This document shows, one piece after another, positions 1-64,000 of a stretch of 64,000 nt of DNA (its first letter is position 1; every line of letters starts with the position of its first letter). Origin of the DNA: Hyphomicrobium sp. CS1BSMeth3 (GTDB taxonomy: Bacteria > Pseudomonadota > Alphaproteobacteria > Rhizobiales > Hyphomicrobiaceae); contig NZ_FPEI01000004.1 in NCBI RefSeq assembly GCF_900117415.1, positions 186,001-250,000 of the forward strand, given 5' to 3'. A program made the translations under genes and the position numbers. The notes beneath the pieces are model-generated. The model was not told the DNA's origin and did no database searches. It saw nothing but the letters and a program-made list of their open reading frames with translations.

Positions 1-444
1 GTCCTTGGCGGCGATGTTCATCGCCACATGGATGGTCATCGCGGCATCGAAGAGGCCATCCGCGAAGGGGAGGTGCGTGGCATCACCGACCTGGAAATTC
101 AGGCGATCGCTCAGCCCAACCCATTGGCTCAGCGCCGTCGCCGCCTCGCAGAAGGCTGGCGTGAGATCGATGCCCGTCATGCGGCATCCGTAGGTCTCGA
201 CGAGCGTCCGGGCCGGGCCGCCAAGACCACTGCCGATGTCGAGCACGTGCGAGCTCGCCGAGAGACCCAGGCCTTCGGCAAGCTCGAGGGTCGCCTTGCG
301 GCCGCGGATGTGGAACTCGTCGATTGCGCCGAGATCGGCGGTCTTGAGCGTCGCGATATCCTTCCCGGCCTCTCGCAGCTTGTCGGCAATCTTGTCGGCC
401 AGATTCTGCGTCGCGCTGTAGTGGCTTGCCACCTTGTCGGTCAT
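1..444 (-). CDS. class I SAM-dependent methyltransferase (C-terminus beyond window)
   Basis: The first 148 codons are visible; the gene runs off the left edge. The N-terminus reads MTDKVASHYSATQNLADKI. At about residues 66-76 the SAM-binding motif I, LDIGSGLGGPA, is followed by TGIDLTPAFC, where an acidic residue would contact the SAM ribose. This fits the Methyltransf_11/25 fold of small-molecule methyltransferases. The ATG at 444 is preferred to the one at 450 because a GGAG sits 8 bases upstream. It lies 41 bp downstream of the FMN dehydrogenase gene on the same strand and may share its transcript. The substrate is unknown. Family is secure; function is not. Confidence 0.8.
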   Translation of the reverse strand, partial: MTDKVASHYSATQNLADKIADKLREAGKDIATLKTADLGAIDEFHIRGRKATLELAEGLGLSASSHVLDIGSGLGGPARTLVETYGCRMTGIDLTPAFCEAATALSQWVGLSDRLNFQVGDATHLPFADGLFDAAMTIHVAMNIAAKD

Positions 445-485
445 GGGCATCACTCCGGTTGCTGCGCAATAGGCTTGTTGAGAAT

Positions 486-1631
486 TCAGCGGAATCGCAG
501 GTTCGAGCGCGACAACTGCCCGACGGACGTGCATCCCATGAGCTTCATGTCGCGCTCGATCTCTTCCCGCATCAATCCGAGTGCGCGCTCGACGCCGGGC
601 CGTCCGGCCGCCGCCAGCGCAAACAAATAGTAGCGGCCGACGCCAACAGCCTTGGCGCCGAGCGACAGCGCCTTGAGAACGTGGGTCCCGCGCTGGATGC
701 CGCCGTCCATGAGCACGTCGATACGATCACCGACGGCATCGACGATCTCGGCGAGCTGATCGAAGGCGCTGCGTGAGCCGTCGAGCTGGCGGCCACCATG
801 GTTCGAGATGACGATGCCCGTGCAGCCGATATCGATGGCGCGTCGCGCATCCTCGACGCTCATGACACCCTTCAGGCAGAACTGACCGCCCCACTGCTCG
901 ACCATCTCCGCAATGTCCCGCCAGCTCATCGTCGGATCGAGCATGTTGGTGAAATATGCACCGATCGAGCTGACGCCGCCGTCCATGCTGATGTGCTCGT
1001 CGAGCTGCGGCAGGCGGAACTTCTCGTGCGTGAGGTAGTCGATGGCCCAGCGCGGCTTCATCGCGAACTCGAGTACGCCCCCGAGCGTCAGACGGAAGGG
1101 AATGGCGAAGCCCGTGCGCAGATCGCGCTCGCGATTGCCGCCGGTGATGGAATCGACGGTCAGCATCATGATCGGAACGCCGGCCGTCTTGGCCCGCTCG
1201 AGCATGGCGCGATTGAGGCCGCGGTCCTTGTGAAAATAGAACTGATAGACCTGCGGACAGGAGAAGTTCGACCTTATCTCCTCCAGGCTGACGGTGCCGA
1301 GCGAGGACACGCCGAACATGGTGCCGAACTTGTCGGCCGCATGCGCAACGGCGCGCTCGCCCTCGTGATGAAAGAGCCGCTGCAGGGCCGTCGGCGAGCA
1401 ATAAACAGGCATGTCGAGCGTATGCCCGAGGACCTTCACAGAAAGATCGACTTCGCCGAGCCCTGTCAGCACGTTCGGTACGAGGTCGCAGGCCTCGAAC
1501 GCGCGCGTGTTCCGGCGCAGTGTTGCCTCGTCGTCGGCGCCACCGTCGATGTAGTTGAATATCGGACCTGGAAGGCGCCGGCGCGCCAGCTCGCGAAAGT
1601 CGTGAAAGTTGTGGCAATGATGCAGACGCAT
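486..1631 (-). CDS. FMN-dependent alpha-hydroxy acid dehydrogenase/oxidase (LldD/glycolate oxidase family)
   Basis: This flavoprotein of 381 residues has the full TIM-barrel of the FMN 2-hydroxyacid oxidising family, which converts L-2-hydroxyacids to 2-oxoacids. The N-terminal YIDGGADDEATLRRN is at 27-41. The FMN-contact lysine lies in LKGV (254). The catalytic block ISNHGGRQLDGS has the base His278 and substrate-binding Arg281. The phosphate-binding DGGIQRG begins at 309. No membrane segment is seen. It lies 39 bp downstream of the SauS-like gene and is probably cotranscribed. That context makes a sulfonated or C2-C3 hydroxyacid a possible substrate, which is inference. L-lactate, glycolate and mandelate are equally allowed by sequence. 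Confidence 0.9.
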   Translation of the reverse strand: MRLHHCHNFHDFRELARRRLPGPIFNYIDGGADDEATLRRNTRAFEACDLVPNVLTGLGEVDLSVKVLGHTLDMPVYCSPTALQRLFHHEGERAVAHAADKFGTMFGVSSLGTVSLEEIRSNFSCPQVYQFYFHKDRGLNRAMLERAKTAGVPIMMLTVDSITGGNRERDLRTGFAIPFRLTLGGVLEFAMKPRWAIDYLTHEKFRLPQLDEHISMDGGVSSIGAYFTNMLDPTMSWRDIAEMVEQWGGQFCLKGVMSVEDARRAIDIGCTGIVISNHGGRQLDGSRSAFDQLAEIVDAVGDRIDVLMDGGIQRGTHVLKALSLGAKAVGVGRYYLFALAAAGRPGVERALGLMREEIERDMKLMGCTSVGQLSRSNLRFR

Positions 1632-1670
1632 TGAGCCACCTTCAGCGACGCTGGCCGCACTAAGACGGCG

Positions 1671-3110
1671 CTACTTCCCCCACTTCGCCCAGTACGGCCC
1701 GAACAGCGCCTCTTCCGATGGCTTGTCCTCGGGAATGGTCATGACGAGATGCGTGATATTGACGAAGTTACGCCAGGAAAGGTTATCCGAGAAGGCGTTC
1801 GCCTGCCACGTGCCGCAGCCCATGGTGAGCGTGAACGGAAGCGCGTTGTTGAAGCCACCGCCATTGCCGAAGGTGTGCGCCTGATTGACGAGGACGCGCA
1901 CGACGTCGGTGTCCGCGGCAAGCTCGCGCGCGTGGTCCATGTTCTTCGTGTGGATGCCACAGGAATGGCCGCGGCCCTGATAGTCGAGAATGTTCTTCAC
2001 GACCCGCTTGGCATCGGCGAAATCCTTCGCGCGATAGATGGTGAGCACCAGCGAGAGCTTCTCGCCCGAGAGCGGATGTGCCTTACCGATACCCGTCTCC
2101 TCGGCCATGACGAACTTGCAGCCGCGCGCGCGTGACGAAAGCTCGAAGACCTCGACGAGGCGCTCAGGCCCCTGCGCGATCACGGCGCGATTGAGCTTGC
2201 CGTCAACCCACAAGCGATCGACGATGCGCGCGCGCTCGGCCTTGTCGGCCATGTAGCCGCCGTGCTTCTCGAGCGCCTTGATCGCTGCATCGTAGACATC
2301 ATCGACGATGACGACCGCGTTCTCCGAGGAGCACGACGTGGCGTTGTCGAATGTTTTCGACTGCATGATGAGGTCGGCGGCCTGATCGAGATCGGCGCTC
2401 GTGTCGATGATGACAGGCGCATTGCCGAGGCCGACTCCGAGCGCGGGCTTCCCCGACTTGTAGGCGGCCTTCACGTTCGCCTGGCTGCCTGTCGCGACGA
2501 CGAGATCGGACATCTCCATGAGCCGCGTCGTCATCTCGCGCGATACGGGGTTCGGCAGCATCTGCACGAGGTCAGCAGGCAAACCGATGCGCGTCAGCTC
2601 CGCGCGCATTCCGGCGACGGCCGGCTCGGTCGCAGCCCAGGCGGCCGGCGGCGGCGCGATGATGATGGCGTTCCCGCCCTTGATGGCCATCATGGCCTTG
2701 TTGACGGGCGTTGCCTGCGGGTTCGTCGAGGGCGTGATGGCCGCGACGACGCCGACGGGCTTGGCCCACTTCACGAGGCCCTTCTCGGGCATCTCCTCGA
2801 TGATGCCGGTGGATTTTGCGCGGAGCAGATCACGCAGCGTGCCGAAGGTCTTGCGCTGGTTCTTGATGACCTTGCTCTCGACATGGCCGATACCCGTCAC
2901 CTCCACGGCCAGCTCGGCATAGCGCCTCGCCGTCTCCGGCTTGTAGATCGACCAGGCGAGTGCCGTAACCGCCTCGTCAATGCGGGGCTGGCCCTCGCGC
3001 GCGATCTCGGCCGCAAAGGTAGCCATGGCCGCGCGGGCGCGCCTGATGAGGTCGGGGACGGGGTCTGCGGCTGTGGTCTCGGCGGGCTTGCGGGCGGGCG
3101 TATCCTGCAT
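1671..3110 (-). CDS. sauS: acylating sulfoacetaldehyde dehydrogenase (SauS type)
   Basis: This 479-residue aldehyde dehydrogenase superfamily member is of the CoA-acylating kind. The catalytic cysteine is Cys260 in NATSCSSENA, and the nucleotide-binding region holds VVAAITPSTNP near 121-131. No general-base glutamate motif of non-acylating enzymes is visible. SauS enzymes interconvert sulfoacetyl-CoA and sulfoacetaldehyde using NADP(H) or NAD(H). The assignment rests on the overall pattern plus the divergent xsc, whose substrate is sulfoacetaldehyde. A ligase like SauT and a transporter like SauU are not present here. Acetaldehyde dehydrogenase is the alternative. Start ATG has AGAGGGA upstream. 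The FMN dehydrogenase and methyltransferase follow on the same strand. Confidence 0.75.
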   Translation of the reverse strand: MQDTPARKPAETTAADPVPDLIRRARAAMATFAAEIAREGQPRIDEAVTALAWSIYKPETARRYAELAVEVTGIGHVESKVIKNQRKTFGTLRDLLRAKSTGIIEEMPEKGLVKWAKPVGVVAAITPSTNPQATPVNKAMMAIKGGNAIIIAPPPAAWAATEPAVAGMRAELTRIGLPADLVQMLPNPVSREMTTRLMEMSDLVVATGSQANVKAAYKSGKPALGVGLGNAPVIIDTSADLDQAADLIMQSKTFDNATSCSSENAVVIVDDVYDAAIKALEKHGGYMADKAERARIVDRLWVDGKLNRAVIAQGPERLVEVFELSSRARGCKFVMAEETGIGKAHPLSGEKLSLVLTIYRAKDFADAKRVVKNILDYQGRGHSCGIHTKNMDHARELAADTDVVRVLVNQAHTFGNGGGFNNALPFTLTMGCGTWQANAFSDNLSWRNFVNITHLVMTIPEDKPSEEALFGPYWAKWGK

Positions 3111-3171
3111 GGCGTCCCTCTTGGGCTAGGACTTCCGGCTGTTTTTCTCTTTTCGCCTATTCGGCCATCAA

Positions 3172-3198
3172 TTGACAGGCTGCGCACCGGCATGTCAA
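3172..3198. promoter_or_regulatory. inverted repeat TTGACA-N15-TGTCAA between sauS and xsc
   Basis: In the 206-bp divergent gap, TTGACA (3172-3177) and its exact reverse complement TGTCAA (3193-3198) are separated by 15 bases. The left arm also matches a -35 hexamer. It could be an operator for a shared regulator or part of the xsc promoter. Seen by eye only; a 6-bp pair can arise by chance. Confidence 0.3.
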
Positions 3199-3316
3199 AC
3201 CGCGAGACGAAACGTCCTGGTGAATGAGACGCTGCAGTGCGTCATCCGCGGCTTGGCGGCGCCTGGGATGTCCGCAAAGATAGCCGAGTACGTGAACGAT
3301 CAAGGGAGGTGCGGCC

Positions 3317-5095
3317 ATGACCAAGATGACGACCGAAGAAGCGTTTGTGAAAGTGCTCCAGATGCACGGCATCGAGCACGCTTTCGGCATCATCGGCTCG
3401 GCCTTCATGCCGATCTCGGACCTTTTCCCGAAGGCCGGCATCACCTTCTGGGACGTCGCCAACGAGATGAACGGCGGCTTCATGTGCGACGGGTACACCC
3501 GCGCCTCCGGCAAGATCGCCATGTGCGTGGCGCAGAACGGCCCGGGCATCACGAACTTCGTCACGCCGGTCAAGACCGCCTACTGGAACCACACGCCCAT
3601 GCTGCTGGTGACCCCGCAGGCGGCGAACAAGACCATCGGCCAGGGCGGCTTCCAGGAAGTGGAGCAGATGGCCCTCTTCCGCGACATGGTCTGCTACCAG
3701 GAGGAAGTGCGCGATCCCTCGCGCATTGCCGAAGTGCTCAACCGGGTGATCCTGAAGGCGAAGCGCCTCTCCGCGCCGGCGCAGATCAACGTTCCGCGCG
3801 ACTACTGGACCCAGGTCGTCGACATCAGCCTCCCGGCCGTCGTCGAGTTCGAGCGGCCTGCGGGCGGCGCCGAGGCGATCGCGGAAGCGGCCAAGCTGCT
3901 CTCGGAAGCGAAGTTTCCGGTCATTCTCTCGGGTGCTGGCGTCGTCATCGGTGGCGCGATCCCGGACTGCAAGGCGCTGGCCGAGAAGCTCGATGCGCCC
4001 GTGTGCAGCGGCTACCAGCACAATGACAGCTTCCCCGGCAGCCATCCGCTCGCCGTCGGCCCACTCGGCTACAACGGCTCGAAGGCGGCCATGGAGCTGA
4101 TCGCGAAAGCCGACGTGGTGCTCGCACTCGGCACGCGTCTCAATCCCTTCTCGACGCTGCCGGGCTACGGCATCGACTACTGGCCGAAGGAAGCCAAGAT
4201 CATCCAGGTGGACATCAACCCGGATCGGATCGGCCTCACGAAGCCGATCGCCGTCGGCATCGTCGGTGACGCCAAGCAGGTCGCGCGCCAGATCCTCGGC
4301 AAGCTCACGCCGACCGCCGGCAATGCCGGCCGCGACGAGCGCAAGGCCCTCGTCCATCGCACGAAGTCCGCCTGGCTGCAGACGCTCTCGGGCATGGATC
4401 ACGAGGATGATGATCCCGGCACGACGTGGAACGAGCGCGCGAGGAAGCGCGATCCGAACCGCCTGTCGCCGCGTCAGGCCTGGCGGGCCATTCAGGCCGG
4501 CCTGCCGAAGGAGGCGATCATCTCCACGGACATCGGCAACAACTGCGCGATCGGCAATGCCTATCCGACCTTCGAGCAGGGGCGGAAGTATCTGGCGCCA
4601 GGCCTCTTCGGGCCGTGCGGCTATGGCTTCCCCGCCATCATCGGCGCGAAGATCGGCTGCCCCGATACGCCGGTCGTGGGCTTTGCCGGTGACGGCGCCT
4701 TCGGCATCTCGATGAGCGAGATGGGCTCGGTCGGGCGCAAGGAATATCCCGGCATCACGATGGTCGTTTTCCGCAACTACCAGTGGGGTGCGGAGAAGCG
4801 CAACACGACGCTCTGGTACGACGACAACTTCGTCGGCACGGAGCTCGATCCGAACCTGAGCTACGCCAAGGTCGCCGAGGGCTGCGGGCTCAAGGGCGTC
4901 GCAGTGAGGACGCAGGACGAGCTCAAGGCCGCGATCGCGGAGTCGTGCGAGGCGCAGAAGAAGGGCATCACGACCTTCATCGAGGTCATCCTCAATCAGG
5001 AGCTCGGCGAGCCCTTCCGCCGTGATGCCATGAAGAAGCCCGTCGTCGTCGCTGGCATCAAGCGCGAGGACTTCCGGCCGCAGAAGGTGGATTAA
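3317..5095 (+). CDS. xsc: sulfoacetaldehyde acetyltransferase
   Basis: Xsc is a thiamine-diphosphate enzyme that splits sulfoacetaldehyde with phosphate into acetyl phosphate and sulfite. It is the desulfonation step for taurine, isethionate, sulfoacetate and sulfolactate. The protein has 592 residues. It has an N-terminal PYR domain with the catalytic glutamate Glu50 in VANEMNGG. The central domain follows, then a C-terminal PP domain with GDGAFGISMSEMGS and, about 30 residues on, FRNYQWGAEKRN. Both length and motifs match Xsc rather than acetolactate synthase. A strong GGGAGG lies 7 bases before the ATG. It is divergent from sauS. No phosphotransacetylase or sulfite exporter gene is in the window. 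Confidence 0.93.
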   Translation: MTKMTTEEAFVKVLQMHGIEHAFGIIGSAFMPISDLFPKAGITFWDVANEMNGGFMCDGYTRASGKIAMCVAQNGPGITNFVTPVKTAYWNHTPMLLVTPQAANKTIGQGGFQEVEQMALFRDMVCYQEEVRDPSRIAEVLNRVILKAKRLSAPAQINVPRDYWTQVVDISLPAVVEFERPAGGAEAIAEAAKLLSEAKFPVILSGAGVVIGGAIPDCKALAEKLDAPVCSGYQHNDSFPGSHPLAVGPLGYNGSKAAMELIAKADVVLALGTRLNPFSTLPGYGIDYWPKEAKIIQVDINPDRIGLTKPIAVGIVGDAKQVARQILGKLTPTAGNAGRDERKALVHRTKSAWLQTLSGMDHEDDDPGTTWNERARKRDPNRLSPRQAWRAIQAGLPKEAIISTDIGNNCAIGNAYPTFEQGRKYLAPGLFGPCGYGFPAIIGAKIGCPDTPVVGFAGDGAFGISMSEMGSVGRKEYPGITMVVFRNYQWGAEKRNTTLWYDDNFVGTELDPNLSYAKVAEGCGLKGVAVRTQDELKAAIAESCEAQKKGITTFIEVILNQELGEPFRRDAMKKPVVVAGIKREDFRPQKVD

Positions 5096-5122
5096 GGAGC
5101 GCTCTCCTCGCAGTCGCTCCGC

Positions 5123-5518
5123 GAGTGGGGCTTTCGCCCCACGCCCCAACCGGGAGGGACACCCTCCCGGACCCACCCGCCTTTATTTTGGTTACGCGGG
5201 CTGCTGGGAAGAGGCGCTGTCGCTTTCTGACGTAGTGCTATGGCCCCGGCGGCCATGCAGACAGCGCTCACGTGTTGCACCGTTCCTTCCCCTTCTCCCC
5301 GTTCTTACGGGGAGAAGGTCGGGATGAGGGGCGGCGGTATACGCAAACGTCTCACAAGTTTCCGCCCCCCCCCCTAACCCTCTCCCCGCATGCGGGGAGA
5401 GGGGATGATCGCTGCGCTCGCGGCTTGCTCCAAATCCATAAAAGGCGGGGGTGCGGGGGTGTCCCCCGCTCGGGGTGTGGGGCCTGAGGCCCCACTTGCG
5501 CCGAAGGCGCAACTTCCT
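5123..5518. repeat. mosaic hairpin repeat, copy R1 (fills gap 5096-5530)
   Basis: No gene is present. The gap between two convergent genes is filled by modules also seen at six other sites. From left: GTGGGGCTTTCGCCCCAC hairpin (5126-5143); module A, GGGAGGGACACCCTCCCGG followed by CCTTTATTTT; module B, CTGCTGGGAAGAGGCGCTG onward (5199-5277); module C, CTTCTCCCCG hairpins with GGATGAGGGGCGGCGG (from 5283); then an inverted module A (from 5438) with CATAAAAGGCGGGGGT and a closing GGGGCCTGAGGCCCC hairpin. The inverted A ends give it a composite, MITE-like outline. It could terminate transcription of xsc. Open frames inside it are spurious. Confidence 0.8.
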
Positions 5519-5530
5519 CGCGGCAGTGAG

Positions 5531-5875
5531 TTAGGTCTTGGGCTTGCGATCGCCGGCCTGGAGGTGGCGGCCGCTGTCGAGCAGCTCCGCCGTGTATTCC
5601 TCGTAGGTCACGCCCGCCGCCTCGGCGCGCTTGAGGCGGAACATCATGATGCTGTAGGGCGGGTTCTTCCAGGCCTCGCGGTGCGCCTTGCGCCAGCGGT
5701 AGGCAACGAACGCGTCATTGACCGGCGGATCGAGCGGCGGGCCGCCATTGTGGCCGATAGTCGCCGCAGTCGGGGCAAGGCCCCATTTGATGATCTCCGG
5801 GGGAGGGCGCCTGAGCCCCGCGACGAAGGGCGGCCGCGGCCCCTTACCCCAACCTCGGTCGTAACGGTCGCCCAT
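5531..5875 (-). CDS. conserved hypothetical protein with IGHNGGPPL motif
   Basis: This 114-residue soluble protein has no recognised enzyme domain. The core ATIGHNGGPPLDPP (around 38-51) recurs in many short alphaproteobacterial hypothetical proteins. It is followed by a charged helical stretch with RWRKAHREAW and a tail ending in RKPKT. No signal peptide or membrane segment is seen. It is convergent with xsc across repeat R1. No strong ribosome-binding site precedes the ATG. The gene is probably real because of the motif; function unknown. Confidence 0.65.
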   Translation of the reverse strand: MGDRYDRGWGKGPRPPFVAGLRRPPPEIIKWGLAPTAATIGHNGGPPLDPPVNDAFVAYRWRKAHREAWKNPPYSIMMFRLKRAEAAGVTYEEYTAELLDSGRHLQAGDRKPKT

Positions 5876-6053
5876 GTGCCGCGCCCGACGTCTGCGATTC
5901 CAAGCTTCATCTTGGCTTCCACGGAACCATGAGGCGGAGCCGCGTGGCGAGCCTGAAGTCCGGGCGCCGTGCCCAACAATCAGGCACGCCGTCCGGCTGC
6001 ACGGACAGGAGGCGTCATTGCCTTCAGACGAAGTTAAGCATCGAGCTCTACAA

Positions 6054-6073
6054 TCTATAGTTGTAAATATAGA
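6054..6073. promoter_or_regulatory. AT-rich inverted repeat upstream of PilZ gene
   Basis: TCTATA (6054-6059) and TATAGA (6068-6073) form an inverted repeat with 8-base spacing, in an AT-rich patch that stands out in this GC-rich DNA. It lies 28 bases before the ATG of the PilZ-domain gene. It may contain the -10 region or an operator. Confidence 0.3.
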
Positions 6074-6100
6074 CGACCACCATCAGAGGAAGAGCGCCGG

Positions 6101-6619
6101 ATGCCGGTCCTCGAGTTTCCCGCCATGTTCGTCAGGCCCGAAGTCGGATGCCCCATCGGCGCCAGGATCCGCTTCGGTAACTCGAAGGTCCATCGTGTGG
6201 TCCACGAAAGACGCGCCCGCAGAACCCGCCTCGATCTGAGCCTGCTCACGACCAGCGGCCCCCGCGAGGCCACCTTGGCAGCCATGACGCTCTACGGCGC
6301 CACGCTCGATGCGGGGCATCGTCTGCGCAGACGCGAGCTGGTCGCCATGCGCCTGCCGAGCGGCCGGCGGGTCAAGGCCCGCGTTGCCTGGCGTCTCGGT
6401 AAGCGATGTGGCGTCACGTTCCTCTCGCCCGTAGCCGACTTCGCCCAGCTCCTGCGCGAGTGCCACGCCGTCCACGGCACGCGCCGGCTACGCCGTGCCA
6501 GCCTGACGTCTCAGGAGGCGAAAATCGCCGGGAGAGACTGGGTCCGCCCGCTGCGATCGGCGCTGACAAAAGGGCAGCGGATGAGCCGGCAGCTCCTTCG
6601 CTGGTGCCGGACCTTGTGA
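6101..6619 (+). CDS. PilZ-domain protein (probable)
   Basis: The protein has 172 residues and is rich in arginine. The segment at about 85-120 (RRRELVAMRLPSGRRVKARV, then AWRLGKRCGVTFLSP) has the beta-barrel pattern of PilZ domains, where the gene family senses cyclic di-GMP. The canonical N-terminal R-x3-R motif of a binder is only loosely matched (RRARRTRLDL near 37-46), so ligand binding is uncertain. No membrane segment. An AGAGGAAG lies about 9 bases before the ATG. If it binds c-di-GMP, the diguanylate cyclase PleD encoded at 12.3-13.6 kb is one possible source. Confidence 0.6.
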   Translation: MPVLEFPAMFVRPEVGCPIGARIRFGNSKVHRVVHERRARRTRLDLSLLTTSGPREATLAAMTLYGATLDAGHRLRRRELVAMRLPSGRRVKARVAWRLGKRCGVTFLSPVADFAQLLRECHAVHGTRRLRRASLTSQEAKIAGRDWVRPLRSALTKGQRMSRQLLRWCRTL

Positions 6620-6765
6620 GCACACCGACCAACGCCGTGCCTTATTTTCCTCGCGTTATCCTGATCGTGGACTGAAAGCCCATCGCGCCCTCCATCACGG
6701 CAGAGCGCGCCGGCTATTCATGTGCCCCGTCTGAAGGGCGCGCGAGAAAAGGAGATCGGTGAGCG

Positions 6766-7392
6766 ATGAGGCGCCTGCGGCTGCCGGTGGGCATTGGCCA
6801 GCTTGGGCTGGCTGTCACGATCCTGATGACGACATGGACCGCGAGCGCGGTGGCACAGATGGCCACCTACCGCTTGGACAAGGACTACACCGCCATCAAT
6901 TTCTCCTGGTCGCACCTCGGGCTTTCCCGCCAATCGGCCCGCCTCACGAATGTGGACGGACGCATCCAGTTCGATCCCATGATGCCGGAACTGAGCGTCA
7001 TCGACGTCACCATGAGGGCGGCGAGCATCTGGACGGGCGTTGCCGAGTTCGACCAGCTCATCAAGTCGCCCGACTATTTCAGCGCCGCGCAGTTTCCCTT
7101 GATCACTTTCCGCTCGAAAGAAGTTCGTCGCACCAGCGACAAGACCGGACAGGTCGCGGGCGACCTGACGATCAAGGGCATTACCCGGCCAGTGACACTC
7201 AATGTCGTCTGGAATTTCTCGGGCGAGCATCCGCTCGCCAAGGTCAATCCCAACTACCGGGATGTCTACGTCGCGGGCTTCTCGGCGACCGCCGTCCTGA
7301 GACGCTCGGACTGGGATATGTCGCTGGCCATACCGCTGGTCTCGGATGAAGTCCGCCTCAGCATCGAGACGGAGCTCCTGCGCAGCGATTAG
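6766..7392 (+). CDS. YceI family periplasmic protein
   Basis: This 208-residue exported protein carries a hydrophobic signal sequence over residues 1-31 ending in ASAVAQ. The mature part has the lipocalin-like YceI fold: TYRLDKDYTAINFSWSHLG at the start, FDQLIKSPDYFSAAQFPLI in the middle and a C-terminal GFSATAVLRRSDW. In the family, the barrel binds a long isoprenoid and members are linked to stress or isoprenoid-quinone handling; the role here is inferred only from family. An AGGAG lies upstream of the ATG. The DinB-like gene follows 83 bp downstream on the same strand. Confidence 0.88.
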   Translation: MRRLRLPVGIGQLGLAVTILMTTWTASAVAQMATYRLDKDYTAINFSWSHLGLSRQSARLTNVDGRIQFDPMMPELSVIDVTMRAASIWTGVAEFDQLIKSPDYFSAAQFPLITFRSKEVRRTSDKTGQVAGDLTIKGITRPVTLNVVWNFSGEHPLAKVNPNYRDVYVAGFSATAVLRRSDWDMSLAIPLVSDEVRLSIETELLRSD

Positions 7393-7475
7393 AATGAGAG
7401 CGCCGCGCTGCGTGACAGACCGCAGCCGCCGAACTAGCCTTCGAGGGCTCGGTTTCCACTCGGCGGAGAGGCTTC

Positions 7476-8003
7476 ATGAAGTCGCGCTTCGAACAGCTCG
7501 CGGCCTACAACAAATGGGCCAACGCTCGCATCTACGAGGCGGCCCTGGCCCTGGATGAGAAGGACTACCGGCGCGATGTCGGCGCGTTCTTCAAGAGCCT
7601 GCACGGGACGCTCAATCATCTGCTCGTTGCCGATCGCATCTGGATGAAACGCCTGACGGGCGAGGGCGAGCATCCCAACACGCTGAATGCCATCATCCAT
7701 GAAGATCGAAGGGCGTTGGCGCTGGCGCGAGCCGACGAGGACGATCGGATTGTCCGGTTTGTCACTTCACTGGATGAAGCAGCGCTGGCCGGCACGCTGA
7801 AGTACGCGACCACATCGGGAAAGACCTTCGAGCAGCCGCGGGCAGACGTCCTCTCGCACTTCTTCAATCACCAGACGCATCATCGCGGGCAGGCGCACAC
7901 GATCCTCTCGATCTGCACGGGCGAGGAGCCGCCGTCGCTGGATCTGCTCGCCATGCAGCGCGGCGTTGTGGCACCGGATCTACGGGCGCTTGCGCGCGGT
8001 TGA
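7476..8003 (+). CDS. DinB family protein
   Basis: This 175-residue four-helix protein is of the DinB/YfiT superfamily, metal-binding proteins that often serve as thiol-dependent S-transferases. The metal triad is visible as His48 (LNHLLVADRIW) and His132 with His136 (FFNHQTHHRGQAH). No signal peptide. It converges with the oxidoreductase gene that ends 28 bp away. The start ATG follows a GGAGAGG. The actual substrate is not evident; damage-induced expression, known for the Bacillus namesake, should not be assumed. Confidence 0.88.
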   Translation: MKSRFEQLAAYNKWANARIYEAALALDEKDYRRDVGAFFKSLHGTLNHLLVADRIWMKRLTGEGEHPNTLNAIIHEDRRALALARADEDDRIVRFVTSLDEAALAGTLKYATTSGKTFEQPRADVLSHFFNHQTHHRGQAHTILSICTGEEPPSLDLLAMQRGVVAPDLRALARG

Positions 8004-8031
8004 AAACACAATCCGTCGACCGACATTCGGC

Positions 8032-9000
8032 TCAGTCGAACGTCAGCAGGACGTTGCCGATCTTCTGGCCGGAATTGACATAGGTGAAAGCCTCGCGGAT
8101 GTCGTCGAGGGCGTAGCGGCGATCGATCAGCGGCTTGTACACGCCCTGCGCCAGCAGCGAAGAGACGAGCGCGAGGGATTGTGGAATATCGGTCGGTACG
8201 GGAAAGCGGACCTTGGGCCCGCGCATGAGCGGCGCGATGAGCGCCAGAAAAGGGTTTTCCCCTCGCGGCCCGAGCTCGGACGACAGATACACGCCCGTCT
8301 TGGCGAGCAAAGGGCGACTTTCTCCGAAGCTGCTCTTGCCGACAGCATCGAAGACGAAGGCGAATGTCTCCCCCTCGAGCTGGGCCGTGAACGGCGCGCG
8401 CAGGTAGTCGATCGTGCGGTCCGCGCCGAGAGCGGCGACGGCGGCACGATGCGGCTCGGCGCAGACGGCCGTAACAATCGCGCCGGCATTCTTGAGCAGG
8501 GCAATGGCGGCTGAACCGATGGCGCCGGTCGCGCCATTGACGAGCACCGCATCGCCTGGCTTCAGAGGAACGCACCTCAGGAAATTGCGCGCGTAGTGTG
8601 CGCCTTCCATGCTCGCGGCTGCCGCCTCGAGGGATACGCCGTCGGGAATGCGCACTATGGGGCGGCGCTCGGACACGCGGAGATATTGCGCGTGAGAGCC
8701 AAGGCCATGGTCGTGGAAGCTCATGACGCGATCGCCGGTCGCGAACCGCGTGACACCTGAGCCGATCGCGACGACTTCACCTGCGAAATCGGTGCCCGTG
8801 GCCACCTCGCGCGGTCGCGGCCAACCGACGAAGAAGCGAAATATGTAGGGCTTGCCCCAGAGCGCACCGCAGTCCGTGCGGTTCACAGTCGCGGCCCGCA
8901 CCCGCACGAGAAGCTCGCCCGGCCCCGGCTCGGGGATGGGCATCTCGCGAACAGTCAGGACATCGGGTGGGCCGTAAGCAGTGCGGTAGCTCGTCCTCAT
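8032..9000 (-). CDS. NAD(P)-dependent oxidoreductase, zinc-independent MDR (quinone oxidoreductase-like)
   Basis: This 322-residue medium-chain dehydrogenase/reductase has an N-terminal GroES-like domain (EPGPGELLVRVRAATVNRTD at about 23-42, then GTDFAGEVVAIG). The Rossmann motif is NGATGAIGSAAIALLK at about 155-170. The structural zinc cysteines are absent and the usual catalytic cysteine is not seen, so it belongs with quinone oxidoreductase/enoyl-reductase types. It lies 40 bp downstream of the C39-like gene on the same strand. Substrate cannot be told from sequence. Confidence 0.85.
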   Translation of the reverse strand: MRTSYRTAYGPPDVLTVREMPIPEPGPGELLVRVRAATVNRTDCGALWGKPYIFRFFVGWPRPREVATGTDFAGEVVAIGSGVTRFATGDRVMSFHDHGLGSHAQYLRVSERRPIVRIPDGVSLEAAAASMEGAHYARNFLRCVPLKPGDAVLVNGATGAIGSAAIALLKNAGAIVTAVCAEPHRAAVAALGADRTIDYLRAPFTAQLEGETFAFVFDAVGKSSFGESRPLLAKTGVYLSSELGPRGENPFLALIAPLMRGPKVRFPVPTDIPQSLALVSSLLAQGVYKPLIDRRYALDDIREAFTYVNSGQKIGNVLLTFD

Positions 9001-9040
9001 CCGGCGGGCCTATAGCACAACCGTCGCAGACGCGTGACGC

Positions 9041-9526
9041 TTACACGCCGAGGTCCTTCCGCACGGCGAAGACCTCCATGATGCGCGCGCCCTTGTGCGG
9101 ACCATCGCAGACGAACTGCCAGCGCCCCTCGGAGTAGGTGTCGCAGAGCTTCACGCCCTTCACGAGCACCCAGTGCCCCTCGCGCCCCTTGTGCACCGCG
9201 AGAATGTAGTGCGCCCAGGCACTCCGCGGCTTCTGCATCCAGGTCCAGAGGCTCGGACGCTCCTTGCGCTCGAGATGCATGTAGCTTTCGGTGAGATCCA
9301 TGCGATAGCCGAAGTGCGCCAATGCAGCGGCCACTTCCTCGTTGTCGGTGCCCTTTACGACCGGCTTGCGGTGGGCCGGTATGTTGCGGAAGGTACGGAT
9401 CTCGTCTTCCATCCGGCTGATCGGATACCCCGTGATAGCCGCGAGCACATAGGGCCCGCAGAAGGCAATGCGGCCCGTGTCGTTCGTGACCTCGTTGAGG
9501 CTCGCGGTCAGGTGTGCGCTGGTCAT
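9041..9526 (-). CDS. hypothetical protein with C39-like cysteine peptidase pattern
   Basis: From the ATG at 9526 the protein has 161 residues; a TTG at 9562 would add 12. FCGPYVLAAITG near residue 22-33 resembles the catalytic-cysteine helix of papain-fold C39-type peptidases. GHWVLVKGVKLCDTYSEG near 120-140 supplies a histidine and an aspartate in the spacing expected for that fold. No signal peptide or membrane segment is visible. It precedes the MDR oxidoreductase by 40 bp. The peptidase reading is a motif-based guess; many such proteins have no known role. Confidence 0.55.
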   Translation of the reverse strand: MTSAHLTASLNEVTNDTGRIAFCGPYVLAAITGYPISRMEDEIRTFRNIPAHRKPVVKGTDNEEVAAALAHFGYRMDLTESYMHLERKERPSLWTWMQKPRSAWAHYILAVHKGREGHWVLVKGVKLCDTYSEGRWQFVCDGPHKGARIMEVFAVRKDLGV

Positions 9527-9702
9527 GGCTGGGGTCGGCGGCAGAAGCGGGATGGTTAACAAAATCTTTCCACGTATCGGTTAACGAAAGGTTTCCAGCG
9601 AGCGCCATCCGTGACGCGCAGGTGATGAATTGTCGCAATCAGGAACTGGGACCACGGCGCGTCGTTGCATGGGCATGGAAACGCTCCAAACGGACAACTC
9701 CC

Positions 9703-9969
9703 ATGACGAAAATCACATCCCTTATCCCCGCTCTGGCAATCACAGCCCTCGTCAGCGGGTTCGGCAGCGGTGCGGTGGCAGCCGCGACAGCCCATCCGAC
9801 GACGCCCCATTCGCGGCAGAGTACGCAGGGGACCCACGCGCGGCACCCAGTGGCCCATGAGCACGCCCAGCAGGCAGCGCCCTGCGGGCAGTACATGTAC
9901 CATCACGACGGCAAGTGCACCGATATCAGGAACGAGAAGGGCAAGTCCTGGATGAACTCGGTCTTCTAG
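9703..9969 (+). CDS. small secreted histidine-rich protein
   Basis: This 88-residue protein has a signal sequence (MTKITSLIPALAITALVSGF to AVAAA). The mature part is rich in His, Thr and Gln (STQGTHARHPVAHEHAQQA) and ends with CGQYMYHHDGKCTDIRNEKG and a short tail. Two cysteines in the C-terminal half could form a disulfide. The longer upstream frame is rejected because the signal sequence begins at this ATG. Metal binding by the histidines is possible but untested. Family unknown to me. Confidence 0.6.
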   Translation: MTKITSLIPALAITALVSGFGSGAVAAATAHPTTPHSRQSTQGTHARHPVAHEHAQQAAPCGQYMYHHDGKCTDIRNEKGKSWMNSVF

Positions 9970-10197
9970 GATCACCGAGCTGGTGGTAGCGCCAGATCCT
10001 GCGTGCCGTCAGGATGGCGCGCGTGCCGACAGACCGGACTGACGACAGCGCCCCAGCACATCGATGAAGCGAAATCTTTTCATCGATCGCTTGCTGACCG
10101 CTTCTCCCCGTCGCAATCTCATGCGGTCGGGCGGGAGAGCCCGATCTCCACGGGTAGCGGGGCCGCCACGGCCCCGCCGGCGAGCAGAGGCGGGGCA

Positions 10198-11967
10198 ATG
10201 ACAAAAAAAGCGAAATCGGACGGCGCGGATGGCGGCAAGGGCAGCGGCGGCGCGAAAGCGAGCGTGCCGCAGAAGGGCTTTCTCCAGGGCCTCGCCAACT
10301 ACGGCGATGCGGATTTCTCGATCTACATGCGCCGTGCCTTCGCGCGCTCGCAGGGCTTCTCGCTCGACGAGCTTTCGCGCCCCGTCGTCGGCATCGCCAA
10401 TACCTACAGCCGCTTCAATCCCTGCCATCGCCATTTCCCAGAGCTCATCGATGCCATCAAGCGCGGCGTCGCCTCGGCCGGCGGCCTCGCGCTCGAATTC
10501 CCGACCATCTCGCTGCACGAGTCGACGCTCACGCCGAACTCCATGAAGTTCCGCAACCTCATGGCCATGGACACCGAGGAGATGATCCGCGCCCAGCCCA
10601 TGGACGCGGTCGTGCTCATGGGTGGCTGCGACAAGACCGTGCCCGCACAGCTCATGGGCGCGGCGAGCGCGAACAAGCCCGCCATCCAGCTCATTGGCGG
10701 CCCGCAGATGACCGGCCGCTGGCGCGAGCATCGCGTCGGCGCCTGCACGGACTGCCGCAAATTCTGGGTCGAATACCGCGCCGGCCGCATGGGCAAGAGC
10801 GAGATCGAGGAAGCTGAGGGGCGCCTCGTCACGACGGCCGGCACGTGCGCCGTCATGGGCACGGCTTCGACCATGGCCGCCATCGCCGAAGCGCTCGGCA
10901 TGACACTGCCGGGTACGGCCGCGATCCCTGCTGTGCACGCCGACCGCATTCGCGCGGCGGAGGCAACCGGCGTGCGCGCCGTCGCGCTCGCGCGTGGCGA
11001 CCTGACGCCGAGCAAGATCATCACGCAGAAATCCGTCGAGAATGCCGCGCGCGTTCTGCTCGCGCTCGGCGGCTCGACGAACGGTGTCGTGCATCTGGCT
11101 GCGATCGCGGGACGCGTCGGCGCGAAGCTCGATCTTCAGCGCTTCAACGAGCTGTCCGACACGACGCCCGTACTCGCCGCCGTGAAGCCGGTCGGCAACG
11201 AGCACTACATGGAGGACTTCTTCGCCGCCGGCGGCATCGGCGCGGTGTTGCGCGAGCTGAAGGATCGCTTGCATCTCGACGCCATGACCATCACCGGTGA
11301 GACGCTCGGCGAACGCTTGGCGGCAGAAGAAGGCATCTGGGTCGACCGCCGCGTGATCAAGCCGATCAAGGAGCCCATCGAGCCGCAGGGTGGCCTCGTC
11401 GCGCTCTTCGGCTCGCTCGCGCCCAAGGGTGCGATCATCAAGCGCTCGGCGGCGACGCCGGAGCTTTTCGAGCGCACGGGCCGCGCTGTCGTGTTCACCT
11501 CGCTCGCGGATCTCTCAGCCCGCGTCGACGATCCCGACCTGGACGTTACGGCGGACGACTTCCTCATTCTGCAGAATGCCGGGCCAAGTTCGCCCGCGGG
11601 CATGCCTGAAGCGGGCTTCCTGCCCATCCCGAAGAAGCTGCTCGCAGCGGGCGTGAAGGACATGGTGCGCATTTCGGATGCGCGCATGTCCGGCACGGCC
11701 TACGGCACCATCGTGCTGCACGTCGCGCCTGAAGCCGCTGCCGGCGGCCCGCTCGCGCTCGTGCGCACAGGCGACAAGATCAAGCTGTCGGTGAAGAACC
11801 GGACGATCGATCTGCTCGTCGATGAGGCGGAACTCGCCAAGCGCCGCAAGGCCTGGGAGCAGGAAAAGCAGCCGACCGCGCCGCGCGGCTACGACCGCCT
11901 CTTCCGCGAGCGCGTGCTGCAGGCGCCGGAGGGGTGTGATTTCGACTTCCTGGCGCCGGGTGAGTAG
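10198..11967 (+). CDS. IlvD/Edd family dehydratase
   Basis: This 589-residue iron-sulfur dehydratase belongs to the dihydroxy-acid/sugar-acid dehydratase family. Cluster-ligand cysteines are in NPCHRHF (about 80), MGGCDKTVPAQ (about 143) and TAGTCAVMGTAST (about 220). The active-site block DARMSGTAYGTIVLH is near 500. The family converts 2,3-dihydroxy acids, including aldonates, to 2-oxo-3-deoxy acids. No ilv genes are nearby, so a sugar-acid role is more likely than branched-chain synthesis, by inference. Translation starts at the ATG after GGCGGGGCA; upstream in-frame sequence lacks family similarity. Repeat R2 follows its stop. Confidence 0.88.
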   Translation: MTKKAKSDGADGGKGSGGAKASVPQKGFLQGLANYGDADFSIYMRRAFARSQGFSLDELSRPVVGIANTYSRFNPCHRHFPELIDAIKRGVASAGGLALEFPTISLHESTLTPNSMKFRNLMAMDTEEMIRAQPMDAVVLMGGCDKTVPAQLMGAASANKPAIQLIGGPQMTGRWREHRVGACTDCRKFWVEYRAGRMGKSEIEEAEGRLVTTAGTCAVMGTASTMAAIAEALGMTLPGTAAIPAVHADRIRAAEATGVRAVALARGDLTPSKIITQKSVENAARVLLALGGSTNGVVHLAAIAGRVGAKLDLQRFNELSDTTPVLAAVKPVGNEHYMEDFFAAGGIGAVLRELKDRLHLDAMTITGETLGERLAAEEGIWVDRRVIKPIKEPIEPQGGLVALFGSLAPKGAIIKRSAATPELFERTGRAVVFTSLADLSARVDDPDLDVTADDFLILQNAGPSSPAGMPEAGFLPIPKKLLAAGVKDMVRISDARMSGTAYGTIVLHVAPEAAAGGPLALVRTGDKIKLSVKNRTIDLLVDEAELAKRRKAWEQEKQPTAPRGYDRLFRERVLQAPEGCDFDFLAPGE

Positions 11968-11969
11968 GT

Positions 11970-12180
11970 CGCTTCGCGAGCGAGGGCTAGCCCTCGCGCT
12001 CCCACCGGGAGGGACACCCTCCCGGACCCACCCGCTTTTATTTAGTGCCGCGGGCTGCCGGGAAGGGGTGCTATCGCGTTCCTTCCGCGTGCAACGCCCG
12101 CGGCGGGTCATAGCGACAGGTCTCGCGTGAGGCGCCCCACTTCCCCTTCTCCCCGTCCTAACGGGGAGAGGGGACTGGCG
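11970..12180. repeat. mosaic hairpin repeat, copy R2
   Basis: Between the convergent dehydratase and pleD genes. It holds a GCGAGGGCTAGCCCTCGC hairpin, module A (GGGAGGGACACCCTCCCGG, then TTTTATTTAG), a diverged module B (CTGCCGGGAAGGGGTGC) and one module C hairpin (CTTCTCCCCGTCCTAACGGGG). The inverted A end seen in R1 is missing, so this is a partial copy. Confidence 0.75.
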
Positions 12181-12254
12181 ATGAACTCGCGGCACGCGAC
12201 CGTCATGAGCGCGCGACTGCGCGCCGGCCGGTAGGCCGTACTAGAAACTAAAAA

Positions 12255-13625
12255 TCAAGCCGCGTCGGCGACGACGCGGTTGCGGCCTTCGCGCTTGGCT
12301 GAATAGAGCGCACGATCGGCGCGCTTGAAGAGTGTCTCGGGCGTATCGTCGCGATACTCGAGTGTCGAGATACCGACGCTCGCCGTCACGCGCAGCTCTT
12401 TGTTGCCGGACATCGGGAAGGGATCGGCGGCGATCGTCGCGCGCAGGCGCTCGCCGACCTGGATGGCGCGCGCGAGATCCGTATCCGGCATGATGATCAC
12501 GAACTCCTCGCCGCCGAGGCGACAGGCGAGATCGATGCCGCGCGTATTGCGGCGGAAGCGGCGCGCGAACTCGCGCAGCACGTGGTCGCCCGCGTCGTGG
12601 CCGTAGGTGTCGTTGACGGATTTGAAGAAGTCGATATCGGCGACGAGCAGCGAGAGCGCGCGGCCGGACTGGATGGACTGCGCGACCAGCGTCTTCAGAT
12701 GGCCTTCCATGTAGCGCCGGTTGTGGAGGCCGGTGAGGCCGTCCGTAATGGCCATCTCGACGCTCTCTTCGAGACGGGCCTTGAGGAGATCGGCGTGGCG
12801 CTTGCGCTTCACCTGCGTCTTCACGCGGGCCATCATCTCGTGGCGATCGATCGGGCGCACGACATAGTCGTTGACGCCCATGTCGAGGCCGCGCAGGAGC
12901 CGGGCCTCGTCACTGGGCTCGACGATGATGAGGATCGGCAGGTGCCGCGTGCGATCGAGCGAGCGCACCTGCGAGCAGAGGCGCAGGCCGTCCGCGTTCG
13001 TGAGGCTCAGGCTGACAACCAGCACGTCCACGGGCTGCTCGGCGAGTTTCAAGAGCGCAGCCTGAGGATCGCTTTCGAGAGTGACGGTGTGGACGGTGCG
13101 CAGTGTCTCGACGAGGCGCTGCGCGGAACGGCCCTGATCCTCGACGATCAGCACGTTGCCGCTCTCACCGGCGCTCTGCCAGTCGAGAGCCGGGGCGCCG
13201 CTGATGCCCATTTGGTGGGTGGTGGCGGCGCGCATCAGCATTTCGTCCGAGAGGACCTTGAGGCGCGCGAGGTTCTTCACGCGCGTCACGAGCGCGATGT
13301 CATCCACCGGTTTGGTCAGGAAGTCGTCGGCACCAGCTTCGAGCCCGTGCACCTTGTCGGCCGGCTGGTCGAGCGCGGTGACCATGATGACAGGAATGTG
13401 CGCCGTCTTCGGGTTTTGCTTGATGTGCCGACAGGCCTCGAAGCCGTCCATGCCGGGCATCATCACGTCGAGCAGCACCACGTCGATGCTTTCACGCTCG
13501 AGAATGTCCAGAGCCTCGCGGCCGCTCGAGGCCGTCAGGATCTCGAAGTACTCGGCCGAGAGCCGAGCCTCGAGGAGCTTCACGTTGGACAAGATGTCGT
13601 CGACAACGAGGACGCGGGCGGTCAT
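12255..13625 (-). CDS. pleD: PleD-type response regulator diguanylate cyclase
   Basis: The protein has 456 residues with domain order receiver-receiver-GGDEF, as in Caulobacter PleD, which makes cyclic di-GMP during the swarmer-to-stalked transition. Receiver 1 has the phosphoacceptor Asp53 (VVLLDVMMPGMDG) and Lys105 (FLTKPV). Receiver 2 (about 157-270) has Ser205 where an Asp would be, matching the adaptor role of that domain. The catalytic motif GGEEF is at 371-375. The inhibitory I-site RGID is at 362-365, so product feedback is expected. It lies 33 bp downstream of divK in the same operon. Confidence 0.95.
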   Translation of the reverse strand: MTARVLVVDDILSNVKLLEARLSAEYFEILTASSGREALDILERESIDVVLLDVMMPGMDGFEACRHIKQNPKTAHIPVIMVTALDQPADKVHGLEAGADDFLTKPVDDIALVTRVKNLARLKVLSDEMLMRAATTHQMGISGAPALDWQSAGESGNVLIVEDQGRSAQRLVETLRTVHTVTLESDPQAALLKLAEQPVDVLVVSLSLTNADGLRLCSQVRSLDRTRHLPILIIVEPSDEARLLRGLDMGVNDYVVRPIDRHEMMARVKTQVKRKRHADLLKARLEESVEMAITDGLTGLHNRRYMEGHLKTLVAQSIQSGRALSLLVADIDFFKSVNDTYGHDAGDHVLREFARRFRRNTRGIDLACRLGGEEFVIIMPDTDLARAIQVGERLRATIAADPFPMSGNKELRVTASVGISTLEYRDDTPETLFKRADRALYSAKREGRNRVVADAA

Positions 13626-13658
13626 GGGCGAGGTCTTGCCGCTGAGATGAGTTGAAGA

Positions 13659-14114
13659 TCAATCCGCTTCGACGAACCGGCGCACGGTATCGATGAAAAG
13701 GCCGATCGAGATGGGCTTTGAAAGGTACGCCTCGCACCCGCCCTGGCGGATCCGCTCCTCGTCCCCCTTCATGGCGAACGCGGTCACCGCGATCACCGGA
13801 ATGTCGCAGAGGTCCTCGTCGTCCTTGAGCCACTTCGTGACCTCGAGACCGGAGACCTCGGGAAGCTGGATGTCCATCAGCACCAGATCGGGCCGATGGG
13901 TGCGCGCGAGATCGAGCGCGTCATGACCGTTGCGCGCCTCGATGGTTGCATAACCATGGGCCTCGAGCAGATCGCGGAAGAGCTTCATATTGAGCTCGTT
14001 GTCCTCCACGATGAGCACCGTCGCCTGCCCGGCGCTCGCGCGCGGACGTCGCCCCTCGATCGCCTGTCGGCGCTCCTGGTAGCCCATCGATTTGGTCCGC
14101 TCGATTGTGGTCAT
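13659..14114 (-). CDS. divK: cell-cycle single-domain response regulator DivK
   Basis: DivK is the single-receiver protein that carries phosphate between the DivJ/PleC kinases and the DivL/CckA pathway. [19 protein letters not shown] and [20 protein letters not shown] are near-diagnostic. The phosphoacceptor is Asp81 in this frame, with Lys at YLSKPIS. Relative to Caulobacter DivK there are about 30 extra basic N-terminal residues; the ATG at 14087 or an internal GTG would shorten it. A GGAAAG sits 5 bases before the chosen ATG. It is the first gene of divK-pleD and is divergent from the DUF3572 gene. Confidence 0.93.
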
Positions 14115-14220
14115 CCGACTTTCCGCCGAATCGCATGTTTAGTTGGGGATCACTCTGCGCCAAAAGCCTAAGGATATGTTTAAGAATGGCGGTCCAACCG
14201 GCACTAGAGGCGCGGCACGG

Positions 14221-14535
14221 ATGCCCAAAGACAACGATCGCGGAAGGGGCGCACCCCTTGAAACAGCACGGCAATTGGCGCTCGACGCGCTCCTCTTCCT
14301 TGCCGGGGATGCGTTAAGGATTACAAAGTTTCTCAACGTCACCGGCATGGAGGCCGCGACGCTTCGCGAGCGCGCCCGGGACGACGAGACGCTGATCGCC
14401 GTGCTGGAGTATCTGCTGGCGGACGAAACATTGCTCCTCGTCTTTGCCGCGAATGGCAATCATCGTCCCGCTGAAGTGGCGCCGGCGCTGGAGCGTCTGC
14501 AGCGCGAGGGAGATATGTCAGGAGGCCGGCGATGA
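14221..14535 (+). CDS. DUF3572 family protein
   Basis: This helical, soluble protein of about 104 residues has the core ETARQLALDALLFLAGD followed by LRITKFLNVTGMEAATLR, matching the DUF3572 family usually found beside divK in Rhizobiales. No biochemical role is known. An ATG at 14176 would add 15 residues, but its AAGGA is only one base away, so the start is uncertain. Its stop overlaps the ROK kinase start by 4 bases (ATGA), so the two are translationally coupled. Confidence 0.75.
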   Translation: MPKDNDRGRGAPLETARQLALDALLFLAGDALRITKFLNVTGMEAATLRERARDDETLIAVLEYLLADETLLLVFAANGNHRPAEVAPALERLQREGDMSGGRR

Positions 14536-15497
14536 GGCCAAAGGTCTCTGTCTCGGTGTCTCACCCGCCGACCCTGCTGCGGGTCGGCATCGACCTCGGC
14601 GGAACCAAGATCGAAGGCGTCCTCATGGACGAGACGGGCGCCGAGCGGCCGCGCCGCCGCGTCTCGACCCCGCGCGACGACTACGCGGCAACCCTCGACG
14701 CGATCGCTCAGTTGGTGGATGAGCTTCTGGCCGAGGCTGCAGCCGATCCGGCGCCCTCGACTGCGACAATCGGCGTCGCGACGCCCGGCTCGGTCTCCCC
14801 GCGCACGGGCCAGATGCAGAATGCCAATTCAACCTGGCTCAATGGGCGGACGCTCGGACCCGATCTTGCGGATCGCCTCGGACGCCCTGTGCGGCTCGCC
14901 AATGACGCCAACTGCTTTGCCCTTTCCGAGGCCCTCGACGGTGCCGCGGCCGGCGCGCGCAATGTCCTCGGCGTCATACTCGGCACGGGCTGCGGCGCCG
15001 GGGTCGTGATCGAGGGCCGTCTGCTTGATGGACCACGCGGCATCGGCGGCGAATGGGGCCACAACCCCCTGCCCTGGGCGACCTCGGACGAGTTGCCTGG
15101 GCCGCTCTGCTGGTGCGGCCGGCGGGGCTGCATGGAGACGTGGGTCTCGGGGCCGGCGCTGGCCGCCGCGTACCTCCAGGATGGCGGCACAACGACGCGG
15201 GCCGAGGAAATCGTTGAACGAGCTGCCGCCGGTGAGGAGAGGGCGCAAATAGCCCTGGATCGCCACGCAGACCGCCTCGCGCGTGGCCTCGCCCATGTCG
15301 TGAACATTCTCGATCCCGACGTGATCGTGCTCGGCGGCGGGCTCTCGCGGCTCAATCACCTCTACGAGAAGCTGCCGGGGCTCATGGCACCGCACATCTT
15401 CGCCGAGGATACGCGCGTGGACATCCGCCCACCCCGCTGGGGTGATGCCTCGGGCGCGCGCGGGGCGGCTTGGCTCTGGCAGGACACGGCCCAATGA
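14532..15497 (+). CDS. ROK family sugar kinase (fructokinase/N-acetylglucosamine kinase-like)
   Basis: This 321-residue ROK protein phosphorylates a free hexose with ATP. The phosphate loop GIDLGGTKIEGVLMDE is at 19-34. The catalytic DANCFALSEA is near 130 and GTGCGAGVVI near 155. The zinc-binding signature GHNPLPW, then CWCGRRGCMETWVSG, is intact. No helix-turn-helix precedes it, so it is an enzyme rather than a ROK repressor. It is coupled to the upstream DUF3572 gene. Substrate (fructose, mannose, glucose or GlcNAc) is not decided by sequence. Confidence 0.9.
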   Translation: MRPKVSVSVSHPPTLLRVGIDLGGTKIEGVLMDETGAERPRRRVSTPRDDYAATLDAIAQLVDELLAEAAADPAPSTATIGVATPGSVSPRTGQMQNANSTWLNGRTLGPDLADRLGRPVRLANDANCFALSEALDGAAAGARNVLGVILGTGCGAGVVIEGRLLDGPRGIGGEWGHNPLPWATSDELPGPLCWCGRRGCMETWVSGPALAAAYLQDGGTTTRAEEIVERAAAGEERAQIALDRHADRLARGLAHVVNILDPDVIVLGGGLSRLNHLYEKLPGLMAPHIFAEDTRVDIRPPRWGDASGARGAAWLWQDTAQ

Positions 15498-15499
15498 AA

Positions 15500-15519
15500 A
15501 CGGGGCCTCACGGCCCCGT
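15500..15519 (+). terminator. hairpin after ROK kinase
   Basis: A perfect 8-bp stem ACGGGGCC / GGCCCCGT with loop TCAC starts 2 bases after the kinase stop codon. There is no T-tract on the plus strand; four A residues precede it, so it could also act on the opposite strand. Confidence 0.5.
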
Positions 15520-15551
15520 CGTCCCATCGCGCCATGCGGAGTGGGTTCAGC

Positions 15552-15800
15552 TCACGGGCTGTCGAGAAAGCGCGACGGATCCGGCTTCAGGCCGGTGACG
15601 CGCTCGAGAGCCATCGCGGCGAGCATGCGATCGCTCATGGTCTTCTCAGGCAGGCGGTCGATGCCGTAGCGGTCCTGGCGCTCATGCGCCTGCGCAACCG
15701 AGCCGTAGCCCGGTCCGCCAAGCTTCATCGCGGCAAAGTCACTGCGACAGCCTGCAAGTGCCAGCACAAGGGCCATGGCGACGCCAGCACGCACGATCAT
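15552..15800 (-). CDS. small lipoprotein
   Basis: From the ATG at 15800 this 82-residue protein has a classical lipoprotein signal, MIVRAGVAMALVLALAGC, with the lipobox LAGC and lipidation at Cys18. The rest (KLGGPGYGSVAQAHERQDRY, then PEKTMSDRMLAAMALERVTG) is hydrophilic and has no known domain to me. A run of G residues upstream could act as ribosome-binding site. An upstream in-frame extension is less likely because the signal starts here. Function unknown. Confidence 0.7.
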   Translation of the reverse strand: MIVRAGVAMALVLALAGCRSDFAAMKLGGPGYGSVAQAHERQDRYGIDRLPEKTMSDRMLAAMALERVTGLKPDPSRFLDSP

Positions 15801-15986
15801 GGGTAACCCCCCGTCTTCTGTGCCGCCGCCGAATTGTGGCGAAGTCGCCACGGCGATGGCCAATTCCCGTCTCCCCCGAGGCGGACGAGAGTTAATTTAA
15901 TGGACTCGTTGCGAGCAGGCAACCAGGAAGAGTTGCTTTTCCACTTACGGCTGTATCGATCTTTTTCTATACACCAATACGGGCGT

Positions 15987-16919
15987 TCAGGTGCCGTCTC
16001 GCGGCTTTCCCGCAGCGTCGACCGAAAGTGCCTGCGTGATGAAGGCGTGCGTCGGCGTCGGCACGCCATGGCGCGCCCCGACACGCACCACGCCGCCCGA
16101 GAGCCACTCCACCTCCAGCGGCTTTCCCGCCCGCTTGTCGTGGGCCATGGACGAGACCATCCCGTCAGGGAGCTGATCGATAGTCTTCATGACACCCTCG
16201 AAGTCATCGGGCTTGATCGCGACACCCTCGGCCTTGGCGACGTCGATCACCTCCTGAACGGCCGAGCGGATCAGCGCGTACGTGCCGGGCGCATTCCGCA
16301 GCTCCTTGGCGGCGTGGCCAGTCAGCGCAGTGACGCCGGAGAAGGGCGCCAGCATCGCGAACTTGATCCACTGCGCGCGGCGGATGTCGGCCGGCATGAT
16401 GGCGTCGATGCCGGCCGCCTTGCAGAGCGCATGGAAGGCCGCGAGCTTCTCGTTCTTGGAGCCGTCCGGCTCGGCGAACTCTATGCGTGCGAACTTGCTC
16501 GCGTGCTCGATCACGCCGGGCCGCGAGATATGCGAGGCAATGCGCGCGACACCCGGAATGACATGCGCTGCGGGCACGACACGCTTCACCACGTCCGCGC
16601 CTTCGACACCGTTCTGGAAAGCGATGACGATCGTCTGCGGACCGACAACGGACTTGAGCTGCGCCGCAGCACTCTCGGCATCGACCATCTTCGTTGCGAA
16701 CATCACGATATCGGGCGTGCCTGCCTCGGCAGGATCGCGGACGGCGCGCACGGGCTTGACGAGCGCCTGGCCAAGCAGGCTGTCGAGCAGAAGACCGTTC
16801 TCGAGCATGGCCGCGAGATGGCTCCCGCGCGCGACGAACGTCACGTCGTTGCCTGCCGCGGCGAGCCGGCCGCCGAAGTAGCCGCCGACACCGCCCGAAC
16901 CCATGATCAGAATGCGCAT
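15987..16919 (-). CDS. panE: 2-dehydropantoate 2-reductase (ketopantoate reductase family)
   Basis: From the ATG at 16919, preceded by AAGGA at 7 bases, the protein has 310 residues. It begins with the Rossmann motif MRILIMGSGGVGGYFGGRLA and continues with VTFVARGSHLAAM. A lysine-containing motif, MPADIRRAQWIKFAM, at the domain junction carries the catalytic Lys seen in PanE. The family reduces ketopantoate with NADPH in coenzyme A synthesis; paralogues reduce other 2-oxoacids. No other pan gene is adjacent, so the pantothenate role is probable rather than proven. Confidence 0.85.
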   Translation of the reverse strand: MRILIMGSGGVGGYFGGRLAAAGNDVTFVARGSHLAAMLENGLLLDSLLGQALVKPVRAVRDPAEAGTPDIVMFATKMVDAESAAAQLKSVVGPQTIVIAFQNGVEGADVVKRVVPAAHVIPGVARIASHISRPGVIEHASKFARIEFAEPDGSKNEKLAAFHALCKAAGIDAIMPADIRRAQWIKFAMLAPFSGVTALTGHAAKELRNAPGTYALIRSAVQEVIDVAKAEGVAIKPDDFEGVMKTIDQLPDGMVSSMAHDKRAGKPLEVEWLSGGVVRVGARHGVPTPTHAFITQALSVDAAGKPRDGT

Positions 16920-17023
16920 GACCGATCCTTTCGTTGTTCCTTGGGCGCCACTTTTGCAACCGAGCGGGCTATCGTGCAACGGCCCACGAGGCATTGCAGC
17001 CAAGCGGGCCGACTATCCGCCGC

Positions 17024-17563
17024 TCAGCTACTGCCGGGCTTCGTCAGCACGTATCGATGCTGCTGGATGCTCGCTCCGCGCGGGCGAGAAAAGCGTTCAA
17101 CAATATCGAGCGGAACGAACCCGAGCTTTCGAAGTACCCGGCCGGAAGCCGCATTGTCATAGGCATGACCCGCTTTGATGCGCGAGAGGCCGAGTTCTGC
17201 GAAGCCAAAGCGGGTCACGGCTTGCGCGGCCTCGTAAGCATATCCGCGCCCCCAGCTCGCGCGCTCGATCCAGTAGCCGAGCGCCGCCTCGCTCTCGGTG
17301 AGGCCATCGAGATCGACCAGTCCGACGAGGTTTCCATCGCTCTCTATGGCAAAGCGATAGGCCTCGCCATCGCGCCACTCCCGCTCGTGATCGGCGAACC
17401 ACTGCTCCATTTCCTGTTGATCAGGCGGGAAGGACGCCATGCTCAGCATGCGCGTCACGTCCCAATCGCTCTGAATTTCGAATGCGCGATCTGCATCCGT
17501 ACCACGAGATGGGCGCAGGACGAGCCGGTCGGTCTTTATCGAACGCATCGGCACGGACGACAT
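17024..17563 (-). CDS. GNAT family N-acetyltransferase (RimJ/RimL-like)
   Basis: This protein of about 180 residues starts MSSVPMRSIKTDRLVLRP, the usual opening of RimJ/RimL-type GNATs. The acetyl-CoA loop is YWIERASWGRGYAYEAAQAV, a Q/R-x-x-G-x-A variant. It ends in NAASGRVLRKLGFVPL, the conserved fourth motif. An ATG 15 bases downstream is an alternative start. Upstream in-frame codons overlap the terminator of the xylonate-dehydratase gene and are excluded. The acceptor substrate is unknown. Confidence 0.85.
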   Translation of the reverse strand: MSSVPMRSIKTDRLVLRPSRGTDADRAFEIQSDWDVTRMLSMASFPPDQQEMEQWFADHEREWRDGEAYRFAIESDGNLVGLVDLDGLTESEAALGYWIERASWGRGYAYEAAQAVTRFGFAELGLSRIKAGHAYDNAASGRVLRKLGFVPLDIVERFSRPRGASIQQHRYVLTKPGSS

Positions 17564-17590
17564 TACTGGCTCGCAACCCGGAAACATAAA

Positions 17591-17612
17591 GGTCCCGGCC
17601 AAAGCCGGGACC
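17591..17612 (-). terminator. rho-independent terminator of the xylonate dehydratase-like gene
   Basis: A perfect 9-bp stem, GGTCCCGGC and GCCGGGACC, with a 4-base loop. On the minus strand it is followed by TTTATGTTT and lies 28 bases past the stop codon of the dehydratase gene. Confidence 0.75.
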
Positions 17613-17639
17613 CTGAACACAAGGCCTCGCGCGGCAGGC

Positions 17640-19466
17640 TCAGTGATTGTCGCGCGGAAGGCCCTTTGTCTTGGCAATGCGCTGGTACTTCACAGCAGGC
17701 TTCAGCACCATGCCGTTCGACAGCTCGTCGACAATACCGCGCTGTATCTCCTGCCACGGCGTCTGATGGTCGGGATACTTGTAGCCGCCGGCCTTCTTCA
17801 GAGCCTCGCGACGCTTTTCCAGCTCGGCCGCACTGATCTTGATGTCGGCCGTGCGCTTCCTGAGGTCGATGCGCACGATGTCGCCGGTCTTGAGCAGCGC
17901 GAGCCCGCCGCCTGTCGCCGCTTCCGGCGAAGCATTGAGGATCGAGGGACTTCCCGAGGTGCCGGACTGGCGCCCATCGCCGATGCACGGCAGTGAGGTG
18001 ATGCCCTTCTTCAGCAGATAGTCTGGCGCGCGCATGTTCACGACCTCGGCCGCGCCGGGATAGCCGACCGGCCCGGTGCCGCGCATGAACAGCAGACACG
18101 ACGCATCGATCTCGAGCTTCGGGTCGTCAATGCGCTTGTGATAGTCCTCCGGCCCGTCGAACACGATCGCGCGCCCCTCGAAGGCTTCGGGATCCTTCGG
18201 GTTCGACAGGTAGCGCTGGCGGAACTCCTCGGAGATCACCGACGCCTTCATGATCGCGCTGTCGAACAGGTTGCCCTTGAAGTTCAGGAACCCGGCGCTG
18301 CGCTTCATCGGCTGATCGTACGTCTTGATGACATCGCGATCCGACGCGAACTTGCCCTCGCAGTTCTCGTAGAGCGTCCGGCCGTTCACCGTCACGGCCT
18401 TCTTGTTGATCTTGCCCTTGGCGATCAGCTCCGCGACCACGGCCGGCACGCCGCCCGCGCGATGATACTCCTCGCCGAGATACTCGCCCGCCGGCTGCAG
18501 GTTCACGATCAGCGGCACCTCGTAGCCGATCTTCTCCCAGTCGTCATTGTCGAGCTCGACGCCGATGTGGCGCGCGATCGCATTCAGATGGATCGGCGCA
18601 TTCGTCGAGCCGCCAATCGCCGAATTGACGACGATCGCGTTCTCGAAGGCATGGCGCGTGAGAATGTCGGAGGGCTTCAGATCCTCCCACACCATCTCGA
18701 CAATGCGCTTGCCCGTCAGATACGCCATCTGCTGGCGCTCGCGATAAGGCCCGGGGATCGCAGCGCAGCCGGGCAGGCTCATGCCCAGCGCCTCGGCGAG
18801 GCTGTTCATGGTCGAGGCCGTGCCCATGGTATTGCAGTGGCCCGCGGACGGCGCCGACGAGGCAACGAGCTCGAGGAATTCTTTGTACTCGATCTCGCCG
18901 CGCGCCATCATCTCGCGCGCCTTCCACACGATCGTGCCCGAGCCCGTGCGCTCGCCCTTGAACCAGCCATTGAGCATGGGCCCGCCCGAGAGCACGATTG
19001 CCGGCAGGTCGACGGTCGCCGCCGCCATGATCTGCGAGGGCGTGGTCTTGTCGCAGCCCGTGGTCAGCACGACGCCATCGAGCGGATAGCCGTAGAGCAC
19101 TTCCACGAGCGAGAGATAGGCGAGGTTGCGGTCGAGGCTCGCGGTCGGGCGCTTGCAGGTCTCCTGGATGGGGTGCAGCGGAAATTCGAAGGCGATACCG
19201 CCGGCCTCGCGGATGCCCTCGCGCACGCGCTCGGCGAGGACGAGATGATGCCGGTTGCAGGGCGAGAGGTCAGAGCCCGACTGCGCGATGCCGATGATCG
19301 GCTTACCCGACTGCAGCTCGTCCAGCGTCAGGCCGAAGTTCATCGTGCGCTCGAGGTAGAGCGCCGTCATGTCGGCATTGTCTGGATTGTCGAACCACGC
19401 CTTGGAGCGCAGCTCCGAGGGTTTCACGCGGCGCGCGCCGTTCGGAGATTTCTTGCCGTTTTTCAT
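17640..19466 (-). CDS. xylD: D-xylonate dehydratase-like protein (IlvD/Edd family)
   Basis: This 608-residue iron-sulfur dehydratase closely matches the Caulobacter XylD pattern: [20 protein letters not shown] near the start, [48 protein letters not shown] and a C-terminal VKYQRIA with a final DNH. XylD turns D-xylonate into 2-keto-3-deoxy-xylonate. Cluster cysteines are in the three C-containing blocks. The ATG at 19466 has GGGG 8 bases upstream. No other xylose-pathway gene is adjacent. A related aldonate (arabonate, gluconate) is a possible alternative. It ends in a clear terminator. Confidence 0.85.
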
Positions 19467-19579
19467 GATTGAGCCCCGGTTCCGAGAACGTTTCCAGGAT
19501 GGACCATAGCGGAAGGCTGGCCCATCGGACATACTCGGATCGTGCGGCGCATATCAGCTCAGGCCACCCGAGCGAACGC

Positions 19580-20044
19580 ATGAGCCAAAATCGGAGCCAG
19601 ATTCACGCCACGGCCATCGCCCTCGACGGGCGCGTGGCCCTGCTCATCGGGCCGCCCGGCTCGGGGAAGTCCGATCTCGCACTCCGCTGCATTCTGCAGG
19701 GCGCGTGGATCGATGGGCGCCATTGCCTCGCGACACTCCTGGCGGACGATCAGGTCATCGTCGATCGCAGCGGCGGCGGGCTCGTCGCCTGCGCACCGGA
19801 CACGATCGCGGGGCGCATCGAGGTCCGCGGGCTCGGCATTATCGACATGCCGAGCGTACCGGCAGCCGAGATCGGGCTGGCCGTGGAGCTTGTGGCTCCG
19901 GCCGCCATCGAGCGCCTACCCGAGGCCGGATCGACGTGGCCGCTGCTCGGTGCGGAAGTGCCGCTTCTGCGGGTCTCGGCATTCGAGACCTCGGCGCATC
20001 TGAAGGTTCTGCTCGCTCTCGCGCGCGGCTTGCCGAGCGCCTGA
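19580..20044 (+). CDS. hprK: HPr kinase/phosphorylase, short C-terminal-domain form
   Basis: The protein has 154 residues. It contains only the kinase domain, as in other alphaproteobacteria, and phosphorylates HPr on a serine to regulate the nitrogen-type PTS. The Walker A loop GPPGSGKSDLAL is at 24-35. LLADDQVIV follows. The family signature IEVRGLGIIDMP is near 90. Normally such genes sit with chvG/chvI and the EIIA-Man/HPr genes; here none of those is adjacent. The start is poorly supported by a ribosome-binding site but matches the family length. Confidence 0.85.
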   Translation: MSQNRSQIHATAIALDGRVALLIGPPGSGKSDLALRCILQGAWIDGRHCLATLLADDQVIVDRSGGGLVACAPDTIAGRIEVRGLGIIDMPSVPAAEIGLAVELVAPAAIERLPEAGSTWPLLGAEVPLLRVSAFETSAHLKVLLALARGLPSA

Positions 20045-20049
20045 CGGAT

Positions 20050-20428
20050 TTCGCGCCTCCGGCGCGAGCGAGGCTAAGCCTCGCGCTCCACTGGGAGGGA
20101 CACCCCGCCTTTATTTAGTGCCGCGGGCTGCTGGGAAGAGGCGCTGTCGCCTTCCAGCGTCGTGCTATGCCCGCGGCGACCAGTGCGACGGCGTTTCCGA
20201 GCTACGGAATGAGGGGCGGCGGCATACGCCGACGTCAGCGCAAGTTCCCACCCCTCACCCTAACCCTCTCGTCGCGCCAGAGGCGCGCTTCCAGCGCGAC
20301 AAGAGCGGGGAGAGGGGATTCGGGGCGCGCTCACGGCGAACTCCAGGTCATAAAAAGGAGGGGGTCCGGGGTCTCCCCGGTTGGGGCCAGGGGCGAAAGC
20401 CCCGTCGCGCCGCAGGCGCGAGCTGCGA
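20050..20428. repeat. mosaic hairpin repeat, copy R3 (fills gap 20045-20428)
   Basis: Full composite between convergent hprK and the M15 peptidase gene. Order: GCGCCTCCGGCGC and CGAGGCTAAGCCTCG hairpins; module A (GGGAGGGACACC, then CGCCTTTATTTAG); module B (CTGCTGGGAAGAGGCGCTG); module C (CCCTCACCCTAACCCTCT and its partner GAGCGGGGAGAGGGGA); inverted A (CATAAAAAGGAGGGGGTCC) and a GGGGCGAAAGCCCC hairpin. No gene is seen inside. Confidence 0.8.
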
Positions 20429-21223
20429 TCACCGCGCCGGCAGCAGCTCGGGCCGGTACTCGAAGTGCATGGTATCGTAGTGGTACCACTTGCCGCCCCA
20501 GATGAAGCCGTGCTTCTCGAAAATGGCGACGATCTCCTGTGGGATGCGATTGCGAAACGCATAGCTCCCGTCAGCGCCGGGCTTCCCCCAGCGCCAGTAG
20601 TCCGATTCCTTGGTCGAGATATCGATCGCGATGCCAAGGCCGTGCGGGCTGACGCGCTCCGTACCGGCGATCGCCCGGCAGTTGTAGGTGCCTGCAGGCG
20701 GATAGAGATAGACGTCGAAGCGCGCCGGCAGGCCATCGAGCTCGGCCGAGACAGCCGCCAGCCGCTCGGCAACGCCGTTGACACGGGTCACCTGCAGGGT
20801 TTTTCCCCACTTCTTCGGCAGCCACACCACCGGCGCGAGGTTCTTGCGCACCTCATCGCGGCGGCAGTCGCCGTACATGGTGGTGAAGAATTCACCATTG
20901 CGCGCCCGGCCGGGATCGGCGTCTCGCGCGGGCTGCGGCGCGGCGCCGAGAGGATAGGGCTGAGCCAGCATGTCCTTGAGATCAGGGGCATCCAGGCGCG
21001 CTGCCGGGGTCTTCGGGCCGAGGCCGTCGTCGATAGCCATGCGCTTGCCGTCACGCCACACCAAGGCGTTGCCCTCCCGCCGCGCCAGGAATGTGGGATA
21101 GGCCGCGATCAGCCGATCCGTGATTGCCGTAATATTGGGCGTTTCGGCCCTAAGTGCCTCCGGTGCCCAGAACAGAAGCCCGAGGATAAGCGGCAATAAA
21201 GCCATGCTTTTCCTGCATATCAT
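20429..21223 (-). CDS. secreted M15-family (extensin-like) peptidase
   Basis: This 264-residue protein has a signal sequence (MALLPLILGLLFWAPEALRA). The C-terminal half has the zinc ligands of M15 D-Ala-D-Ala carboxypeptidase-like enzymes: SPHGLGIAIDI supplies His and Asp, and HYDTMHFEY the third His and the catalytic acid. Cysteines at CRRDEV and YNCRAIAG may pair in the periplasm. The family trims peptidoglycan cross-links; this subgroup is often annotated as extensin-like. Substrate specificity is not known. Confidence 0.82.
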   Translation of the reverse strand: MICRKSMALLPLILGLLFWAPEALRAETPNITAITDRLIAAYPTFLARREGNALVWRDGKRMAIDDGLGPKTPAARLDAPDLKDMLAQPYPLGAAPQPARDADPGRARNGEFFTTMYGDCRRDEVRKNLAPVVWLPKKWGKTLQVTRVNGVAERLAAVSAELDGLPARFDVYLYPPAGTYNCRAIAGTERVSPHGLGIAIDISTKESDYWRWGKPGADGSYAFRNRIPQEIVAIFEKHGFIWGGKWYHYDTMHFEYRPELLPAR

Positions 21224-21414
21224 GGGACCAGCTCGCTCCGATTCGACTTTCGGTGAACGATTGCTTTCGCCTCATCTGACGATCACGATCGCTTTACGCC
21301 ACCGATTTAGCTGCTAAACTTTGCCGCAAGTACGATCCAGACCGAAGCCTGTTGACCCGTACCGGGGTGTTGCCGAGCGGCATCACGCGTCCCAGGCGCT
21401 GGAGTATCGCACCT

Positions 21415-22656
21415 ATGGAGGCGGATGACGAACAGGGAGCCGTGGCTCCCGCCGGGCAGTTGGCACCCGCGATTTCGCCGGGGCTGCCGGACTGCGCCGC
21501 CGCCATTCAGCCGATCGCTTTCCGCAATGAAGTCCCGGACGTCCCCCTCACCGTCGAGCCAGTTCCTCCGCCCCGCACGATCGAGCGTACGGGCGAGCGC
21601 ACAGGTGAACGCAACGGCGAGCGTCACAACGGCCCGACGTACGGCGCACTCGACCTCGGCACGAACAACTGTCGCCTGCTTGTCGCGCGGCCGTCGCGGC
21701 GCGGCTTCCTCGTCGTCGATGCCTTCTCGCGCATCATCCGCCTCGGCGAAGGCGTCTCCGCGACGGGACGGCTCTCCGACGCCGCCATGCACCGCACGAT
21801 CGACGCGTTGAAGATCTGCGAGGCGAAGTTACGCAAGGCAAATGTCGCGCGCTCGCGCCTCATTGCCACCCAGGCCTGTCGCGTCGCCGAGAACGGCGAT
21901 GAATTCCTGGAGCGCGTGCGCCGCGATGTCGGCCTCGAGATCGAGGTCGTCTGCCGGGAGACCGAAGCGCGCCTTGCCGTCTCCGGCTGTGCCGCACTGA
22001 TCGATCGTCACTGCGATCTCGTGCTCGTCTTCGACATCGGCGGCGGCTCATCGGAGCTCATCTGGCTCGACCTGAACCGGCGCCGCGACGGCTGGCGCCG
22101 TTCGATCGCCGATCGCATCGAGGCCCAGCACTGCATTGCCGCCTGGACCTCGCTGCCCGTCGGCGTCGTCACCATTGCGGAGCGCTTCGGCGGCCGCCAC
22201 GTGGATGAAGATTCCTTCGAGGCCATGGTCGACTTCGTCTCCGACCTGCTGGCGCCCTTCGAGCGTGAGCACGGCTTCCGCTCCCGCATGCACAATCGGC
22301 GCGTGCACCTGCTCGGCACATCCGGCACCGTGACGACCGTCGCCGGGATCCATCTGCGCCTCCCCCGCTACGATCGCAATCGCGTCGATGGCTGCTGGCT
22401 CAAGTCGGGCCAGGTGCGCACGGTCACGGCCGATCTGCTGGCGCGCGGCTATGACGGGCGCGTCAGCGAGCCCTGCATCGGCCGCGACCGCGCCGATCTC
22501 GTGCTCGCCGGCTGCGCGATCCTCGAAGCCCTCATGCGCATGTGGCCGTGTGAGATGCTGCGCGTCGCCGACCGCGGCCTGCGCGAGGGCATTCTCGCGA
22601 CGCTCATGGCCGAGGACGGCGTCTTCCGCGCTTCACGCCGCGATGGTTGGCAATAG
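21415..22656 (+). CDS. ppx: Ppx/GppA phosphatase family protein
   Basis: The protein has 413 residues from the ATG at 21415. An unusual disordered N-terminus of about 75 residues holds a short repeat, ERTGERTGERNGERHNG. The ASKHA fold follows: GALDLGTNNCRLLVARP (phosphate 1), VFDIGGGSSELIWLD (phosphate 2) and HLLGTSGTVTTVAG (adenosine). Members hydrolyse polyphosphate or pppGpp. The following rlmE ATG abuts the stop codon with no gap, an arrangement common in Rhizobiales. Exopolyphosphatase versus guanosine pentaphosphatase cannot be told apart here. Confidence 0.88.
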   Translation: MEADDEQGAVAPAGQLAPAISPGLPDCAAAIQPIAFRNEVPDVPLTVEPVPPPRTIERTGERTGERNGERHNGPTYGALDLGTNNCRLLVARPSRRGFLVVDAFSRIIRLGEGVSATGRLSDAAMHRTIDALKICEAKLRKANVARSRLIATQACRVAENGDEFLERVRRDVGLEIEVVCRETEARLAVSGCAALIDRHCDLVLVFDIGGGSSELIWLDLNRRRDGWRRSIADRIEAQHCIAAWTSLPVGVVTIAERFGGRHVDEDSFEAMVDFVSDLLAPFEREHGFRSRMHNRRVHLLGTSGTVTTVAGIHLRLPRYDRNRVDGCWLKSGQVRTVTADLLARGYDGRVSEPCIGRDRADLVLAGCAILEALMRMWPCEMLRVADRGLREGILATLMAEDGVFRASRRDGWQ

Positions 22657-23397
22657 ATGACGAGCGATGGCAAGCGCAAAGGCAAGGGCACCGGCAGCGG
22701 CGGCTCTTCGACGAAGAACTTCGGTGACGCGCGCCAGCTCACGGTGCGCCTCAAGACGGCGCGCGGGCGCTCGGCCTCCTCTCAGCGCTGGCTCGAACGC
22801 CAGCTCAACGATCCTTATGTCGCCGCCGCCAAGCGGGAGGGTTGGCGCTCGCGTGCCGCTTTCAAGCTCATCGAGATCGACGACAAATATCACATCCTCA
22901 AACCCGGCCAGCGCATCGTCGACCTCGGCGCGGCGCCCGGCGGATGGACGCAGGTCGCCGCACAACGCGTGAAGGCCGTCGAAGGGCGCGGCCAGGTGAT
23001 CGGCATCGACTATCTGCCCGTCGATCCCATTCCCGGCGCCACCATTCTGGAACTCGACTTCCTCGCCGACGACGCCCCCGACAAGCTCAAGGCCCTGCTG
23101 CGGGACGGCGGCGCGGATGTGGTGCTCTCTGACATGGCCGCGCCGACCACGGGTCACGCCAGCACGGACCATCTGCGCATCATGGCGCTCGCCGAGGCCG
23201 CTGCCCAATTCGCGACGGAAGTTCTGGCGCCTGGCGGCGCGTTCATTGCCAAGGTGTTCCAAGGCGGCACGGAGCGCGCGCTGCTCGATATGCTCAAGCG
23301 TGACTTCGCCATCGTGCGTCACGTCAAACCCAAGGCGAGCCGCGCCGACTCCTCCGAGCTCTACGTCCTCGCGACGGGCTTTCGCGGCCGAAGCTAA
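22657..23397 (+). CDS. rlmE: 23S rRNA (uridine-2'-O)-methyltransferase RlmE (FtsJ/RrmJ)
   Basis: RlmE methylates the 2'-O of U2552 in the ribosomal A loop during 50S maturation. The protein has 246 residues. After a basic, low-complexity N-terminus come [20 protein letters not shown] and [13 protein letters not shown]. The SAM motif is [19 protein letters not shown], and the catalytic K-D-K-E residues lie in [25 protein letters not shown] and SSELYVLA. It directly follows ppx and is translated from its abutting ATG. Confidence 0.95.
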
Positions 23398-23400
23398 CCC

Positions 23401-24777
23401 TCACGCGGCCGCCTGCGAGCGCGGCTCGAATTGCGCGACCACGACATAGGCGAGGAAAGCCGAGGCAAGGCCCGCCACGTACGGCGCTTGGAGCTCGAAG
23501 ACATGCGAGCCGATCAGCCACACCAGCGCTCCGCTTGCCATGGAAGCGAAGGCGCTGAGCTCACCGCCGAGGCGCGTGAACAGGCCGAACACGAGCGCCA
23601 CGAAAATGCCGGCGCTCGCGAACGCCGATGCCAGCTCCACGAGATCGGAAATGTGCGTCGCGCGCAGTGCCAGCAGATAGGCGATCACGCCGAGCGTCGC
23701 CACCGACGTGCGCGCGACGGTGACCTTGGTCCGCTCGGTCGCTGTCGGATGAAGCCGGAGCAGCAGGTTGTGAGAGAGCAGCGTGCCCGCGGCAAGCAGC
23801 GCGGAATCCACTGTCGTCAGAATGGCCGAGATGAGCGCGCCGACGAACAGCACGTACAGCACCGGCGGCAGGTGTCGCTCCGCGATCTCCGGCACGATCT
23901 GCTCCGAGTTCGCGATGTCGGGCACGATATGTGGCCCGACGAGCCCGAGCGTCACCGGAACGAGCGCGATCAGCAGATAGCAAGCCCCACCGAGTGTGGC
24001 ACCCGTGCGTGCGACCTCCGGCGAGCGGCAGGCGAGCACGCGCGAGATCAGCTCGACAGCAACTACCGAGCCGCAGATCGGGATGGCCCATTTTTCCATG
24101 ATCGCGAGCAGCGACTGCTCCGGCGGGAAGAGCACCCAGCGCGATGGCTCGATACGCGCGAGGCTCGTCGCAATCCCACCGGCTTCGGCGACGGCAACCC
24201 AACACAGCCCGGAGAGACCAGCCACGATCACCGTGCTCTGAATGGCGTCGTTGTAGGCGTCCGCGAGCAGGCCGCCGAGCACCGTGTAGCAAACGACCGC
24301 GATGACGGCGAGCGTCAACGCCGTCTCGAGCTCGATGTCTGCAGCCGAGCCGACAATCTGCCCGAAGCCGCGGATCTGTGCTGCTGCCCACAGCACTGAG
24401 CCCGGAATGAGCAGTGCTGCCGCAAGGCGCTCGATGCGTCCGGAAAATCGAAAGCGGAAGAAGTCGGCCAAAGTCTGGATGCCGCGCCGCCAGAGGCGCG
24501 CCGCAAACACGAGCCCCATGACCATGATGCCCGCGGCATAGGCAAAGGGCTCGGCTTGTGCGCCCGAAATGCCCTGCGTGTAGACGCGGCTCGCAGCGCC
24601 GATCACAACCTCGGCGCCGAACCACGTGGCGAAGATCGAGACGCTCGCCAGAGCGACGCCGAATGAGCGTCCGGCCAGCATGTAGTCGGTCTCGGTCGCG
24701 ATGCGCCGCGAGACCCAGGCGCCAACCAGAATCTGCAGGCCGACATAGCCGATGATGCCCGCAACCGTCGCGTTCAT
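23401..24777 (-). CDS. sodium:solute symporter (SSS) family transporter
   Basis: This inner-membrane protein of 458 residues has about 13 hydrophobic segments. It starts with TVAGIIGYVGLQILVGAWVS followed by the SSS landmark TDYMLAGRSFGVALASVSIF. LISAILTTVDSALLAAGTL in the middle includes the sodium-site helix. Family members import solutes such as proline, pantothenate, urea or monocarboxylates with Na+; this one cannot be assigned. The ATG at 24777 follows GGGGGA. It is convergent with rlmE, whose stop is only 3 bases from its own. Confidence 0.88.
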   Translation of the reverse strand: MNATVAGIIGYVGLQILVGAWVSRRIATETDYMLAGRSFGVALASVSIFATWFGAEVVIGAASRVYTQGISGAQAEPFAYAAGIMVMGLVFAARLWRRGIQTLADFFRFRFSGRIERLAAALLIPGSVLWAAAQIRGFGQIVGSAADIELETALTLAVIAVVCYTVLGGLLADAYNDAIQSTVIVAGLSGLCWVAVAEAGGIATSLARIEPSRWVLFPPEQSLLAIMEKWAIPICGSVVAVELISRVLACRSPEVARTGATLGGACYLLIALVPVTLGLVGPHIVPDIANSEQIVPEIAERHLPPVLYVLFVGALISAILTTVDSALLAAGTLLSHNLLLRLHPTATERTKVTVARTSVATLGVIAYLLALRATHISDLVELASAFASAGIFVALVFGLFTRLGGELSAFASMASGALVWLIGSHVFELQAPYVAGLASAFLAYVVVAQFEPRSQAAA

Positions 24778-24884
24778 GCGATCCCCCGCCTCATCCGCGC
24801 CCGGCGCAAGCATCGTTCAAATCGCGCGAAGGATGCAAGAGGCGACGACGTCACTCGGATGATCGCGTGTTCGATGCATCGTGG

Positions 24885-25312
24885 CTTTGCCACGAACAGG
24901 GCTGCCGCCCTGTAACCCGCTCGGGGGACACCCCCGAACCCCCGTCTTTTGTGTGTTTGGAGCGCGCGGCAAACGCGACAGGTCCCTTCTCCCCGTCCTT
25001 TACGGGGAGAAGGTTAGGATGAGGGGCCGCGACACATGAGACATCGGCATATGCCGCCGCCCCTCACCCCGACCCTCTCCCCATTGAAGGCAATGGGGAG
25101 AGAGGGAAAGTGGCGCGTCTCATACGCTGGCTGTCGCTCTGTCCGCCGCGGGCATAGCACCGCCGCAAGGTTGCGAAGCACCCCTTCCCAGCAGCCCGAG
25201 GTACACAAATAAAAGGACGGGGGTTCGGGGTCTCGTCGTGTCGAAGACACGCGCCTTCGGCACGATACGGGTTTGGACGGTAGCCCATTCGCGCCGCAGG
25301 CACGAGCTGCGA
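24885..25312. repeat. mosaic hairpin repeat, copy R4 (gap 24778-25312)
   Basis: Full composite between moeA (3' side) and the symporter start. The left end has GGGGGACACCCCCGAACCC with GTCTTTTGTG. Module C comes next (TTCTCCCCGTCCTTTACGGGG, then GGATGAGGGGCCGCG, and a CTCCCCATTGAAGGCAATGGG hairpin). A reversed module B follows (CCCTTCCCAGCAGCCCG). The right end has AAATAAAAGGACGGGGG. The inverted ends are clearest in this copy. No gene is seen inside. Confidence 0.78.
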
Positions 25313-26524
25313 TCAGAAATCCAGCGGCAGGACGCGCACGGTTTCGCCAGGCACCACGGCCGGAGATTTCGGCGAACGCACGATCAGGCAATCGGCAATG
25401 GCCAGCGGCGACAGCAGCGAGCTGTCCTGCGAGCGCACCGGCGTCACGCGCGGCAGGCCGTCGCCGTCGCCCGCGAGCGTGGCGCGCATGTAGTGCTGGC
25501 GCGGGCCGTTCGCCTCGATGGCGACGGCCGCCTCAGCAAGACGCGTCGCCTCCGATGCTTCAGCGCGCCCCGCGAGATGCTCGACCAGCGGAACGAGGAA
25601 CACGCGCGCACAAACCAGCGCCGACACCGGATTTCCCGGCAGGCCGATCACGCGCAGATTGCCGAGCCGTCCGCTCATGAGCGGCTTGCCCGGTCGCATG
25701 GCGATCTTCCAGAAGGCGAGCTCCATGCCCTGCTTCGAGAGCACCGGCGCGACGAGATCATGATCGCCGACAGAAGCCCCGCCGATCGTCACCAGGATGT
25801 CCGCGTCCTTGGCGCGCGCGACATGCGCGTTGAGGCTTTCCGCAGTGTCGCGCGCAATGCCGAGCTGGATGACCTCGGCCCCAAAGCCGCGCACCATCGC
25901 GCCGACACCGAGGTGGTTCGAGGCTACGATCTGCCCTGTACCCGGCGTCTCGCCCGGCCGCACGAGCTCGTCGCCCGTGGAAAGAATGGCGACCTTCGGC
26001 CGCCGATAGACGACGACTTCGCCATGCCCCATGGCAGCCGCGAGCGAAAGCTCGCGTGGCCCGAGGCGACGGCCCGCATCCAGCAGACGCAGTCCCTCGC
26101 GGAAATCTCCTCCGCGCGGGCGAATGTGATCCGTCTGGACGTCATCGCCCTGCACGAGCACCTGAGCGCCCTCACGCGTGGTGTGCTCCTGAATGACGAT
26201 GCCGTCGGCACCCTCCGGCACCGGCGCGCCCGTGAAGATACGCACGGCTTCGCCTTGTCCCACGCGGCCGAAGAACGGATGTCCTGCCGCCGACTCGCCG
26301 ATCACCGTGAGCTTGGCGGGAAGCTGTGCCACATCCGCCGCGCGCACGGCATAGCCGTCCATGGCGGAGGCATCGAACGGCGGCTGCGTGAGACGCGCGG
26401 CCAGCGGCTCGGCGAGAATGCGATCGTGCGCTGCGTCGATTGTGATGCGTTCCGTGCCGAGTGGCGAAGCATCCGCGAGTATGCGGGCCAGTGCCTCTTC
26501 GACGGACAGCAACGGCGATGCCAT
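25313..26524 (-). CDS. moeA: molybdopterin molybdenumtransferase MoeA
   Basis: MoeA inserts molybdenum into adenylylated molybdopterin. The protein has 403 residues. The N-terminal part has PPFDASAMDGYAVRAADV, the MoeA signature, and IFTGAPVPEGADGIV. The MoCF-binding domain has ILSTGDELVRPGE, then TIGGASVGDHDLV and GLPGNPVSALVC. All conserved acidic residues of the active site are present. The gene is 4 bp downstream of moaC and forms the last visible gene of trpC-moaC-moeA. Confidence 0.96.
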   Translation of the reverse strand: MASPLLSVEEALARILADASPLGTERITIDAAHDRILAEPLAARLTQPPFDASAMDGYAVRAADVAQLPAKLTVIGESAAGHPFFGRVGQGEAVRIFTGAPVPEGADGIVIQEHTTREGAQVLVQGDDVQTDHIRPRGGDFREGLRLLDAGRRLGPRELSLAAAMGHGEVVVYRRPKVAILSTGDELVRPGETPGTGQIVASNHLGVGAMVRGFGAEVIQLGIARDTAESLNAHVARAKDADILVTIGGASVGDHDLVAPVLSKQGMELAFWKIAMRPGKPLMSGRLGNLRVIGLPGNPVSALVCARVFLVPLVEHLAGRAEASEATRLAEAAVAIEANGPRQHYMRATLAGDGDGLPRVTPVRSQDSSLLSPLAIADCLIVRSPKSPAVVPGETVRVLPLDF

Positions 26525-26528
26525 GACC

Positions 26529-27023
26529 TCAGTCCTTCGTGCTGGCCGGCGCCGCGCGCCACGTGCCCGAGCGGCCGCCGGTCTTCGCGACGAGTTGCAC
26601 CGGACCGATGACCATGCCGCGGTCGGCAGCCTTGAGCATGTCGTAGATCGTAAGGCACGCGACCGAGACGGCCGTCAGCGCCTCCATCTCGACGCCCGTC
26701 TGGCCGCTCACCTTGACCTCGGCCGTCACGGCAATGCCGCACGGATCGGCACTCGTCTCGAAATCGACGCTCGCCTTGGTGATCGCGAGCGGATGGCAGA
26801 GCGGGATCAGCTCGTGCGTGCGCTTGGCCGCCATGATGCCGGCGAGGCGCGCCGCAGCGAGCACATCACCTTTCTTGGCCTCACCCGTCGTGACGAGCGC
26901 CAGCGTCTCGGGCGCCATGGCAACGAAACCTTCGGCGACTGCCGTGCGCGCGGTCACGGCCTTGTCCGACACATCGACCATGACGGCATCACCCGCCTCG
27001 TTGATGTGCGAGAGGCGGCTCAT
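26529..27023 (-). CDS. moaC: cyclic pyranopterin monophosphate synthase MoaC
   Basis: MoaC closes the pyranopterin ring in the first stage of molybdenum cofactor synthesis, acting with MoaA, which is not in the window. The 164-residue protein has [18 protein letters not shown], then [17 protein letters not shown] and [11 protein letters not shown] with the catalytic Lys and Asp residues. The start ATG overlaps the trpC stop (ATGA), showing translational coupling. The longer upstream open frame lies within trpC and is not used. Confidence 0.96.
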
Positions 27024-27820
27024 GTGGCTTGCCCCGTGAGCAGCTCGCGCGTCGCAGCCGTAACGTCGTCCTTGCGCATGAGGCTCTCGCCGACGAGGAA
27101 CGTGCGCACGCCGACCTTGGCGAGACGCTCGAGATCGCCGTAGTTGGCAATGCCGCTCTCGCCGATGACGATGCGATCCTTGGGCACGCGCGGGGCGAGG
27201 CGCTCGGTCGTCGCAAGCGTCGTCTCGAAGGTCTTGAGATTGCGGTTGTTGATGCCGATCAGACGGCAGGGAAGTTCGAGCGCGCGATCGAGCTCGGCAT
27301 CGTCGTGCACTTCGACGATCGCATCCATGCCCCAGGCCTGGGCCGCCGCCGCGAGATCGCGTGCCACGGCATCCTCGATCTGCGCCATGATGATGAGAAT
27401 GCAGTCCGCACCCCAGGCGCGCGCCTCGGCCACCTGGTAGGTGTCGAGCATGAAATCCTTGCGCAGCGCCGGCAGCCGCGTCGCCTTGCGCGCCGCGGTC
27501 AGAAATTCGGGCGCACCCTGGAACGACGGCGTGTCCGTCAGCACGGAAAGACAGGCTGCGCCACCCGCCTCGTAGGCCTTGGCGAGCGACGGGGGATCGA
27601 AGTCCGCGCGGATGAGGCCCTTGGAGGGCGAGGCCTTCTTGATCTCCGCGATCAGGGCGAACTGGCCCTCGCGGATGCGCCGATCGAGAGCCCCGGCGAA
27701 CGAGCGCACAGGCGTCGCGCGCCGCGCCGCCTCCTCTATGGCCGCCTGCGGCCGGGCGCGCTTCGCCTCGGCGATCTCGGCGAGCTTGTACTTTGTGATC
27801 TTGCTGAGAATATCGCTCAT
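27020..27820 (-). CDS. trpC: indole-3-glycerol phosphate synthase
   Basis: TrpC converts carboxyphenylamino-deoxyribulose phosphate to indole-3-glycerol phosphate in tryptophan synthesis. The 266-residue TIM barrel starts [16 protein letters not shown] and contains [18 protein letters not shown] (catalytic Lys), [20 protein letters not shown] and [13 protein letters not shown]. It is a stand-alone enzyme, not fused to TrpF. Its stop codon overlaps the moaC start; trpD, often upstream in Rhizobiales, is absent because a phosphoesterase gene diverges there. Confidence 0.96.
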
Positions 27821-27977
27821 GATGCCCGTATACTCCGGTCGGGCCTCGCCTTTCCAGCACCAACGATCGCCGGGGCGGACACAACGCTGGGATTGCTTAA
27901 GGTTTGCGCCTTTGCCGCACCTCGGCAGCTCGCGTATAAGCCACCACATTCACCTTACCATGGCAGGCGCGGGCAGA

Positions 27978-28964
27978 ATGACGGAGGCAAACAGGCGCAG
28001 CACGGACTTCACGCCCGATTTCACATTGGCGCATCTGTCGGACGTGCACCTCAGCCCCCTGCCGCCCATTGGCGCTCGCCATTGGAACCTCAAGCGCCTC
28101 CTCGGCTGGCTCAACTGGCAGCGCCGCCGACGCCACCTCTACAGCCGCGACGTTCTCGACCGGATCGTCGCGGACATCGCCGAGCAGGCCCCCGACCATA
28201 TTGCCGTGACCGGCGACCTCGCCAACCTCGGCCTCCCCGCCGAGCACGAGGCGGCGCTCGCCTGGCTCCGCACGCTCGGCGACGCCGAACGCGTGACCGT
28301 CATCCCCGGCAACCACGACATCTACAGCCATATCGGCGCCGACCGCGGCACGGGGCGCTGGCATCCGCACATGTCGCCGAACACCGCGGCGGCGGACTAT
28401 GCGATCGCCGAAGCCCAAAGCGCGGGCATGAGCGGCGACGCGGCTTTTCCCTTCGTGCGCCGCTTCGGCAAGCTCGCGATCATCGCGCTCAACTCGGCCG
28501 TGCCGACACGCCCCTTCTATGCCATCGGCCGCATCGGCAAGGCGCAGCTCGATCGCCTCGCCCGCATTCTCGATCGGCTCGGCGCCGAGGGGCTGATGCG
28601 CGTGGTGCTCATCCACCATCCTCCGCTGCCGGGCCTCGCGAAAGCGCGCCACGATCTCCAGGATGCCGATGCGCTGGCCGAAGTTCTCGCGCGCCACGGC
28701 GCCGAGCTCGTGTTGCATGGCCACGAGCACATTTCGAGCGAGCACTGGCATCCGGCGCCCTCCGGCCATATTCCGATCATCGGCGTGCCCTCCGCCTCGC
28801 TCGCGCGCCCCTACAAGAAAGAGCCGCCGGCGCGCTATCATCTCTACCGGGTTGCCCTCGACACGAACCGCCCGAGCATCGAGCTGATCGCGCGCGGTCT
28901 CGCCGAGCCCGGCGGCCCGATCATCGAGTTGGAACGGCGGCTCATCGTGCCGGATAGTCAATAA
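27978..28964 (+). CDS. metallophosphoesterase
   Basis: This calcineurin-like phosphoesterase of 328 residues has the complete dinuclear metal set: LAHLSDVHLSPLPP, VTGDLANLG, VIPGNHDIYSHIG, VLIHHPPLPG and VLHGHEHISS. No signal peptide is present, so it acts in the cytoplasm. The pattern resembles cyclic-nucleotide phosphodiesterases of the Icc type but the true substrate is open. The ATG at 27978 is preferred; one at 27960 would add 6 residues, neither with a strong ribosome-binding site. It is divergent from trpC. Confidence 0.85.
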   Translation: MTEANRRSTDFTPDFTLAHLSDVHLSPLPPIGARHWNLKRLLGWLNWQRRRRHLYSRDVLDRIVADIAEQAPDHIAVTGDLANLGLPAEHEAALAWLRTLGDAERVTVIPGNHDIYSHIGADRGTGRWHPHMSPNTAAADYAIAEAQSAGMSGDAAFPFVRRFGKLAIIALNSAVPTRPFYAIGRIGKAQLDRLARILDRLGAEGLMRVVLIHHPPLPGLAKARHDLQDADALAEVLARHGAELVLHGHEHISSEHWHPAPSGHIPIIGVPSASLARPYKKEPPARYHLYRVALDTNRPSIELIARGLAEPGGPIIELERRLIVPDSQ

Positions 28965-28965
28965 A

Positions 28966-29265
28966 GGCGGGCGGGTCCGGGAAGGTGCCCCTCCCGGCAG
29001 GGGTTCAGGGGTCATGCCAGAGGCATGCGCCCCCATCGCGCCGCAGGCGCGAGCAGGGCTGCCGCCCTGCACCCGCGCGGGGGACACCCCCGCACCCCCG
29101 TCTTTTATGGATTTGGAATCAGCCGCGAGCGCACCAGTATCCCCTCTCCCCGTCCTTCACGGGGAGAGGGTTAGGGTGAGGGGCGGCGGCATACGCCGAC
29201 GTCGCAAAGTGGCCGCCCCTCACCCCGGCCCTCTCCCATTGAAGACAATGGGGAGAGGAGGAAGT
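28966..29265. repeat. mosaic hairpin repeat, copy R5 (gap 28965-29272)
   Basis: Between the convergent phosphoesterase and SNase-like genes. Left AAAGGCGGGCGGGTCCGGGA (module A) and GGGGGACACCCCCGCACCC with GTCTTTTATGG. Module C follows (CTCTCCCCGTCCTTCACGG and GGTGAGGGGCGGCGGC, then CTCTCCCATTGAAGACAATGG). Module B is absent. No gene is seen inside; the open frame over it is spurious. Confidence 0.75.
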
Positions 29266-29272
29266 GCGCGTC

Positions 29273-30061
29273 TCACTCCCCCAACAGCTCGAGCTGGCCT
29301 CTGCTGTCCACGACGATCACCGGGCCACGGCGCTGCTCGATCCAGCCGCGCACCAGAACGCGTCGGCCAACGAGCGTACGCGGCGCAGCGCCGCCAGTCA
29401 CGTGCGCGCGGTTCGGCGGAACCACGGCCGCAAGCGGATAGGCACGGCCGCGACGTGCACCGAGCGACACGAATATTTCGCCGGAGCCGCGCGAGACGCG
29501 ATGCACGGTGCCGCTCACGACCTGATAGGAACCGACAGCACGCGCCCAATCGCCGCGCGAGGCCACACGCGCGCGATAAGCGGCGTTCTCCCAGAGGCCG
29601 AGGCCTTCCTCGCGCGCGCTCCGCTCCAGCCTGACCAATGCCTCGGTGCAGGCGTCGACACCAGGACGCCCATACACGCGCGCGTGGCCGCGCGAAACGA
29701 GCGCGCCCTGCAGCCAGTCTTTGCCGATGGTAACGTGGGCAAGCACATGCCCGTAGCGGTCGCTCTGCACCGTATCGTGCCAGAGCGTCACCGATTGCCC
29801 CTCGGCGAGCGCCGCGAGCGCTGCTCGCGCCTCGTTCTCCGGTGGCCAGCTTCCGGCTGCCGCACCGACATCTCCGGCCCGCGGCGCCAGGGCGCCGATC
29901 AGGCGAACGCGGCGGCCATCATCAAGCGCGAGGGTCTCGCCATCGAGCACGCGCGCAACGGCGTGCGTTTCGCCACGCGTTAGGGCACACGGCGGCGCCT
30001 CCGCATACGCAACGGTCACGAGAAATGGCAGCGCCGCGACTGTGAGCCACGCGGCGCGCAT
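29273..30061 (-). CDS. secreted staphylococcal-nuclease-like (SNase) domain protein
   Basis: This 262-residue protein has a signal sequence (MRAAWLTVAALPFLVTVAYA). The OB-fold SNase region follows: HAVARVLDGETLALDDG then RVRLIGALAPR, and DRYGHVLAHVTIGKDWLQGA with the conserved DRYGR-type block. Where nucleases have DAPE with a catalytic Glu, this one reads LAPR, so catalysis is doubtful. A second beta-rich domain ends GQLELLGE. The ATG is only 4 bases from a twin-palindrome element, and no ordinary ribosome-binding site is visible. A GTG one codon earlier is also possible. Confidence 0.75.
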   Translation of the reverse strand: MRAAWLTVAALPFLVTVAYAEAPPCALTRGETHAVARVLDGETLALDDGRRVRLIGALAPRAGDVGAAAGSWPPENEARAALAALAEGQSVTLWHDTVQSDRYGHVLAHVTIGKDWLQGALVSRGHARVYGRPGVDACTEALVRLERSAREEGLGLWENAAYRARVASRGDWARAVGSYQVVSGTVHRVSRGSGEIFVSLGARRGRAYPLAAVVPPNRAHVTGGAAPRTLVGRRVLVRGWIEQRRGPVIVVDSRGQLELLGE

Positions 30062-30065
30062 CACA

Positions 30066-30232
30066 CTAGTGTCCCGATTCCGGAGTTCGCCTCACCTCGA
30101 TGCCGGCGTTCCGAGCGAACTTCCGCATCATAAGGGACACCAGAATCACAATCTTGCTCGTGTGATGCAGTTCGAGAAATTCGCTCGGTGCCATGCCCCG
30201 GGATGTGGCGAATTTCTCGATCATCACACTAG
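30066..30232. repeat. twin-palindrome element, copy 1
   Basis: This 167-bp element is bounded by CTAG at each end. Palindrome 1: GTGTCCCGATTCCGGAGTTCGC pairs with GCGAACTTCC through AAGGGACAC, around a loop containing CTCACCTCGATGC. Palindrome 2: GTGTGATGCAGTTCGAGAAA with TTCGCTCG pairs with GGCGAATTTCTCGATCATCACAC. Its right end supplies the TAG stop of corA; its left end lies 4 bases from the SNase-like ATG. Related copies are at 53799 and 61251. Confidence 0.85.
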
Positions 30233-31200
30233 AGCCAGCCCTTGCGCCGGAAATAGACGTAGGGGAGCACGGCCGCGAGCACCATGAGCCCAATCGCGAG
30301 CGGATAGCCCCAGGGCCAGTCCAGCTCCGGCATATGCTTGAAGTTCATGCCGTAGATCGAGGCGATGAGTGTCGGCGGCAGGAACACGACGGCAGCCACC
30401 GAGAAGAGCTTGATGATCTGGTTCTGCTCGATGTTGATCATGCCGAGCGTCGCCTCGAGCAGGAACTCGAGACGCGTGCTCAGGAAGCGCATGTTGTCGA
30501 GCAGCGAGGAAATGTCGCGCTGCGCCGACTTGATGCGCTTGCTGATCTTGGAGTCGCCGCCGCGTTCGCGCATCGCGCTCGCGAAGAAGGCCAGCACGCG
30601 ATCGATGGAGAAGGCGCTTTCCTGCACGCGCGCGATGATGTCGCCTTCCTTGCCGATCGTGCGCAAAGCCACATCGAGGCGCCTGCCGCGCGTCTGCTGT
30701 CCGCCCTTGATCACGAAGACGCTCGGCGCGAGGCGATCGACATCGTCCTGGATGCGCTCGATGAGATCGGCTTGGCGATGGATCAGCGACTCGATCAGCC
30801 CGACCATGATGTCCGGCCCGCTCGCGCATGGCGCGTGGCCCTTCTCTGCCCGCGCGAGAAATATGGGAAACGCCTTGGGCTCGGCATATCGCACGGTCAC
30901 CAGACGGTTGTCCGCGATGATGAAGGTGATCGACGACGCGGCTGGAACGGCCTGCTCGATGGCGTAGATGACATAGGCGGTCATGTAGACCGCGGCATTC
31001 TCGATGTAGAGGCGGTTCGAGGCCTCGATCTCGCGCATCTCGGCCCGTGTGGGGACCGAAATGCCCAGGGCCTGCTCGACGGCTGCGTCCTCCTCCGGCG
31101 TCGGGTTGAGGAGGTCGATCCAGATGGTCGCCGCCGTGATCGCATTCACATCCTTGGAGGTCGCGAGGCCGTTACCGGCGACGTCATAAAGTGTCAGCAT
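30229..31200 (-). CDS. corA: magnesium/cobalt transporter CorA
   Basis: CorA is a pentameric inner-membrane Mg2+ channel. The 323-residue protein has a long soluble helical N-domain, then two C-terminal membrane helices. The pore signature YGMNFKHMPEL begins at about residue 286 and the second helix follows (YPLAIGLMVLAAVLPYVYF). The basic tail RRKGWL ends at a TAG contributed by the twin-palindrome element. The ATG at 31200 has AGAGG about 9 bases upstream; a GTG two codons earlier is possible. Confidence 0.93.
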   Translation of the reverse strand: MLTLYDVAGNGLATSKDVNAITAATIWIDLLNPTPEEDAAVEQALGISVPTRAEMREIEASNRLYIENAAVYMTAYVIYAIEQAVPAASSITFIIADNRLVTVRYAEPKAFPIFLARAEKGHAPCASGPDIMVGLIESLIHRQADLIERIQDDVDRLAPSVFVIKGGQQTRGRRLDVALRTIGKEGDIIARVQESAFSIDRVLAFFASAMRERGGDSKISKRIKSAQRDISSLLDNMRFLSTRLEFLLEATLGMINIEQNQIIKLFSVAAVVFLPPTLIASIYGMNFKHMPELDWPWGYPLAIGLMVLAAVLPYVYFRRKGWL

Positions 31201-31282
31201 TCCCACGGGCCTCTGCTCGAATGGCCAAACGTCCGCTCCCTATAGCGCACATGCGACAGCCGGGCGACGGTTGCGCTGAGGC

Positions 31283-32488
31283 TCAGGTCAGGGGGCTGGG
31301 TTGAGACGGCACGCGGCCATTGGGCGGCCGATCTGTGCGCCAGAAGAGCCAGATGAAGGCTATGAGCGACAGCCCGACGAAGAGGCCGAACGTCCAGGGC
31401 TCGGCCCCGGCGCCGAGCAGGCGGACGGCCCAATCGTTGATCTGTGGATAACGCAGGATGGCAACAGCGCTCGCGATCACGCTCGCGCCCTGGGCAATCA
31501 TCTCGCGGTTCTTGTCGAGGCGGCGGAGGAAGAAGAACGGCAGCAGGATCGCCCACGGCACGATGACGAGGCTCCAGCGCAGGTGCAGCCCGCCGTGCGT
31601 CCGCCCGAACATGGCCATGCTCGTCTGGAGGTAGGCGTAGTCCATGAGCGGCCACGTCAACATGGCGAGGCCGCCGATGATGATGCCTCGTTCGATCACC
31701 GGCACGTAGTCGGGATAGAGGACGTCGATGCGCTTGCGCCAGAAGGCCAGCAGGCCGGCGATGATCACCATGACGGCGATGAAAAAGACTTTGAGCGGCA
31801 GGAAGTACTGATCGAGCTCGGCTGATCGTGAGCGGAGGCGCCGGTCATCCTGAAGCGTGCGAACCTCGGCGGCGAAGGCCTTCTGCACGTCGCAGCACTG
31901 TCGCGCATCGAGGAGCGTATCGGCGGGGAAGCAGTAGCGCTTCTCGCGATACTCCAGCGGGCGCTCGAGGAGCGGATCCGGGCTGCAGTTGCGCGTGAAC
32001 TCGGCAAAGCCGACGCGCTTGCGCCCATGTGCGCGCAACTGCTCGAGCGCCGTCAGGATCGGCACGCGCTGACAGGTCGAGCTGGTGCCATCAACAGATG
32101 TGCAGGGAACCGGGCTGCCCTTGTCGCGCGCGAGCGCCGAGGGTTGAACCTCCCAGACGCCGCGCAGATCCGTACTGTCAATCTGCTGCGCAACCCACCA
32201 TGAGGCCCCGATCAGAAGCGCGAACCAGAGGAGGAAGCGAAATTTTCCGAACCTGACACCGGCATCCTTGGCCCAGTACAGGTGCGTGAAAATGACCGAA
32301 GGCCAGTAGAAGGCGGCCAGAACCACGATGCCGAAAGTCGGGAAGAAGACGAAGAGGTGGCTGTGGGCGAGCGCCATCGACAGCCAGTCCAGGTCCTTGA
32401 ACTCGGCGATCATCGTGGCAGTGGAAGCGACGAAGCTGGCCGCCAGGGCCGCGTACACGACGGCCACGAAAAGATGAGCGCCCCACAT
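31283..32488 (-). CDS. integral membrane protein of unknown function
   Basis: This 401-residue protein has about seven hydrophobic segments: three in the first 125 residues (LFVAVVYAALAASFVAS; FPTFGIVVLAAFYWPSVIF; FRFLLWFALLIGASWW), then four from residue 230 on. Between them lies a loop of about 110 residues with eight cysteines (including VPCTSVDGTSSTC, TRNCSPD, YCFPAD and ARQCCDV), probably periplasmic and disulfide-bonded. I do not recognise the family. The gene is 82 bp upstream of corA on the same strand, so a link to ion transport is possible but unproven. Confidence 0.75.
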   Translation of the reverse strand: MWGAHLFVAVVYAALAASFVASTATMIAEFKDLDWLSMALAHSHLFVFFPTFGIVVLAAFYWPSVIFTHLYWAKDAGVRFGKFRFLLWFALLIGASWWVAQQIDSTDLRGVWEVQPSALARDKGSPVPCTSVDGTSSTCQRVPILTALEQLRAHGRKRVGFAEFTRNCSPDPLLERPLEYREKRYCFPADTLLDARQCCDVQKAFAAEVRTLQDDRRLRSRSAELDQYFLPLKVFFIAVMVIIAGLLAFWRKRIDVLYPDYVPVIERGIIIGGLAMLTWPLMDYAYLQTSMAMFGRTHGGLHLRWSLVIVPWAILLPFFFLRRLDKNREMIAQGASVIASAVAILRYPQINDWAVRLLGAGAEPWTFGLFVGLSLIAFIWLFWRTDRPPNGRVPSQPSPLT

Positions 32489-33273
32489 AACCCCCTCCCA
32501 CCACGCACGCTGGCCCAGCCTTCCGGCCAGTGCCTACACCCCCGCCGAGTACTACAACATTCTTGCGACGGCGGCACAACGGGAGAGGCCTGCGTGCCTA
32601 TGGCACTGTGGCTCCGACGGAACATCACGCCCGTATCGATGACGACGTCGTGAAAAAGTTCGTGGCCGCCGCCCCGACTGGCAGGATCGGGGCAGCGGCC
32701 AATGTCCGCGGGAAGAGGGCCATGCGGTCGGGCATTCAAGGCTCTTGGACGAGCATGGAGGGACGCGTGGGATTGCCCATCCGGAACCTAAGCCCTGGCG
32801 GGGGGTCGACCGCCTTCCGCTGGCTTCGCTGTGCCGCGGACCAAAACGACATAAAAAATTGCACCTCCTTTCGCGTGGGCGCGATAAGTGTCTCGCCTGG
32901 AGCCGGTCCGCCACAGGGGTACGCAGATGGCGTCCGGCCGGCTGGTTTGGGGAGCGGCGCCCAGCCGGGCGAGGTCGTGGTGTCATTGGCCGCTACGTGA
33001 TTTCCGCCACACGCTAAGGTTGACATCAATCCCTGAATACATTCTAAACGTGCACAACTTTAATCTTCTCCACCGGCAGTTGCATTTCTGCCTCGGCCGC
33101 ACCCGCAGGGGGACCGACTCGGCGGCAGCAGGGTCTGGGGTCGAAGCGGATGCCTGCGGTGCCTGCACCTGATGCCGCACGCTGCGGACAAGGGGGCTGA
33201 AGAGCATTGCCAATCAGCCTCGCCGCGGCTATGGACTGCTCACCATTCCGGCGCGCCCCGAGCGCAGCCGCGT
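32489..33273. other. 785-bp gap without a recognisable gene
   Basis: Several short open frames exist in both directions, but none has a convincing start, known motif or matching codon pattern. An AT-rich stretch at 33010-33075 (GACATCAATCCCTGAATACA and following) stands out from the surrounding GC-rich DNA. It could include the promoter of the tRNA or a decayed gene. Confidence 0.5.
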
Positions 33274-33349
33274 GCCGCAATAGCTCAGCCGGTAGAGCAT
33301 CGCATTCGTAATGCGGGGGTCGGGGGTTCGAGTCCCTCTTGCGGCACCA
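33274..33349 (+). tRNA. tRNA-Thr (anticodon CGT)
   Basis: A complete cloverleaf of 76 bases including an encoded CCA. Acceptor GCCGCAA pairs with TTGCGGC, and the discriminator is A. D-arm TAGCTCAGCCGGTAGAGCA. Anticodon stem TCGCA / TGCGG with loop TTCGTAA, giving CGT, which reads threonine codon ACG. T-arm GGGGGTTCGAGTCCCTC. The gene stands alone, just left of the sulfatase locus. Confidence 0.95.
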
Positions 33350-33684
33350 TCACACACGGCTCAAACCCTTGCTCCCAGTGAGTAACTGGCAACGGCTGAG
33401 CTAGTCCGTTTGGATGTTCCGGCATCCTGCGTCGGGTTCTTTCAAGCCAGTAACGTGCAACCCCGCACCTGTCGGCGAACACTCAAATGAGCGATGCGCA
33501 TCTGCGCACGCCTGGAGGCACGTTCAATCCGGACGCAGGACGAACGGACCGGGATTGCAGCCGGCACGCTCCCCTTCGCAGACTCATTTCTGCGCAATGG
33601 CGGTGCAAGCAGGACGTTCGGACGGCCAGCGTTTATTGAAACGACCAAAGTCGTTGCTCGGCCCTTGTCTCTCGGGGCTCGCCT
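33350..33684. other. 335-bp gap between tRNA-Thr and sulfatase gene
   Basis: No supported gene is seen. I looked for a repeat of the tRNA 3' end that would mark an integrated island and did not find one here. No integrase remnant is visible. Short open frames on both strands lack recognisable motifs. Confidence 0.45.
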
Positions 33685-35127
33685 TCAGACAGGAGCCGGC
33701 GTTGCGCCGGGAGCGCCGATGTTCATAGCCTTCTCGGGTCCGCCGAACCGCGCGACTAGCGCCGCTTGATCGGCCTTGGCGCGTGCGTCTGTCGTCTCGG
33801 GATCGACGAGCGTCCTGAGAACGGCCTCGAAGCTCGAGACGACGGACGCGTATTTTGGATCGGATGCAAGATCGTGCGCCTCGCCTGGATCGACGCGAAG
33901 GTCGAACAGCTCGGCGGGATAACCGACGTAGTAGTTGTACTTGTAGTGCCCGTTGCGCAGCATGAATGCCGCCGAAGGCGAGCCGAAGGCGTGATACTCG
34001 GAGAATACGGTGCGCTTCGGATCGTCGGCTGTGCTGCCGATCTCGAACAGGGAGCGGCCCGGCAGGGGGATTTCGGACCAGGCACATGCGTCCTCGCCGA
34101 CGGCGTCCATGATGGTCGGCGCTAGATCGATAAGACTGACCGGCGTGTGGCACACGCGACCGGCGGCTACGTCAGGGCCGGCAACGATCATCGGCACGCC
34201 CACGGCATCGTCGTAGTGCGTGCTCTTGCCCCACATGCCGCGCGCACCGATGTTGTCACCGTGATCGCTCGTGTAGATCACGCGCGTCGTATCGCTGAGC
34301 CCACTGCGTTCCAGTGCGCCGATGACCCGCCCCACCTGTCGGTCGACCCATGTGCAGAGACCGTAATAGCAGGCCGTTGCGAGGAGCCGGCGCTCGTCAT
34401 CCAGTCCATCGTCCACAGGATGACGGCAGTGACTATCCTCGAGCCATGGATGACGCGGAAAGCCGTTCTTGGGATGCAGCCGCGGATAGGGCATCCGGTC
34501 GACGGGATAGAGATCGAGTATGTCCTGCGGGACCATCAGCGGGAAATGGGGAGCCACGAAGCCGATGTAGAGCACCCACGGGCGCTCGTGCTTCTCGCCG
34601 GCGGCGCGCTCGATCCAGGTCTCGGCCTCGGTCGCGATCCGATCGTCGTAAATGTTGTACTTCGACGTGCCGGCGCCCATCGGGTTCATCATGACATGCG
34701 CGCGCTCACTGAAATCGGCCTTGCCGTCGCGCAGCGCGCCCCAGACCATGCCATAGCCGCCATAGATGTGCATGGGATGATACTGATGGTCGAAGCCGGT
34801 CGGGTCTTCGGCATTGCGATAGTGCAGCTTGCCGATCGAATCTACGCGGTGCCCGGTCCGTTGCAGCGCATGTCCCCAGCCCGGCACCGAGCCGTCATAG
34901 GCCGTGGCATTATCCCACGTCCCGAGCTCATGCACGTAGCGGCCCGTCGCGAACGAGGCGCGCGAGGGAACGCATATCGGGCAGTTGCAGTAGGCCGCGT
35001 CGAAAAGTGTGCCGCGCGCGGCGAGCCGGTCGAGGTTTGGCGTTTGCACGAACGGGTGGCCTGCCGCGCCCATGGCGCGCGGGTGATGCTCGTCCGACAT
35101 GATGACAACGAGATTGTGAGGATGCAT
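33685..35127 (-). CDS. type I sulfatase (formylglycine-dependent), cytoplasmic
   Basis: This 480-residue alkaline-phosphatase-fold sulfatase starts with the metal-site motif NLVVIMSDEHHPRAMG. The active-site cysteine to be converted to formylglycine is Cys52 in CVPSRASFATGRYVH. IYTSDHGDNIGARGMWGKS gives further metal and substrate ligands. There is no signal peptide, so it acts in the cytoplasm, unlike many sulfatases. It is the last gene of the ABC transporter operon and is 54 bp downstream of the FGE gene. The substrate (a sulfate ester, possibly a phosphonate or phosphate monoester) is not known. Confidence 0.9.
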   Translation of the reverse strand: MHPHNLVVIMSDEHHPRAMGAAGHPFVQTPNLDRLAARGTLFDAAYCNCPICVPSRASFATGRYVHELGTWDNATAYDGSVPGWGHALQRTGHRVDSIGKLHYRNAEDPTGFDHQYHPMHIYGGYGMVWGALRDGKADFSERAHVMMNPMGAGTSKYNIYDDRIATEAETWIERAAGEKHERPWVLYIGFVAPHFPLMVPQDILDLYPVDRMPYPRLHPKNGFPRHPWLEDSHCRHPVDDGLDDERRLLATACYYGLCTWVDRQVGRVIGALERSGLSDTTRVIYTSDHGDNIGARGMWGKSTHYDDAVGVPMIVAGPDVAAGRVCHTPVSLIDLAPTIMDAVGEDACAWSEIPLPGRSLFEIGSTADDPKRTVFSEYHAFGSPSAAFMLRNGHYKYNYYVGYPAELFDLRVDPGEAHDLASDPKYASVVSSFEAVLRTLVDPETTDARAKADQAALVARFGGPEKAMNIGAPGATPAPV

Positions 35128-35181
35128 TGCCTGTCCGTGACTGATGTTCGAGGTGCCGTGCTTTTGGATGGATGAAGCCCA

Positions 35182-36153
35182 CTAGATGTCATACGCGAGA
35201 CGAAACCCAACATGCCCGGTAGAGCTGTCGGGGCTCACGCCGGTTCGCGCCGCTATGCGGTAGCGGTAGCAATACGATCGATGGCAGAGGTACGAGCCGC
35301 CCTTGAGCACGCGCTCGCCGTTGGCGTGCGCCGCCTCGTTGCGCCGGCGGGCATTGCGTGAGAGGGAGCGTACGCGGAACGCGTCGGCGCACCACTCCCA
35401 GGCATTGCCGACCATGTTGAAGAGGCCGACGCTGTTCGGTGCGAAACTGTCAACGGGAGCCGTGCCGCCAAAACCATCCTTGCGGGCATTGTGCGCGGGG
35501 AAATCGCCCTGCCAGATGTTGCAGGGCTGGAAGTCCTTGTCATCCGGTTCTTGATCTCCCCAAGGGAAGCGCGCAGCCTGAAGCGTGCCGCGCGCGGCGC
35601 ACTCCCACTCTGCCTCGGCCGGCAATCTGCCACCTGCCCAGGCGGCAAACGCGACGGCGTCGTTCCAGGAGATGTGCACGACGGGATGATTGGAACGTTC
35701 GGCAATCGAGGCATCCGGCCCTTCGGGATGGCGCCAGCAGGCGCCGTCAATGCGCCGCCACCATGAGGGCGCACCCGGCGCGTCGGGACCTGCAGGTGCG
35801 GCGGGGACGAAGTCCTTGAACACGAGTGACCAGCCGAAGCGCTCAGCATCGGTGCGATAGCCGGTCTCACTTACGAACTCGGCAAACCATGTGTTGGTGA
35901 CGGCAAACGGATCGATGGCGAACGGCTTTACTGCGACGAGGCGGGAAGGGCTTTCTCCATCCTGCGGCAGCGGGCTGTCGTCCTCTCCAATACGTATTCG
36001 ACGGCCACCATCGATGCGCACCGCGCGATCGGGTATGCGCGCAGCTCGGCTGGCGACCGACACACCCACCGGCAATCTCGGCGCACCGCGCGACGAGCCC
36101 GCGCTGCAGCACGTTCCTGTCGCGGATGCGATGCTCGTCGGTAGTTGATCCAA
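35182..36153 (-). CDS. formylglycine-generating enzyme (FGE/SUMF1 family)
   Basis: This 323-residue protein has the FGE-sulfatase fold. The catalytic pair is present: KGGSYLCHRSYCYRYR, with Cys290 and Cys295 equivalent to the copper-binding cysteines of SUMF1. RLPAEAEWECAARG, FPWGDQ and NMVGNAWEWCADAF are also conserved. It would oxidise the C-x-P-x-R cysteine of the two adjacent sulfatases. The start appears to be a TTG 9 bases after the upstream sulfatase stop, with AGGG in front; the first 40 residues are outside the fold, so a later start is possible. No signal peptide, consistent with cytoplasmic action. Confidence 0.9.
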   Translation of the reverse strand: MDQLPTSIASATGTCCSAGSSRGAPRLPVGVSVASRAARIPDRAVRIDGGRRIRIGEDDSPLPQDGESPSRLVAVKPFAIDPFAVTNTWFAEFVSETGYRTDAERFGWSLVFKDFVPAAPAGPDAPGAPSWWRRIDGACWRHPEGPDASIAERSNHPVVHISWNDAVAFAAWAGGRLPAEAEWECAARGTLQAARFPWGDQEPDDKDFQPCNIWQGDFPAHNARKDGFGGTAPVDSFAPNSVGLFNMVGNAWEWCADAFRVRSLSRNARRRNEAAHANGERVLKGGSYLCHRSYCYRYRIAARTGVSPDSSTGHVGFRLAYDI

Positions 36154-36162
36154 GTCGAGGCC

Positions 36163-37623
36163 CTAGTTGTAAACCGGCTTTGTCCCGGGCACAGGCGAAT
36201 AGCCGAAGCTTCCTTTTGCGAGAATGGCCTCCCGGCCTCCGAGTGCAGCAATCTTCGCGCCTTGATCCTTGCGTGCCTGCGCGTCTGCCGCTTCGGGATC
36301 GACGATCTTTCGCAAAGCTGCTTCGCAGTCCGCAACAAAGCCGCGGTATCCCGCATCCTGACCAAGATCGCGCGTTTCGTACGGGTCGGCTTCAAGATCG
36401 AACAACTGCGGCGGCATGCCGACGTAGTAGACGTACTTGAACCTGCCGTGCCGGATCATGAAGGCGCCGGTGGCCGCGCCTGCGGCATGATACTCGCTGA
36501 GCACCGTGCGCTGCGGTGCCTTGCCGCTGACGATGTCGAGGAGCGGCGCACCAGGCAGACCGGCATCGTCGGGATGCGGCGCGAGCCCTGCGCAGTCGAT
36601 GATGGTCGGGAAGCAGTCGACGAGGGTTACAGGCTCGCGGCATACGACGCCCTGCGGCACATCCGGACCGGCCATGATCATCGGCACGGCCGCGGACTCC
36701 TCGTACATGTTCGACTTGCCCCAGAGGCCGCGCGTACCGAGGTTATCGCCGTGATCACTCGTGTAGATGATGCGGGTATCGCCGGACAGCCCATTGTCCT
36801 CAAGAGCTTTCATCAGGCGTCCGACGTTATTGTCGACGAAGCTGACGAGGCCGTAGTAGGCAGCGATCGCCTTGCGCACCTTGCTCGGGTCATCAAAACC
36901 CTGATCGTAAATCTGGCAGGCGCGCATTGCATTGACGTACGGATGGTCGGGCCGCTCGGCTTCGGTATAAAGCCCAGGCCACGGCACCTTGTCCTCGGGA
37001 TAGAGATTGTACCATTCGGGGCGTGCGATCAGCGGGAAGTGCGGGCACACGAGCGACACGAAGAGCGTCCAGGGCTTGTCGTCCTTCTGCGCAGCGCGCT
37101 CGCCCAGCCAAGTCTCGGCGGCGGCCGTGATGCGATCGTCGTAGCCCTGGTAGGTGGAGTCGCCGCAGCCGGCGTCCGCTGCCAACCTCAACGCAGCCTT
37201 CCGTGGAGGTGGAGGATCGCGCAGCATTCCGATCGGGTCGCCGATACCTTCCACGACGTGCAGCGGCATGTGCTCCTTGGTGAAACCGTTGTCCTCGTCA
37301 GCACTGCGGAAGTGCAGCTTGCCGATCGAGTCCACGCGATGGCCTGCGGCCTTCAGACGGTGCGCCCAGGACGGCACACTGCCGTCGTACGGATTGCCGT
37401 TGTCCCAAAAGCGAATGTCGTGGACGTACCGTCCCGTCTGGAAGCTCGCCCGCGACGGCACGCAGATGGGCGAATTGCAGTAGGCATCCGTAAAGTGAAC
37501 GCCGCTCGCCGCCAGGCGGTCGAGATTGGGCGTGCGGATCAGCGAATTTCCGTTGCACCCGAGGACGCGCTTGCTGTGCTCGTCCGACATGATGAACAGC
37601 AGGTTTCTGGGCTTCTTGCTCAT
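36163..37623 (-). CDS. type I sulfatase (formylglycine-dependent), cytoplasmic, second copy
   Basis: This 486-residue sulfatase is clearly homologous to the one at 33.7-35.1 kb. It has NLLFIMSDEHSKRVLG at the start, the activatable Cys54 in CVPSRASFQTGRYVH, IGKLHFRSAD and YTSDHGDNLGTRGLWGKS. It also lacks a signal peptide. It lies directly between the ABC ATPase gene (9-bp gap) and the FGE gene (9-bp gap), a tight operon. The middle regions of the two sulfatases differ in length and sequence, which suggests different substrates or sequential steps on one substrate. Confidence 0.9.
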   Translation of the reverse strand: MSKKPRNLLFIMSDEHSKRVLGCNGNSLIRTPNLDRLAASGVHFTDAYCNSPICVPSRASFQTGRYVHDIRFWDNGNPYDGSVPSWAHRLKAAGHRVDSIGKLHFRSADEDNGFTKEHMPLHVVEGIGDPIGMLRDPPPPRKAALRLAADAGCGDSTYQGYDDRITAAAETWLGERAAQKDDKPWTLFVSLVCPHFPLIARPEWYNLYPEDKVPWPGLYTEAERPDHPYVNAMRACQIYDQGFDDPSKVRKAIAAYYGLVSFVDNNVGRLMKALEDNGLSGDTRIIYTSDHGDNLGTRGLWGKSNMYEESAAVPMIMAGPDVPQGVVCREPVTLVDCFPTIIDCAGLAPHPDDAGLPGAPLLDIVSGKAPQRTVLSEYHAAGAATGAFMIRHGRFKYVYYVGMPPQLFDLEADPYETRDLGQDAGYRGFVADCEAALRKIVDPEAADAQARKDQGAKIAALGGREAILAKGSFGYSPVPGTKPVYN

Positions 37624-37632
37624 GGGCTGACC

Positions 37633-38718
37633 CTATTGGCTCGTATCGCCTTGCATGGCGACGCACTCGGTGATCGGGACGATGAGATTGACGTTTGCAC
37701 CTGGCTCGAACGCCTGCTGGCGGTCGCCCTGCACGCGCATGAGCGATCCGCTGACATCGACCTGATGGTCGACGATGTTGCCGAGGAACGTGCTTTCGAC
37801 GAGCTTGCCTGCGAGCACGTTATTGCCGGCCACGGGTGCAGCCTCGCCAAGCCGGATGGCCTCAGGCCTGATGGCGACGACGATCGCGCCGTTTGGATCG
37901 ATACCGTCGCTCGTGCAGGCCTCGATCGTCTGCTCGCCAATGCGGACGCGGGCGCTGGTGCCCCGGCGCTCGACGAGCTTGCCCGGCACCTTGTTGACGA
38001 GGCCCATGAAGTCGGCGACGAAAATGTTGGCCGGCCGCTCATAGACGTCACGTGGCGCGCCCACTTGCTGCACGGTCCCCTGGTTGAAGACGACGATGCG
38101 ATCCGACAGCGCCATGGCCTCCGCCTGATCGTGCGTCACATAGATGAAGGTGATGCCGGTCCGGCGCTGGAGCGTCTTGAGCTCGGTGCGCATGCGCTCG
38201 CGCAGCTTGGCGTCGAGATTGGACAGCGGCTCGTCGAGCAGAAGAATGGACGGTTCGACCACGAGCGACCGCGCGAGCGCGACGCGCTGCTGCTGACCGC
38301 CCGAGAGCTGACCGGGATGGCGCTTTTCCAGTCCGCGCAGACCCACGGCATCCAGGATGCGCGACACGCGCTCGCCGATCTCCGCGCCCTCGACTTTCAA
38401 GAGGCGCAGTCCGAAGGCCACGTTTTCGAACACCGACATGTGCGGCCAGACGGCATAGTTCTGGAACACCATGCCCATGCGCCGATGCTCGGGCGGAACG
38501 ACGGCTTGCGGGGAAGAGAGCAGCTTGCCACCGACATGGATGGTGCCACTGTCGGGCGTGAGAAAGCCCGCGAGCGTGCGCAGCATCGTGGTCTTGCCGC
38601 AGCCCGACGGACCGAGGAACGTCACGAACTCGCGTTCCTCGATCGCCAGCTCGATGCCGCTCAAGGCCTTGAAGCTGCCGAAGCGCTTGTCGATGCCCGC
38701 GATATCTATGAATGCCAT
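37633..38718 (-). CDS. ABC transporter ATP-binding protein (PotA/FbpC/PhnT type)
   Basis: The protein has 361 residues. The nucleotide-binding domain has Walker A GPSGCGKTTMLRTLAG, the Q-loop FQNYAVWPHM, signature LSGGQQQRVALARSL and Walker B ILLLDEPLSNLDAK with switch VTHDQAEAM. A C-terminal TOBE domain follows (VVAIRPEAIRLGE near 283-295). This class energises import of iron, polyamines, 2-aminoethylphosphonate or sugar phosphates. Its gene ends 9 bases before the sulfatase and starts 4 bases after the permease stop. Confidence 0.92.
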   Translation of the reverse strand: MAFIDIAGIDKRFGSFKALSGIELAIEEREFVTFLGPSGCGKTTMLRTLAGFLTPDSGTIHVGGKLLSSPQAVVPPEHRRMGMVFQNYAVWPHMSVFENVAFGLRLLKVEGAEIGERVSRILDAVGLRGLEKRHPGQLSGGQQQRVALARSLVVEPSILLLDEPLSNLDAKLRERMRTELKTLQRRTGITFIYVTHDQAEAMALSDRIVVFNQGTVQQVGAPRDVYERPANIFVADFMGLVNKVPGKLVERRGTSARVRIGEQTIEACTSDGIDPNGAIVVAIRPEAIRLGEAAPVAGNNVLAGKLVESTFLGNIVDHQVDVSGSLMRVQGDRQQAFEPGANVNLIVPITECVAMQGDTSQ

Positions 38719-38722
38719 CGTA

Positions 38723-40465
38723 TCAACCTCGTACCGCGGGAGTTTCGCTGGACGACCAGCTCGAGCCGGAGAGCCAGCTGACGAGCGCAGCGAGCGTGAG
38801 CACGACGACGATCGTAAAGACCGCGAGCGCCGACACGACCTCTAGCTGACCGAGGTCATTGAGCCGATAGATGGCGATGGCGATGGTCTCCGTGCCGCCG
38901 GTGTAGAGAAGGATCGTCGCACTGAGCTCGCCAAATGCCGGAATGAACACGAGCAGGAATGCAACGAGCAGGCCGGGGCGCGACAGCGGTACGAGAATGC
39001 GCCGGATCACGTGAAACCATGAGGCGCCGGTGATGCGGCCTGCTTCTTCGAGCGAGGGGTCGATCTGGCGGAACGTCGCGTTGGCGCTACGTGTCGCCAG
39101 CGGAATGAAGCGTGCGACGTAGGCAGCGAGCAGAATCCAGATTGTGCCGTAAATGGGAATGGGCAGCCGTATGAAGGCGAGGAGAATGCCGACGGCCATG
39201 ACCGTTCCTGGCAGACCAAGCGGAAGGATGGCGAGATAGTCGAGCACGCGCCGCCCGCGGACATTCGTGCGCAGGTCCAGGTAGGCGACGGCAGCGCCGA
39301 TCAGCACGGCGATGGCCGCCGCGGACGTCGCCAGCTTGAAGCTGTTGATGATACCTCGCACCGCGACCTGATCGAGGAACAGGGCCGTATGAAAGTGCTC
39401 GAGCGTCAGGTTGCTGAGCGACAGCGGATCGGTCCAGCTCTTGGAGAAGGCATTCAGGGTGAGGATGCCAACCGGCGCGATCGCGCTGAAAAAGACGATG
39501 GTGAGGCAGAAGGCAAGGAGTGCCCATCGCGCAGGACCGAGGTTGAGGAGCTGCGTGCGCACACCCTTCCCGCTGACGGTGACATAGGAGCGCCGTTCCA
39601 GGTAACCCCGCTGCAATGCCAGCCCGGCGACGGTCAAAAAGACCAGCAGCAGGGATAGCGCCGAGGCTTCGGCCCAGCGTGGCGGGTAGCTGCCGATCGT
39701 GGCGTAGATGCGGGTCGGCAGGAACACGATCTGCGCCGGTGTGCCGATGATGGCCTGTGGACCGAACAGCGCGAGTGAATCGATCGCCGACAGCAGCGCG
39801 CCGCCCGTGATCGCGGGCGCGACCAGCGGCAGATTTATGCGCAGTGTCGTCTGCCAGCGCTTCGCACCGAGCACCTGCGCCGACTCCTCGAGAGAGGCAT
39901 CGACGGATTTCAAGGCGCTGTAGGTGAGAAAATACGTGAAAGCGAACACGTGGATGCCGATGACGAAGATCACGCCCGGCATGCTGAAGATGTTGAGCGG
40001 CCCGCTCTCGAAGCCGAAAAGACCTTGCAGCAAGCGGTTGAAGTGCCCCGCTTCCGGTCCGAGCAGGAAGATGTAGGCAAGAGCCGTAAGATACGGCGGC
40101 ATGATGTAGGAGAGCGCCACCAGCGCATGGATCACGTAGCGCAACGGCATGTTGGTGCGCGACGTGGCCCAGGCGAGGGGCACGCCGATCAACACGCTCA
40201 TGACTCCGGTGCCGAGGGCGAGCTGCAGCGTATTGACGAGCGCGGCGTAGTTCTGCGGCCGCGCGAACGCACGCTGAAGATGCTCGAGACCAAGCGACTG
40301 GGGTGCGCCGAGCGAGCCCAGGAAGAGCCACAGCAGCGGATAGCCGACGAGGAAGAGCAGCAATGCTACCGCAAAGCCCAGAACCAGGCCTTGGAAGCTT
40401 ATCTTGCTCGCGATGGAGCGCCCGTTTGCACGATCGGCAACGGCGGCAGGTGCAGCAGCTTGCAT
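38723..40465 (-). CDS. ABC transporter permease, fused two-domain (FbpB/AfuB/PhnV type)
   Basis: This 580-residue inner-membrane protein has about 12 helices, made of two homologous permease halves. Each half carries an EAA loop that docks the ATPase: EESAQVLGAKRWQTTLRINL near 195 and EEAGRITGASWFHVIRRILV near 465. Such fused permeases are typical of the ferric iron/phosphonate/sugar-phosphate importer branch. Only one permease gene is present because both halves are in it. Confidence 0.92.
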   Translation of the reverse strand: MQAAAPAAVADRANGRSIASKISFQGLVLGFAVALLLFLVGYPLLWLFLGSLGAPQSLGLEHLQRAFARPQNYAALVNTLQLALGTGVMSVLIGVPLAWATSRTNMPLRYVIHALVALSYIMPPYLTALAYIFLLGPEAGHFNRLLQGLFGFESGPLNIFSMPGVIFVIGIHVFAFTYFLTYSALKSVDASLEESAQVLGAKRWQTTLRINLPLVAPAITGGALLSAIDSLALFGPQAIIGTPAQIVFLPTRIYATIGSYPPRWAEASALSLLLVFLTVAGLALQRGYLERRSYVTVSGKGVRTQLLNLGPARWALLAFCLTIVFFSAIAPVGILTLNAFSKSWTDPLSLSNLTLEHFHTALFLDQVAVRGIINSFKLATSAAAIAVLIGAAVAYLDLRTNVRGRRVLDYLAILPLGLPGTVMAVGILLAFIRLPIPIYGTIWILLAAYVARFIPLATRSANATFRQIDPSLEEAGRITGASWFHVIRRILVPLSRPGLLVAFLLVFIPAFGELSATILLYTGGTETIAIAIYRLNDLGQLEVVSALAVFTIVVVLTLAALVSWLSGSSWSSSETPAVRG

Positions 40466-40497
40466 TCTTGGCTATTCCCTGACGCGCAGCATCTGCG

Positions 40498-41547
40498 TCA
40501 ATTTCCCCATTCGCCGCCGAATGTCGCCGCCAGGCGATCGAGGATCTGGGACTTGTTCTTCTTGTACTCGACGTGGTCGGGGGCGATGAGCTTGATCTTC
40601 GAAAGAGGCACGCTGCCCTCGGGCGGCTCGACATCGGTCCGGCTCGAGTACTTGCCTCCTTTGACGAGGATCGCTTGCCCCTCGGGGCCCATCCACCATT
40701 CATAGTAGAGTGCTGCCGCATGCGGTCGCGCCGAGCTTTTCAGCAGCCCGCAAGCACCCACTTCCGTCGGGACGCCTTCCGCAGGGAACAGGTAGTCAGT
40801 GGGCTTTCCCTGGCGCTTGGAACGCCAGGCAATGTTGTCGTTCTGCAAGAAGCCGGCGCCGCGTTCGCCGCGCTCGAGAACTTGCGCGATGACCTGCGGC
40901 GTTTGCACGCGCAGTGGTTTGGTTGCCGCGAGCTTCTTCAGCAGGTCCCAGCCAAAATTGCTGGCAAGCGTATAGAGACGCGGTGCGCCATCGCCGGAGG
41001 AGCTCGAGAAATAGACGAGGCGACCGCTTGCCTTCGTCAGATCTTCCCAGGTCGAAGGCGGCGCCGAACCGAACTCCTTGGTGTTGTAGTGGATCACTGC
41101 CTGCGTGAGCCGATCGGCAATCCAGGTGCCGTCGGGATCGCGCAGTTCCTTGGCAATGGGATCCATCGCAGGAGACTTGAACGGCTTGAGCAACCCCCGC
41201 TCTTTCATGAGCATGAGACCGGCGACGTCAGACGCATCGACCATGTCTGCTTGCGATCTGCCGGCATCGGCCTCCGCAAGCACCTTCCCGGTAACGTCCG
41301 AGGAGCCGCCGCGGAAGTACTGGACCTCGATGCCGTATTTCTTGGTGAACGCAGCGTTGATCGCATCGACGATCTGCGTGTCGAGGCTGGTGTAAAGAAC
41401 AACCTTGCCCTCGGCCTTGGCCTTCTCGACATCGATCTGACCGGCGTCGGATGGACCTGCAGCCTGGCTCCACGCGTGGCCGGCTATGAACGGAGCCGTA
41501 CCAGCCGCGGCCAATCCTTTGAGTACCGAGCGTCGCTCAATGCTCAT
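40498..41547 (-). CDS. ABC transporter substrate-binding protein (family 1, AfuA/FbpA-like)
   Basis: From the ATG at 41547, with GGAGG 7 bases upstream, this 349-residue protein begins MSIERRSVLKGLAAAG, a twin-arginine-like export signal cleaved near WSQA. The mature protein has GKVVLYTSLDTQIVDAINAA and the two-lobe fold of iron-type binding proteins. In FbpA a tyrosine pair binds Fe3+; here the corresponding block reads LQNDNIAWRSKRQG with no tyrosines, so an anionic organic ligand is more likely than iron. It is the first gene of the operon, and divergent from the LysR gene. Confidence 0.88.
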   Translation of the reverse strand: MSIERRSVLKGLAAAGTAPFIAGHAWSQAAGPSDAGQIDVEKAKAEGKVVLYTSLDTQIVDAINAAFTKKYGIEVQYFRGGSSDVTGKVLAEADAGRSQADMVDASDVAGLMLMKERGLLKPFKSPAMDPIAKELRDPDGTWIADRLTQAVIHYNTKEFGSAPPSTWEDLTKASGRLVYFSSSSGDGAPRLYTLASNFGWDLLKKLAATKPLRVQTPQVIAQVLERGERGAGFLQNDNIAWRSKRQGKPTDYLFPAEGVPTEVGACGLLKSSARPHAAALYYEWWMGPEGQAILVKGGKYSSRTDVEPPEGSVPLSKIKLIAPDHVEYKKNKSQILDRLAATFGGEWGN

Positions 41548-41640
41548 GCCATTTCCTCCCGGCAAAAGTCGGTCGCAAATGCTTTGGCGCCCCGCCCATG
41601 GCCGCGGCGTGCTTTGCGTTTGTTGCTTTATTGGTGGAGC

Positions 41641-41661
41641 ACTTGCCTGAACGCGACAAGT
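41641..41661. promoter_or_regulatory. candidate LysR operator between binding protein and LysR genes
   Basis: ACTTG and CAAGT arms are separated by 11 bases, giving a T-N11-A core typical of LysR-type sites. It lies in the 153-bp divergent gap, 40 bases from the LysR ATG and 94 from the binding-protein ATG. It could serve both promoters. Found by eye. Confidence 0.4.
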
Positions 41662-41700
41662 GACGCAAAGTCTCTCAATCCATGACCAAGAGACATAGAT

Positions 41701-42606
41701 ATGGACTACCGCCAGCTCCAACTATTTCTCGCAACTGCGGAACGCTTGAACCTCAGCCACGCGGCCGAGGCCATGAGCATGACGCAGTCCGGGCTCTCCA
41801 AAAGCATGCACCGGCTGCAGCAGGAAATGGGCACCCGCCTCTATCATCGGCGCGGCCGGGGCATCGAGCTGACGGAGTCAGGGCGCGCGCTCGCCAAACA
41901 TGCGAGGCTGATCGAGAGCCAACTCGCGGATGCCCGGATCGAGGTCGTCGGGATAGCCAGTGGCAGGTTCGGGCAGGCCCGGATCGGGGCTGGCCCGTCC
42001 TGGCTCAGTCGTCATCTTCCGGCTGCCATTGCGCGTGTCATGGAAATCAACGCCAATATACGCTTCACCGTCGATACGGGCTTTCCGGGTCGGCTTATCC
42101 AGCGCCTGCGGCAAGGCGAACTCGATGTCGTTATCGGCGGGCTACCTGATAACCGGGTGGATCCTGATCTGCGCTTTTCGCGTCTGACCGCTGACGTCAT
42201 CAAGGTCATCGGCCGCAAGGATCATCCGCTGTTAAGAAAGCAGGAGCGGTCGCTCGCCGACTATGCAGGCCAGCGTTGGGTTCTTCCCGGTCCCCGGGAG
42301 CTTATTCGCCAGCGCTTGGTTCAGGTCTTTGCTCAAGCTGGTCTGCCCGAGCCGGAAATTGGCGTCGAGACGGATTCCCTCTCGCTGAAGCTCGCCATGC
42401 TGAAAGCCTCGGATTGCATCGGGATGTTGACCACGCAGATGCTCCGGTTCTACAGCGCGCAAGGCATTGTTTCTATCGACCATGCTCAGCTCCAGTTCCG
42501 GCGCGAGGCGGGCATAATCCGCCGTCGCTACTCGGACATGTCGCCGTCGGTGAAGCTCCTGAGCGCAGAACTCCGCAAGGTCGCCGTGAAGTATGGGCCG
42601 ACCTGA
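41701..42606 (+). CDS. LysR family transcriptional regulator
   Basis: This 301-residue protein has the N-terminal winged helix-turn-helix (MDYRQLQLFLATAERLNLSH, then AAEAMSMTQSGLSKSMHRLQ) and a C-terminal LysR substrate domain (IRFTVDTGFPGRLIQRLRQG onward). It is divergent from the ABC/sulfatase operon, an arrangement typical of a pathway-specific regulator. Its effector could be the imported substrate or a product. The start is at the ATG that opens the conserved N-terminal helix. No other regulator belongs clearly to this locus. Confidence 0.93.
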   Translation: MDYRQLQLFLATAERLNLSHAAEAMSMTQSGLSKSMHRLQQEMGTRLYHRRGRGIELTESGRALAKHARLIESQLADARIEVVGIASGRFGQARIGAGPSWLSRHLPAAIARVMEINANIRFTVDTGFPGRLIQRLRQGELDVVIGGLPDNRVDPDLRFSRLTADVIKVIGRKDHPLLRKQERSLADYAGQRWVLPGPRELIRQRLVQVFAQAGLPEPEIGVETDSLSLKLAMLKASDCIGMLTTQMLRFYSAQGIVSIDHAQLQFRREAGIIRRRYSDMSPSVKLLSAELRKVAVKYGPT

Positions 42607-42749
42607 TGCGGCGGGCGCCTTGCCGTCGAGAGCAGTAAGCCTCAATCCTGAGCGCATGGCCGAAGCCTCAAGGAAGCAAAGCCAAGCGCATCTAACATTC
42701 CGGATAGCCAATCGGGCCTCGTCGGAGCGGGTCGCACTCGTCGAGGTGA

Positions 42750-42986
42750 GCGGACGGAATACGAATCCATTCCGCAACGCTGACCGACGTCGCCAAGCGC
42801 TGTGGGTTTGGCGGCACGAGCCAGTTCAGCCGGGCATTCCGCGCGCGCTTCGGCTTGCCGCCGCGTCAGTATCGAGCGCTCGTCCGCCAACAGGATCGCG
42901 ATTGGCACGAAGCACGGCTCGGGGCCGATGGCTTCGATCGGGATGCCTTGTTTTGGCGACACCCGGGATCGACCGGTTCGAAATAG
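42750..42986 (+). pseudogene. AraC family regulator, C-terminal remnant
   Basis: A 78-codon open stretch after an in-frame TGA (42747-42749), without a start codon, encodes the second helix-turn-helix of AraC regulators: ATLTDVAKRCGFGGTSQFSR, then AFRARFGLPPRQYRALVRQQ, and a plausible natural C-terminus ending GSTGSK. The first helix-turn-helix and sensor domain are missing; the 140 bases before it show no homologous frame. It is therefore a truncated gene. It lies 143 bp after the LysR gene, at the right edge of the sulfatase locus. The remainder of 42607-43177 shows no gene. Confidence 0.75.
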
Positions 42987-43177
42987 TCCAGGCGGCTTGA
43001 ACCCCTGCGCGTCGGCTCACCGCTTCGCCCTCTGATGGCCGCCTTGCAGCCCAACGCACGCCCCAATCAGCGCCTCACTATCCGGCGGGATATGTGGGTT
43101 TCCTGCACTGGCGGGGTCTCGGGTTGCATCCGATACTCCTCCCGGGACACTGCCAATTCACGTCACGAGCCTGTCTC

Positions 43178-44413
43178 ATGCGCATCGGCGCCGGAGCCGT
43201 CTGTGCGGCCGTCGTAGTGGCCGCTGTCAGTGCTGTTTCTTCCTCCCCCATGTCCGCCAGCGAGGGCATTCTTTGGGAGAAGGATGGCTGGCGCGTGCGG
43301 ACGCTTGCATCCTCCACCTCTGCTCAGGGTTGTCAGGCCGTCAAAGCCCCCACCAGCGCGCCCGACGCGAGCGGCGCTGCGGCCTGGGGTTTCATCGGCA
43401 CCGTCGACGGACGCCTGAGCCTCGCGATGGTCGGGCCGGCCGCCGAGAGAATGATCGGCAAGAAAGTCACCATCACGGTGGACGATTGGCGTTTGCCCCC
43501 TGCCGTCCCGCGGCGCCTCTCGCGTGATCTCGCAGTGATCGGGGAGCTTCCGGCGAAGCAGATGAGCCGTATTGCCGCCGCCCGCTGGCTCACCATCTCC
43601 ACGACGACCGCCAAAGCCCGGTACCGGATGACCGGCGCCGAAGCTGCCCTTTCCGCTGTCTCTCTCTGCGCCAATGCCATCCGCGCGGCAGGCGCCAAGC
43701 CCCCGGCCACGCCGCGTTCTGTCAACCGGGACACCAAGTCCGAGACCTCCCCGCGCATGTCCGCCGGCACCGGCTTCTATGTATCGGCGTCCGGCGACGT
43801 GCTCACCAATGCTCACGTCGTCGAAGGCTGCTCCGCCATCGGCATCAAAGGGCACGGGGACACCGGCTTCCGGGCTGTGCGCGTACGCGCCTCCGACATC
43901 AAGCACGACCTGGCCCTGCTCGGGACGCTCATGCCGCCAATCAACCCGCCCGCCGTGCTCGCATGGCGCCGCGAGACGAGGCTTGGTGAGTACATTTCCA
44001 TTTTCGGTTTTCCCTACATGGGAAGGCTCGCCTCCGCGGGCACTTTCTCGCGTGGCGATATCGCAGCGCTCGCCGGCATGAATGACAACGATGCCCAGTT
44101 TCAGCTCTCCGCCCCCGTGCAGCCGGGAAACAGCGGCGGCCCTGTCGTGGACGAGCGGGGGCACGTCGTCGGCGTCGTCGTGGGGCGGCTCAATCCGCTG
44201 GCGATGGTGCGGGAGAAGGGCGACTTTCCCCAGAATGTGAACTTCGCGATCAAGTCGGCCCACGCAATTCCGTTCATGGAGGCGCACGGCATTGCCGTCG
44301 CCGCGGCCGAGCCGAACGCGCCCCGCTTGAGCGGCCCCGATGTTGCCGAGCGCCTGCGCAGCGGTGCTGTGCTCGTGATGTGCGCGGGAGGCCTGGAGAC
44401 GAGTAGCCGCTGA
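43178..44413 (+). CDS. exported trypsin-like serine protease (S1C-like)
   Basis: From the ATG at 43178 the protein has 411 residues. A signal sequence (IGAGAVCAAVVVAAVSAVSS) leads to a domain of about 190 residues of unknown type. The protease domain follows with His in SGDVLTNAHVVEGC, Asp in SDIKHDLALLG and Ser in QPGNSGGPVVDERG. No PDZ domain follows, so it is not a full DegP. It probably acts in the periplasm. The N-terminal domain lacks motifs I know. A terminator lies just after the stop. Confidence 0.85.
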   Translation: MRIGAGAVCAAVVVAAVSAVSSSPMSASEGILWEKDGWRVRTLASSTSAQGCQAVKAPTSAPDASGAAAWGFIGTVDGRLSLAMVGPAAERMIGKKVTITVDDWRLPPAVPRRLSRDLAVIGELPAKQMSRIAAARWLTISTTTAKARYRMTGAEAALSAVSLCANAIRAAGAKPPATPRSVNRDTKSETSPRMSAGTGFYVSASGDVLTNAHVVEGCSAIGIKGHGDTGFRAVRVRASDIKHDLALLGTLMPPINPPAVLAWRRETRLGEYISIFGFPYMGRLASAGTFSRGDIAALAGMNDNDAQFQLSAPVQPGNSGGPVVDERGHVVGVVVGRLNPLAMVREKGDFPQNVNFAIKSAHAIPFMEAHGIAVAAAEPNAPRLSGPDVAERLRSGAVLVMCAGGLETSSR

Positions 44414-44440
44414 ATGCGGCCGAGCCTCCAGAAACGCCGA

Positions 44441-44480
44441 AGCCCGGCGAGCTGAGGGGGAAAGCTCACCGGGCCGGGCT
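44441..44480 (+). terminator. hairpin after serine protease gene
   Basis: Outer stem AGCCCGG (44441-44447) pairs with CCGGGCT (44474-44480). An inner stem GAGCT pairs with AGCTC around a G-rich loop. It starts 27 bases after the protease stop. No T-tract follows, so rho-independent action is not assured. Confidence 0.5.
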
Positions 44481-44585
44481 GAGAAGAACGCTCCATCGAC
44501 GGGGGGAGGCTCGGAGCGTTCATACTCTCCAACAACGCAAGCCCATTCGGGTTTCCGTCGCGGATCGGATTCTTTTCTAGCGTCT

Positions 44586-44780
44586 CTAGCGCCGCTCGCG
44601 TTCGTCGCTCTTCCGAGCGCCGGCCTCGGCACGGACTTTCTCGCCAATGCCATTCGAGAGCGCATCCAGCGTCGTGCTCAGCTCGTGGATGAAACGCTCG
44701 GCATCGGCCCAGCGCTCGTCCTTCACGGCCGCCGCGAGCGCGCTCATCTTCTCCATGGCCTCATGCGCCTGCTGCAGCAT
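44586..44780 (-). CDS. small helical protein
   Basis: This 64-residue protein (MLQQAHEAMEKMSALAAAVK start, then ERFIHELSTTLDALSNGIGE) is predicted to be all helix with heptad-like spacing and a basic end. No known domain. It starts 3 bases after the stop of the next small gene, so both are likely in one transcript. The matched small size and tight spacing suggest two partner proteins, which is inference. Confidence 0.55.
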   Translation of the reverse strand: MLQQAHEAMEKMSALAAAVKDERWADAERFIHELSTTLDALSNGIGEKVRAEAGARKSDERERR

Positions 44781-44783
44781 GTC

Positions 44784-44993
44784 TCAAGCCCGCGCCCTGC
44801 GCTCGGCGGCCAGATCGTAGACCCTGGCGCTCCGCATCATCGGCTTGCGAAGCTCGCGCAACAGAAGGCCCGTCTGGATGTGCATTTCCTCGATGACGCG
44901 CGCCATCGACGGCACATCGCCATCACGGGCGGCCCGCTTTGCCAGAACGATGATTGCGTGAAGCTCGTCGAGCTTTCTTCTTGGATCGGCCAT
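44784..44993 (-). CDS. small helical protein
   Basis: This 69-residue protein begins MADPRRKLDELHAIIVLAKR and continues with MARVIEEMHIQTGLLLRELR; two amphipathic helices and a basic tail are likely. GGAG lies 8 bases before the ATG. It is upstream of, and almost touching, the other small gene. No family is recognised. Confidence 0.55.
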   Translation of the reverse strand: MADPRRKLDELHAIIVLAKRAARDGDVPSMARVIEEMHIQTGLLLRELRKPMMRSARVYDLAAERRARA

Positions 44994-45417
44994 GCCACAA
45001 CTCCCGCACTATGCGGGCACAACGCCGCCGGAGCGCGGCGGTTCCGAAGCGGCGCCGGCGATCTGGAGACGACCTGCGCGCAGTTGCGCGGATGCAATGC
45101 CGAGAGCGGCCCCGTCGGCTTCATCGGCCGGGGCACATTTGCCCCATGCTCCCGCCGCACTGTCGCCCCATGAATCAGCTCAACTCCTCTCACTCGGGCG
45201 GTTCAAGCCATCAAGCTTCCCGGTATTTCAGGAACCCTGGGCTATGACGGCCCAGGGTTCTGTTGGTTCTGGGGGTCCTGATCCGGCACGACCAGCCCGA
45301 AGCTCGACACCTTCGAGCTGGTAGCGCACGCGACGGCGCGCGGACCATGACCAAGCAGGCGCCACCGCCGCGCCCACGCATCGCGCAAGGCTTCGCCTGC
45401 AGCAGATGCTTTCCCGA
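44994..45417. other. 424-bp gap with one strong hairpin
   Basis: No gene is supported. The only clear structure is the stem listed separately at 45233-45259. Open frames on both strands here lack starts with ribosome-binding sites and have no recognisable motifs. Confidence 0.4.
45233..45259 (-). terminator. strong hairpin downstream of small membrane protein gene
   Basis: A perfect 10-bp stem AACCCTGGGC / GCCCAGGGTT with a 7-base loop. It is about 160 bases past the end of the minus-strand gene at 45418-45696. No T-tract on either strand, so direction and role are uncertain. Confidence 0.45.
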
Positions 45418-45696
45418 TTACCAGTGGGCAGCAATGGCCTGGCCGACGCTGCTCAGCATCACGACCATGAGGCCCGCCAGGAGAGCCTGGCTCCATGCTG
45501 CGCGCTTCGGTGCCGAGGTCACGATCGACGGCCGCACAACCTCGGGCGCCGGCAAAGGCACGGGCGCGGCCTCGCAAGTATCCGGCTCGATCACCCGCAG
45601 CGGTGGCCAGCGCGCCTCCCGGCTCGACCGGGGCATGCGCACGAGCGCATCATTGCCACCAACCACCCGCAAATGCGGTCTTTTTTCCCCCGACAT
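45418..45696 (-). CDS. small protein with C-terminal membrane anchor
   Basis: This 92-residue protein starts MSGEKRPHLRVVGGNDALVR. It has a proline-rich middle (APVPLPAPEVVRPSI) and a single hydrophobic segment at the end (SQALLAGLMVVMLSSVGQAI), suggesting a tail-anchored or single-pass protein with its N-terminus in the cytoplasm. The HLRVVGGN phrase occurs in other rhizobial small proteins, to my recollection. Function unknown. Confidence 0.55.
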   Translation of the reverse strand: MSGEKRPHLRVVGGNDALVRMPRSSREARWPPLRVIEPDTCEAAPVPLPAPEVVRPSIVTSAPKRAAWSQALLAGLMVVMLSSVGQAIAAHW

Positions 45697-46089
45697 TGCC
45701 GTCCCGTTTCCCCCAGAAGCATTCTGATATGTTAGATGGGAAAGACGGCATCGTCAGGGCGCTGATTTAGATTTTTCCACAGGAACGCTGCACTTCGCGC
45801 GATCGTGCCTAGGATGCACCGCACTCGCTGGTTCAAACTTTCGTCAACTGCGCGCGATCGCGGCAACCGGAAGCTAGCCATTTTGCTGGGTTTGCTGCGC
45901 CGCATCAGGTTTACCGGCTGGTAGGTATCGGATTTTTCTCCCCTTATTGTCTCATTGAGGACATGCGCGCTGACTAGACGGAAGACAAAGCGCAGCGCGT
46001 GCAGTGCACGCCAATCAGGTTGACGCCCTGGTGTGTGCGCGCGCTAGCTCCAAAGACGAACGCGGCTGCATCGAAACAGGGGTAGTGCG
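45697..46089. other. 393-bp gap without a recognisable gene
   Basis: No supported gene. It separates divergent genes and should hold promoters for the degenerate receiver gene (+) and the small membrane protein (-). AT-rich patches are at 45766-45780 and 45930-45955. Confidence 0.4.
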
Positions 46090-46449
46090 ATGATGATGCG
46101 TTTGAAGGGCCAGTCGATACTGGTAGTAGAGCATGAGCCGGCCGTGGCTCGTGATCTCGAGAGTGAATTCACTCAAGCTGGCGCGAAGGTGTTTGCAGCA
46201 GATCGGCTGCGCCACGCGCTCTATCTGGCGGAGTATCCGGCCCTGTCTGCGGCCGTGATCAATCTCCGTCTCGGCACGGACACGACGGCCGCTGTCTGCC
46301 GTCGTCTGGAGGATCTCGGCATCCCCTTCATGTTCTACACGAAGTTCGATCCGACGGAGTTCGCTGCAGCGTGGCCTAAGGCGCCGGTCCTTACCAAATC
46401 TTCAGACAGCGCCGCGGTAGCCGAGACAGTCGCGGGCCTGCTGCACTAA
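46090..46449 (+). CDS. degenerate receiver-domain protein
   Basis: This 119-residue single-domain protein has the fold pattern of CheY-like receivers: QSILVVEHEPAVARDLESEF, a central AAVINLRLG strand, and VLTKSSDSA with the conserved Lys103. The phosphoacceptor position is Asn58 and one of the acidic pocket residues is replaced by His15, so ordinary phosphorylation is not expected. It may act as a phosphate-independent adaptor. The TAA stop lies within a palindromic element (46446-46514). No kinase gene is adjacent. Confidence 0.75.
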   Translation: MMMRLKGQSILVVEHEPAVARDLESEFTQAGAKVFAADRLRHALYLAEYPALSAAVINLRLGTDTTAAVCRRLEDLGIPFMFYTKFDPTEFAAAWPKAPVLTKSSDSAAVAETVAGLLH

Positions 46450-46514
46450 AGCAAAGGACTTGAAATTCGCCTCACCTCGACGCGGGGCAGGGAGCGAATT
46501 TCAAGTTGCTTTAG
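46446..46514. repeat. single-palindrome relative of the twin-palindrome element
   Basis: This 69-bp palindrome runs from CTAAAGCAA to TTGCTTTAG. Arms: CTTGAAATTCGC and GCGAATTTCAAG; the loop contains CTCACCTCGACG, shared with the first palindrome of the 30066 copy. It supplies the TAA stop codon of the receiver gene. It could also terminate transcription. Confidence 0.8.
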
Positions 46515-46631
46515 ACCCATAAAATCTACATCGCAGAACGGAATTTCCGGGTTTGTGGGAACAGAGCGCACGCGGGCGCGTTGATGAAATGCGCCAGCGT
46601 GCGCCCACGCAAACCCAACCCGGAGATTTTA

Positions 46632-46889
46632 ATGCGCCGAACGATCGCCGCGCTTGCTTTTGCTGCTGCTGCACTCGCAACGAGCCCTGCCTTCGCCGAC
46701 CGTCCTGTGACGGCCGAGGAGCGTGCGACGCTCGATGACTTGCTCCAAGCTGAAGGCTGCATCGGCGGCGAGATGGAGTTCGACGACGGCAAGTACGAAG
46801 TCGACGATGCGCAATGCGCCGACGGCCGCGAGTGGGACTTCGAGTTCGATCGCGACTTCCGGCTGATCAAGAAAGAGCTCGACGACTGA
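46632..46889 (+). CDS. small secreted PepSY-like protein
   Basis: From the ATG at 46632, with GGAG 7 bases upstream, this 85-residue protein has a signal sequence (MRRTIAALAFAAAALATSPA) and an acidic mature part with RPVTAEERATLDDLLQAEGC, EFDDGKYEVDDAQCADG and FRLIKKELDD, the beta-hairpin/helix pattern of PepSY-type domains. Two cysteines may form a disulfide. Such periplasmic proteins are common next to sensor genes, but none is visible here. Role unknown. Confidence 0.72.
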   Translation: MRRTIAALAFAAAALATSPAFADRPVTAEERATLDDLLQAEGCIGGEMEFDDGKYEVDDAQCADGREWDFEFDRDFRLIKKELDD

Positions 46890-46962
46890 CGCACGGCAGG
46901 TTGCCCAAAGCGACTTTGGCACGCCCGACCCGGACCGCAGGTCGCAATTGAGGTCCGGCGCT

Positions 46963-48138
46963 TCAGCGCCACGCCTGCCAGCGGCCATCCCGCCATACGT
47001 GCGGCAGGTATGACGGCACTACGGCGTCGCCCTTGGCATCAAAGCGCACGGCGCCAACGCGCGTCGGATGCGCTGATGCCTCGAGCACCCCGGTGACGCG
47101 ATCCAAGGCAAGGCTCCCGCTTTCGACGACGGCTGCCACCCACACTTCGAGTGCGGCGGCGGCAAGCTCGTGCGCCGTGCTCTCACTTTTCTCTCCGCCG
47201 GCGCCTTCGCCCATGCCAGGCCACGGCAGCATGACGAGGAAGGCATCCACGGCCGCGAGCAGCCGCGCCGGCGGCCTGTCGGCTGCCAGCACATCCGTGC
47301 CGATAGCCGTCGCGATCCGCGCGCCCGCGCGATCGGCCTGATCGAGGATCATCGATGCCTCGAAGGGCTGGCCGGGGAACACGACGAGATCCGCCTTGGC
47401 CTTGGCGAGCTCGCTGACGATGGCTGCGTGATCCTTGATGCCCGAGGTGTACGTCGCGACCAGCACTGGCGGCACCTGCGCCGCGATCATGCTCCGCCGG
47501 ATCTCCTCGGCCATGCCCCGCCCTTGAACACTGCGGTCATGGATGATCGCCGCCCGCGCGGTCGGGAAGCGCGCGGCGATCAGCGTGGCGATGCTCTCGT
47601 CCTGACGATCGTCACGTCCGGCGAGGCGGAAGATGCCGCGATGCGCCACCGGGCTGGTGAGGCGCGGGTGGCGCGGCCCGGTCGCGATCATGAGAACGCC
47701 GGCCTGGGCGTAGAGGGCCGCAGCCTTGATCGCGCCGCTCGAGCACGGGTGCCCGATCACGACGCTGACGCCGTTCGCGACGGCGCGCGCGGCAATGGCG
47801 GCCGCTTCCTCGGCCTCGCACTGGTCGTTCTCATGAGTGACGCGCACGCGCCGCCCCAGCAGGCCGCCGCGCTGATTGAGATCGCGGGCAACTTCCTCGA
47901 CACCATCGCCGACCGGCCGCAGCGCGACGCGATGGCCCGCGCCGTCGGGCTCGGGAATGCGGCTCGAGTCGACCGCCAGGATCACGACGTCGCCATTCGG
48001 GACCTGCGCTATTGCCGGCCTTCCCGCAAGCAATGCTGCACCGACGAGCGCGCCGAGCACGCCGAGCGCCACAAAACCAAAAGGCAGCCACGAGGGCTGC
48101 CTTCCGGTTATCGTATTGAAGCGCGTCGTCACCAACAC
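46963..48138 (-). CDS. second branched-chain amino-acid-type ABC substrate-binding protein
   Basis: This 391-residue exported protein starts with a GTG four bases after the livK stop. A long signal (PFGFVALGVLGALVGAALLA to PAIAQ) is followed by a periplasmic binding type I fold: GVEEVARDLNQRGGLLGRRV, VVIGHPCSSGAIKAAALYAQ and FRLAGRDDRQDESIATLI. The early YGP/PLTG ligand loop of LivK is not conserved, so the ligand may differ. It is the last gene of the liv operon and could be a second specificity subunit for the same transporter. Confidence 0.85.
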   Translation of the reverse strand: MLVTTRFNTITGRQPSWLPFGFVALGVLGALVGAALLAGRPAIAQVPNGDVVILAVDSSRIPEPDGAGHRVALRPVGDGVEEVARDLNQRGGLLGRRVRVTHENDQCEAEEAAAIAARAVANGVSVVIGHPCSSGAIKAAALYAQAGVLMIATGPRHPRLTSPVAHRGIFRLAGRDDRQDESIATLIAARFPTARAAIIHDRSVQGRGMAEEIRRSMIAAQVPPVLVATYTSGIKDHAAIVSELAKAKADLVVFPGQPFEASMILDQADRAGARIATAIGTDVLAADRPPARLLAAVDAFLVMLPWPGMGEGAGGEKSESTAHELAAAALEVWVAAVVESGSLALDRVTGVLEASAHPTRVGAVRFDAKGDAVVPSYLPHVWRDGRWQAWR

Positions 48139-48142
48139 GTGC

Positions 48143-49258
48143 TCAGTTCTGCACGTAGGTGATCTTGTCGCCCTCGACCTTCTTCCACGTGTACATCGTG
48201 TAGTCGGGCCGCGTGATGTCGCCCTTCTTGTTGAAGGAGAGCGATCCGATGACGGTCGAGAACGGCTTGCCGCCGCGGATCGTCTCGGCGATCTTCTTCG
48301 GATCCGTCGATTTCGCCTGCGTTGCTGCTACCGCGATCACCTGAATGGTCGCGTAAGCATAAAGCGTGTAGGCCTCGGGCTTGAAGTTCGCCGCGATGAA
48401 CGTCTTCACGACCTCAGCCGCTTCCGGCCGGCGCTGCGGATCGGGCGCGAAGGTCATGAGCGTGCCTTCGACGCCGGGCCCGCCGATCGCGGCGAACTCG
48501 TCGGTCGCGATGCCGTCGCCCGACATCAGCGGCGCCTTCACACCCTGATCGCGCATCTGGCGCACGATGAGGCCGCCTTCGGTGTGCAGCCCACCCCAGT
48601 ACACGAGATCGGCGCCGGACACCTTGATCTTCGAGACGAGCGCCGCGAAATCCTTCTCGCCCGGATTGACGCCCTCATAGAGGACTTCCTTGAGGCCGCC
48701 GGCATTGATCGTCTTCTTCGTCTCGTCGGCGAGACCCTTGCCGTAGGTCGTCTTGTCGTGGACGATCGCGACCTTCTTGCCCTTGAAGTTCTGCAGCAGA
48801 TACTTGCCGGCAACCTCGCCCTGCTGGTCGTCGCGGCCGCAGGTGCGGAACGTATTCCAGAGATTGCGCTCGGTGAGGCGCGGGTTCGTCGAAGCCGGCG
48901 AGATCATCAGCACGCCGTTCTCGGCATAGACCTCGGACGCGGGAATCGAGACGCCCGAGTTGAAGTGGCCGAGCACGATCCGCACCTTGTCACCGACGAA
49001 CTTGTTGGCGACCGAGACGCCTTCCTTGGGATCGGAGCGGTCATCGCCGAATGAAAGCTCGATCTTCTGGCCGTTGATGCCGCCCTTGGCATTGATGTCG
49101 GCGGCAGCCTGCTCGGCACCCCGCTTGAGCTGCGCCCCGAAGGTCGCATTGGCGCCCGTCAGCGGACCTCCGACACCGATCTTGACTTGCGCGCTCGCCA
49201 CGCCGGTCATCGCGAGCAGCGCCGCAACGGCCACCCCCGACCACATGAGCTTTTTCAT
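48143..49258 (-). CDS. livK: branched-chain amino acid ABC transporter substrate-binding protein
   Basis: This 371-residue periplasmic protein has a signal sequence (MKKLMWSGVAVAALLAMTGV to ASA). The mature protein opens VKIGVGGPLTGANATFGAQL, with the usual ligand-binding landmarks VLGHFNSGVSIPASEVYAEN, SPASTNPRLTER and DGIATDEFA. It delivers leucine/isoleucine/valine or related amides to LivHMGF. The ATG at 49258 is chosen for the signal and the GGGAG about 10 bases upstream. Confidence 0.93.
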   Translation of the reverse strand: MKKLMWSGVAVAALLAMTGVASAQVKIGVGGPLTGANATFGAQLKRGAEQAAADINAKGGINGQKIELSFGDDRSDPKEGVSVANKFVGDKVRIVLGHFNSGVSIPASEVYAENGVLMISPASTNPRLTERNLWNTFRTCGRDDQQGEVAGKYLLQNFKGKKVAIVHDKTTYGKGLADETKKTINAGGLKEVLYEGVNPGEKDFAALVSKIKVSGADLVYWGGLHTEGGLIVRQMRDQGVKAPLMSGDGIATDEFAAIGGPGVEGTLMTFAPDPQRRPEAAEVVKTFIAANFKPEAYTLYAYATIQVIAVAATQAKSTDPKKIAETIRGGKPFSTVIGSLSFNKKGDITRPDYTMYTWKKVEGDKITYVQN

Positions 49259-49434
49259 GCAACTGCTCTCCCTTTTCGCCAACTGGCTATTGCAATCCGA
49301 GGACCGGCACGGGCCCACCCTGCCGGCGCAGGCGACAATCCCGCCCGTCCGTGCAGGATTCCTCGAAAGTGCGGCAAAGTCACGCCCAATCCACAGCCGT
49401 CCCATGAGCGAGGATCAGGCTGTACAGTGCACGA

Positions 49435-49791
49435 TCAGAGATCTGCGCGGCGTACCGTCTGCTCGGCCGTGCCGGGGGCGAGCCAGTCATACTGCTCGCG
49501 CATCTGGCGTCGGCGCGTGACGCGAAATCCGAACGCCGCCGCGGCGATGAGCACAATGAGATCAACCACATAACTGCGCGGCGCGATGAAGGGCTCATGG
49601 AAGAGCGCGTAGTGGATGAAACGCACCGCACACGCGATCAGGAAGCCATAGACGACGAGCTGCCAGCGCGGCCGCCAGGTCGCGGCAATGGCACTGCCCG
49701 TCGCATAAGCTGCAAGGCCGCCCATGACGACCGTAACCAGCACAAAGACCCAGTCGCCGTTCGGTCCCGCGTCGTAGAGCCATTCGGGCAT
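49435..49791 (-). CDS. DUF6867-like small membrane protein
   Basis: This 118-residue protein has three hydrophobic segments (WVFVLVTVVMGGLAAYATGS, LVVYGFLIACAVRFIHYALF and SYVVDLIVLIAAAAFGFRV) and a cytoplasmic tail ending RREQYDW-like (RRRQMREQYDWLAPGT). Small membrane proteins of this kind occur within liv operons of Rhizobiales; the family name is from memory. It sits between livF and livK. Its role in the transporter is unknown. Confidence 0.7.
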   Translation of the reverse strand: MPEWLYDAGPNGDWVFVLVTVVMGGLAAYATGSAIAATWRPRWQLVVYGFLIACAVRFIHYALFHEPFIAPRSYVVDLIVLIAAAAFGFRVTRRRQMREQYDWLAPGTAEQTVRRADL

Positions 49792-49808
49792 GACCTCTCC
49801 TGATCGTC

Positions 49809-50534
49809 CTAGTGCCGCCCGCCTTCGAGGTAAGCAGCGCGGATGTCGGGCCGCTCGAGCAGCTCGGGGCCCGTCCCCTGCATGGTGATGAGGCCATTGA
49901 CCATCACGTAGCCGCGGTGCGCGAGCTTCAGCGCGTGATAGGCATTCTGCTCGACGAGGAAGATCGTCATACCCTCGCGCCGGTTGAGCTCGCGAATAGC
50001 ATCGAAGATCTGTCTCACGATGATCGGCGCCAGCCCGAGCGAGGGCTCGTCGAGCATGAGCAGGCGCGGACGACTCATGAGCGCGCGCGCAATGGCCAGC
50101 ATCTGCTGCTCGCCGCCGGAGAGCGTGCCGCCGCGCTGTGCGAGACGCTCGCGCAGGCGCGGGAAAAGCTCCGTCACCCGCTTGAGGTCCTCGTCGAAGT
50201 GGCGCGCACGATCAATCTCGGCCCCCATCTGCAGGTTCTCGAGCACGGTCATGCGCGGGAAGATGCGCCGCCCCTCGGGCGACTGCGCGATCCTCAGGCG
50301 CGCGATGTCGTGCGTCTCGAGCTTCGTGATGTCCTGGCCGGCGAAGCTGATCGTGCCTTCACGCGCGCGGGGGTTACCGCAGATGGTCATCATCAGCGTC
50401 GACTTGCCGGCACCGTTGGCGCCGATCAGCGAGACGATCTCGCCTTCCGCAATCTCGATGTCGACGCCCTTCAGCGCCATGATGCTGCCGTAGAAGCTTT
50501 TGACGCCACTAACGCGGAGGAGAGTATTGCTCAT
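49809..50534 (-). CDS. livF: branched-chain amino acid ABC transporter ATPase LivF
   Basis: LivF is one of the two ATPases of the LIV-type importer. The 241-residue protein has Walker A IGANGAGKSTLMMTICG, Q-loop IAQSPEGRRIFPRMTVLENL (typical LivF), signature LSGGEQQMLAIARALM and Walker B LLMLDEPSLGLAPI. The start overlaps the livG stop by 4 bases (ATGA), so the two are translationally coupled. Confidence 0.95.
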   Translation of the reverse strand: MSNTLLRVSGVKSFYGSIMALKGVDIEIAEGEIVSLIGANGAGKSTLMMTICGNPRAREGTISFAGQDITKLETHDIARLRIAQSPEGRRIFPRMTVLENLQMGAEIDRARHFDEDLKRVTELFPRLRERLAQRGGTLSGGEQQMLAIARALMSRPRLLMLDEPSLGLAPIIVRQIFDAIRELNRREGMTIFLVEQNAYHALKLAHRGYVMVNGLITMQGTGPELLERPDIRAAYLEGGRH

Positions 50535-51439
50535 GGCAGCTCTCCCTTGGCGACGGCCTCGACCTCGTCATCCTCGACGCCGAGATAGGCGGCAATGACT
50601 TTCGGATCATTGCGCACGTGCTCAGGCGTCCCGTCGGAAATCTTGATCCCATACTCCAGCACGACCACGTGGTCCGAAATCCCCATGACCACCGACATGT
50701 CGTGCTCGATGAGCAGGATCGATGTACCGTGCTCCCGCTGGATGGTCTTGAGCAGCTTGTTGAGCTCGGCGCTCTCGCGCGGATTGAGGCCGGCCGCGGG
50801 CTCGTCGAGACAGAGCAGCAGCGGATCGCTGCACATGGCGCGTGCGATCTCGAGGCGCCGCTGGTCACCATAGGGCAGGCTGCCGGCCGAGTCGTCGGCG
50901 CGTGCCGTGAGGCCGATGAGATCGAGCCAGTAGCGCGCGCGCTCGATCGCCGCGTGCTCGGCGCGCGTGTAGCGCGGCAGGCCGATGAGACCGAGCACGG
51001 TCCAGCCCGAGGCCTCCATGAGCGTATTGTGCTGGGCGACGATCAGGTTCTCGAGCGCCGTCATGCCCGTGAAGAGGCGGATGTTCTGGAACGTGCGCGC
51101 GACGCGTGCCTTGGCCGCGATCTCGAAGTCGGGCATCCGCTCCAGAAGGAAGAGCGCATTCTCCCCGTACCGCCTGAAGCGCGCGCCGCTGCGCGTGAGC
51201 GCGGCGACCTCGTCGGCAGCCGCGTTGCCCGTGTGGCTCATGACCATGCGCCCGGACGTCGGCTTGTAGAAGCCGGTGATGCAATTGAAGACCGTCGTCT
51301 TGCCGGCACCGTTCGGTCCAATGATTGCGGTGATGTCGCCGCGGCCGGCGGCGAAGGAGACGTCGTTGACGGCAATGAGGCCGCCAAAGCGCATCGTCAG
51401 ATGCTCGATCTCGAGAAGTGGCGCCGTCTCCCAGCGCAT
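50531..51439 (-). CDS. livG: branched-chain amino acid ABC transporter ATPase LivG
   Basis: The second ATPase of the importer has 302 residues. It begins with LEIEHLTMRFGGLIAVNDVS and Walker A GPNGAGKTTVFNCITGF. It shows the LivG-type FQNIRLFTGMTALENLIVAQ, signature SLPYGDQRRLEIARAM and Walker B LLCLDEPAAGLNPRES. It carries an insertion after the Walker A helix (about 70-105: NAAADEVAALTRSGARFRR) relative to many LivG. The start shares one base with the livM stop. Confidence 0.95.
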   Translation of the reverse strand: MRWETAPLLEIEHLTMRFGGLIAVNDVSFAAGRGDITAIIGPNGAGKTTVFNCITGFYKPTSGRMVMSHTGNAAADEVAALTRSGARFRRYGENALFLLERMPDFEIAAKARVARTFQNIRLFTGMTALENLIVAQHNTLMEASGWTVLGLIGLPRYTRAEHAAIERARYWLDLIGLTARADDSAGSLPYGDQRRLEIARAMCSDPLLLCLDEPAAGLNPRESAELNKLLKTIQREHGTSILLIEHDMSVVMGISDHVVVLEYGIKISDGTPEHVRNDPKVIAAYLGVEDDEVEAVAKGELP

Positions 51440-52875
51440 CAGCCGTGGCCCTCCTTGACGAGATCGCCGGAGATGGCGCGGCGTGTGGTGAGAAACAGTG
51501 TCGGCTTGCGATTGGCGATGAGGCCGCGCGGCCGCCAGATCATGATGATCACCATGGCGAGGCCGAACAGCAGCATGCGGTACTGCGTCGGATCGAAGTC
51601 GGCGCCGAAGATGCGCTTCAGCCAGTCGAGCTCGCGCAGCAGCTCGGTGCCGCCGATCATGGCGATCGCAGCAATGGCGACGCCGATCTGGCTGCCCATG
51701 CCGCCGAGCACGACGATCGCGAGGATCACCGCGCTTTCGAGAAAGGTGAAGCTTTCCGGGCTGATGAAGTTCTGCCGCGCGGCGAAGAACGCGCCTGCAA
51801 AGCCGCCGAACCCAGCGCCGATCGCGAAGGCCGTGAGCTTGGTGTTCGTGGTGTTGATGCCGAGCGAGCGGCAGGCGATCTCGTCCTCGCGCAGTGCCTC
51901 CCAGGCGCGCCCGACAGGCAGGCGGCGCAGGCGGATGGTCACGGCGTTGGTGATGAGCGCGAGCACGAGGATCAGATAGAAGAGGAAGATCGTGCGATGC
52001 AGCGGCGAGAATTCTATGCCGACGGTCGCGGCAAAGCCCTCATCTGACGCGTTGAACGGAAGGCCGAAGAAACTCGGTCGCGGAATTCCCGAGATGCCGG
52101 CATAGCCGCCCGTGACGTCGACCCAGTTGATGAGCACGAGGCGGATGATCTCGCCGAAGGCAAGCGTGACAATGGCGAGATAGTCGCCGCGCAGCCGCAG
52201 CACTGGAAAGCCGAGGATGATGCCCCAGAAGGCGGCGAGAATGCCGGCCACCGGCAGACACAGCCAGAAGCCCCAGGCCGGCCAGAACCACGGGCCGATC
52301 ATCTCGGCCATGAAGTCCTTCACGACATCGTTCGACGCGAGCAGCGCGTACGAGTAGGCGCCGACCGCGTAGAAGGCGACGTAGCCGAGATCGAGCAGCC
52401 CGGCGAGCCCGACGACGATGTTGAGGCCCCAGCCGAGCATCACGTAGATCAGGATCTGGATACCGAAGTTGTCGATCCACTTGATGGAGCCGGCCGGCCC
52501 GACCAGCGCCAGCGACAGCATGGGATAGGCAAAGAGGAAGATGAGCCCGCCGATCGCGAAGCGGCGCGCGGCCTCCGGGCTCACGCTCATTCCGGCCAGG
52601 ATCGGCACGCGCGTCACGGGCGTCGGTCGGCGCGCCGTCCAGTTCGCAGCGAGCAGCCACACGAGGCGCGCGGCGAACGCGATGCCGACGAGCGTCAGCG
52701 TGAGCCCGACGCGCGGCTCCAGGATGAGCTGATTGGAAAAATCCTGATCCGTGCGCAGAAGCACGATCGGAATGCAGAGGCCGAGCGCGAGCAGCGCCGT
52801 CTTGCAGCTATCCCAGATTGCGGCCAGGAGGCCGATGGGTTGATGCTGTCCGCCGCGCGCCTCGCCGCCTGCCAT
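51439..52875 (-). CDS. livM: branched-chain amino acid ABC transporter permease LivM
   Basis: LivM is the second membrane subunit. The 478-residue protein is longer than usual because of an N-terminal extension of about 130 residues with extra helices (TALLALGLCIPIVLLRT; LILEPRVGLTLTLVG), as in high-molecular-weight LivM forms. The core has GLNIVVGLAGLLDLGYVAFY, the EAA-like GRAWEALREDEIACRSLGIN and GGMGSQIGVAIAAI. The ATG at 52875 lies 5 bases after the livH stop; longer reading upstream belongs to a shadow of livH. Confidence 0.92.
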   Translation of the reverse strand: MAGGEARGGQHQPIGLLAAIWDSCKTALLALGLCIPIVLLRTDQDFSNQLILEPRVGLTLTLVGIAFAARLVWLLAANWTARRPTPVTRVPILAGMSVSPEAARRFAIGGLIFLFAYPMLSLALVGPAGSIKWIDNFGIQILIYVMLGWGLNIVVGLAGLLDLGYVAFYAVGAYSYALLASNDVVKDFMAEMIGPWFWPAWGFWLCLPVAGILAAFWGIILGFPVLRLRGDYLAIVTLAFGEIIRLVLINWVDVTGGYAGISGIPRPSFFGLPFNASDEGFAATVGIEFSPLHRTIFLFYLILVLALITNAVTIRLRRLPVGRAWEALREDEIACRSLGINTTNTKLTAFAIGAGFGGFAGAFFAARQNFISPESFTFLESAVILAIVVLGGMGSQIGVAIAAIAMIGGTELLRELDWLKRIFGADFDPTQYRMLLFGLAMVIIMIWRPRGLIANRKPTLFLTTRRAISGDLVKEGHG

Positions 52876-52880
52876 GATGC

Positions 52881-53798
52881 TCAGACCTTCTCGACTTCGG
52901 GTTTGCCGAGCAGGCCCGAGGGCATGAAGATGAGTGTGATCGCCAGGATCGAGAAGACCGCGACATCCTTGTAGTCGATCGAGAAATAGGCCGACCACAA
53001 GGCCTCGATGAGCCCGATCAGCAGGCCGCCGAGCACGGCGCCCGGCAGCGAGCCGATGCCGCCGAGCACGGCCGCCGTAAAGGCCTTGATGCCCGGCACG
53101 AAGCCGTCGGCGAAGTTCACGACGCCGTAGTAGACGAGGTAGAGGACACCGGCCACGGCCGCGAGCGCGCCGCCCATGATGAACGTAATCGAGATGGTGC
53201 GATTGACGTTGATGCCGAGGAGCGCCGCCATGCGCCGATCCTGCTCGCAGGCCCGCTGCGCGCGGCCAAGCGGCGTGTGCTGCACCACCCACCAGAAGAC
53301 CGTGAGCAGCGCGACCGTCACCAGCATGATGATCATCTGCTTGTAGGAGATCGTGACCGCGTAAGCCGCGCCCTGCTTGAGCGTGATGACGTCATTGAGC
53401 ATGGGCGCGATCGGCTTGTTGCGCGGTCCCTGGGCGAGCTGCACCAGGTTCATAAGGAAGATCGACATGCCGATCGCTGAAATGAGCGGCGCGAGGCGGA
53501 AGGAGCCGCGCAGCGGCCGATAGGCGAGGCGCTCGATGGCCCAGCTCCAGAGCGAGGTCAGGAACATGCTGGCGAACAGGACGACCAGCAGTGCCATGGC
53601 CACCGATCCGACGCCGAGCACGGCGGTCATCAGCAGGAAGAAGATGAGCGCGATGAACGTGGAGACCATGAAGAGGTCGCCGTGGGCGAAGTTCACCATG
53701 CCAATGATGCCGAAGACCATCGTGTAGCCGATGGCGATCAGGCCGTAGATCGAGCCGAGCGTAACGCCGTTGATGATCTGCTGGAGGAAATATTCCAC
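52881..53798 (-). CDS. livH: branched-chain amino acid ABC transporter permease LivH
   Basis: LivH is the first membrane subunit of the LIV importer; 305 residues, about 8 helices. It opens EYFLQQIINGVTLGSIYGLI, then IGYTMVFGIIGMVNFAHGDL, the hallmark region, and contains the EAA-like RACEQDRRMAALLGINV. The start is a GTG one base after the end of a twin-palindrome element; no normal ribosome-binding site lies between. It is the first gene of livH-M-G-F-DUF-K-K. Translation may depend on sequences within the element (GCGGGA about 8 bases upstream). Confidence 0.93.
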   Translation of the reverse strand: MEYFLQQIINGVTLGSIYGLIAIGYTMVFGIIGMVNFAHGDLFMVSTFIALIFFLLMTAVLGVGSVAMALLVVLFASMFLTSLWSWAIERLAYRPLRGSFRLAPLISAIGMSIFLMNLVQLAQGPRNKPIAPMLNDVITLKQGAAYAVTISYKQMIIMLVTVALLTVFWWVVQHTPLGRAQRACEQDRRMAALLGINVNRTISITFIMGGALAAVAGVLYLVYYGVVNFADGFVPGIKAFTAAVLGGIGSLPGAVLGGLLIGLIEALWSAYFSIDYKDVAVFSILAITLIFMPSGLLGKPEVEKV

Positions 53799-53965
53799 CT
53801 AGTGTCCCGCTTCCGAAGTTCGCCCCGCTTCGACGCTGGTGTCCCGAGCGAACTTCGGAAGCAAAAGGGACACTAGGATCATAATGTTGCTCGCGTGATG
53901 CAGAGCGAGAAATTCGCTCGATGCCGTGCCGCGAGATGTGGCGAATTTCTCGATCATCACACGAG
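53799..53965. repeat. twin-palindrome element, copy 2
   Basis: 167 bp. Palindrome 1: AGTGTCCCGCTTCCGAAGTT with CGC pairs with GCGAACTTCGGAAGC and AAAGGGACACT. Palindrome 2: CGCGTGATGCAGAGCGAGAA with ATTCGCTCG pairs with GGCGAATTTCTCGATCATCA. Left end adjoins the livH GTG. Layout and most bases match the copies at 30066 and 61251. Confidence 0.85.
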
Positions 53966-54216
53966 ATCGCTCCCTTCTCACCTCGATCGGGCGCGCGCCG
54001 GCGCTACTACGGTCGGGCCATGGGAGACGATTCGATCCGCCGGTATCGTTCCGGTCGTAGTTTTCTCCAGGAAAATCGGCTCGTCCCCAAGGCTGGAAAC
54101 AAAGTCTGCGGGGAAGGCGCGGCGGAGTAAAGCACGGTTGCACTGCAACTTGGCCGGGAACGCCCATTCTACGGGCATCCTGTGCCGCACCCGTCACAGC
54201 CTGAGGCGCGCGCGCC
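53966..54216. other. gap between twin-palindrome element and CDGSH gene
   Basis: No gene is supported. Together with the element this makes 418 bp without coding capacity. It probably carries the liv promoter, on the minus strand, upstream of the element; no clear -35/-10 pair was identified. Confidence 0.35.
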
Positions 54217-54220
54217 TCAG
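54201..54220 (-). terminator. 20-bp perfect palindrome at the CDGSH gene stop codon
   Basis: CTGAGGCGCG/CGCGCCTCAG is perfectly self-complementary and includes the TGA stop of the CDGSH gene. It may form a hairpin at the mRNA end. No T-tract follows, so it may be only a stabilising structure. Confidence 0.4.
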
Positions 54221-54462
54221 AGCATGTTGTGCGTACCGTCGCAGAAGGGCTCGTCGTCCGTGCTCTTGCAGCCGCAGAGATTGAACGTGCCCGAAGATTC
54301 GGCGACGAAGCGGACGGGGAGGATCGACGTCCCCTTGTGGCCCTGCGAGTCGCAAAAGGGCTGGCGGGACGAGCGCCCGCACTTGCACCACAAATAAGCC
54401 CGGCCTTCCTCGAGCTCGACCTGATAGGGCCCAAGCTGCGCGACCACCGCTTCATCGGACAT
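54217..54462 (-). CDS. CDGSH iron-sulfur domain protein (tandem)
   Basis: This 81-residue protein has two CDGSH-type motifs, each expected to bind a [2Fe-2S] cluster with three cysteines and one histidine: CKCGRSSRQPFCDSQGH (about 25-41) and CGCKSTDDEPFCDGTH (about 62-77). The ATG at 54462 has a GGAG 9 bases upstream; the longer reading is excluded. No signal peptide, so it is cytoplasmic. Family members act in redox or iron-sulfur transfer. It is probably cotranscribed with the small gene at 54604-54792. Confidence 0.88.
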   Translation of the reverse strand: MSDEAVVAQLGPYQVELEEGRAYLWCKCGRSSRQPFCDSQGHKGTSILPVRFVAESSGTFNLCGCKSTDDEPFCDGTHNML

Positions 54463-54603
54463 CGATCGGACTCCTTGCCCAGTCACCTTGCCATGACGGA
54501 TCGGAAGGCCACCGAGCAGGATGGCCTGGTGCCGTATCTGGCCCAGGATCGAGACATGAGGCAAGAGCGCCGTTCGGCGCAGCACGCGAGCCCCGCCGTC
54601 CGA

Positions 54604-54792
54604 CTATTCGACGAGCTGCAGACGATCGCGGACCACGGTTTGCTGCCGCGCTTCCGGCTCACGGGGCGCATCGTCCCAGCGCTCGTAGCGCACACCCGGG
54701 AAGAGGATGACCTCGCCCGGGGCTTTGCTACGGCGCATCGGCCGCCTGCGCGGGGCCACATGCATCTCGGGAAAATCGAGTATCGTCGCCAT
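54604..54792 (-). CDS. small conserved hypothetical protein
   Basis: This 62-residue protein starts MATILDFPEMHVAPRRRPMR and contains ILFPGVRYERWDDAP, a phrase I associate with short rhizobial hypothetical proteins. A strong GGAGG lies 6 bases before the ATG, supporting translation. The CDGSH gene follows on the same strand. No function is known. Confidence 0.65.
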   Translation of the reverse strand: MATILDFPEMHVAPRRRPMRRSKAPGEVILFPGVRYERWDDAPREPEARQQTVVRDRLQLVE

Positions 54793-54967
54793 GGCTCACC
54801 TCCAACCGGGGGCGCTCTGATGAGATACGCGTCACGGCCGGGGTTTCCGGCGAAATTAACGATTACGTAATGAGAGCTGATGCGGTTAACAAAAGGTTAA
54901 CGCCGGGCGTCGCGGAATATCCGCGTGCGGACACGATGCATCAGGGCAACAATTTTGGCGCGGAAGT

Positions 54968-55786
54968 CTAAAGCCGCCGGTGGCTCGCGACGGGGATCAG
55001 GCCGCGCACGCGCGTGATCTGATCGCGCTCGATGTTGGCGGTCGCGTAGCCGGTGCCATCGGACACCTTGGCGATCACGTGCCCCCAGGGATCGGCGATC
55101 AGGCTGTGGCCGTACGAGAGCCGCGTCGCACCACTGCCATCGACGAAGGGGCCGTACTGCCCAGGCGCCACGATGTACGTCTGTGTCTCGATGGCCCGCG
55201 CCCGCAGCAGAACCTCCCAGTGGTCCTTGCCCGTCTGCAGCGTGAAAGATGAGGGCACCATGATGATGTCGGCGCCGGCCTTGGCGAGCGCGAGGTAGAG
55301 CTCGGCGAAGCGCATGTCGTAGCAGATGGTGCAGCCGACCTTGAAGCCTTCGAGGTCGTAGAGCACGACGTCCGTGCCGGCCTTCACGGTCGCGCTTTCG
55401 TTGTAGGGCGTGCCGTCCGGCGCGGTGATGTCGAACATGTGGATCTTGCGATAGCGCGCGACCTCGGTCCCCGAGCGATCGAACACGCAGGTCGTGTTGT
55501 AGACCTGACTGCCGCCGGGGATCAGCTCGATCATGCTGCCGCCGTGCACCCACACCTTGTGCGTACGGGCAAAAGCCTGGATGGCTTCGTAGGCCTCGCC
55601 GCCGGGAATGCGGTCGGCATTGGCGATCTTGGTGGCCGTCGTGCCGCCGCGCCAGTTCCACACCTCGGGAAGCACCAGCACATCCGGCCGGTCCGTCTCG
55701 ACGGCCCGCGTCATGAGGTCGAGGGCCTGGGCGATGTTCTTCGCCTTGTCGTGGATGGAGTTGGTCTGGACGACGGTGATGCGCAT
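54968..55786 (-). CDS. carbon-nitrogen hydrolase (nitrilase superfamily)
   Basis: This 272-residue enzyme has the nitrilase/amidase catalytic triad: Glu41 in LVLPEVWNW, Lys in RYRKIHMFDI (about 115) and Cys in GCTICYDMRFAELY (about 150). The layout resembles Nit1/Nit2 omega-amidases that remove 2-oxoglutaramate or deaminated glutathione. Start at the ATG opening MRITVVQTN; upstream bases belong to repeat R7. It is downstream of tctA on the same strand, but the repeat separates them. Exact substrate unknown. Confidence 0.87.
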   Translation of the reverse strand: MRITVVQTNSIHDKAKNIAQALDLMTRAVETDRPDVLVLPEVWNWRGGTTATKIANADRIPGGEAYEAIQAFARTHKVWVHGGSMIELIPGGSQVYNTTCVFDRSGTEVARYRKIHMFDITAPDGTPYNESATVKAGTDVVLYDLEGFKVGCTICYDMRFAELYLALAKAGADIIMVPSSFTLQTGKDHWEVLLRARAIETQTYIVAPGQYGPFVDGSGATRLSYGHSLIADPWGHVIAKVSDGTGYATANIERDQITRVRGLIPVASHRRL

Positions 55787-55804
55787 TGTTTTTCTTGCCC
55801 TCGC

Positions 55805-55953
55805 CTGCAGGAAAGAGGCGTCACCCTCCACCGTGGTGCTATGGCGAGGGCGGCCCTGCGGACATCTTGCGCCAAGTCCCGGCCTGCAGGAAAGAGGTGT
55901 CTCCCTCCGCCGTGGTACTATGGCGAGGGCGGCTATGCAGACATGTTGCGCCA
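55805..55953. repeat. module B tandem duplication (copy R7 of the mosaic repeat)
   Basis: Two 70-bp units (55805-55874 and 55884-55953), each starting CTGCAGGAAAGAGG and ending TTGCGCCA, with CTATGGCGAGGGCGGC inside. They repeat at a 79-bp period and match the module B core of R1 (CTGCTGGGAAGAGGCGCTGT onward). They lie between the tctA stop and the nitrilase start. No module A or C is present. Confidence 0.8.
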
Positions 55954-56026
55954 GCAGGGGCGCTGTCTGCCGTCCGCAAAATCCCGCAGCAATAGGGCGC
56001 CCGCAATACCGCGGACGCCCGCGCGC

Positions 56027-57532
56027 TTACTCCTGATCGAGCGCCACGGCCTCCCGCTTTGCACGAAGCACCGGCAGGAGCGGCGCCAGGATCATCGCCG
56101 CTGCCACGATCAGGCAGGCGAGCGAGATCGGCCGCTCGATGAAGACCGAGAAATCGCCCTGCGAGAGGATGAGCGACTTCCTGAGGTTGTTCTCGACCAT
56201 GGGCCCGAGCACGAAGGCGAGCACCAGCGGCGCCGGCTCATAGCCGAACTTGCGCATGAGATAGCCGATGAGACCGAAGACCGTCATGACGAACACGTCG
56301 AAGACGGCACTGCCCGAGCTGAACACACCGACGATGCAGAACATCAGGATCAGCGGGAAGAGCAGCTTGTAGGGCACCTTCAGCACCTGCACCCACATGC
56401 CGATCAGCGGGAAGTTCAGGATCAGCAGCATGATGTTGCCGATGTACATGCTGGCAACGATGCCCCAGAAGATCCCCGGGTTCTGCGTGATGAGGAGCGG
56501 GCCCGGCTGAATGCCGTGGATGATGAAGGCACCGAGCAGCAGCGCCATCACCACATTCGGCGGAATGCCGAGCGTGAGCAGGGGAATGAACGCGCCGCCG
56601 GCCGCCGAATTGTTCGCCGCTTCAGGCCCTGCGACGCCCTCGATGGCACCCTTGCCGAACATCTCGGGGCGCTTGGAGAGCCGGCGCTCGAGCGCGTACG
56701 AGGCAAACGAGGAGATGACCGCGCCGCCGCCGGGCAGAATGCCGAGGAAGAAGCCCAAGATGGTGCCGCGCGCGATCGCCCATTTCGAGTAGGCCCAATC
56801 CTGAAGGGTGGGCCAAAGGCTGCCGATGCGCGCGGAGACGACCTCGCGCTGTACGCTGCGCTCGATGTTGGCGAGGATCTCGGCGACGCCGAAGAGGCCC
56901 ATGACCACCGGAATGAGGCCGACGCCATCGAGCAGCTCGAGGCGATCGAAGGTGAGGCGCGGTGCCGCCGTGATCTGGTCGATGCCGACGAGGCCGAGCG
57001 TGACGCCGACGCAGGCCATGAGCAGGGACTTCGCCATGGAGCCCTGCGTGAGGAAGGCGAGGACCGTCAGGCCGAGCACCATGAGGCTGAAATACTCGGG
57101 CGGACCGAAAGCAATGGCGAACTTGGCGAGCCAGGGGGCCACCAGCATCAGCGCCACGATGGCGAACGTGCCGGCGACGAACGAGCCGATCGCGGCAATG
57201 CCGAGCGCGGGGCCGGCGCGGCCGTTCTTGGCCATCTGGTGGCCGTCGAGGCAGGTGATGACGGAGGCCGCCTCGCCCGGGATGTTGACCAGGATCGAGG
57301 TCGTGGAGCCGCCGTACATGGAACCGTAGTAGATGCCGGCCATCATGATGATGCCGGCTTCAGGCGAGCCCGAGAGCGTGACCGGCAGCAGCAGCGCCAT
57401 GGCCGAGACCGGCCCGATGCCGGGGAGCACGCCGACGAGCGTGCCGATGAACACGCCGAAGAAGCAGGCCATCAGATTGATGGGCTGAAGCGCTACTGCG
57501 AAGCCGTGGCCGAGCGCCGAAAGGATTTCCAT
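56027..57532 (-). CDS. tctA: tripartite tricarboxylate transporter large permease TctA
   Basis: TctA is the large membrane subunit of TTT-family importers, which use ion gradients to bring in carboxylates delivered by a periplasmic TctC. The 501-residue protein has about 12 helices. [21 protein letters not shown] and [20 protein letters not shown] near the N-terminus, then [20 protein letters not shown] and [20 protein letters not shown] in the second half, are TctA landmarks. It follows tctB by 10 bases. Confidence 0.94.
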
Positions 57533-57542
57533 GGGGCGCTCC

Positions 57543-58007
57543 TCAACCGAGCCAGGGGCTCAGCCACCCATTGGGAAGCTGGATCATCAATAGCTTGTTC
57601 AGGCAGTACCACATGCCGAACGTGGCACCGAACGAGACGAGCAACGCCGTCGGCCAGGGCACGGGGTCCACGACGCGCATGAGCACGAGCAACAGGACGA
57701 GCGAGCAGATGACGAAGCCGATCGTCTCGAAGAGGAAGCCGAAGACGAGCAGCATCACGATGATCAGCAGCACCTTGGGCCAGCGCGTGTCGCGCCACAG
57801 GCTCGCGATGTCCTCGCTGCCGTTCTTGATGGCGCTGAAGACGATCGAGGTGGCGAAGGCCGCCATCATCAGGCCGAGCCAGAAGATCGCGAAGCCGGAG
57901 CCCGGTTCGCGTGCCTGTCCGAGGCCGAGCTCGTAGCCCTGGAAGGCGATGAAGAGGCCGAAGGCGAGCCAGAAAAGCCCTCCCCACAGCTGAGCATTAC
58001 GCAGCAA
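57543..58007 (-). CDS. tctB: tripartite tricarboxylate transporter small permease TctB
   Basis: TctB is the small four-helix membrane subunit. A TTG at 58007 with GGAGGAG about 10 bases upstream gives 154 residues: LRNAQLWGGLFWLAFGLFIA, FAIFWLGLMMAAFATSIVF, LLIIVMLLVFGFLFETIGF, CSLVLLLVLMRVV and a last segment. An upstream ATG would run through repeat R6 and is not believed. It lies between the binding-protein genes and tctA, in the usual order C-B-A. Confidence 0.88.
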   Translation of the reverse strand: MLRNAQLWGGLFWLAFGLFIAFQGYELGLGQAREPGSGFAIFWLGLMMAAFATSIVFSAIKNGSEDIASLWRDTRWPKVLLIIVMLLVFGFLFETIGFVICSLVLLLVLMRVVDPVPWPTALLVSFGATFGMWYCLNKLLMIQLPNGWLSPWLG

Positions 58008-58052
58008 CGAAATCGTCTCCTCCCGATGTTCTTCTCTGTTGGGCCGTGCCCG

Positions 58053-58185
58053 ACTTCTTCCCCCTCTCCCCATTGTCTTCAATGGGGAGAGGGTCGGGGT
58101 GAGGGGCGGCGCAATCGTAGACGTCGGCGTATGCCGCCGCCCCTCACCCTAACCCTCTCCCCGTAAGAACGGGGAGAGGGGATTG
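58053..58185. repeat. mosaic hairpin repeat, copy R6 (module C only) between tctC and tctB
   Basis: Module C in duplicate: CTCTCCCCATTGTCTTCAATGG with GGGAGAGGGTCGGGGTGAGGG, then GCCCCTCACCCTAACCCTCT with CCCCGTAAGAACGGGGAGAG. These can form strong hairpins in the mRNA between the binding-protein and permease genes. Modules A and B are absent. Confidence 0.8.
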
Positions 58186-58192
58186 AGAGCGA

Positions 58193-59164
58193 TCAGTCCT
58201 TCTTGAGAAGGCCGATCTTGCTGAGCGCCGCGGTCTCCTGCTCGATGACCTGCTTCACGAACGTGTTGTAGTCGGCCGTATTCATGTAGCGCGGGACCAT
58301 GTCGTAGCGCTCGAGCGCAGCGATGGTCGCCGGATCCTCGAGCGACTTCTTGAAAGCATCGTGCAGGATCTGCACGATCTTCGGATCGATGCCCTTGGGA
58401 CCGGCGAGACCGAACGGGCTATCGAAGACGAAGGGATAGCCGAGCTCCTTGAGCGTCGGCGTGTCCTTCCAGATCTTGCTGCGATCGGCCGTCCAGATTG
58501 CGAGGAGGCGGAGCTGGCCGGCATCGACGAGCGGCTTCCACGCCGTCGAGTCCGCTTGCAGCATCGTGTGTCCGCCGAGGACCGCCGCGTTGGTCTCCGC
58601 GCCGCCCTTGAAGGGAACCTGCGTCAGCTTGATGCCCGCGGCTTCCGCGATCTGCTCCATACCGATGTGGAGCGAGGTGCCGGAGCCCGGCGTCGCGTAC
58701 GTCACCTTGCCCGGATTGGCCTTGGCATAGGTGACGACGTCCTGCCACGTCTTGAACTGTCCGTCGGCCTTGGCCGTGATGCCGAACGTGTAGCCGGTCA
58801 GGTGGATGATGTAGGTGAAGCTCTTCTCGGCATCCCAGCTCACTTTCTGCATGAGCGGCAGGCGCATGACCGTGATCGGCATCTGCGCGACGGTGTAGCC
58901 GTCGGGCTTCGCGGTCGCGGCCATCGTCGCGGGCCCGAGCGTGCCGGAGGCGCCGGCCTTGTTGTCGACGACGATCGGCTGGCCGAGGATCTTCGAGGCG
59001 CCTTCCGCGATCGCGCGCATGGCGACGTCGGTCGAGCCACCTGCCGGCCAGGGCACGATCATCGTGATCGGCTTGGTCGGGTAGCTCTGCGCCGCGGCCA
59101 TCGTCGCCGTGGCTGCGACGACGGCAGCCGCCAGCGTCGATGTGACAATATTCCTGATCCTCAT
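58193..59164 (-). CDS. tctC: TctC family substrate-binding protein (first of two)
   Basis: This 323-residue Bug/TctC binding protein has a signal (MRIRNIVTSTLAAAVVAATA to AAA). The mature start YPTKPITMIVPWPAGGSTDV is the family hallmark, followed by GQPIVVDNKAGASGTLGPAT and PGSGTSLHIGMEQIAEAAG. GGAGG lies 6 bases upstream. It is homologous to the next gene. The ligand is unknown; carboxylates are usual. Repeat R6 separates it from tctB. Confidence 0.92.
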   Translation of the reverse strand: MRIRNIVTSTLAAAVVAATATMAAAQSYPTKPITMIVPWPAGGSTDVAMRAIAEGASKILGQPIVVDNKAGASGTLGPATMAATAKPDGYTVAQMPITVMRLPLMQKVSWDAEKSFTYIIHLTGYTFGITAKADGQFKTWQDVVTYAKANPGKVTYATPGSGTSLHIGMEQIAEAAGIKLTQVPFKGGAETNAAVLGGHTMLQADSTAWKPLVDAGQLRLLAIWTADRSKIWKDTPTLKELGYPFVFDSPFGLAGPKGIDPKIVQILHDAFKKSLEDPATIAALERYDMVPRYMNTADYNTFVKQVIEQETAALSKIGLLKKD

Positions 59165-59270
59165 GCGTTTCCTCCGGTTTGCGAATTCTTGCGGCGCCGC
59201 CGCCGGCCGCCTGCTCATAGACGGCCTTGCTCTCGAAAACGTGATAAGGGCCCAATGCCCGATCGCGGCG

Positions 59271-60251
59271 CTACTTGGCAAGTCCAATTCGCTCCAGAGC
59301 CTGCTTTTCGTAGGCAGTCGTCTGCTTGATAATCTCCAGATATCCTTTCTGGTCGGCGTAGTTCGGGACCATGAAGAACTTGTCGAGGACCGCGAGCGTC
59401 TCCGGATCGTCCAGCGACTTCTTGAAGGCATCGTGCAAGATCTGAACGTGCTTGGGATCCATCCCCTTCGGGCCGGCGATACCGAACGGGCTGTCGAAGA
59501 CCCAGGGATAGCCCAGATCCTTCAGCGTCGGCACATCCGGCCACGCCTTGGCGCGCTCCTTGGTCCAGATCATGAGCGCGCGCATGGTGCCGTCGGCCAC
59601 GAAGGGCACGAGCCCGCTGCCGCCAACCGCCATATCGATGTGCCCGCCGAGAACGGCAGCGCGCTGCTCACCATCTCCCTTGAAGGGCACATGCGTGAGC
59701 TGGATGCCGGACTGGCCGGCAATGAGCTCCATGCCGATGTGAAGCGAGGTGCCGGCCCCCGGCGTGCCGTAGGAGACCTTGCCGGGATTGGCTTTGGCGA
59801 AGTCGACCACGTCCTGCCACTTCTTGAACGGACTCTCGCCTCTGACGCCGACGGCAAAGGCGTAGCCCGTCAGATGGACGATGTACGTGAAGTCCGTGTC
59901 GGGGTTCCACGAGACCTTCTGGTTCTTCATGAGCGGCAAGCGGAAGATCGTGATGGGGATCTGCGAGATGGTGTAGCCGTCAGGCTTCGCCGTGGCCGCC
60001 ATGGTCGCGGGCCCGAGCGTGCCCGAGGCGCCGCCTTTGTTGTCGACGATGACGGGCTGGCCGAGATGCTTCTCGGCGCCTTTCGCGATCGCGCGCATGG
60101 AAATGTCGGTCGAGCCACCTGCGGGCCACGGCACGATCAGCGTGATGGGCTTTGCGGGATAGGCCTGTGCATAGGCTGGCGCATGAAATGAGAATACAGC
60201 CGGAAGCAATCCAAAAGCAGCAATAGCAGCAACTACCCGGCGACGGGTCAT
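59271..60251 (-). CDS. tctC: TctC family substrate-binding protein (second of two)
   Basis: This 326-residue paralogue has a signal (RRRVVAAIAAFGLLPAVFSF onward to AYAQ). The mature part reads YPAKPITLIVPWPAGGSTDI, then GQPVIVDNKGGASGTLGPAT, and a GTSLHIGMELIAGQ segment nearly the same as the other copy. GGAGG is 7 bases before the ATG. The 106-bp gap to the next tctC and the shared sequence indicate tandem duplication. It is the first gene of the tctC-tctC-tctB-tctA unit. Confidence 0.92.
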   Translation of the reverse strand: MTRRRVVAAIAAFGLLPAVFSFHAPAYAQAYPAKPITLIVPWPAGGSTDISMRAIAKGAEKHLGQPVIVDNKGGASGTLGPATMAATAKPDGYTISQIPITIFRLPLMKNQKVSWNPDTDFTYIVHLTGYAFAVGVRGESPFKKWQDVVDFAKANPGKVSYGTPGAGTSLHIGMELIAGQSGIQLTHVPFKGDGEQRAAVLGGHIDMAVGGSGLVPFVADGTMRALMIWTKERAKAWPDVPTLKDLGYPWVFDSPFGIAGPKGMDPKHVQILHDAFKKSLDDPETLAVLDKFFMVPNYADQKGYLEIIKQTTAYEKQALERIGLAK

Positions 60252-60273
60252 AACAAGTCCTCCCTTGATGCTT

Positions 60274-60298
60274 CCCGCTTTTGTGCGGGATTTTTGTT
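60274..60298 (+). terminator. hairpin plus T-tract beside the second tctC start
   Basis: CCCGC and GCGGG form a 5-bp stem with a six-base loop, followed on the plus strand by ATTTTTGTT. No plus-strand gene ends here. Seen from the minus strand, it is a hairpin in the tctC leader, just before the ribosome-binding site. Role uncertain. Confidence 0.35.
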
Positions 60299-60451
60299 CG
60301 ACTACAGACGGAGCGCCCGTCGCGGTGGCCAAAGGCGCCGCGGCCGGGCTTTGTGGTGTTTCCGCCCTGTCGTTGCAGAACGGATTTTCTTCTCCCGACA
60401 GTGGCCTGTCAGGATGCGCTTGTCCAGCGCTGCAAACCCCGGTTCCGGGCC

Positions 60452-61219
60452 TCAGGAGCCGATCGTCACGCCGCCATCGGCGACGATCACCTGACCGGTG
60501 ATGAAGGCACCCGCCGGCGCCGCCAGGAACGCCGCGATACCGCCGATGTCATCGGGCTCGCCGATGCGGCGCAGCGGTGTCGTGACGAGACGGCGCTCGA
60601 GGTTCGCCTCGTCCTCCCACAGTGCCTTTGCGAAGTCGGTCTTCACGAGGCCCGGGGCAATGCAGTTCACGCGGATGTTCTTCGGCCCCCACTCGACGGC
60701 GAGCGCGCGTGCGAGTGCGAAATCGGCGGCTTTCGAGATGCCGTACGCGCCGAGGATGCTCGAGCCGCGAATACCGCCGATCGAAGAGATGATGGTCACC
60801 GTGCCGCCGCCGCGCTCGGCCATACCGGGGATCGCGAGATTGGCGAGCCAGAGGTTCGACTTGATGTTGGTCGCCATGATCTTGTCGAACTGCTCGTCGG
60901 AGATGCCACCGAGCGGGCCGTAGTACGGGTTCACCGCGGCATTGCACACGAGCGCGTCGATCTTGCCGTACTTGTCGAGCGTGCCCTTGACGAGCATCTC
61001 GACCTCCTCGCGCCGGCCGATGTTGCAGGGAATGACGTGCGCGTCGCCGCCGTCCTTGCGGATGGCCGTCGCAACCTCCTCGCAGGCGTCCGCCTTGCGG
61101 CTCGAAACGACCACCTTGGCCCCAAGCCCCGCCATGATCTCGGCAATGGAACGGCCGATGCCACGGCTCGAGCCGGTGATCAGCGCGACCTGACCCTTGA
61201 GATCGAAGGGGTTCTTCAT
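60452..61219 (-). CDS. short-chain dehydrogenase/reductase (SDR)
   Basis: This 255-residue classical SDR has the cofactor motif TGSSRGIG (15-22) and NAAVNPY (93-99). The catalytic residues are Ser145/146, Tyr159 and Lys163 in YGISK, and it has the C-terminal GQVIVADGG. An Arg after the glycine motif and a Ser-Arg at 40-41 (VVSSRKAD) suggest NADP(H). GGAG lies 9 bases before the ATG. It is divergent from the FAH-family gene and near the sugar-acid enzymes, so oxidation of a 2-keto-3-deoxy acid is a fair inference. Confidence 0.9.
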   Translation of the reverse strand: MKNPFDLKGQVALITGSSRGIGRSIAEIMAGLGAKVVVSSRKADACEEVATAIRKDGGDAHVIPCNIGRREEVEMLVKGTLDKYGKIDALVCNAAVNPYYGPLGGISDEQFDKIMATNIKSNLWLANLAIPGMAERGGGTVTIISSIGGIRGSSILGAYGISKAADFALARALAVEWGPKNIRVNCIAPGLVKTDFAKALWEDEANLERRLVTTPLRRIGEPDDIGGIAAFLAAPAGAFITGQVIVADGGVTIGS

Positions 61220-61250
61220 CGTTGTGTCTCCTCGGTGGGAAATTGGGCCC

Positions 61251-61415
61251 TCGTGTCCCGATTCCGAAGTTCGCCACGCCTCGATGCTGGGTCCCGTGCG
61301 AACTTCGGAATCAATAGGGACACTAGGAACATGATCTTGCTAGTGTGATTCAGATCGAGAAATTCGCTCGATGCCTGGCCGCGGTCTGTGGCGAATTTCT
61401 CGATCATCACACTAG
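61251..61415. repeat. twin-palindrome element, copy 3
   Basis: 165 bp between divergent SDR and FAH-family genes. Palindrome 1: GTGTCCCGATTCCGAAGTTC with GCGAACTTCGGAATC and AATAGGGACACT. Palindrome 2: CTAGTGTGATTCAGATCGAG with AAATTCGCTCG against GGCGAATTTCTCGATCATCA. It ends ACTAG. It is the copy least close to a start codon (31 bases from the SDR ATG). Confidence 0.85.
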
Positions 61416-61523
61416 CGCATCTGAGCAGGCTTGCCATCGGGTGGCAATGGCTCTGGACAGGACCCCGCCTGCGCCCTACGCATGCGGAGCCCAATCAAAA
61501 ATCCCTCAGAGGAGTGAAAGCCC

Positions 61524-62372
61524 ATGAAGCTCGTTCGCTTCGGTGCGCACGGCGCCGAGAAGCCCGGCCTTGTCGGTTCCGACGGCACGATCCGGGATCT
61601 TTCGGGTCACGTGAAGGACATCGACGGCAGCACGCTGAGCGACGCGGGCCTCGCCAAGCTGCGCGCCCTCGATCCCGCCTCGCTGCCGGCAGCACCCGCC
61701 GGCGTGCGCCTCGGCGCGCCGGTCGGCAACGTGAAGAACTTCCTCGCCATCGGCCTAAACTATGCCGACCACGCCAAGGAGGCCGGCCAGCCCATTCCTG
61801 CCGAGCCGATCGTTTTCTACAAGCTCACGAACTGCATCTGCGGACCCAATGACGACGTGATGATCCCGCGCGACTCGACCAAGCTCGACTGGGAGCTCGA
61901 GATCGCCTTCGTCGTCGGCAAGCGCGCGCGCTATGTCGATCTCAAGGACGCCAAGAGCCACATCGCCGGCTACACCATCTGCAACGACGTCTCCGAGCGC
62001 GCCTTCCAGATGGAGCGCGGCGGCCAGTGGATGAAGGGCAAGTGCGCCGAGACGTTCGGCCCGCTCGGCCCTTGGCTCGTCACGGCCGACGAGGTCAAGG
62101 ACGTGAACAACCTCACCATGTCGCTCGATCTCAACGGCAAGCGCGCGCAGTCCGGCTCCACGAATACGATGATCTTCAAGTGCGACTTCATCCTGCACTA
62201 TCTCTCGCAGTTCATGGTGCTCGAGCCGGGTGACGTCGTGACCACGGGCACGCCGCCGGGCGTCGGCCTCGGCATGAAGCCACCGACCTTCCTCAAGGCC
62301 GGCGACGTGATGAAGCTCACGATCGAGGGTCTCGGCACGCAGCAGCAGAAGGTCGTGCCCTTCAAGCTCTAA
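61524..62372 (+). CDS. fumarylacetoacetate hydrolase family protein
   Basis: This 282-residue protein has the FAH fold. NFLAIGLNYADHAKEAG opens the domain. The metal-binding acidic residues are in LDWELEIAFVVGKRARYVD, and GYTICNDVSERAFQMERGGQ and PGDVVTTGTPPGVGLGM follow. Family members hydrolyse C-C bonds of diketo acids. In the oxidative L-fucose pathway a member cleaves 2,4-diketo-3-deoxy-fuconate. AGAGGAG lies upstream. The zinc dehydrogenase gene follows 73 bp on, and the enolase-superfamily gene after it. Confidence 0.9.
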   Translation: MKLVRFGAHGAEKPGLVGSDGTIRDLSGHVKDIDGSTLSDAGLAKLRALDPASLPAAPAGVRLGAPVGNVKNFLAIGLNYADHAKEAGQPIPAEPIVFYKLTNCICGPNDDVMIPRDSTKLDWELEIAFVVGKRARYVDLKDAKSHIAGYTICNDVSERAFQMERGGQWMKGKCAETFGPLGPWLVTADEVKDVNNLTMSLDLNGKRAQSGSTNTMIFKCDFILHYLSQFMVLEPGDVVTTGTPPGVGLGMKPPTFLKAGDVMKLTIEGLGTQQQKVVPFKL

Positions 62373-62445
62373 AAAGCTCTACTGCGCCGGCGCGCCCGCA
62401 ATTCGAAAACAAGAGGCGTGCCGGCTTGCCCCGGGAGGCACGCCC

Positions 62446-63435
62446 ATGAAAGCGCTGGTCTATACCGGTCCGAAGACGCTGGTCTTCCGGGATGAGCCCG
62501 ATCCGCAGGCCAATGAGGACGTCGTCGTGAAGGTCGACGTCTGCGGCATCTGCGGCTCGGACATGCACGCCTATCTCGGCCACGACGAGCGCCGCCCACC
62601 ACCGCAGATCCTCGGCCACGAGGCGGCAGGCGTCGCAACCTCGGGCGCCTACAAAGGCAGACGCGTCGCGCTCAATCCACTGGTGACGTGCGGCACGTGC
62701 GATGCCTGCCGGGGTGGCCGGCCCCATGTCTGCCGCTCGCGCCAGATCATGTCCATGATGCCGCGCGCAGGCGCCTTCGCCGAGTTGGTCCGCGCGCCTG
62801 AGCAGAACCTCGTTCCCATTCCCGAAGGCCTCGCGACCGACATCGCAGCCCTCACCGAGCCGCTCGCGGTCGGCTATCACGCCGTCAATCTCGGCGAGCG
62901 GGCGCTTCACATGCCGCTTGCCGCCGCGCGCGTTGCCGTCATCGGCGGCGGTGCCATCGGCCTCTGCGTCGCTCAGGTGCTCGAATCCCGCGGTGCGCGC
63001 AACATCCTCATTGCCGAGACGAGCGCCATCCGCCGCGTGCGCCTCGAGAGCAAGGGCCGCTTCGGCGCGTACGACCCCGCTAGTACTCCACCGGCAGCGG
63101 CTTCCATGGATCTCGTGCTCGATGCCTATGGCGGCACGGCCTCGCGCAGCGAAGCCTGCCGTCTCGTCGCACCGGGCGGCGCGATCGTCCACATCGGCCT
63201 CGGCTCGGCCGAGGGCGGCATCGACGTGCGCAAGCTCACGCTGCAGGAAGTGACCTTCATCGGCTCGTACTGCTACACGCCCGTCGAGTTCCGCGAGACG
63301 CTCGCAGGCCTCGCCGCGGGCATCTTCGGCCCCATTGATTGGACAGAGGCGCGGCCCCTCTCCGAAGGTGGCACCGCCTTCGCCGAACTCGCTGCCGGCA
63401 AAGTCGCCTCGGCCAAGATCCTCCTCAAGATGTGA
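62446..63435 (+). CDS. zinc-dependent alcohol/polyol dehydrogenase
   Basis: This 329-residue MDR dehydrogenase has the catalytic zinc site (CGICGSDMHAYLGHDERR and GHEAAG), the four structural-zinc cysteines in CGTCDACRGGRPHVC, and the Rossmann motif VIGGGAIGLCVAQVLE. It resembles threonine/sorbitol-dehydrogenase-like sugar dehydrogenases. A short irregular stretch (DPASTPPAAASM, near 210) replaces part of the coenzyme domain. Gene order suggests it works on a sugar or sugar acid; substrate unknown. Confidence 0.9.
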   Translation: MKALVYTGPKTLVFRDEPDPQANEDVVVKVDVCGICGSDMHAYLGHDERRPPPQILGHEAAGVATSGAYKGRRVALNPLVTCGTCDACRGGRPHVCRSRQIMSMMPRAGAFAELVRAPEQNLVPIPEGLATDIAALTEPLAVGYHAVNLGERALHMPLAAARVAVIGGGAIGLCVAQVLESRGARNILIAETSAIRRVRLESKGRFGAYDPASTPPAAASMDLVLDAYGGTASRSEACRLVAPGGAIVHIGLGSAEGGIDVRKLTLQEVTFIGSYCYTPVEFRETLAGLAAGIFGPIDWTEARPLSEGGTAFAELAAGKVASAKILLKM

Positions 63436-63449
63436 GAGAGCGCGCACGC

Positions 63450-64000
63450 ATGACCGACACGACCATCACCGCCCTGAAGACCACGCTGCTCAGCGTACCC
63501 TGGCGCGACGGCCCACCCGCAGCCGGCATCGTCGATCCGACGCCGCGCCAGTTCGTGGTGGTCGAGATCGCGACGAAGGGCGGTCTCACCGGCCTGGGCT
63601 ATCTGCACATTCTCGGCGACGGCTCCGCGACCATCGCAGCCTGTCTCGAGGAGATGATCGCACCGAGGATCCTCGGCCGTGACGCAACCGAGGTCGAGGG
63701 CATCTGGCAGTCGCTCTGGAAGAGCACGTACCGCGTCGGGCGTGCGGGCGTTGCGATCTTCGCCATGTCGGCCGTGGACATCGCGCTCTGGGATATCGTC
63801 GGCAAGCGTGCCGGCCTGCCGCTGCATCGGCTCTGGGGCAACGCACGCGCGTCGGTTCCCGCGTACGGCTCCGGCTGCTGGCGCGGGCTCGGCCGCGACG
63901 GCATGATCGATCGCGCGAAGTACTTCGTCGGCATGGGCATGAAGGCCATCAAGATGCAGGTTGCGCATCTCCGCCCCTGGCGCGAGGACGTGCGCAATGT
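63450..64000 (+). CDS. mandelate racemase/muconate-lactonizing enzyme family (enolase superfamily), N-terminal part
   Basis: The first 183 residues are in the window; the gene runs off the right edge. It starts MTDTTITALKTTLLSVPWRD. The N-terminal capping domain contains FVVVEIATKGGLTGLGYLH and the family phrase FAMSAVDIALWDIVGKRAGL. The barrel begins with IKMQVAHLRPW: Lys at the first position of the K-x-K motif, Gln at the second. That single Lys fits a sugar-acid dehydratase more than a racemase. It starts 15 bases after the dehydrogenase gene, in the same operon. Confidence 0.9.
   Translation, partial: MTDTTITALKTTLLSVPWRDGPPAAGIVDPTPRQFVVVEIATKGGLTGLGYLHILGDGSATIAACLEEMIAPRILGRDATEVEGIWQSLWKSTYRVGRAGVAIFAMSAVDIALWDIVGKRAGLPLHRLWGNARASVPAYGSGCWRGLGRDGMIDRAKYFVGMGMKAIKMQVAHLRPWREDVRN

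Follow-up and report, generated by a model that had tools for sequence, protein, structure and literature searches.

The left end of the window (the whole 64-kb stretch of Hyphomicrobium sp. CS1BSMeth3 DNA that was analysed) carries two genes of sulfoacetaldehyde metabolism transcribed away from each other, and two further genes follow sauS on the minus strand:

1..450, minus strand: 5' part of a class I SAM methyltransferase gene; this window part matches Pfam Methyltransf_11/25, and the rest of the gene lies left of the window (L009:9623-10450)
486..1631, minus strand: FMN-dependent 2-hydroxyacid dehydrogenase, LldD/mandelate dehydrogenase-like, 381 aa (PF01070)
1671..3110, minus strand: sauS, CoA-acylating sulfoacetaldehyde dehydrogenase, 479 aa (NF047625)
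3111..3316: divergent promoter region of sauS and xsc, 206 bp between the start codons, aligned in four genomes of the genus
3172..3198: inverted repeat TTGACA-N15-TGTCAA, a putative operator common to sauS and xsc
3317..5095, plus strand: xsc, sulfoacetaldehyde acetyltransferase, 592 aa (TIGR03457 and PRK07525)

Both proteins of the divergent pair scored above curated cut-offs. Xsc reached 951.9 bits with TIGR03457 (cut-off 676.4), being the sole match above this cut-off in the genome, and 1025 with PRK07525 (cut-off 620), and SauS reached 732.1 bits with NF047625 (cut-off 600). The divergent arrangement of SauS and Xsc across 206 bp, as originally predicted, was thus confirmed. For comparison, we used five genomes of the host's genus within the Hyphomicrobiaceae ("genus" in the following) and 102 genomes of the family. 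SauS is 95-97% identical in three genus genomes and 88-92% identical in a fourth, where it is in two pieces; beyond the genus, the 12 family genomes that come next show 76-80% identity, and 14 others 51-64%. Since SauS-family proteins above the cut-off also occur elsewhere in the order as solitary proteins without recognised sulfonate genes, membership in this family is insufficient as proof of the substrate, and the activity of SauS with sulfoacetyl-CoA is a prediction.

In the alignment of the sauS-xsc gap, the half-sites of the inverted repeat were identical in all four genus genomes. The repeat occurs once in the 64-kb window, compared to ~0.0006 copies expected from base composition. The conservation of the repeat between the two genes suggests their joint control through this putative operator. 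A promoter scan of positions 400-3400 detected no sigma-70-like site.

On the other side of sauS, its stop codon is 39 bp away from the FMN dehydrogenase gene, and the methyltransferase start (position 450 or 444) lies ~35-41 bp past the stop of the latter. We recognised no CoA ligase gene adjoining sauS, either in the 9.6 kb left of the methyltransferase gene or between sauS and xsc. Of the eight main ORFs of this left flank, six could be assigned with Pfam (two EamA transporters and one each of M19 dipeptidase, transglutaminase, Alpha-E and ATP-grasp protein) and two had no match, and none of the eight is similar to ligase, TTT or MFS reference proteins. The original prediction that sauS continues into an FMN dehydrogenase and a methyltransferase, with no adjoining ligase or known sulfonate transporter, therefore holds. 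The sulfatases that it had placed in the window could also be found: two ORFs (33685-35127 and 36163-37623) carry a sulfatase signature.

A ligase gene usually accompanies sauS: it starts at most 400 bp past sauS in 70 of 80 named sauS loci, 66 of SauCD type and 4 of SauT type. Within the family, SauC (E <= 1e-90) was present in 26 of 102 genomes, all of which possess SauS. According to the gene coordinates, sauC adjoins sauS in 20 of these 26 genomes; the exceptions are the five genus genomes and G621. SauS with at least 50% identity was found in 31 family genomes, five of which gave no SauC match (G598 and G600 have SauT, and G625 has a CoA-transferase). The SauC of the fourth, G617, is interrupted by a contig end. 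In the fifth, G531, no ligase was found within the 573 bp remaining past sauS, which counts against the reading that we prefer below.

Loss of the ligase could be rejected for the genus, as a close SauC is encoded in all five genomes. In the host, sauC is located at C3:716236-717369, and the SauCD pair is on a different contig from sauS; a sauS gene without an adjacent ligase is thus no proof of a ligase-free genome. In a phylogenetic tree, the unlinked SauC proteins form a single clade (99/98) nested within the sauS-linked SauC of the family (100/95). The dN/dS values of sauC and sauD within the genus (0.05-0.12 for the pairs computed) correspond to purifying selection. Neither NCBIfam model names the pair, with 364.3 versus a cut-off of 370 for SauC with SucC and 317.8 versus 336 for SauD with SucD. 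We rejected its assignment as a plain succinyl-CoA synthetase, because the tree places it among the sauS-linked SauC and a separate SucC-like gene (38-39%) is present in four of the five genus genomes, and as a malate thiokinase, because the malate--CoA ligase model reached only 258.7 of 604. The separation of SauCD and sauS onto different contigs probably dates back to the common ancestor of two genera. None of the five genus sauCD loci has a copy of the sauS-xsc repeat (at most one mismatch, spacer 14-16), and sauCD is preceded by a gene for farnesyl diphosphate synthase; both observations count against our preferred reading, as they make co-regulation of sauCD with sauS-xsc hypothetical.

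A SauXYZ-like TTT system is encoded on C2 (TctA at 393733), not adjoining sauS. Its TctA is 61% identical to the sauS-linked TctA of G616, versus 32-37% for the other 11 matches in the genome. Two genus genomes, G553 and G555, lack this system, which again counts against the preferred reading. A pta gene is present on C3 (PF01515, 333.3 bits at C3:564368); the ORF is above the PRK09653 cut-off (317.5 versus 310) and below that of TIGR00651 (302.6 versus 311.2). The presence in the genome of a SauCD pair from the sauS-linked clade, of pta and of a SauXYZ-like TTT supports one of the two options considered originally, namely that SauS funnels sulfoacetyl-CoA.

We consider it likely that sauS and xsc represent the central part of a conventional pathway for sulfoacetate (SauCD, SauS, Xsc and Pta) with a dispersed operon, in which no FMN-dependent step is required. 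Of this reading, the gene content, the family assignments, the linkage and the ligase phylogeny were observed directly. The substrate and the direction of SauS are predicted: SauS would reduce sulfoacetyl-CoA to sulfoacetaldehyde, which Xsc would cleave to sulfite and acetyl phosphate, and Pta would convert the latter to acetyl-CoA. The C2 TTT would serve sulfoacetate, a use that we infer, as we do the joint control of sauS and xsc. Because the ligase pair is on another contig, cluster-based annotation would miss this likely sulfoacetate capacity; a missing ligase beside sauS need not signal a new pathway.

The FMN enzyme (433.9 bits with PF01070) shares this family with the LldD/(S)-mandelate dehydrogenase branch, but is below the cut-offs for LldD (NF033901, 273.7 versus 550), PRK11197 (310.2 versus 376), MftD and lactate oxidase. 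In an alignment with glycolate oxidase, the catalytic residues Y24, Y129, R164, K230, H254 and R257 (glycolate oxidase numbering) are identical, and two pocket positions are smaller (W108 to L and L161 to G). PADLOC gave no result for this protein. The gene is present in two of the five genus genomes and absent from G554, G555 and G556 (best match 39%); it was either inserted between sauS and the methyltransferase gene or lost from the other species. Co-travelling of the FMN enzyme with sulfonate genes was not seen at 20 ortholog loci examined in the class (56-80% identity), none of which has SauS or a genuine Xsc in its vicinity (Xsc-like proteins there reached at most 92 bits). At E <= 1e-100, the gene was found in six of 97 other family genomes, five of them without SauS; in the sixth, G625, it is on a different contig from sauS. 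In a second lineage (L243), a different FMN dehydrogenase is encoded behind sauSCD, so that FMN enzymes may have a link to sauS. Most likely, the FMN enzyme oxidises an ordinary 2-hydroxyacid, a predicted activity that the route does not require.

In all four genus genomes with that end visible, the methyltransferase gene directly follows either sauS or the FMN gene, and it is a stable genus-level member of the sauS transcription unit. Its confident AF2 model has a RebM/AtmM/TleD/SpnF-like fold, which in a fold comparison matched only general small-molecule methyltransferases and indicated no substrate; with the sarcosine/dimethylglycine N-methyltransferase model NF041675, the protein scored 59 versus a cut-off of 550. 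As a marker of sulfonate clusters the gene was rejected, as no sauS is present at 29 loci in the class (1.5-kb flanks) or at 16 in the family, where the copies adjoin an acs gene, a TTT receptor and a PRK08199 ThDP enzyme. The FMN enzyme and the methyltransferase look like lineage-specific additions and not a new sulfonate route. They might also be a separate small module that shares the transcript and modifies, for example, an unrelated 2-hydroxyacid, a tentative explanation that we find rather doubtful. Relatives of both occur in other contexts, and G537 carries both (79% for the FMN enzyme and 59% for the methyltransferase) on different contigs; however, in G555 and G556 the methyltransferase gene adjoins sauS and there is no FMN gene, which means that their pairing is not obligatory.

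It is unlikely that SauS works in the oxidative direction, so that sulfoacetaldehyde from taurine or another source would be split between Xsc for carbon use and SauS with SauCD for sulfoacetate excretion and ATP gain. A precedent is the SqwD/SqwKL variant of the sulfo-TK pathway, which runs in this direction according to PMC12890257, and the unlinked ligase and transporter, together with the two genus genomes lacking the TTT, would agree with it. However, TTT or MFS transporter genes are in the same stretch at 16 of the 20 sauS-linked sauC loci of the family, which points to uptake.

We regard as very unlikely that the genus reorganised its sauS operon to centre on a methyltransferase, joined in two species by the FMN enzyme, and that these enzymes act on a sulfonate or its product. 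If true, this would add an undescribed entry to the sulfoacetaldehyde node, by which a sulfonated hydroxyacid is oxidised or methylated; the titles and abstract openings searched name no sauS-methyltransferase or sauS-FMN cluster. Also very unlikely is the C2/C3 route proposed originally, for which we considered that the FMN enzyme would oxidise sulfolactate or a related sulfonated hydroxyacid and feed sulfopyruvate to a decarboxylase and then Xsc: the short gaps (39 and ~35 bp), the intact catalytic residues, the two smaller pocket positions, the gene's dN/dS of 0.077 between two species and the L243 arrangement are in its favour, but the gene is missing from three of five genus genomes, two of which visibly keep sauS and the methyltransferase gene together, and the class and family orthologs described above are unlinked to sauS. 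Two testable features stand out: the methyltransferase staying with sauS-xsc and the CoA-transferase replacing the ligase in a relative.

In the route of Cupriavidus necator H16, Xsc catalyzes the next step after sulfoacetaldehyde. According to PMC12625764, sauST(U) of this organism converts sulfoacetate via sulfoacetyl-CoA to sulfoacetaldehyde, and its cluster includes the SauT ligase and the SauU MFS transporter, whereas the ligase here is of SauCD type and unlinked. Six Hyphomicrobiaceae loci (L146, L148, L149, L155, L157 and L163) have the same sauS and xsc families in the same host family, but their TTT, sauS, sauCD and xsc genes are all clustered together, unlike those of the genus studied here. 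In Bilophila wadsworthia (sauSCD-SauXYZ) and in a sponge symbiont (sauSCD), an ADP-forming sulfoacetate-CoA ligase and SauS lead to sulfoacetaldehyde, according to PMC12625764 and PMC12890257. The ligase type, SauS and a TTT-type transporter are common to these systems and the host genome; there, sulfoacetaldehyde is passed on by isethionate formation and IseG, whereas here xsc would consume it, the genes for the ligase and the candidate transporter lie on contigs other than that of sauS, and the FMN dehydrogenase and methyltransferase genes stand behind sauS.

The original prediction had SauS (CoA-acylating sulfoacetaldehyde dehydrogenase) and Xsc (sulfoacetaldehyde acetyltransferase) encoded divergently, with an FMN dehydrogenase and a methyltransferase after SauS. 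This was borne out, since both proteins passed their curated family cut-offs and 206 bp separate the divergent genes. The window lies at G000:C5:186001-250000 (genome:contig), and its locus contains:

3317-5095, + strand, xsc (951.9 bits against a cut-off of 676.4)
3172-3198, sauS-xsc gap, inverted repeat TTGACA-N15-TGTCAA
1671-3110, - strand, sauS (732.1 bits against a cut-off of 600)
486-1631, - strand, FMN 2-hydroxyacid dehydrogenase gene (PF01070, 433.9 bits)
start at 450 or 444, end at L009:9623 (377 bp left of the window), class I methyltransferase gene

The FMN gene follows sauS after 39 bp, and the methyltransferase gene comes next. The sequence was extended leftward, as had been proposed, for a ligase or transporter: in the 9.6 kb left of the methyltransferase neither a ligase nor a TTT or MFS transporter was recognised, and two EamA-type genes were the only transporter genes. 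Elsewhere in the window, two neighbouring ORFs (33685-35127 and 36163-37623) carry the sulfatase signature CVPSRASxxTG and are presumably the sulfatase locus referred to in the prediction.

The nearest named SauS matches (95-97%) were Hyphomicrobiaceae MAG contigs JALHOW010000001.1 and JALHMB010000001.1 and the unplaced pseudomonadotal MAG CAUJKI010000676.1; a genome search placed G553, G555 and G556 in the window's own genus. From a single SauS scan of GTDB genomes we took the best 80 of 153 loci. No more than 400 bp beyond sauS, 66 of these 80 had an ADP-forming-type (SucCD-like) ligase gene, four an AMP-type ligase, one the FMN gene (G553) and two the methyltransferase (G555, G556); four had something else or nothing recognised, and three ended within 500 bp. 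Annotated plasmids agree with this pattern: sauS stands with sucC-like, sucD-like, TTT transporter, phosphate acetyltransferase, IclR and xsc genes in Azospirillum and Indioceanicola, with sucC/D-like, MFS and xsc genes in Rhodococcus, and with AMP-binding and TTT genes in Sulfitobacter. The names SauCD and SauT for the two ligases and SauXYZ for the TTT transporter are taken from PMC12625764 and PMC12890257. As a ligase beside sauS is the usual layout, the window's genus is the odd one out. Five further fetched stretches (L047, L049, L051, L056, L057) encode proteins above the NF047625 SauS cut-off, with no ligase, xsc or TTT gene recognised nearby; these may not be sulfoacetaldehyde enzymes. 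The divergent neighbour in L056 resembles acetate kinase by a sequence motif.

The ligase genes were found on another contig. When the five genus genomes were searched with a family SauC, every one had a single match at 61-62%, and four had a further SucC-like gene at 38-39%. In the window's genome, a farnesyl diphosphate synthase gene is followed by the pair:

C3:716236-717369, sauC (the 61-62% class of match to family SauC)
C3:715367-716239, sauD, adjoining sauC

SauC was present at E <= 1e-90 in 26 of 102 family genomes, all 26 of which have SauS, and sauC adjoins sauS in 20, the exceptions being the five genus genomes and G621. Conversely, 31 family genomes have a SauS of at least 50% identity, and five of them had no SauC at that threshold: G598 and G600 have SauT, G625 has a CoA-transferase, SauC of G617 is cut by a contig end, and G531 showed no ligase-like stretch in the 573 bp from sauS to the contig end (L154:7430-8002). 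In a 47-row tree the unlinked SauC formed one group (99/98) within the linked SauC of the same family (100/95). Most simply, sauCD would have left the operon a single time, before the split of G621's genus and the window's genus. Purifying selection acts on both genes, with dN/dS of 0.05-0.12 in those genus pairs for which it was computed. The proposal that SauS funnels sulfoacetyl-CoA was thus right in substance, and the sauS-xsc locus quite probably belongs to a sulfoacetate route in which the operon is dispersed.

The other steps were also sought. The window's genome has 12 TTT permease matches at E <= 1e-60. The TctA at C2:393733, with two partner genes, is 61% identical to a sauS-linked TctA of the same family; the other 11 reach 32-37%. 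One of these lies inside the window (about 56048-57532, - strand; C5:242048-243532; 36%). The C2-type TctA also occurs in G556, and in G554 as two pieces, and was not found in G553 or G555, which makes transport the least secure of the inferred steps. A gene for phosphate acetyltransferase lies at C3:564368.

The inverted repeat in the sauS-xsc gap has a single occurrence in the 64 kb; from base composition, about 0.0006 would be expected. Its half-sites are identical in the four genus genomes with a visible gap, where mean column identity is 73% overall and a second conserved block lies directly downstream of the repeat. With one mismatch at most and a spacer of 14-16, it was absent from the sauCD loci of all five genus genomes, from two TTT loci and from one pta locus. 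A putative regulator common to sauS and xsc is likely.

The alternative, a C2/C3 sulfonate route through the FMN enzyme, appears unsupported by the sequence comparisons. In the alignment, the enzyme has the catalytic residues of glycolate oxidase; in glycolate oxidase numbering, W108 is replaced by Leu and L161 by Gly, so its pocket may be larger; its score was under the LldD cut-off. Within the genus the gene occurs only in G000 and G553 (92% identical, dN/dS 0.077). Its synonymous distance of 0.59 is within the 0.46-0.60 spanned by xsc, sauD, sauS and sauC (methyltransferase, 0.96), so the gene is probably as old as the split of these two genomes. Relatives at E <= 1e-100 occur in 47 of 385 class genomes, its own included, and relatives occur in eight of 102 family genomes; 20 fetched class loci (56-80% identical) had neither SauS nor a true Xsc in the vicinity. 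It seems to be a widespread enzyme that chances to be at the sauS locus. A caution against this view is a different FMN 2-hydroxyacid dehydrogenase after sauS-sauC-sauD (L243:13543-14700 / L059:5587-6744; PRK11197, 263.9 bits; 175 bits to the window's enzyme).

In each of the four genus genomes that show this end of the unit, the methyltransferase gene comes next after sauS or after the FMN gene; no copy was found in G554, whose contig begins inside sauS. Genus copies of the enzyme share 81-84% identity, and it evolves faster than its neighbours (dN 0.10-0.13, dN/dS 0.08-0.12). Its AF2 model (mean pLDDT 93.5) is similar to RebM, AtmM, TleD, SpnF and phosphoethanolamine methyltransferases, a likeness of predicted fold that leaves the substrate unfixed. 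Relatives elsewhere have other gene contexts; the family relatives in L356, L358, L360 and L361 adjoin acetate--CoA ligase, TTT receptor-like and ThDP-enzyme genes, the ThDP enzyme scanned being of the PRK08199 type.

In Filomicrobium sp. MED665 (G625), a CaiB-type class III CoA-transferase gene replaces the ligase between sauS and xsc:

L298:11380-12597, + strand, and L165:7104-8321, - strand, CaiB-type CoA-transferase

Its best NCBIfam match is succinate--glutarate CoA-transferase (320.8 bits against a cut-off of 750). A literature search found no paper on sulfoacetate with a CoA-transferase and sulfoacetaldehyde dehydrogenase; activation of sulfoacetate by CoA transfer, if true, would be a third kind. 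For the window's locus, the pathway is known and the layout is unusual.
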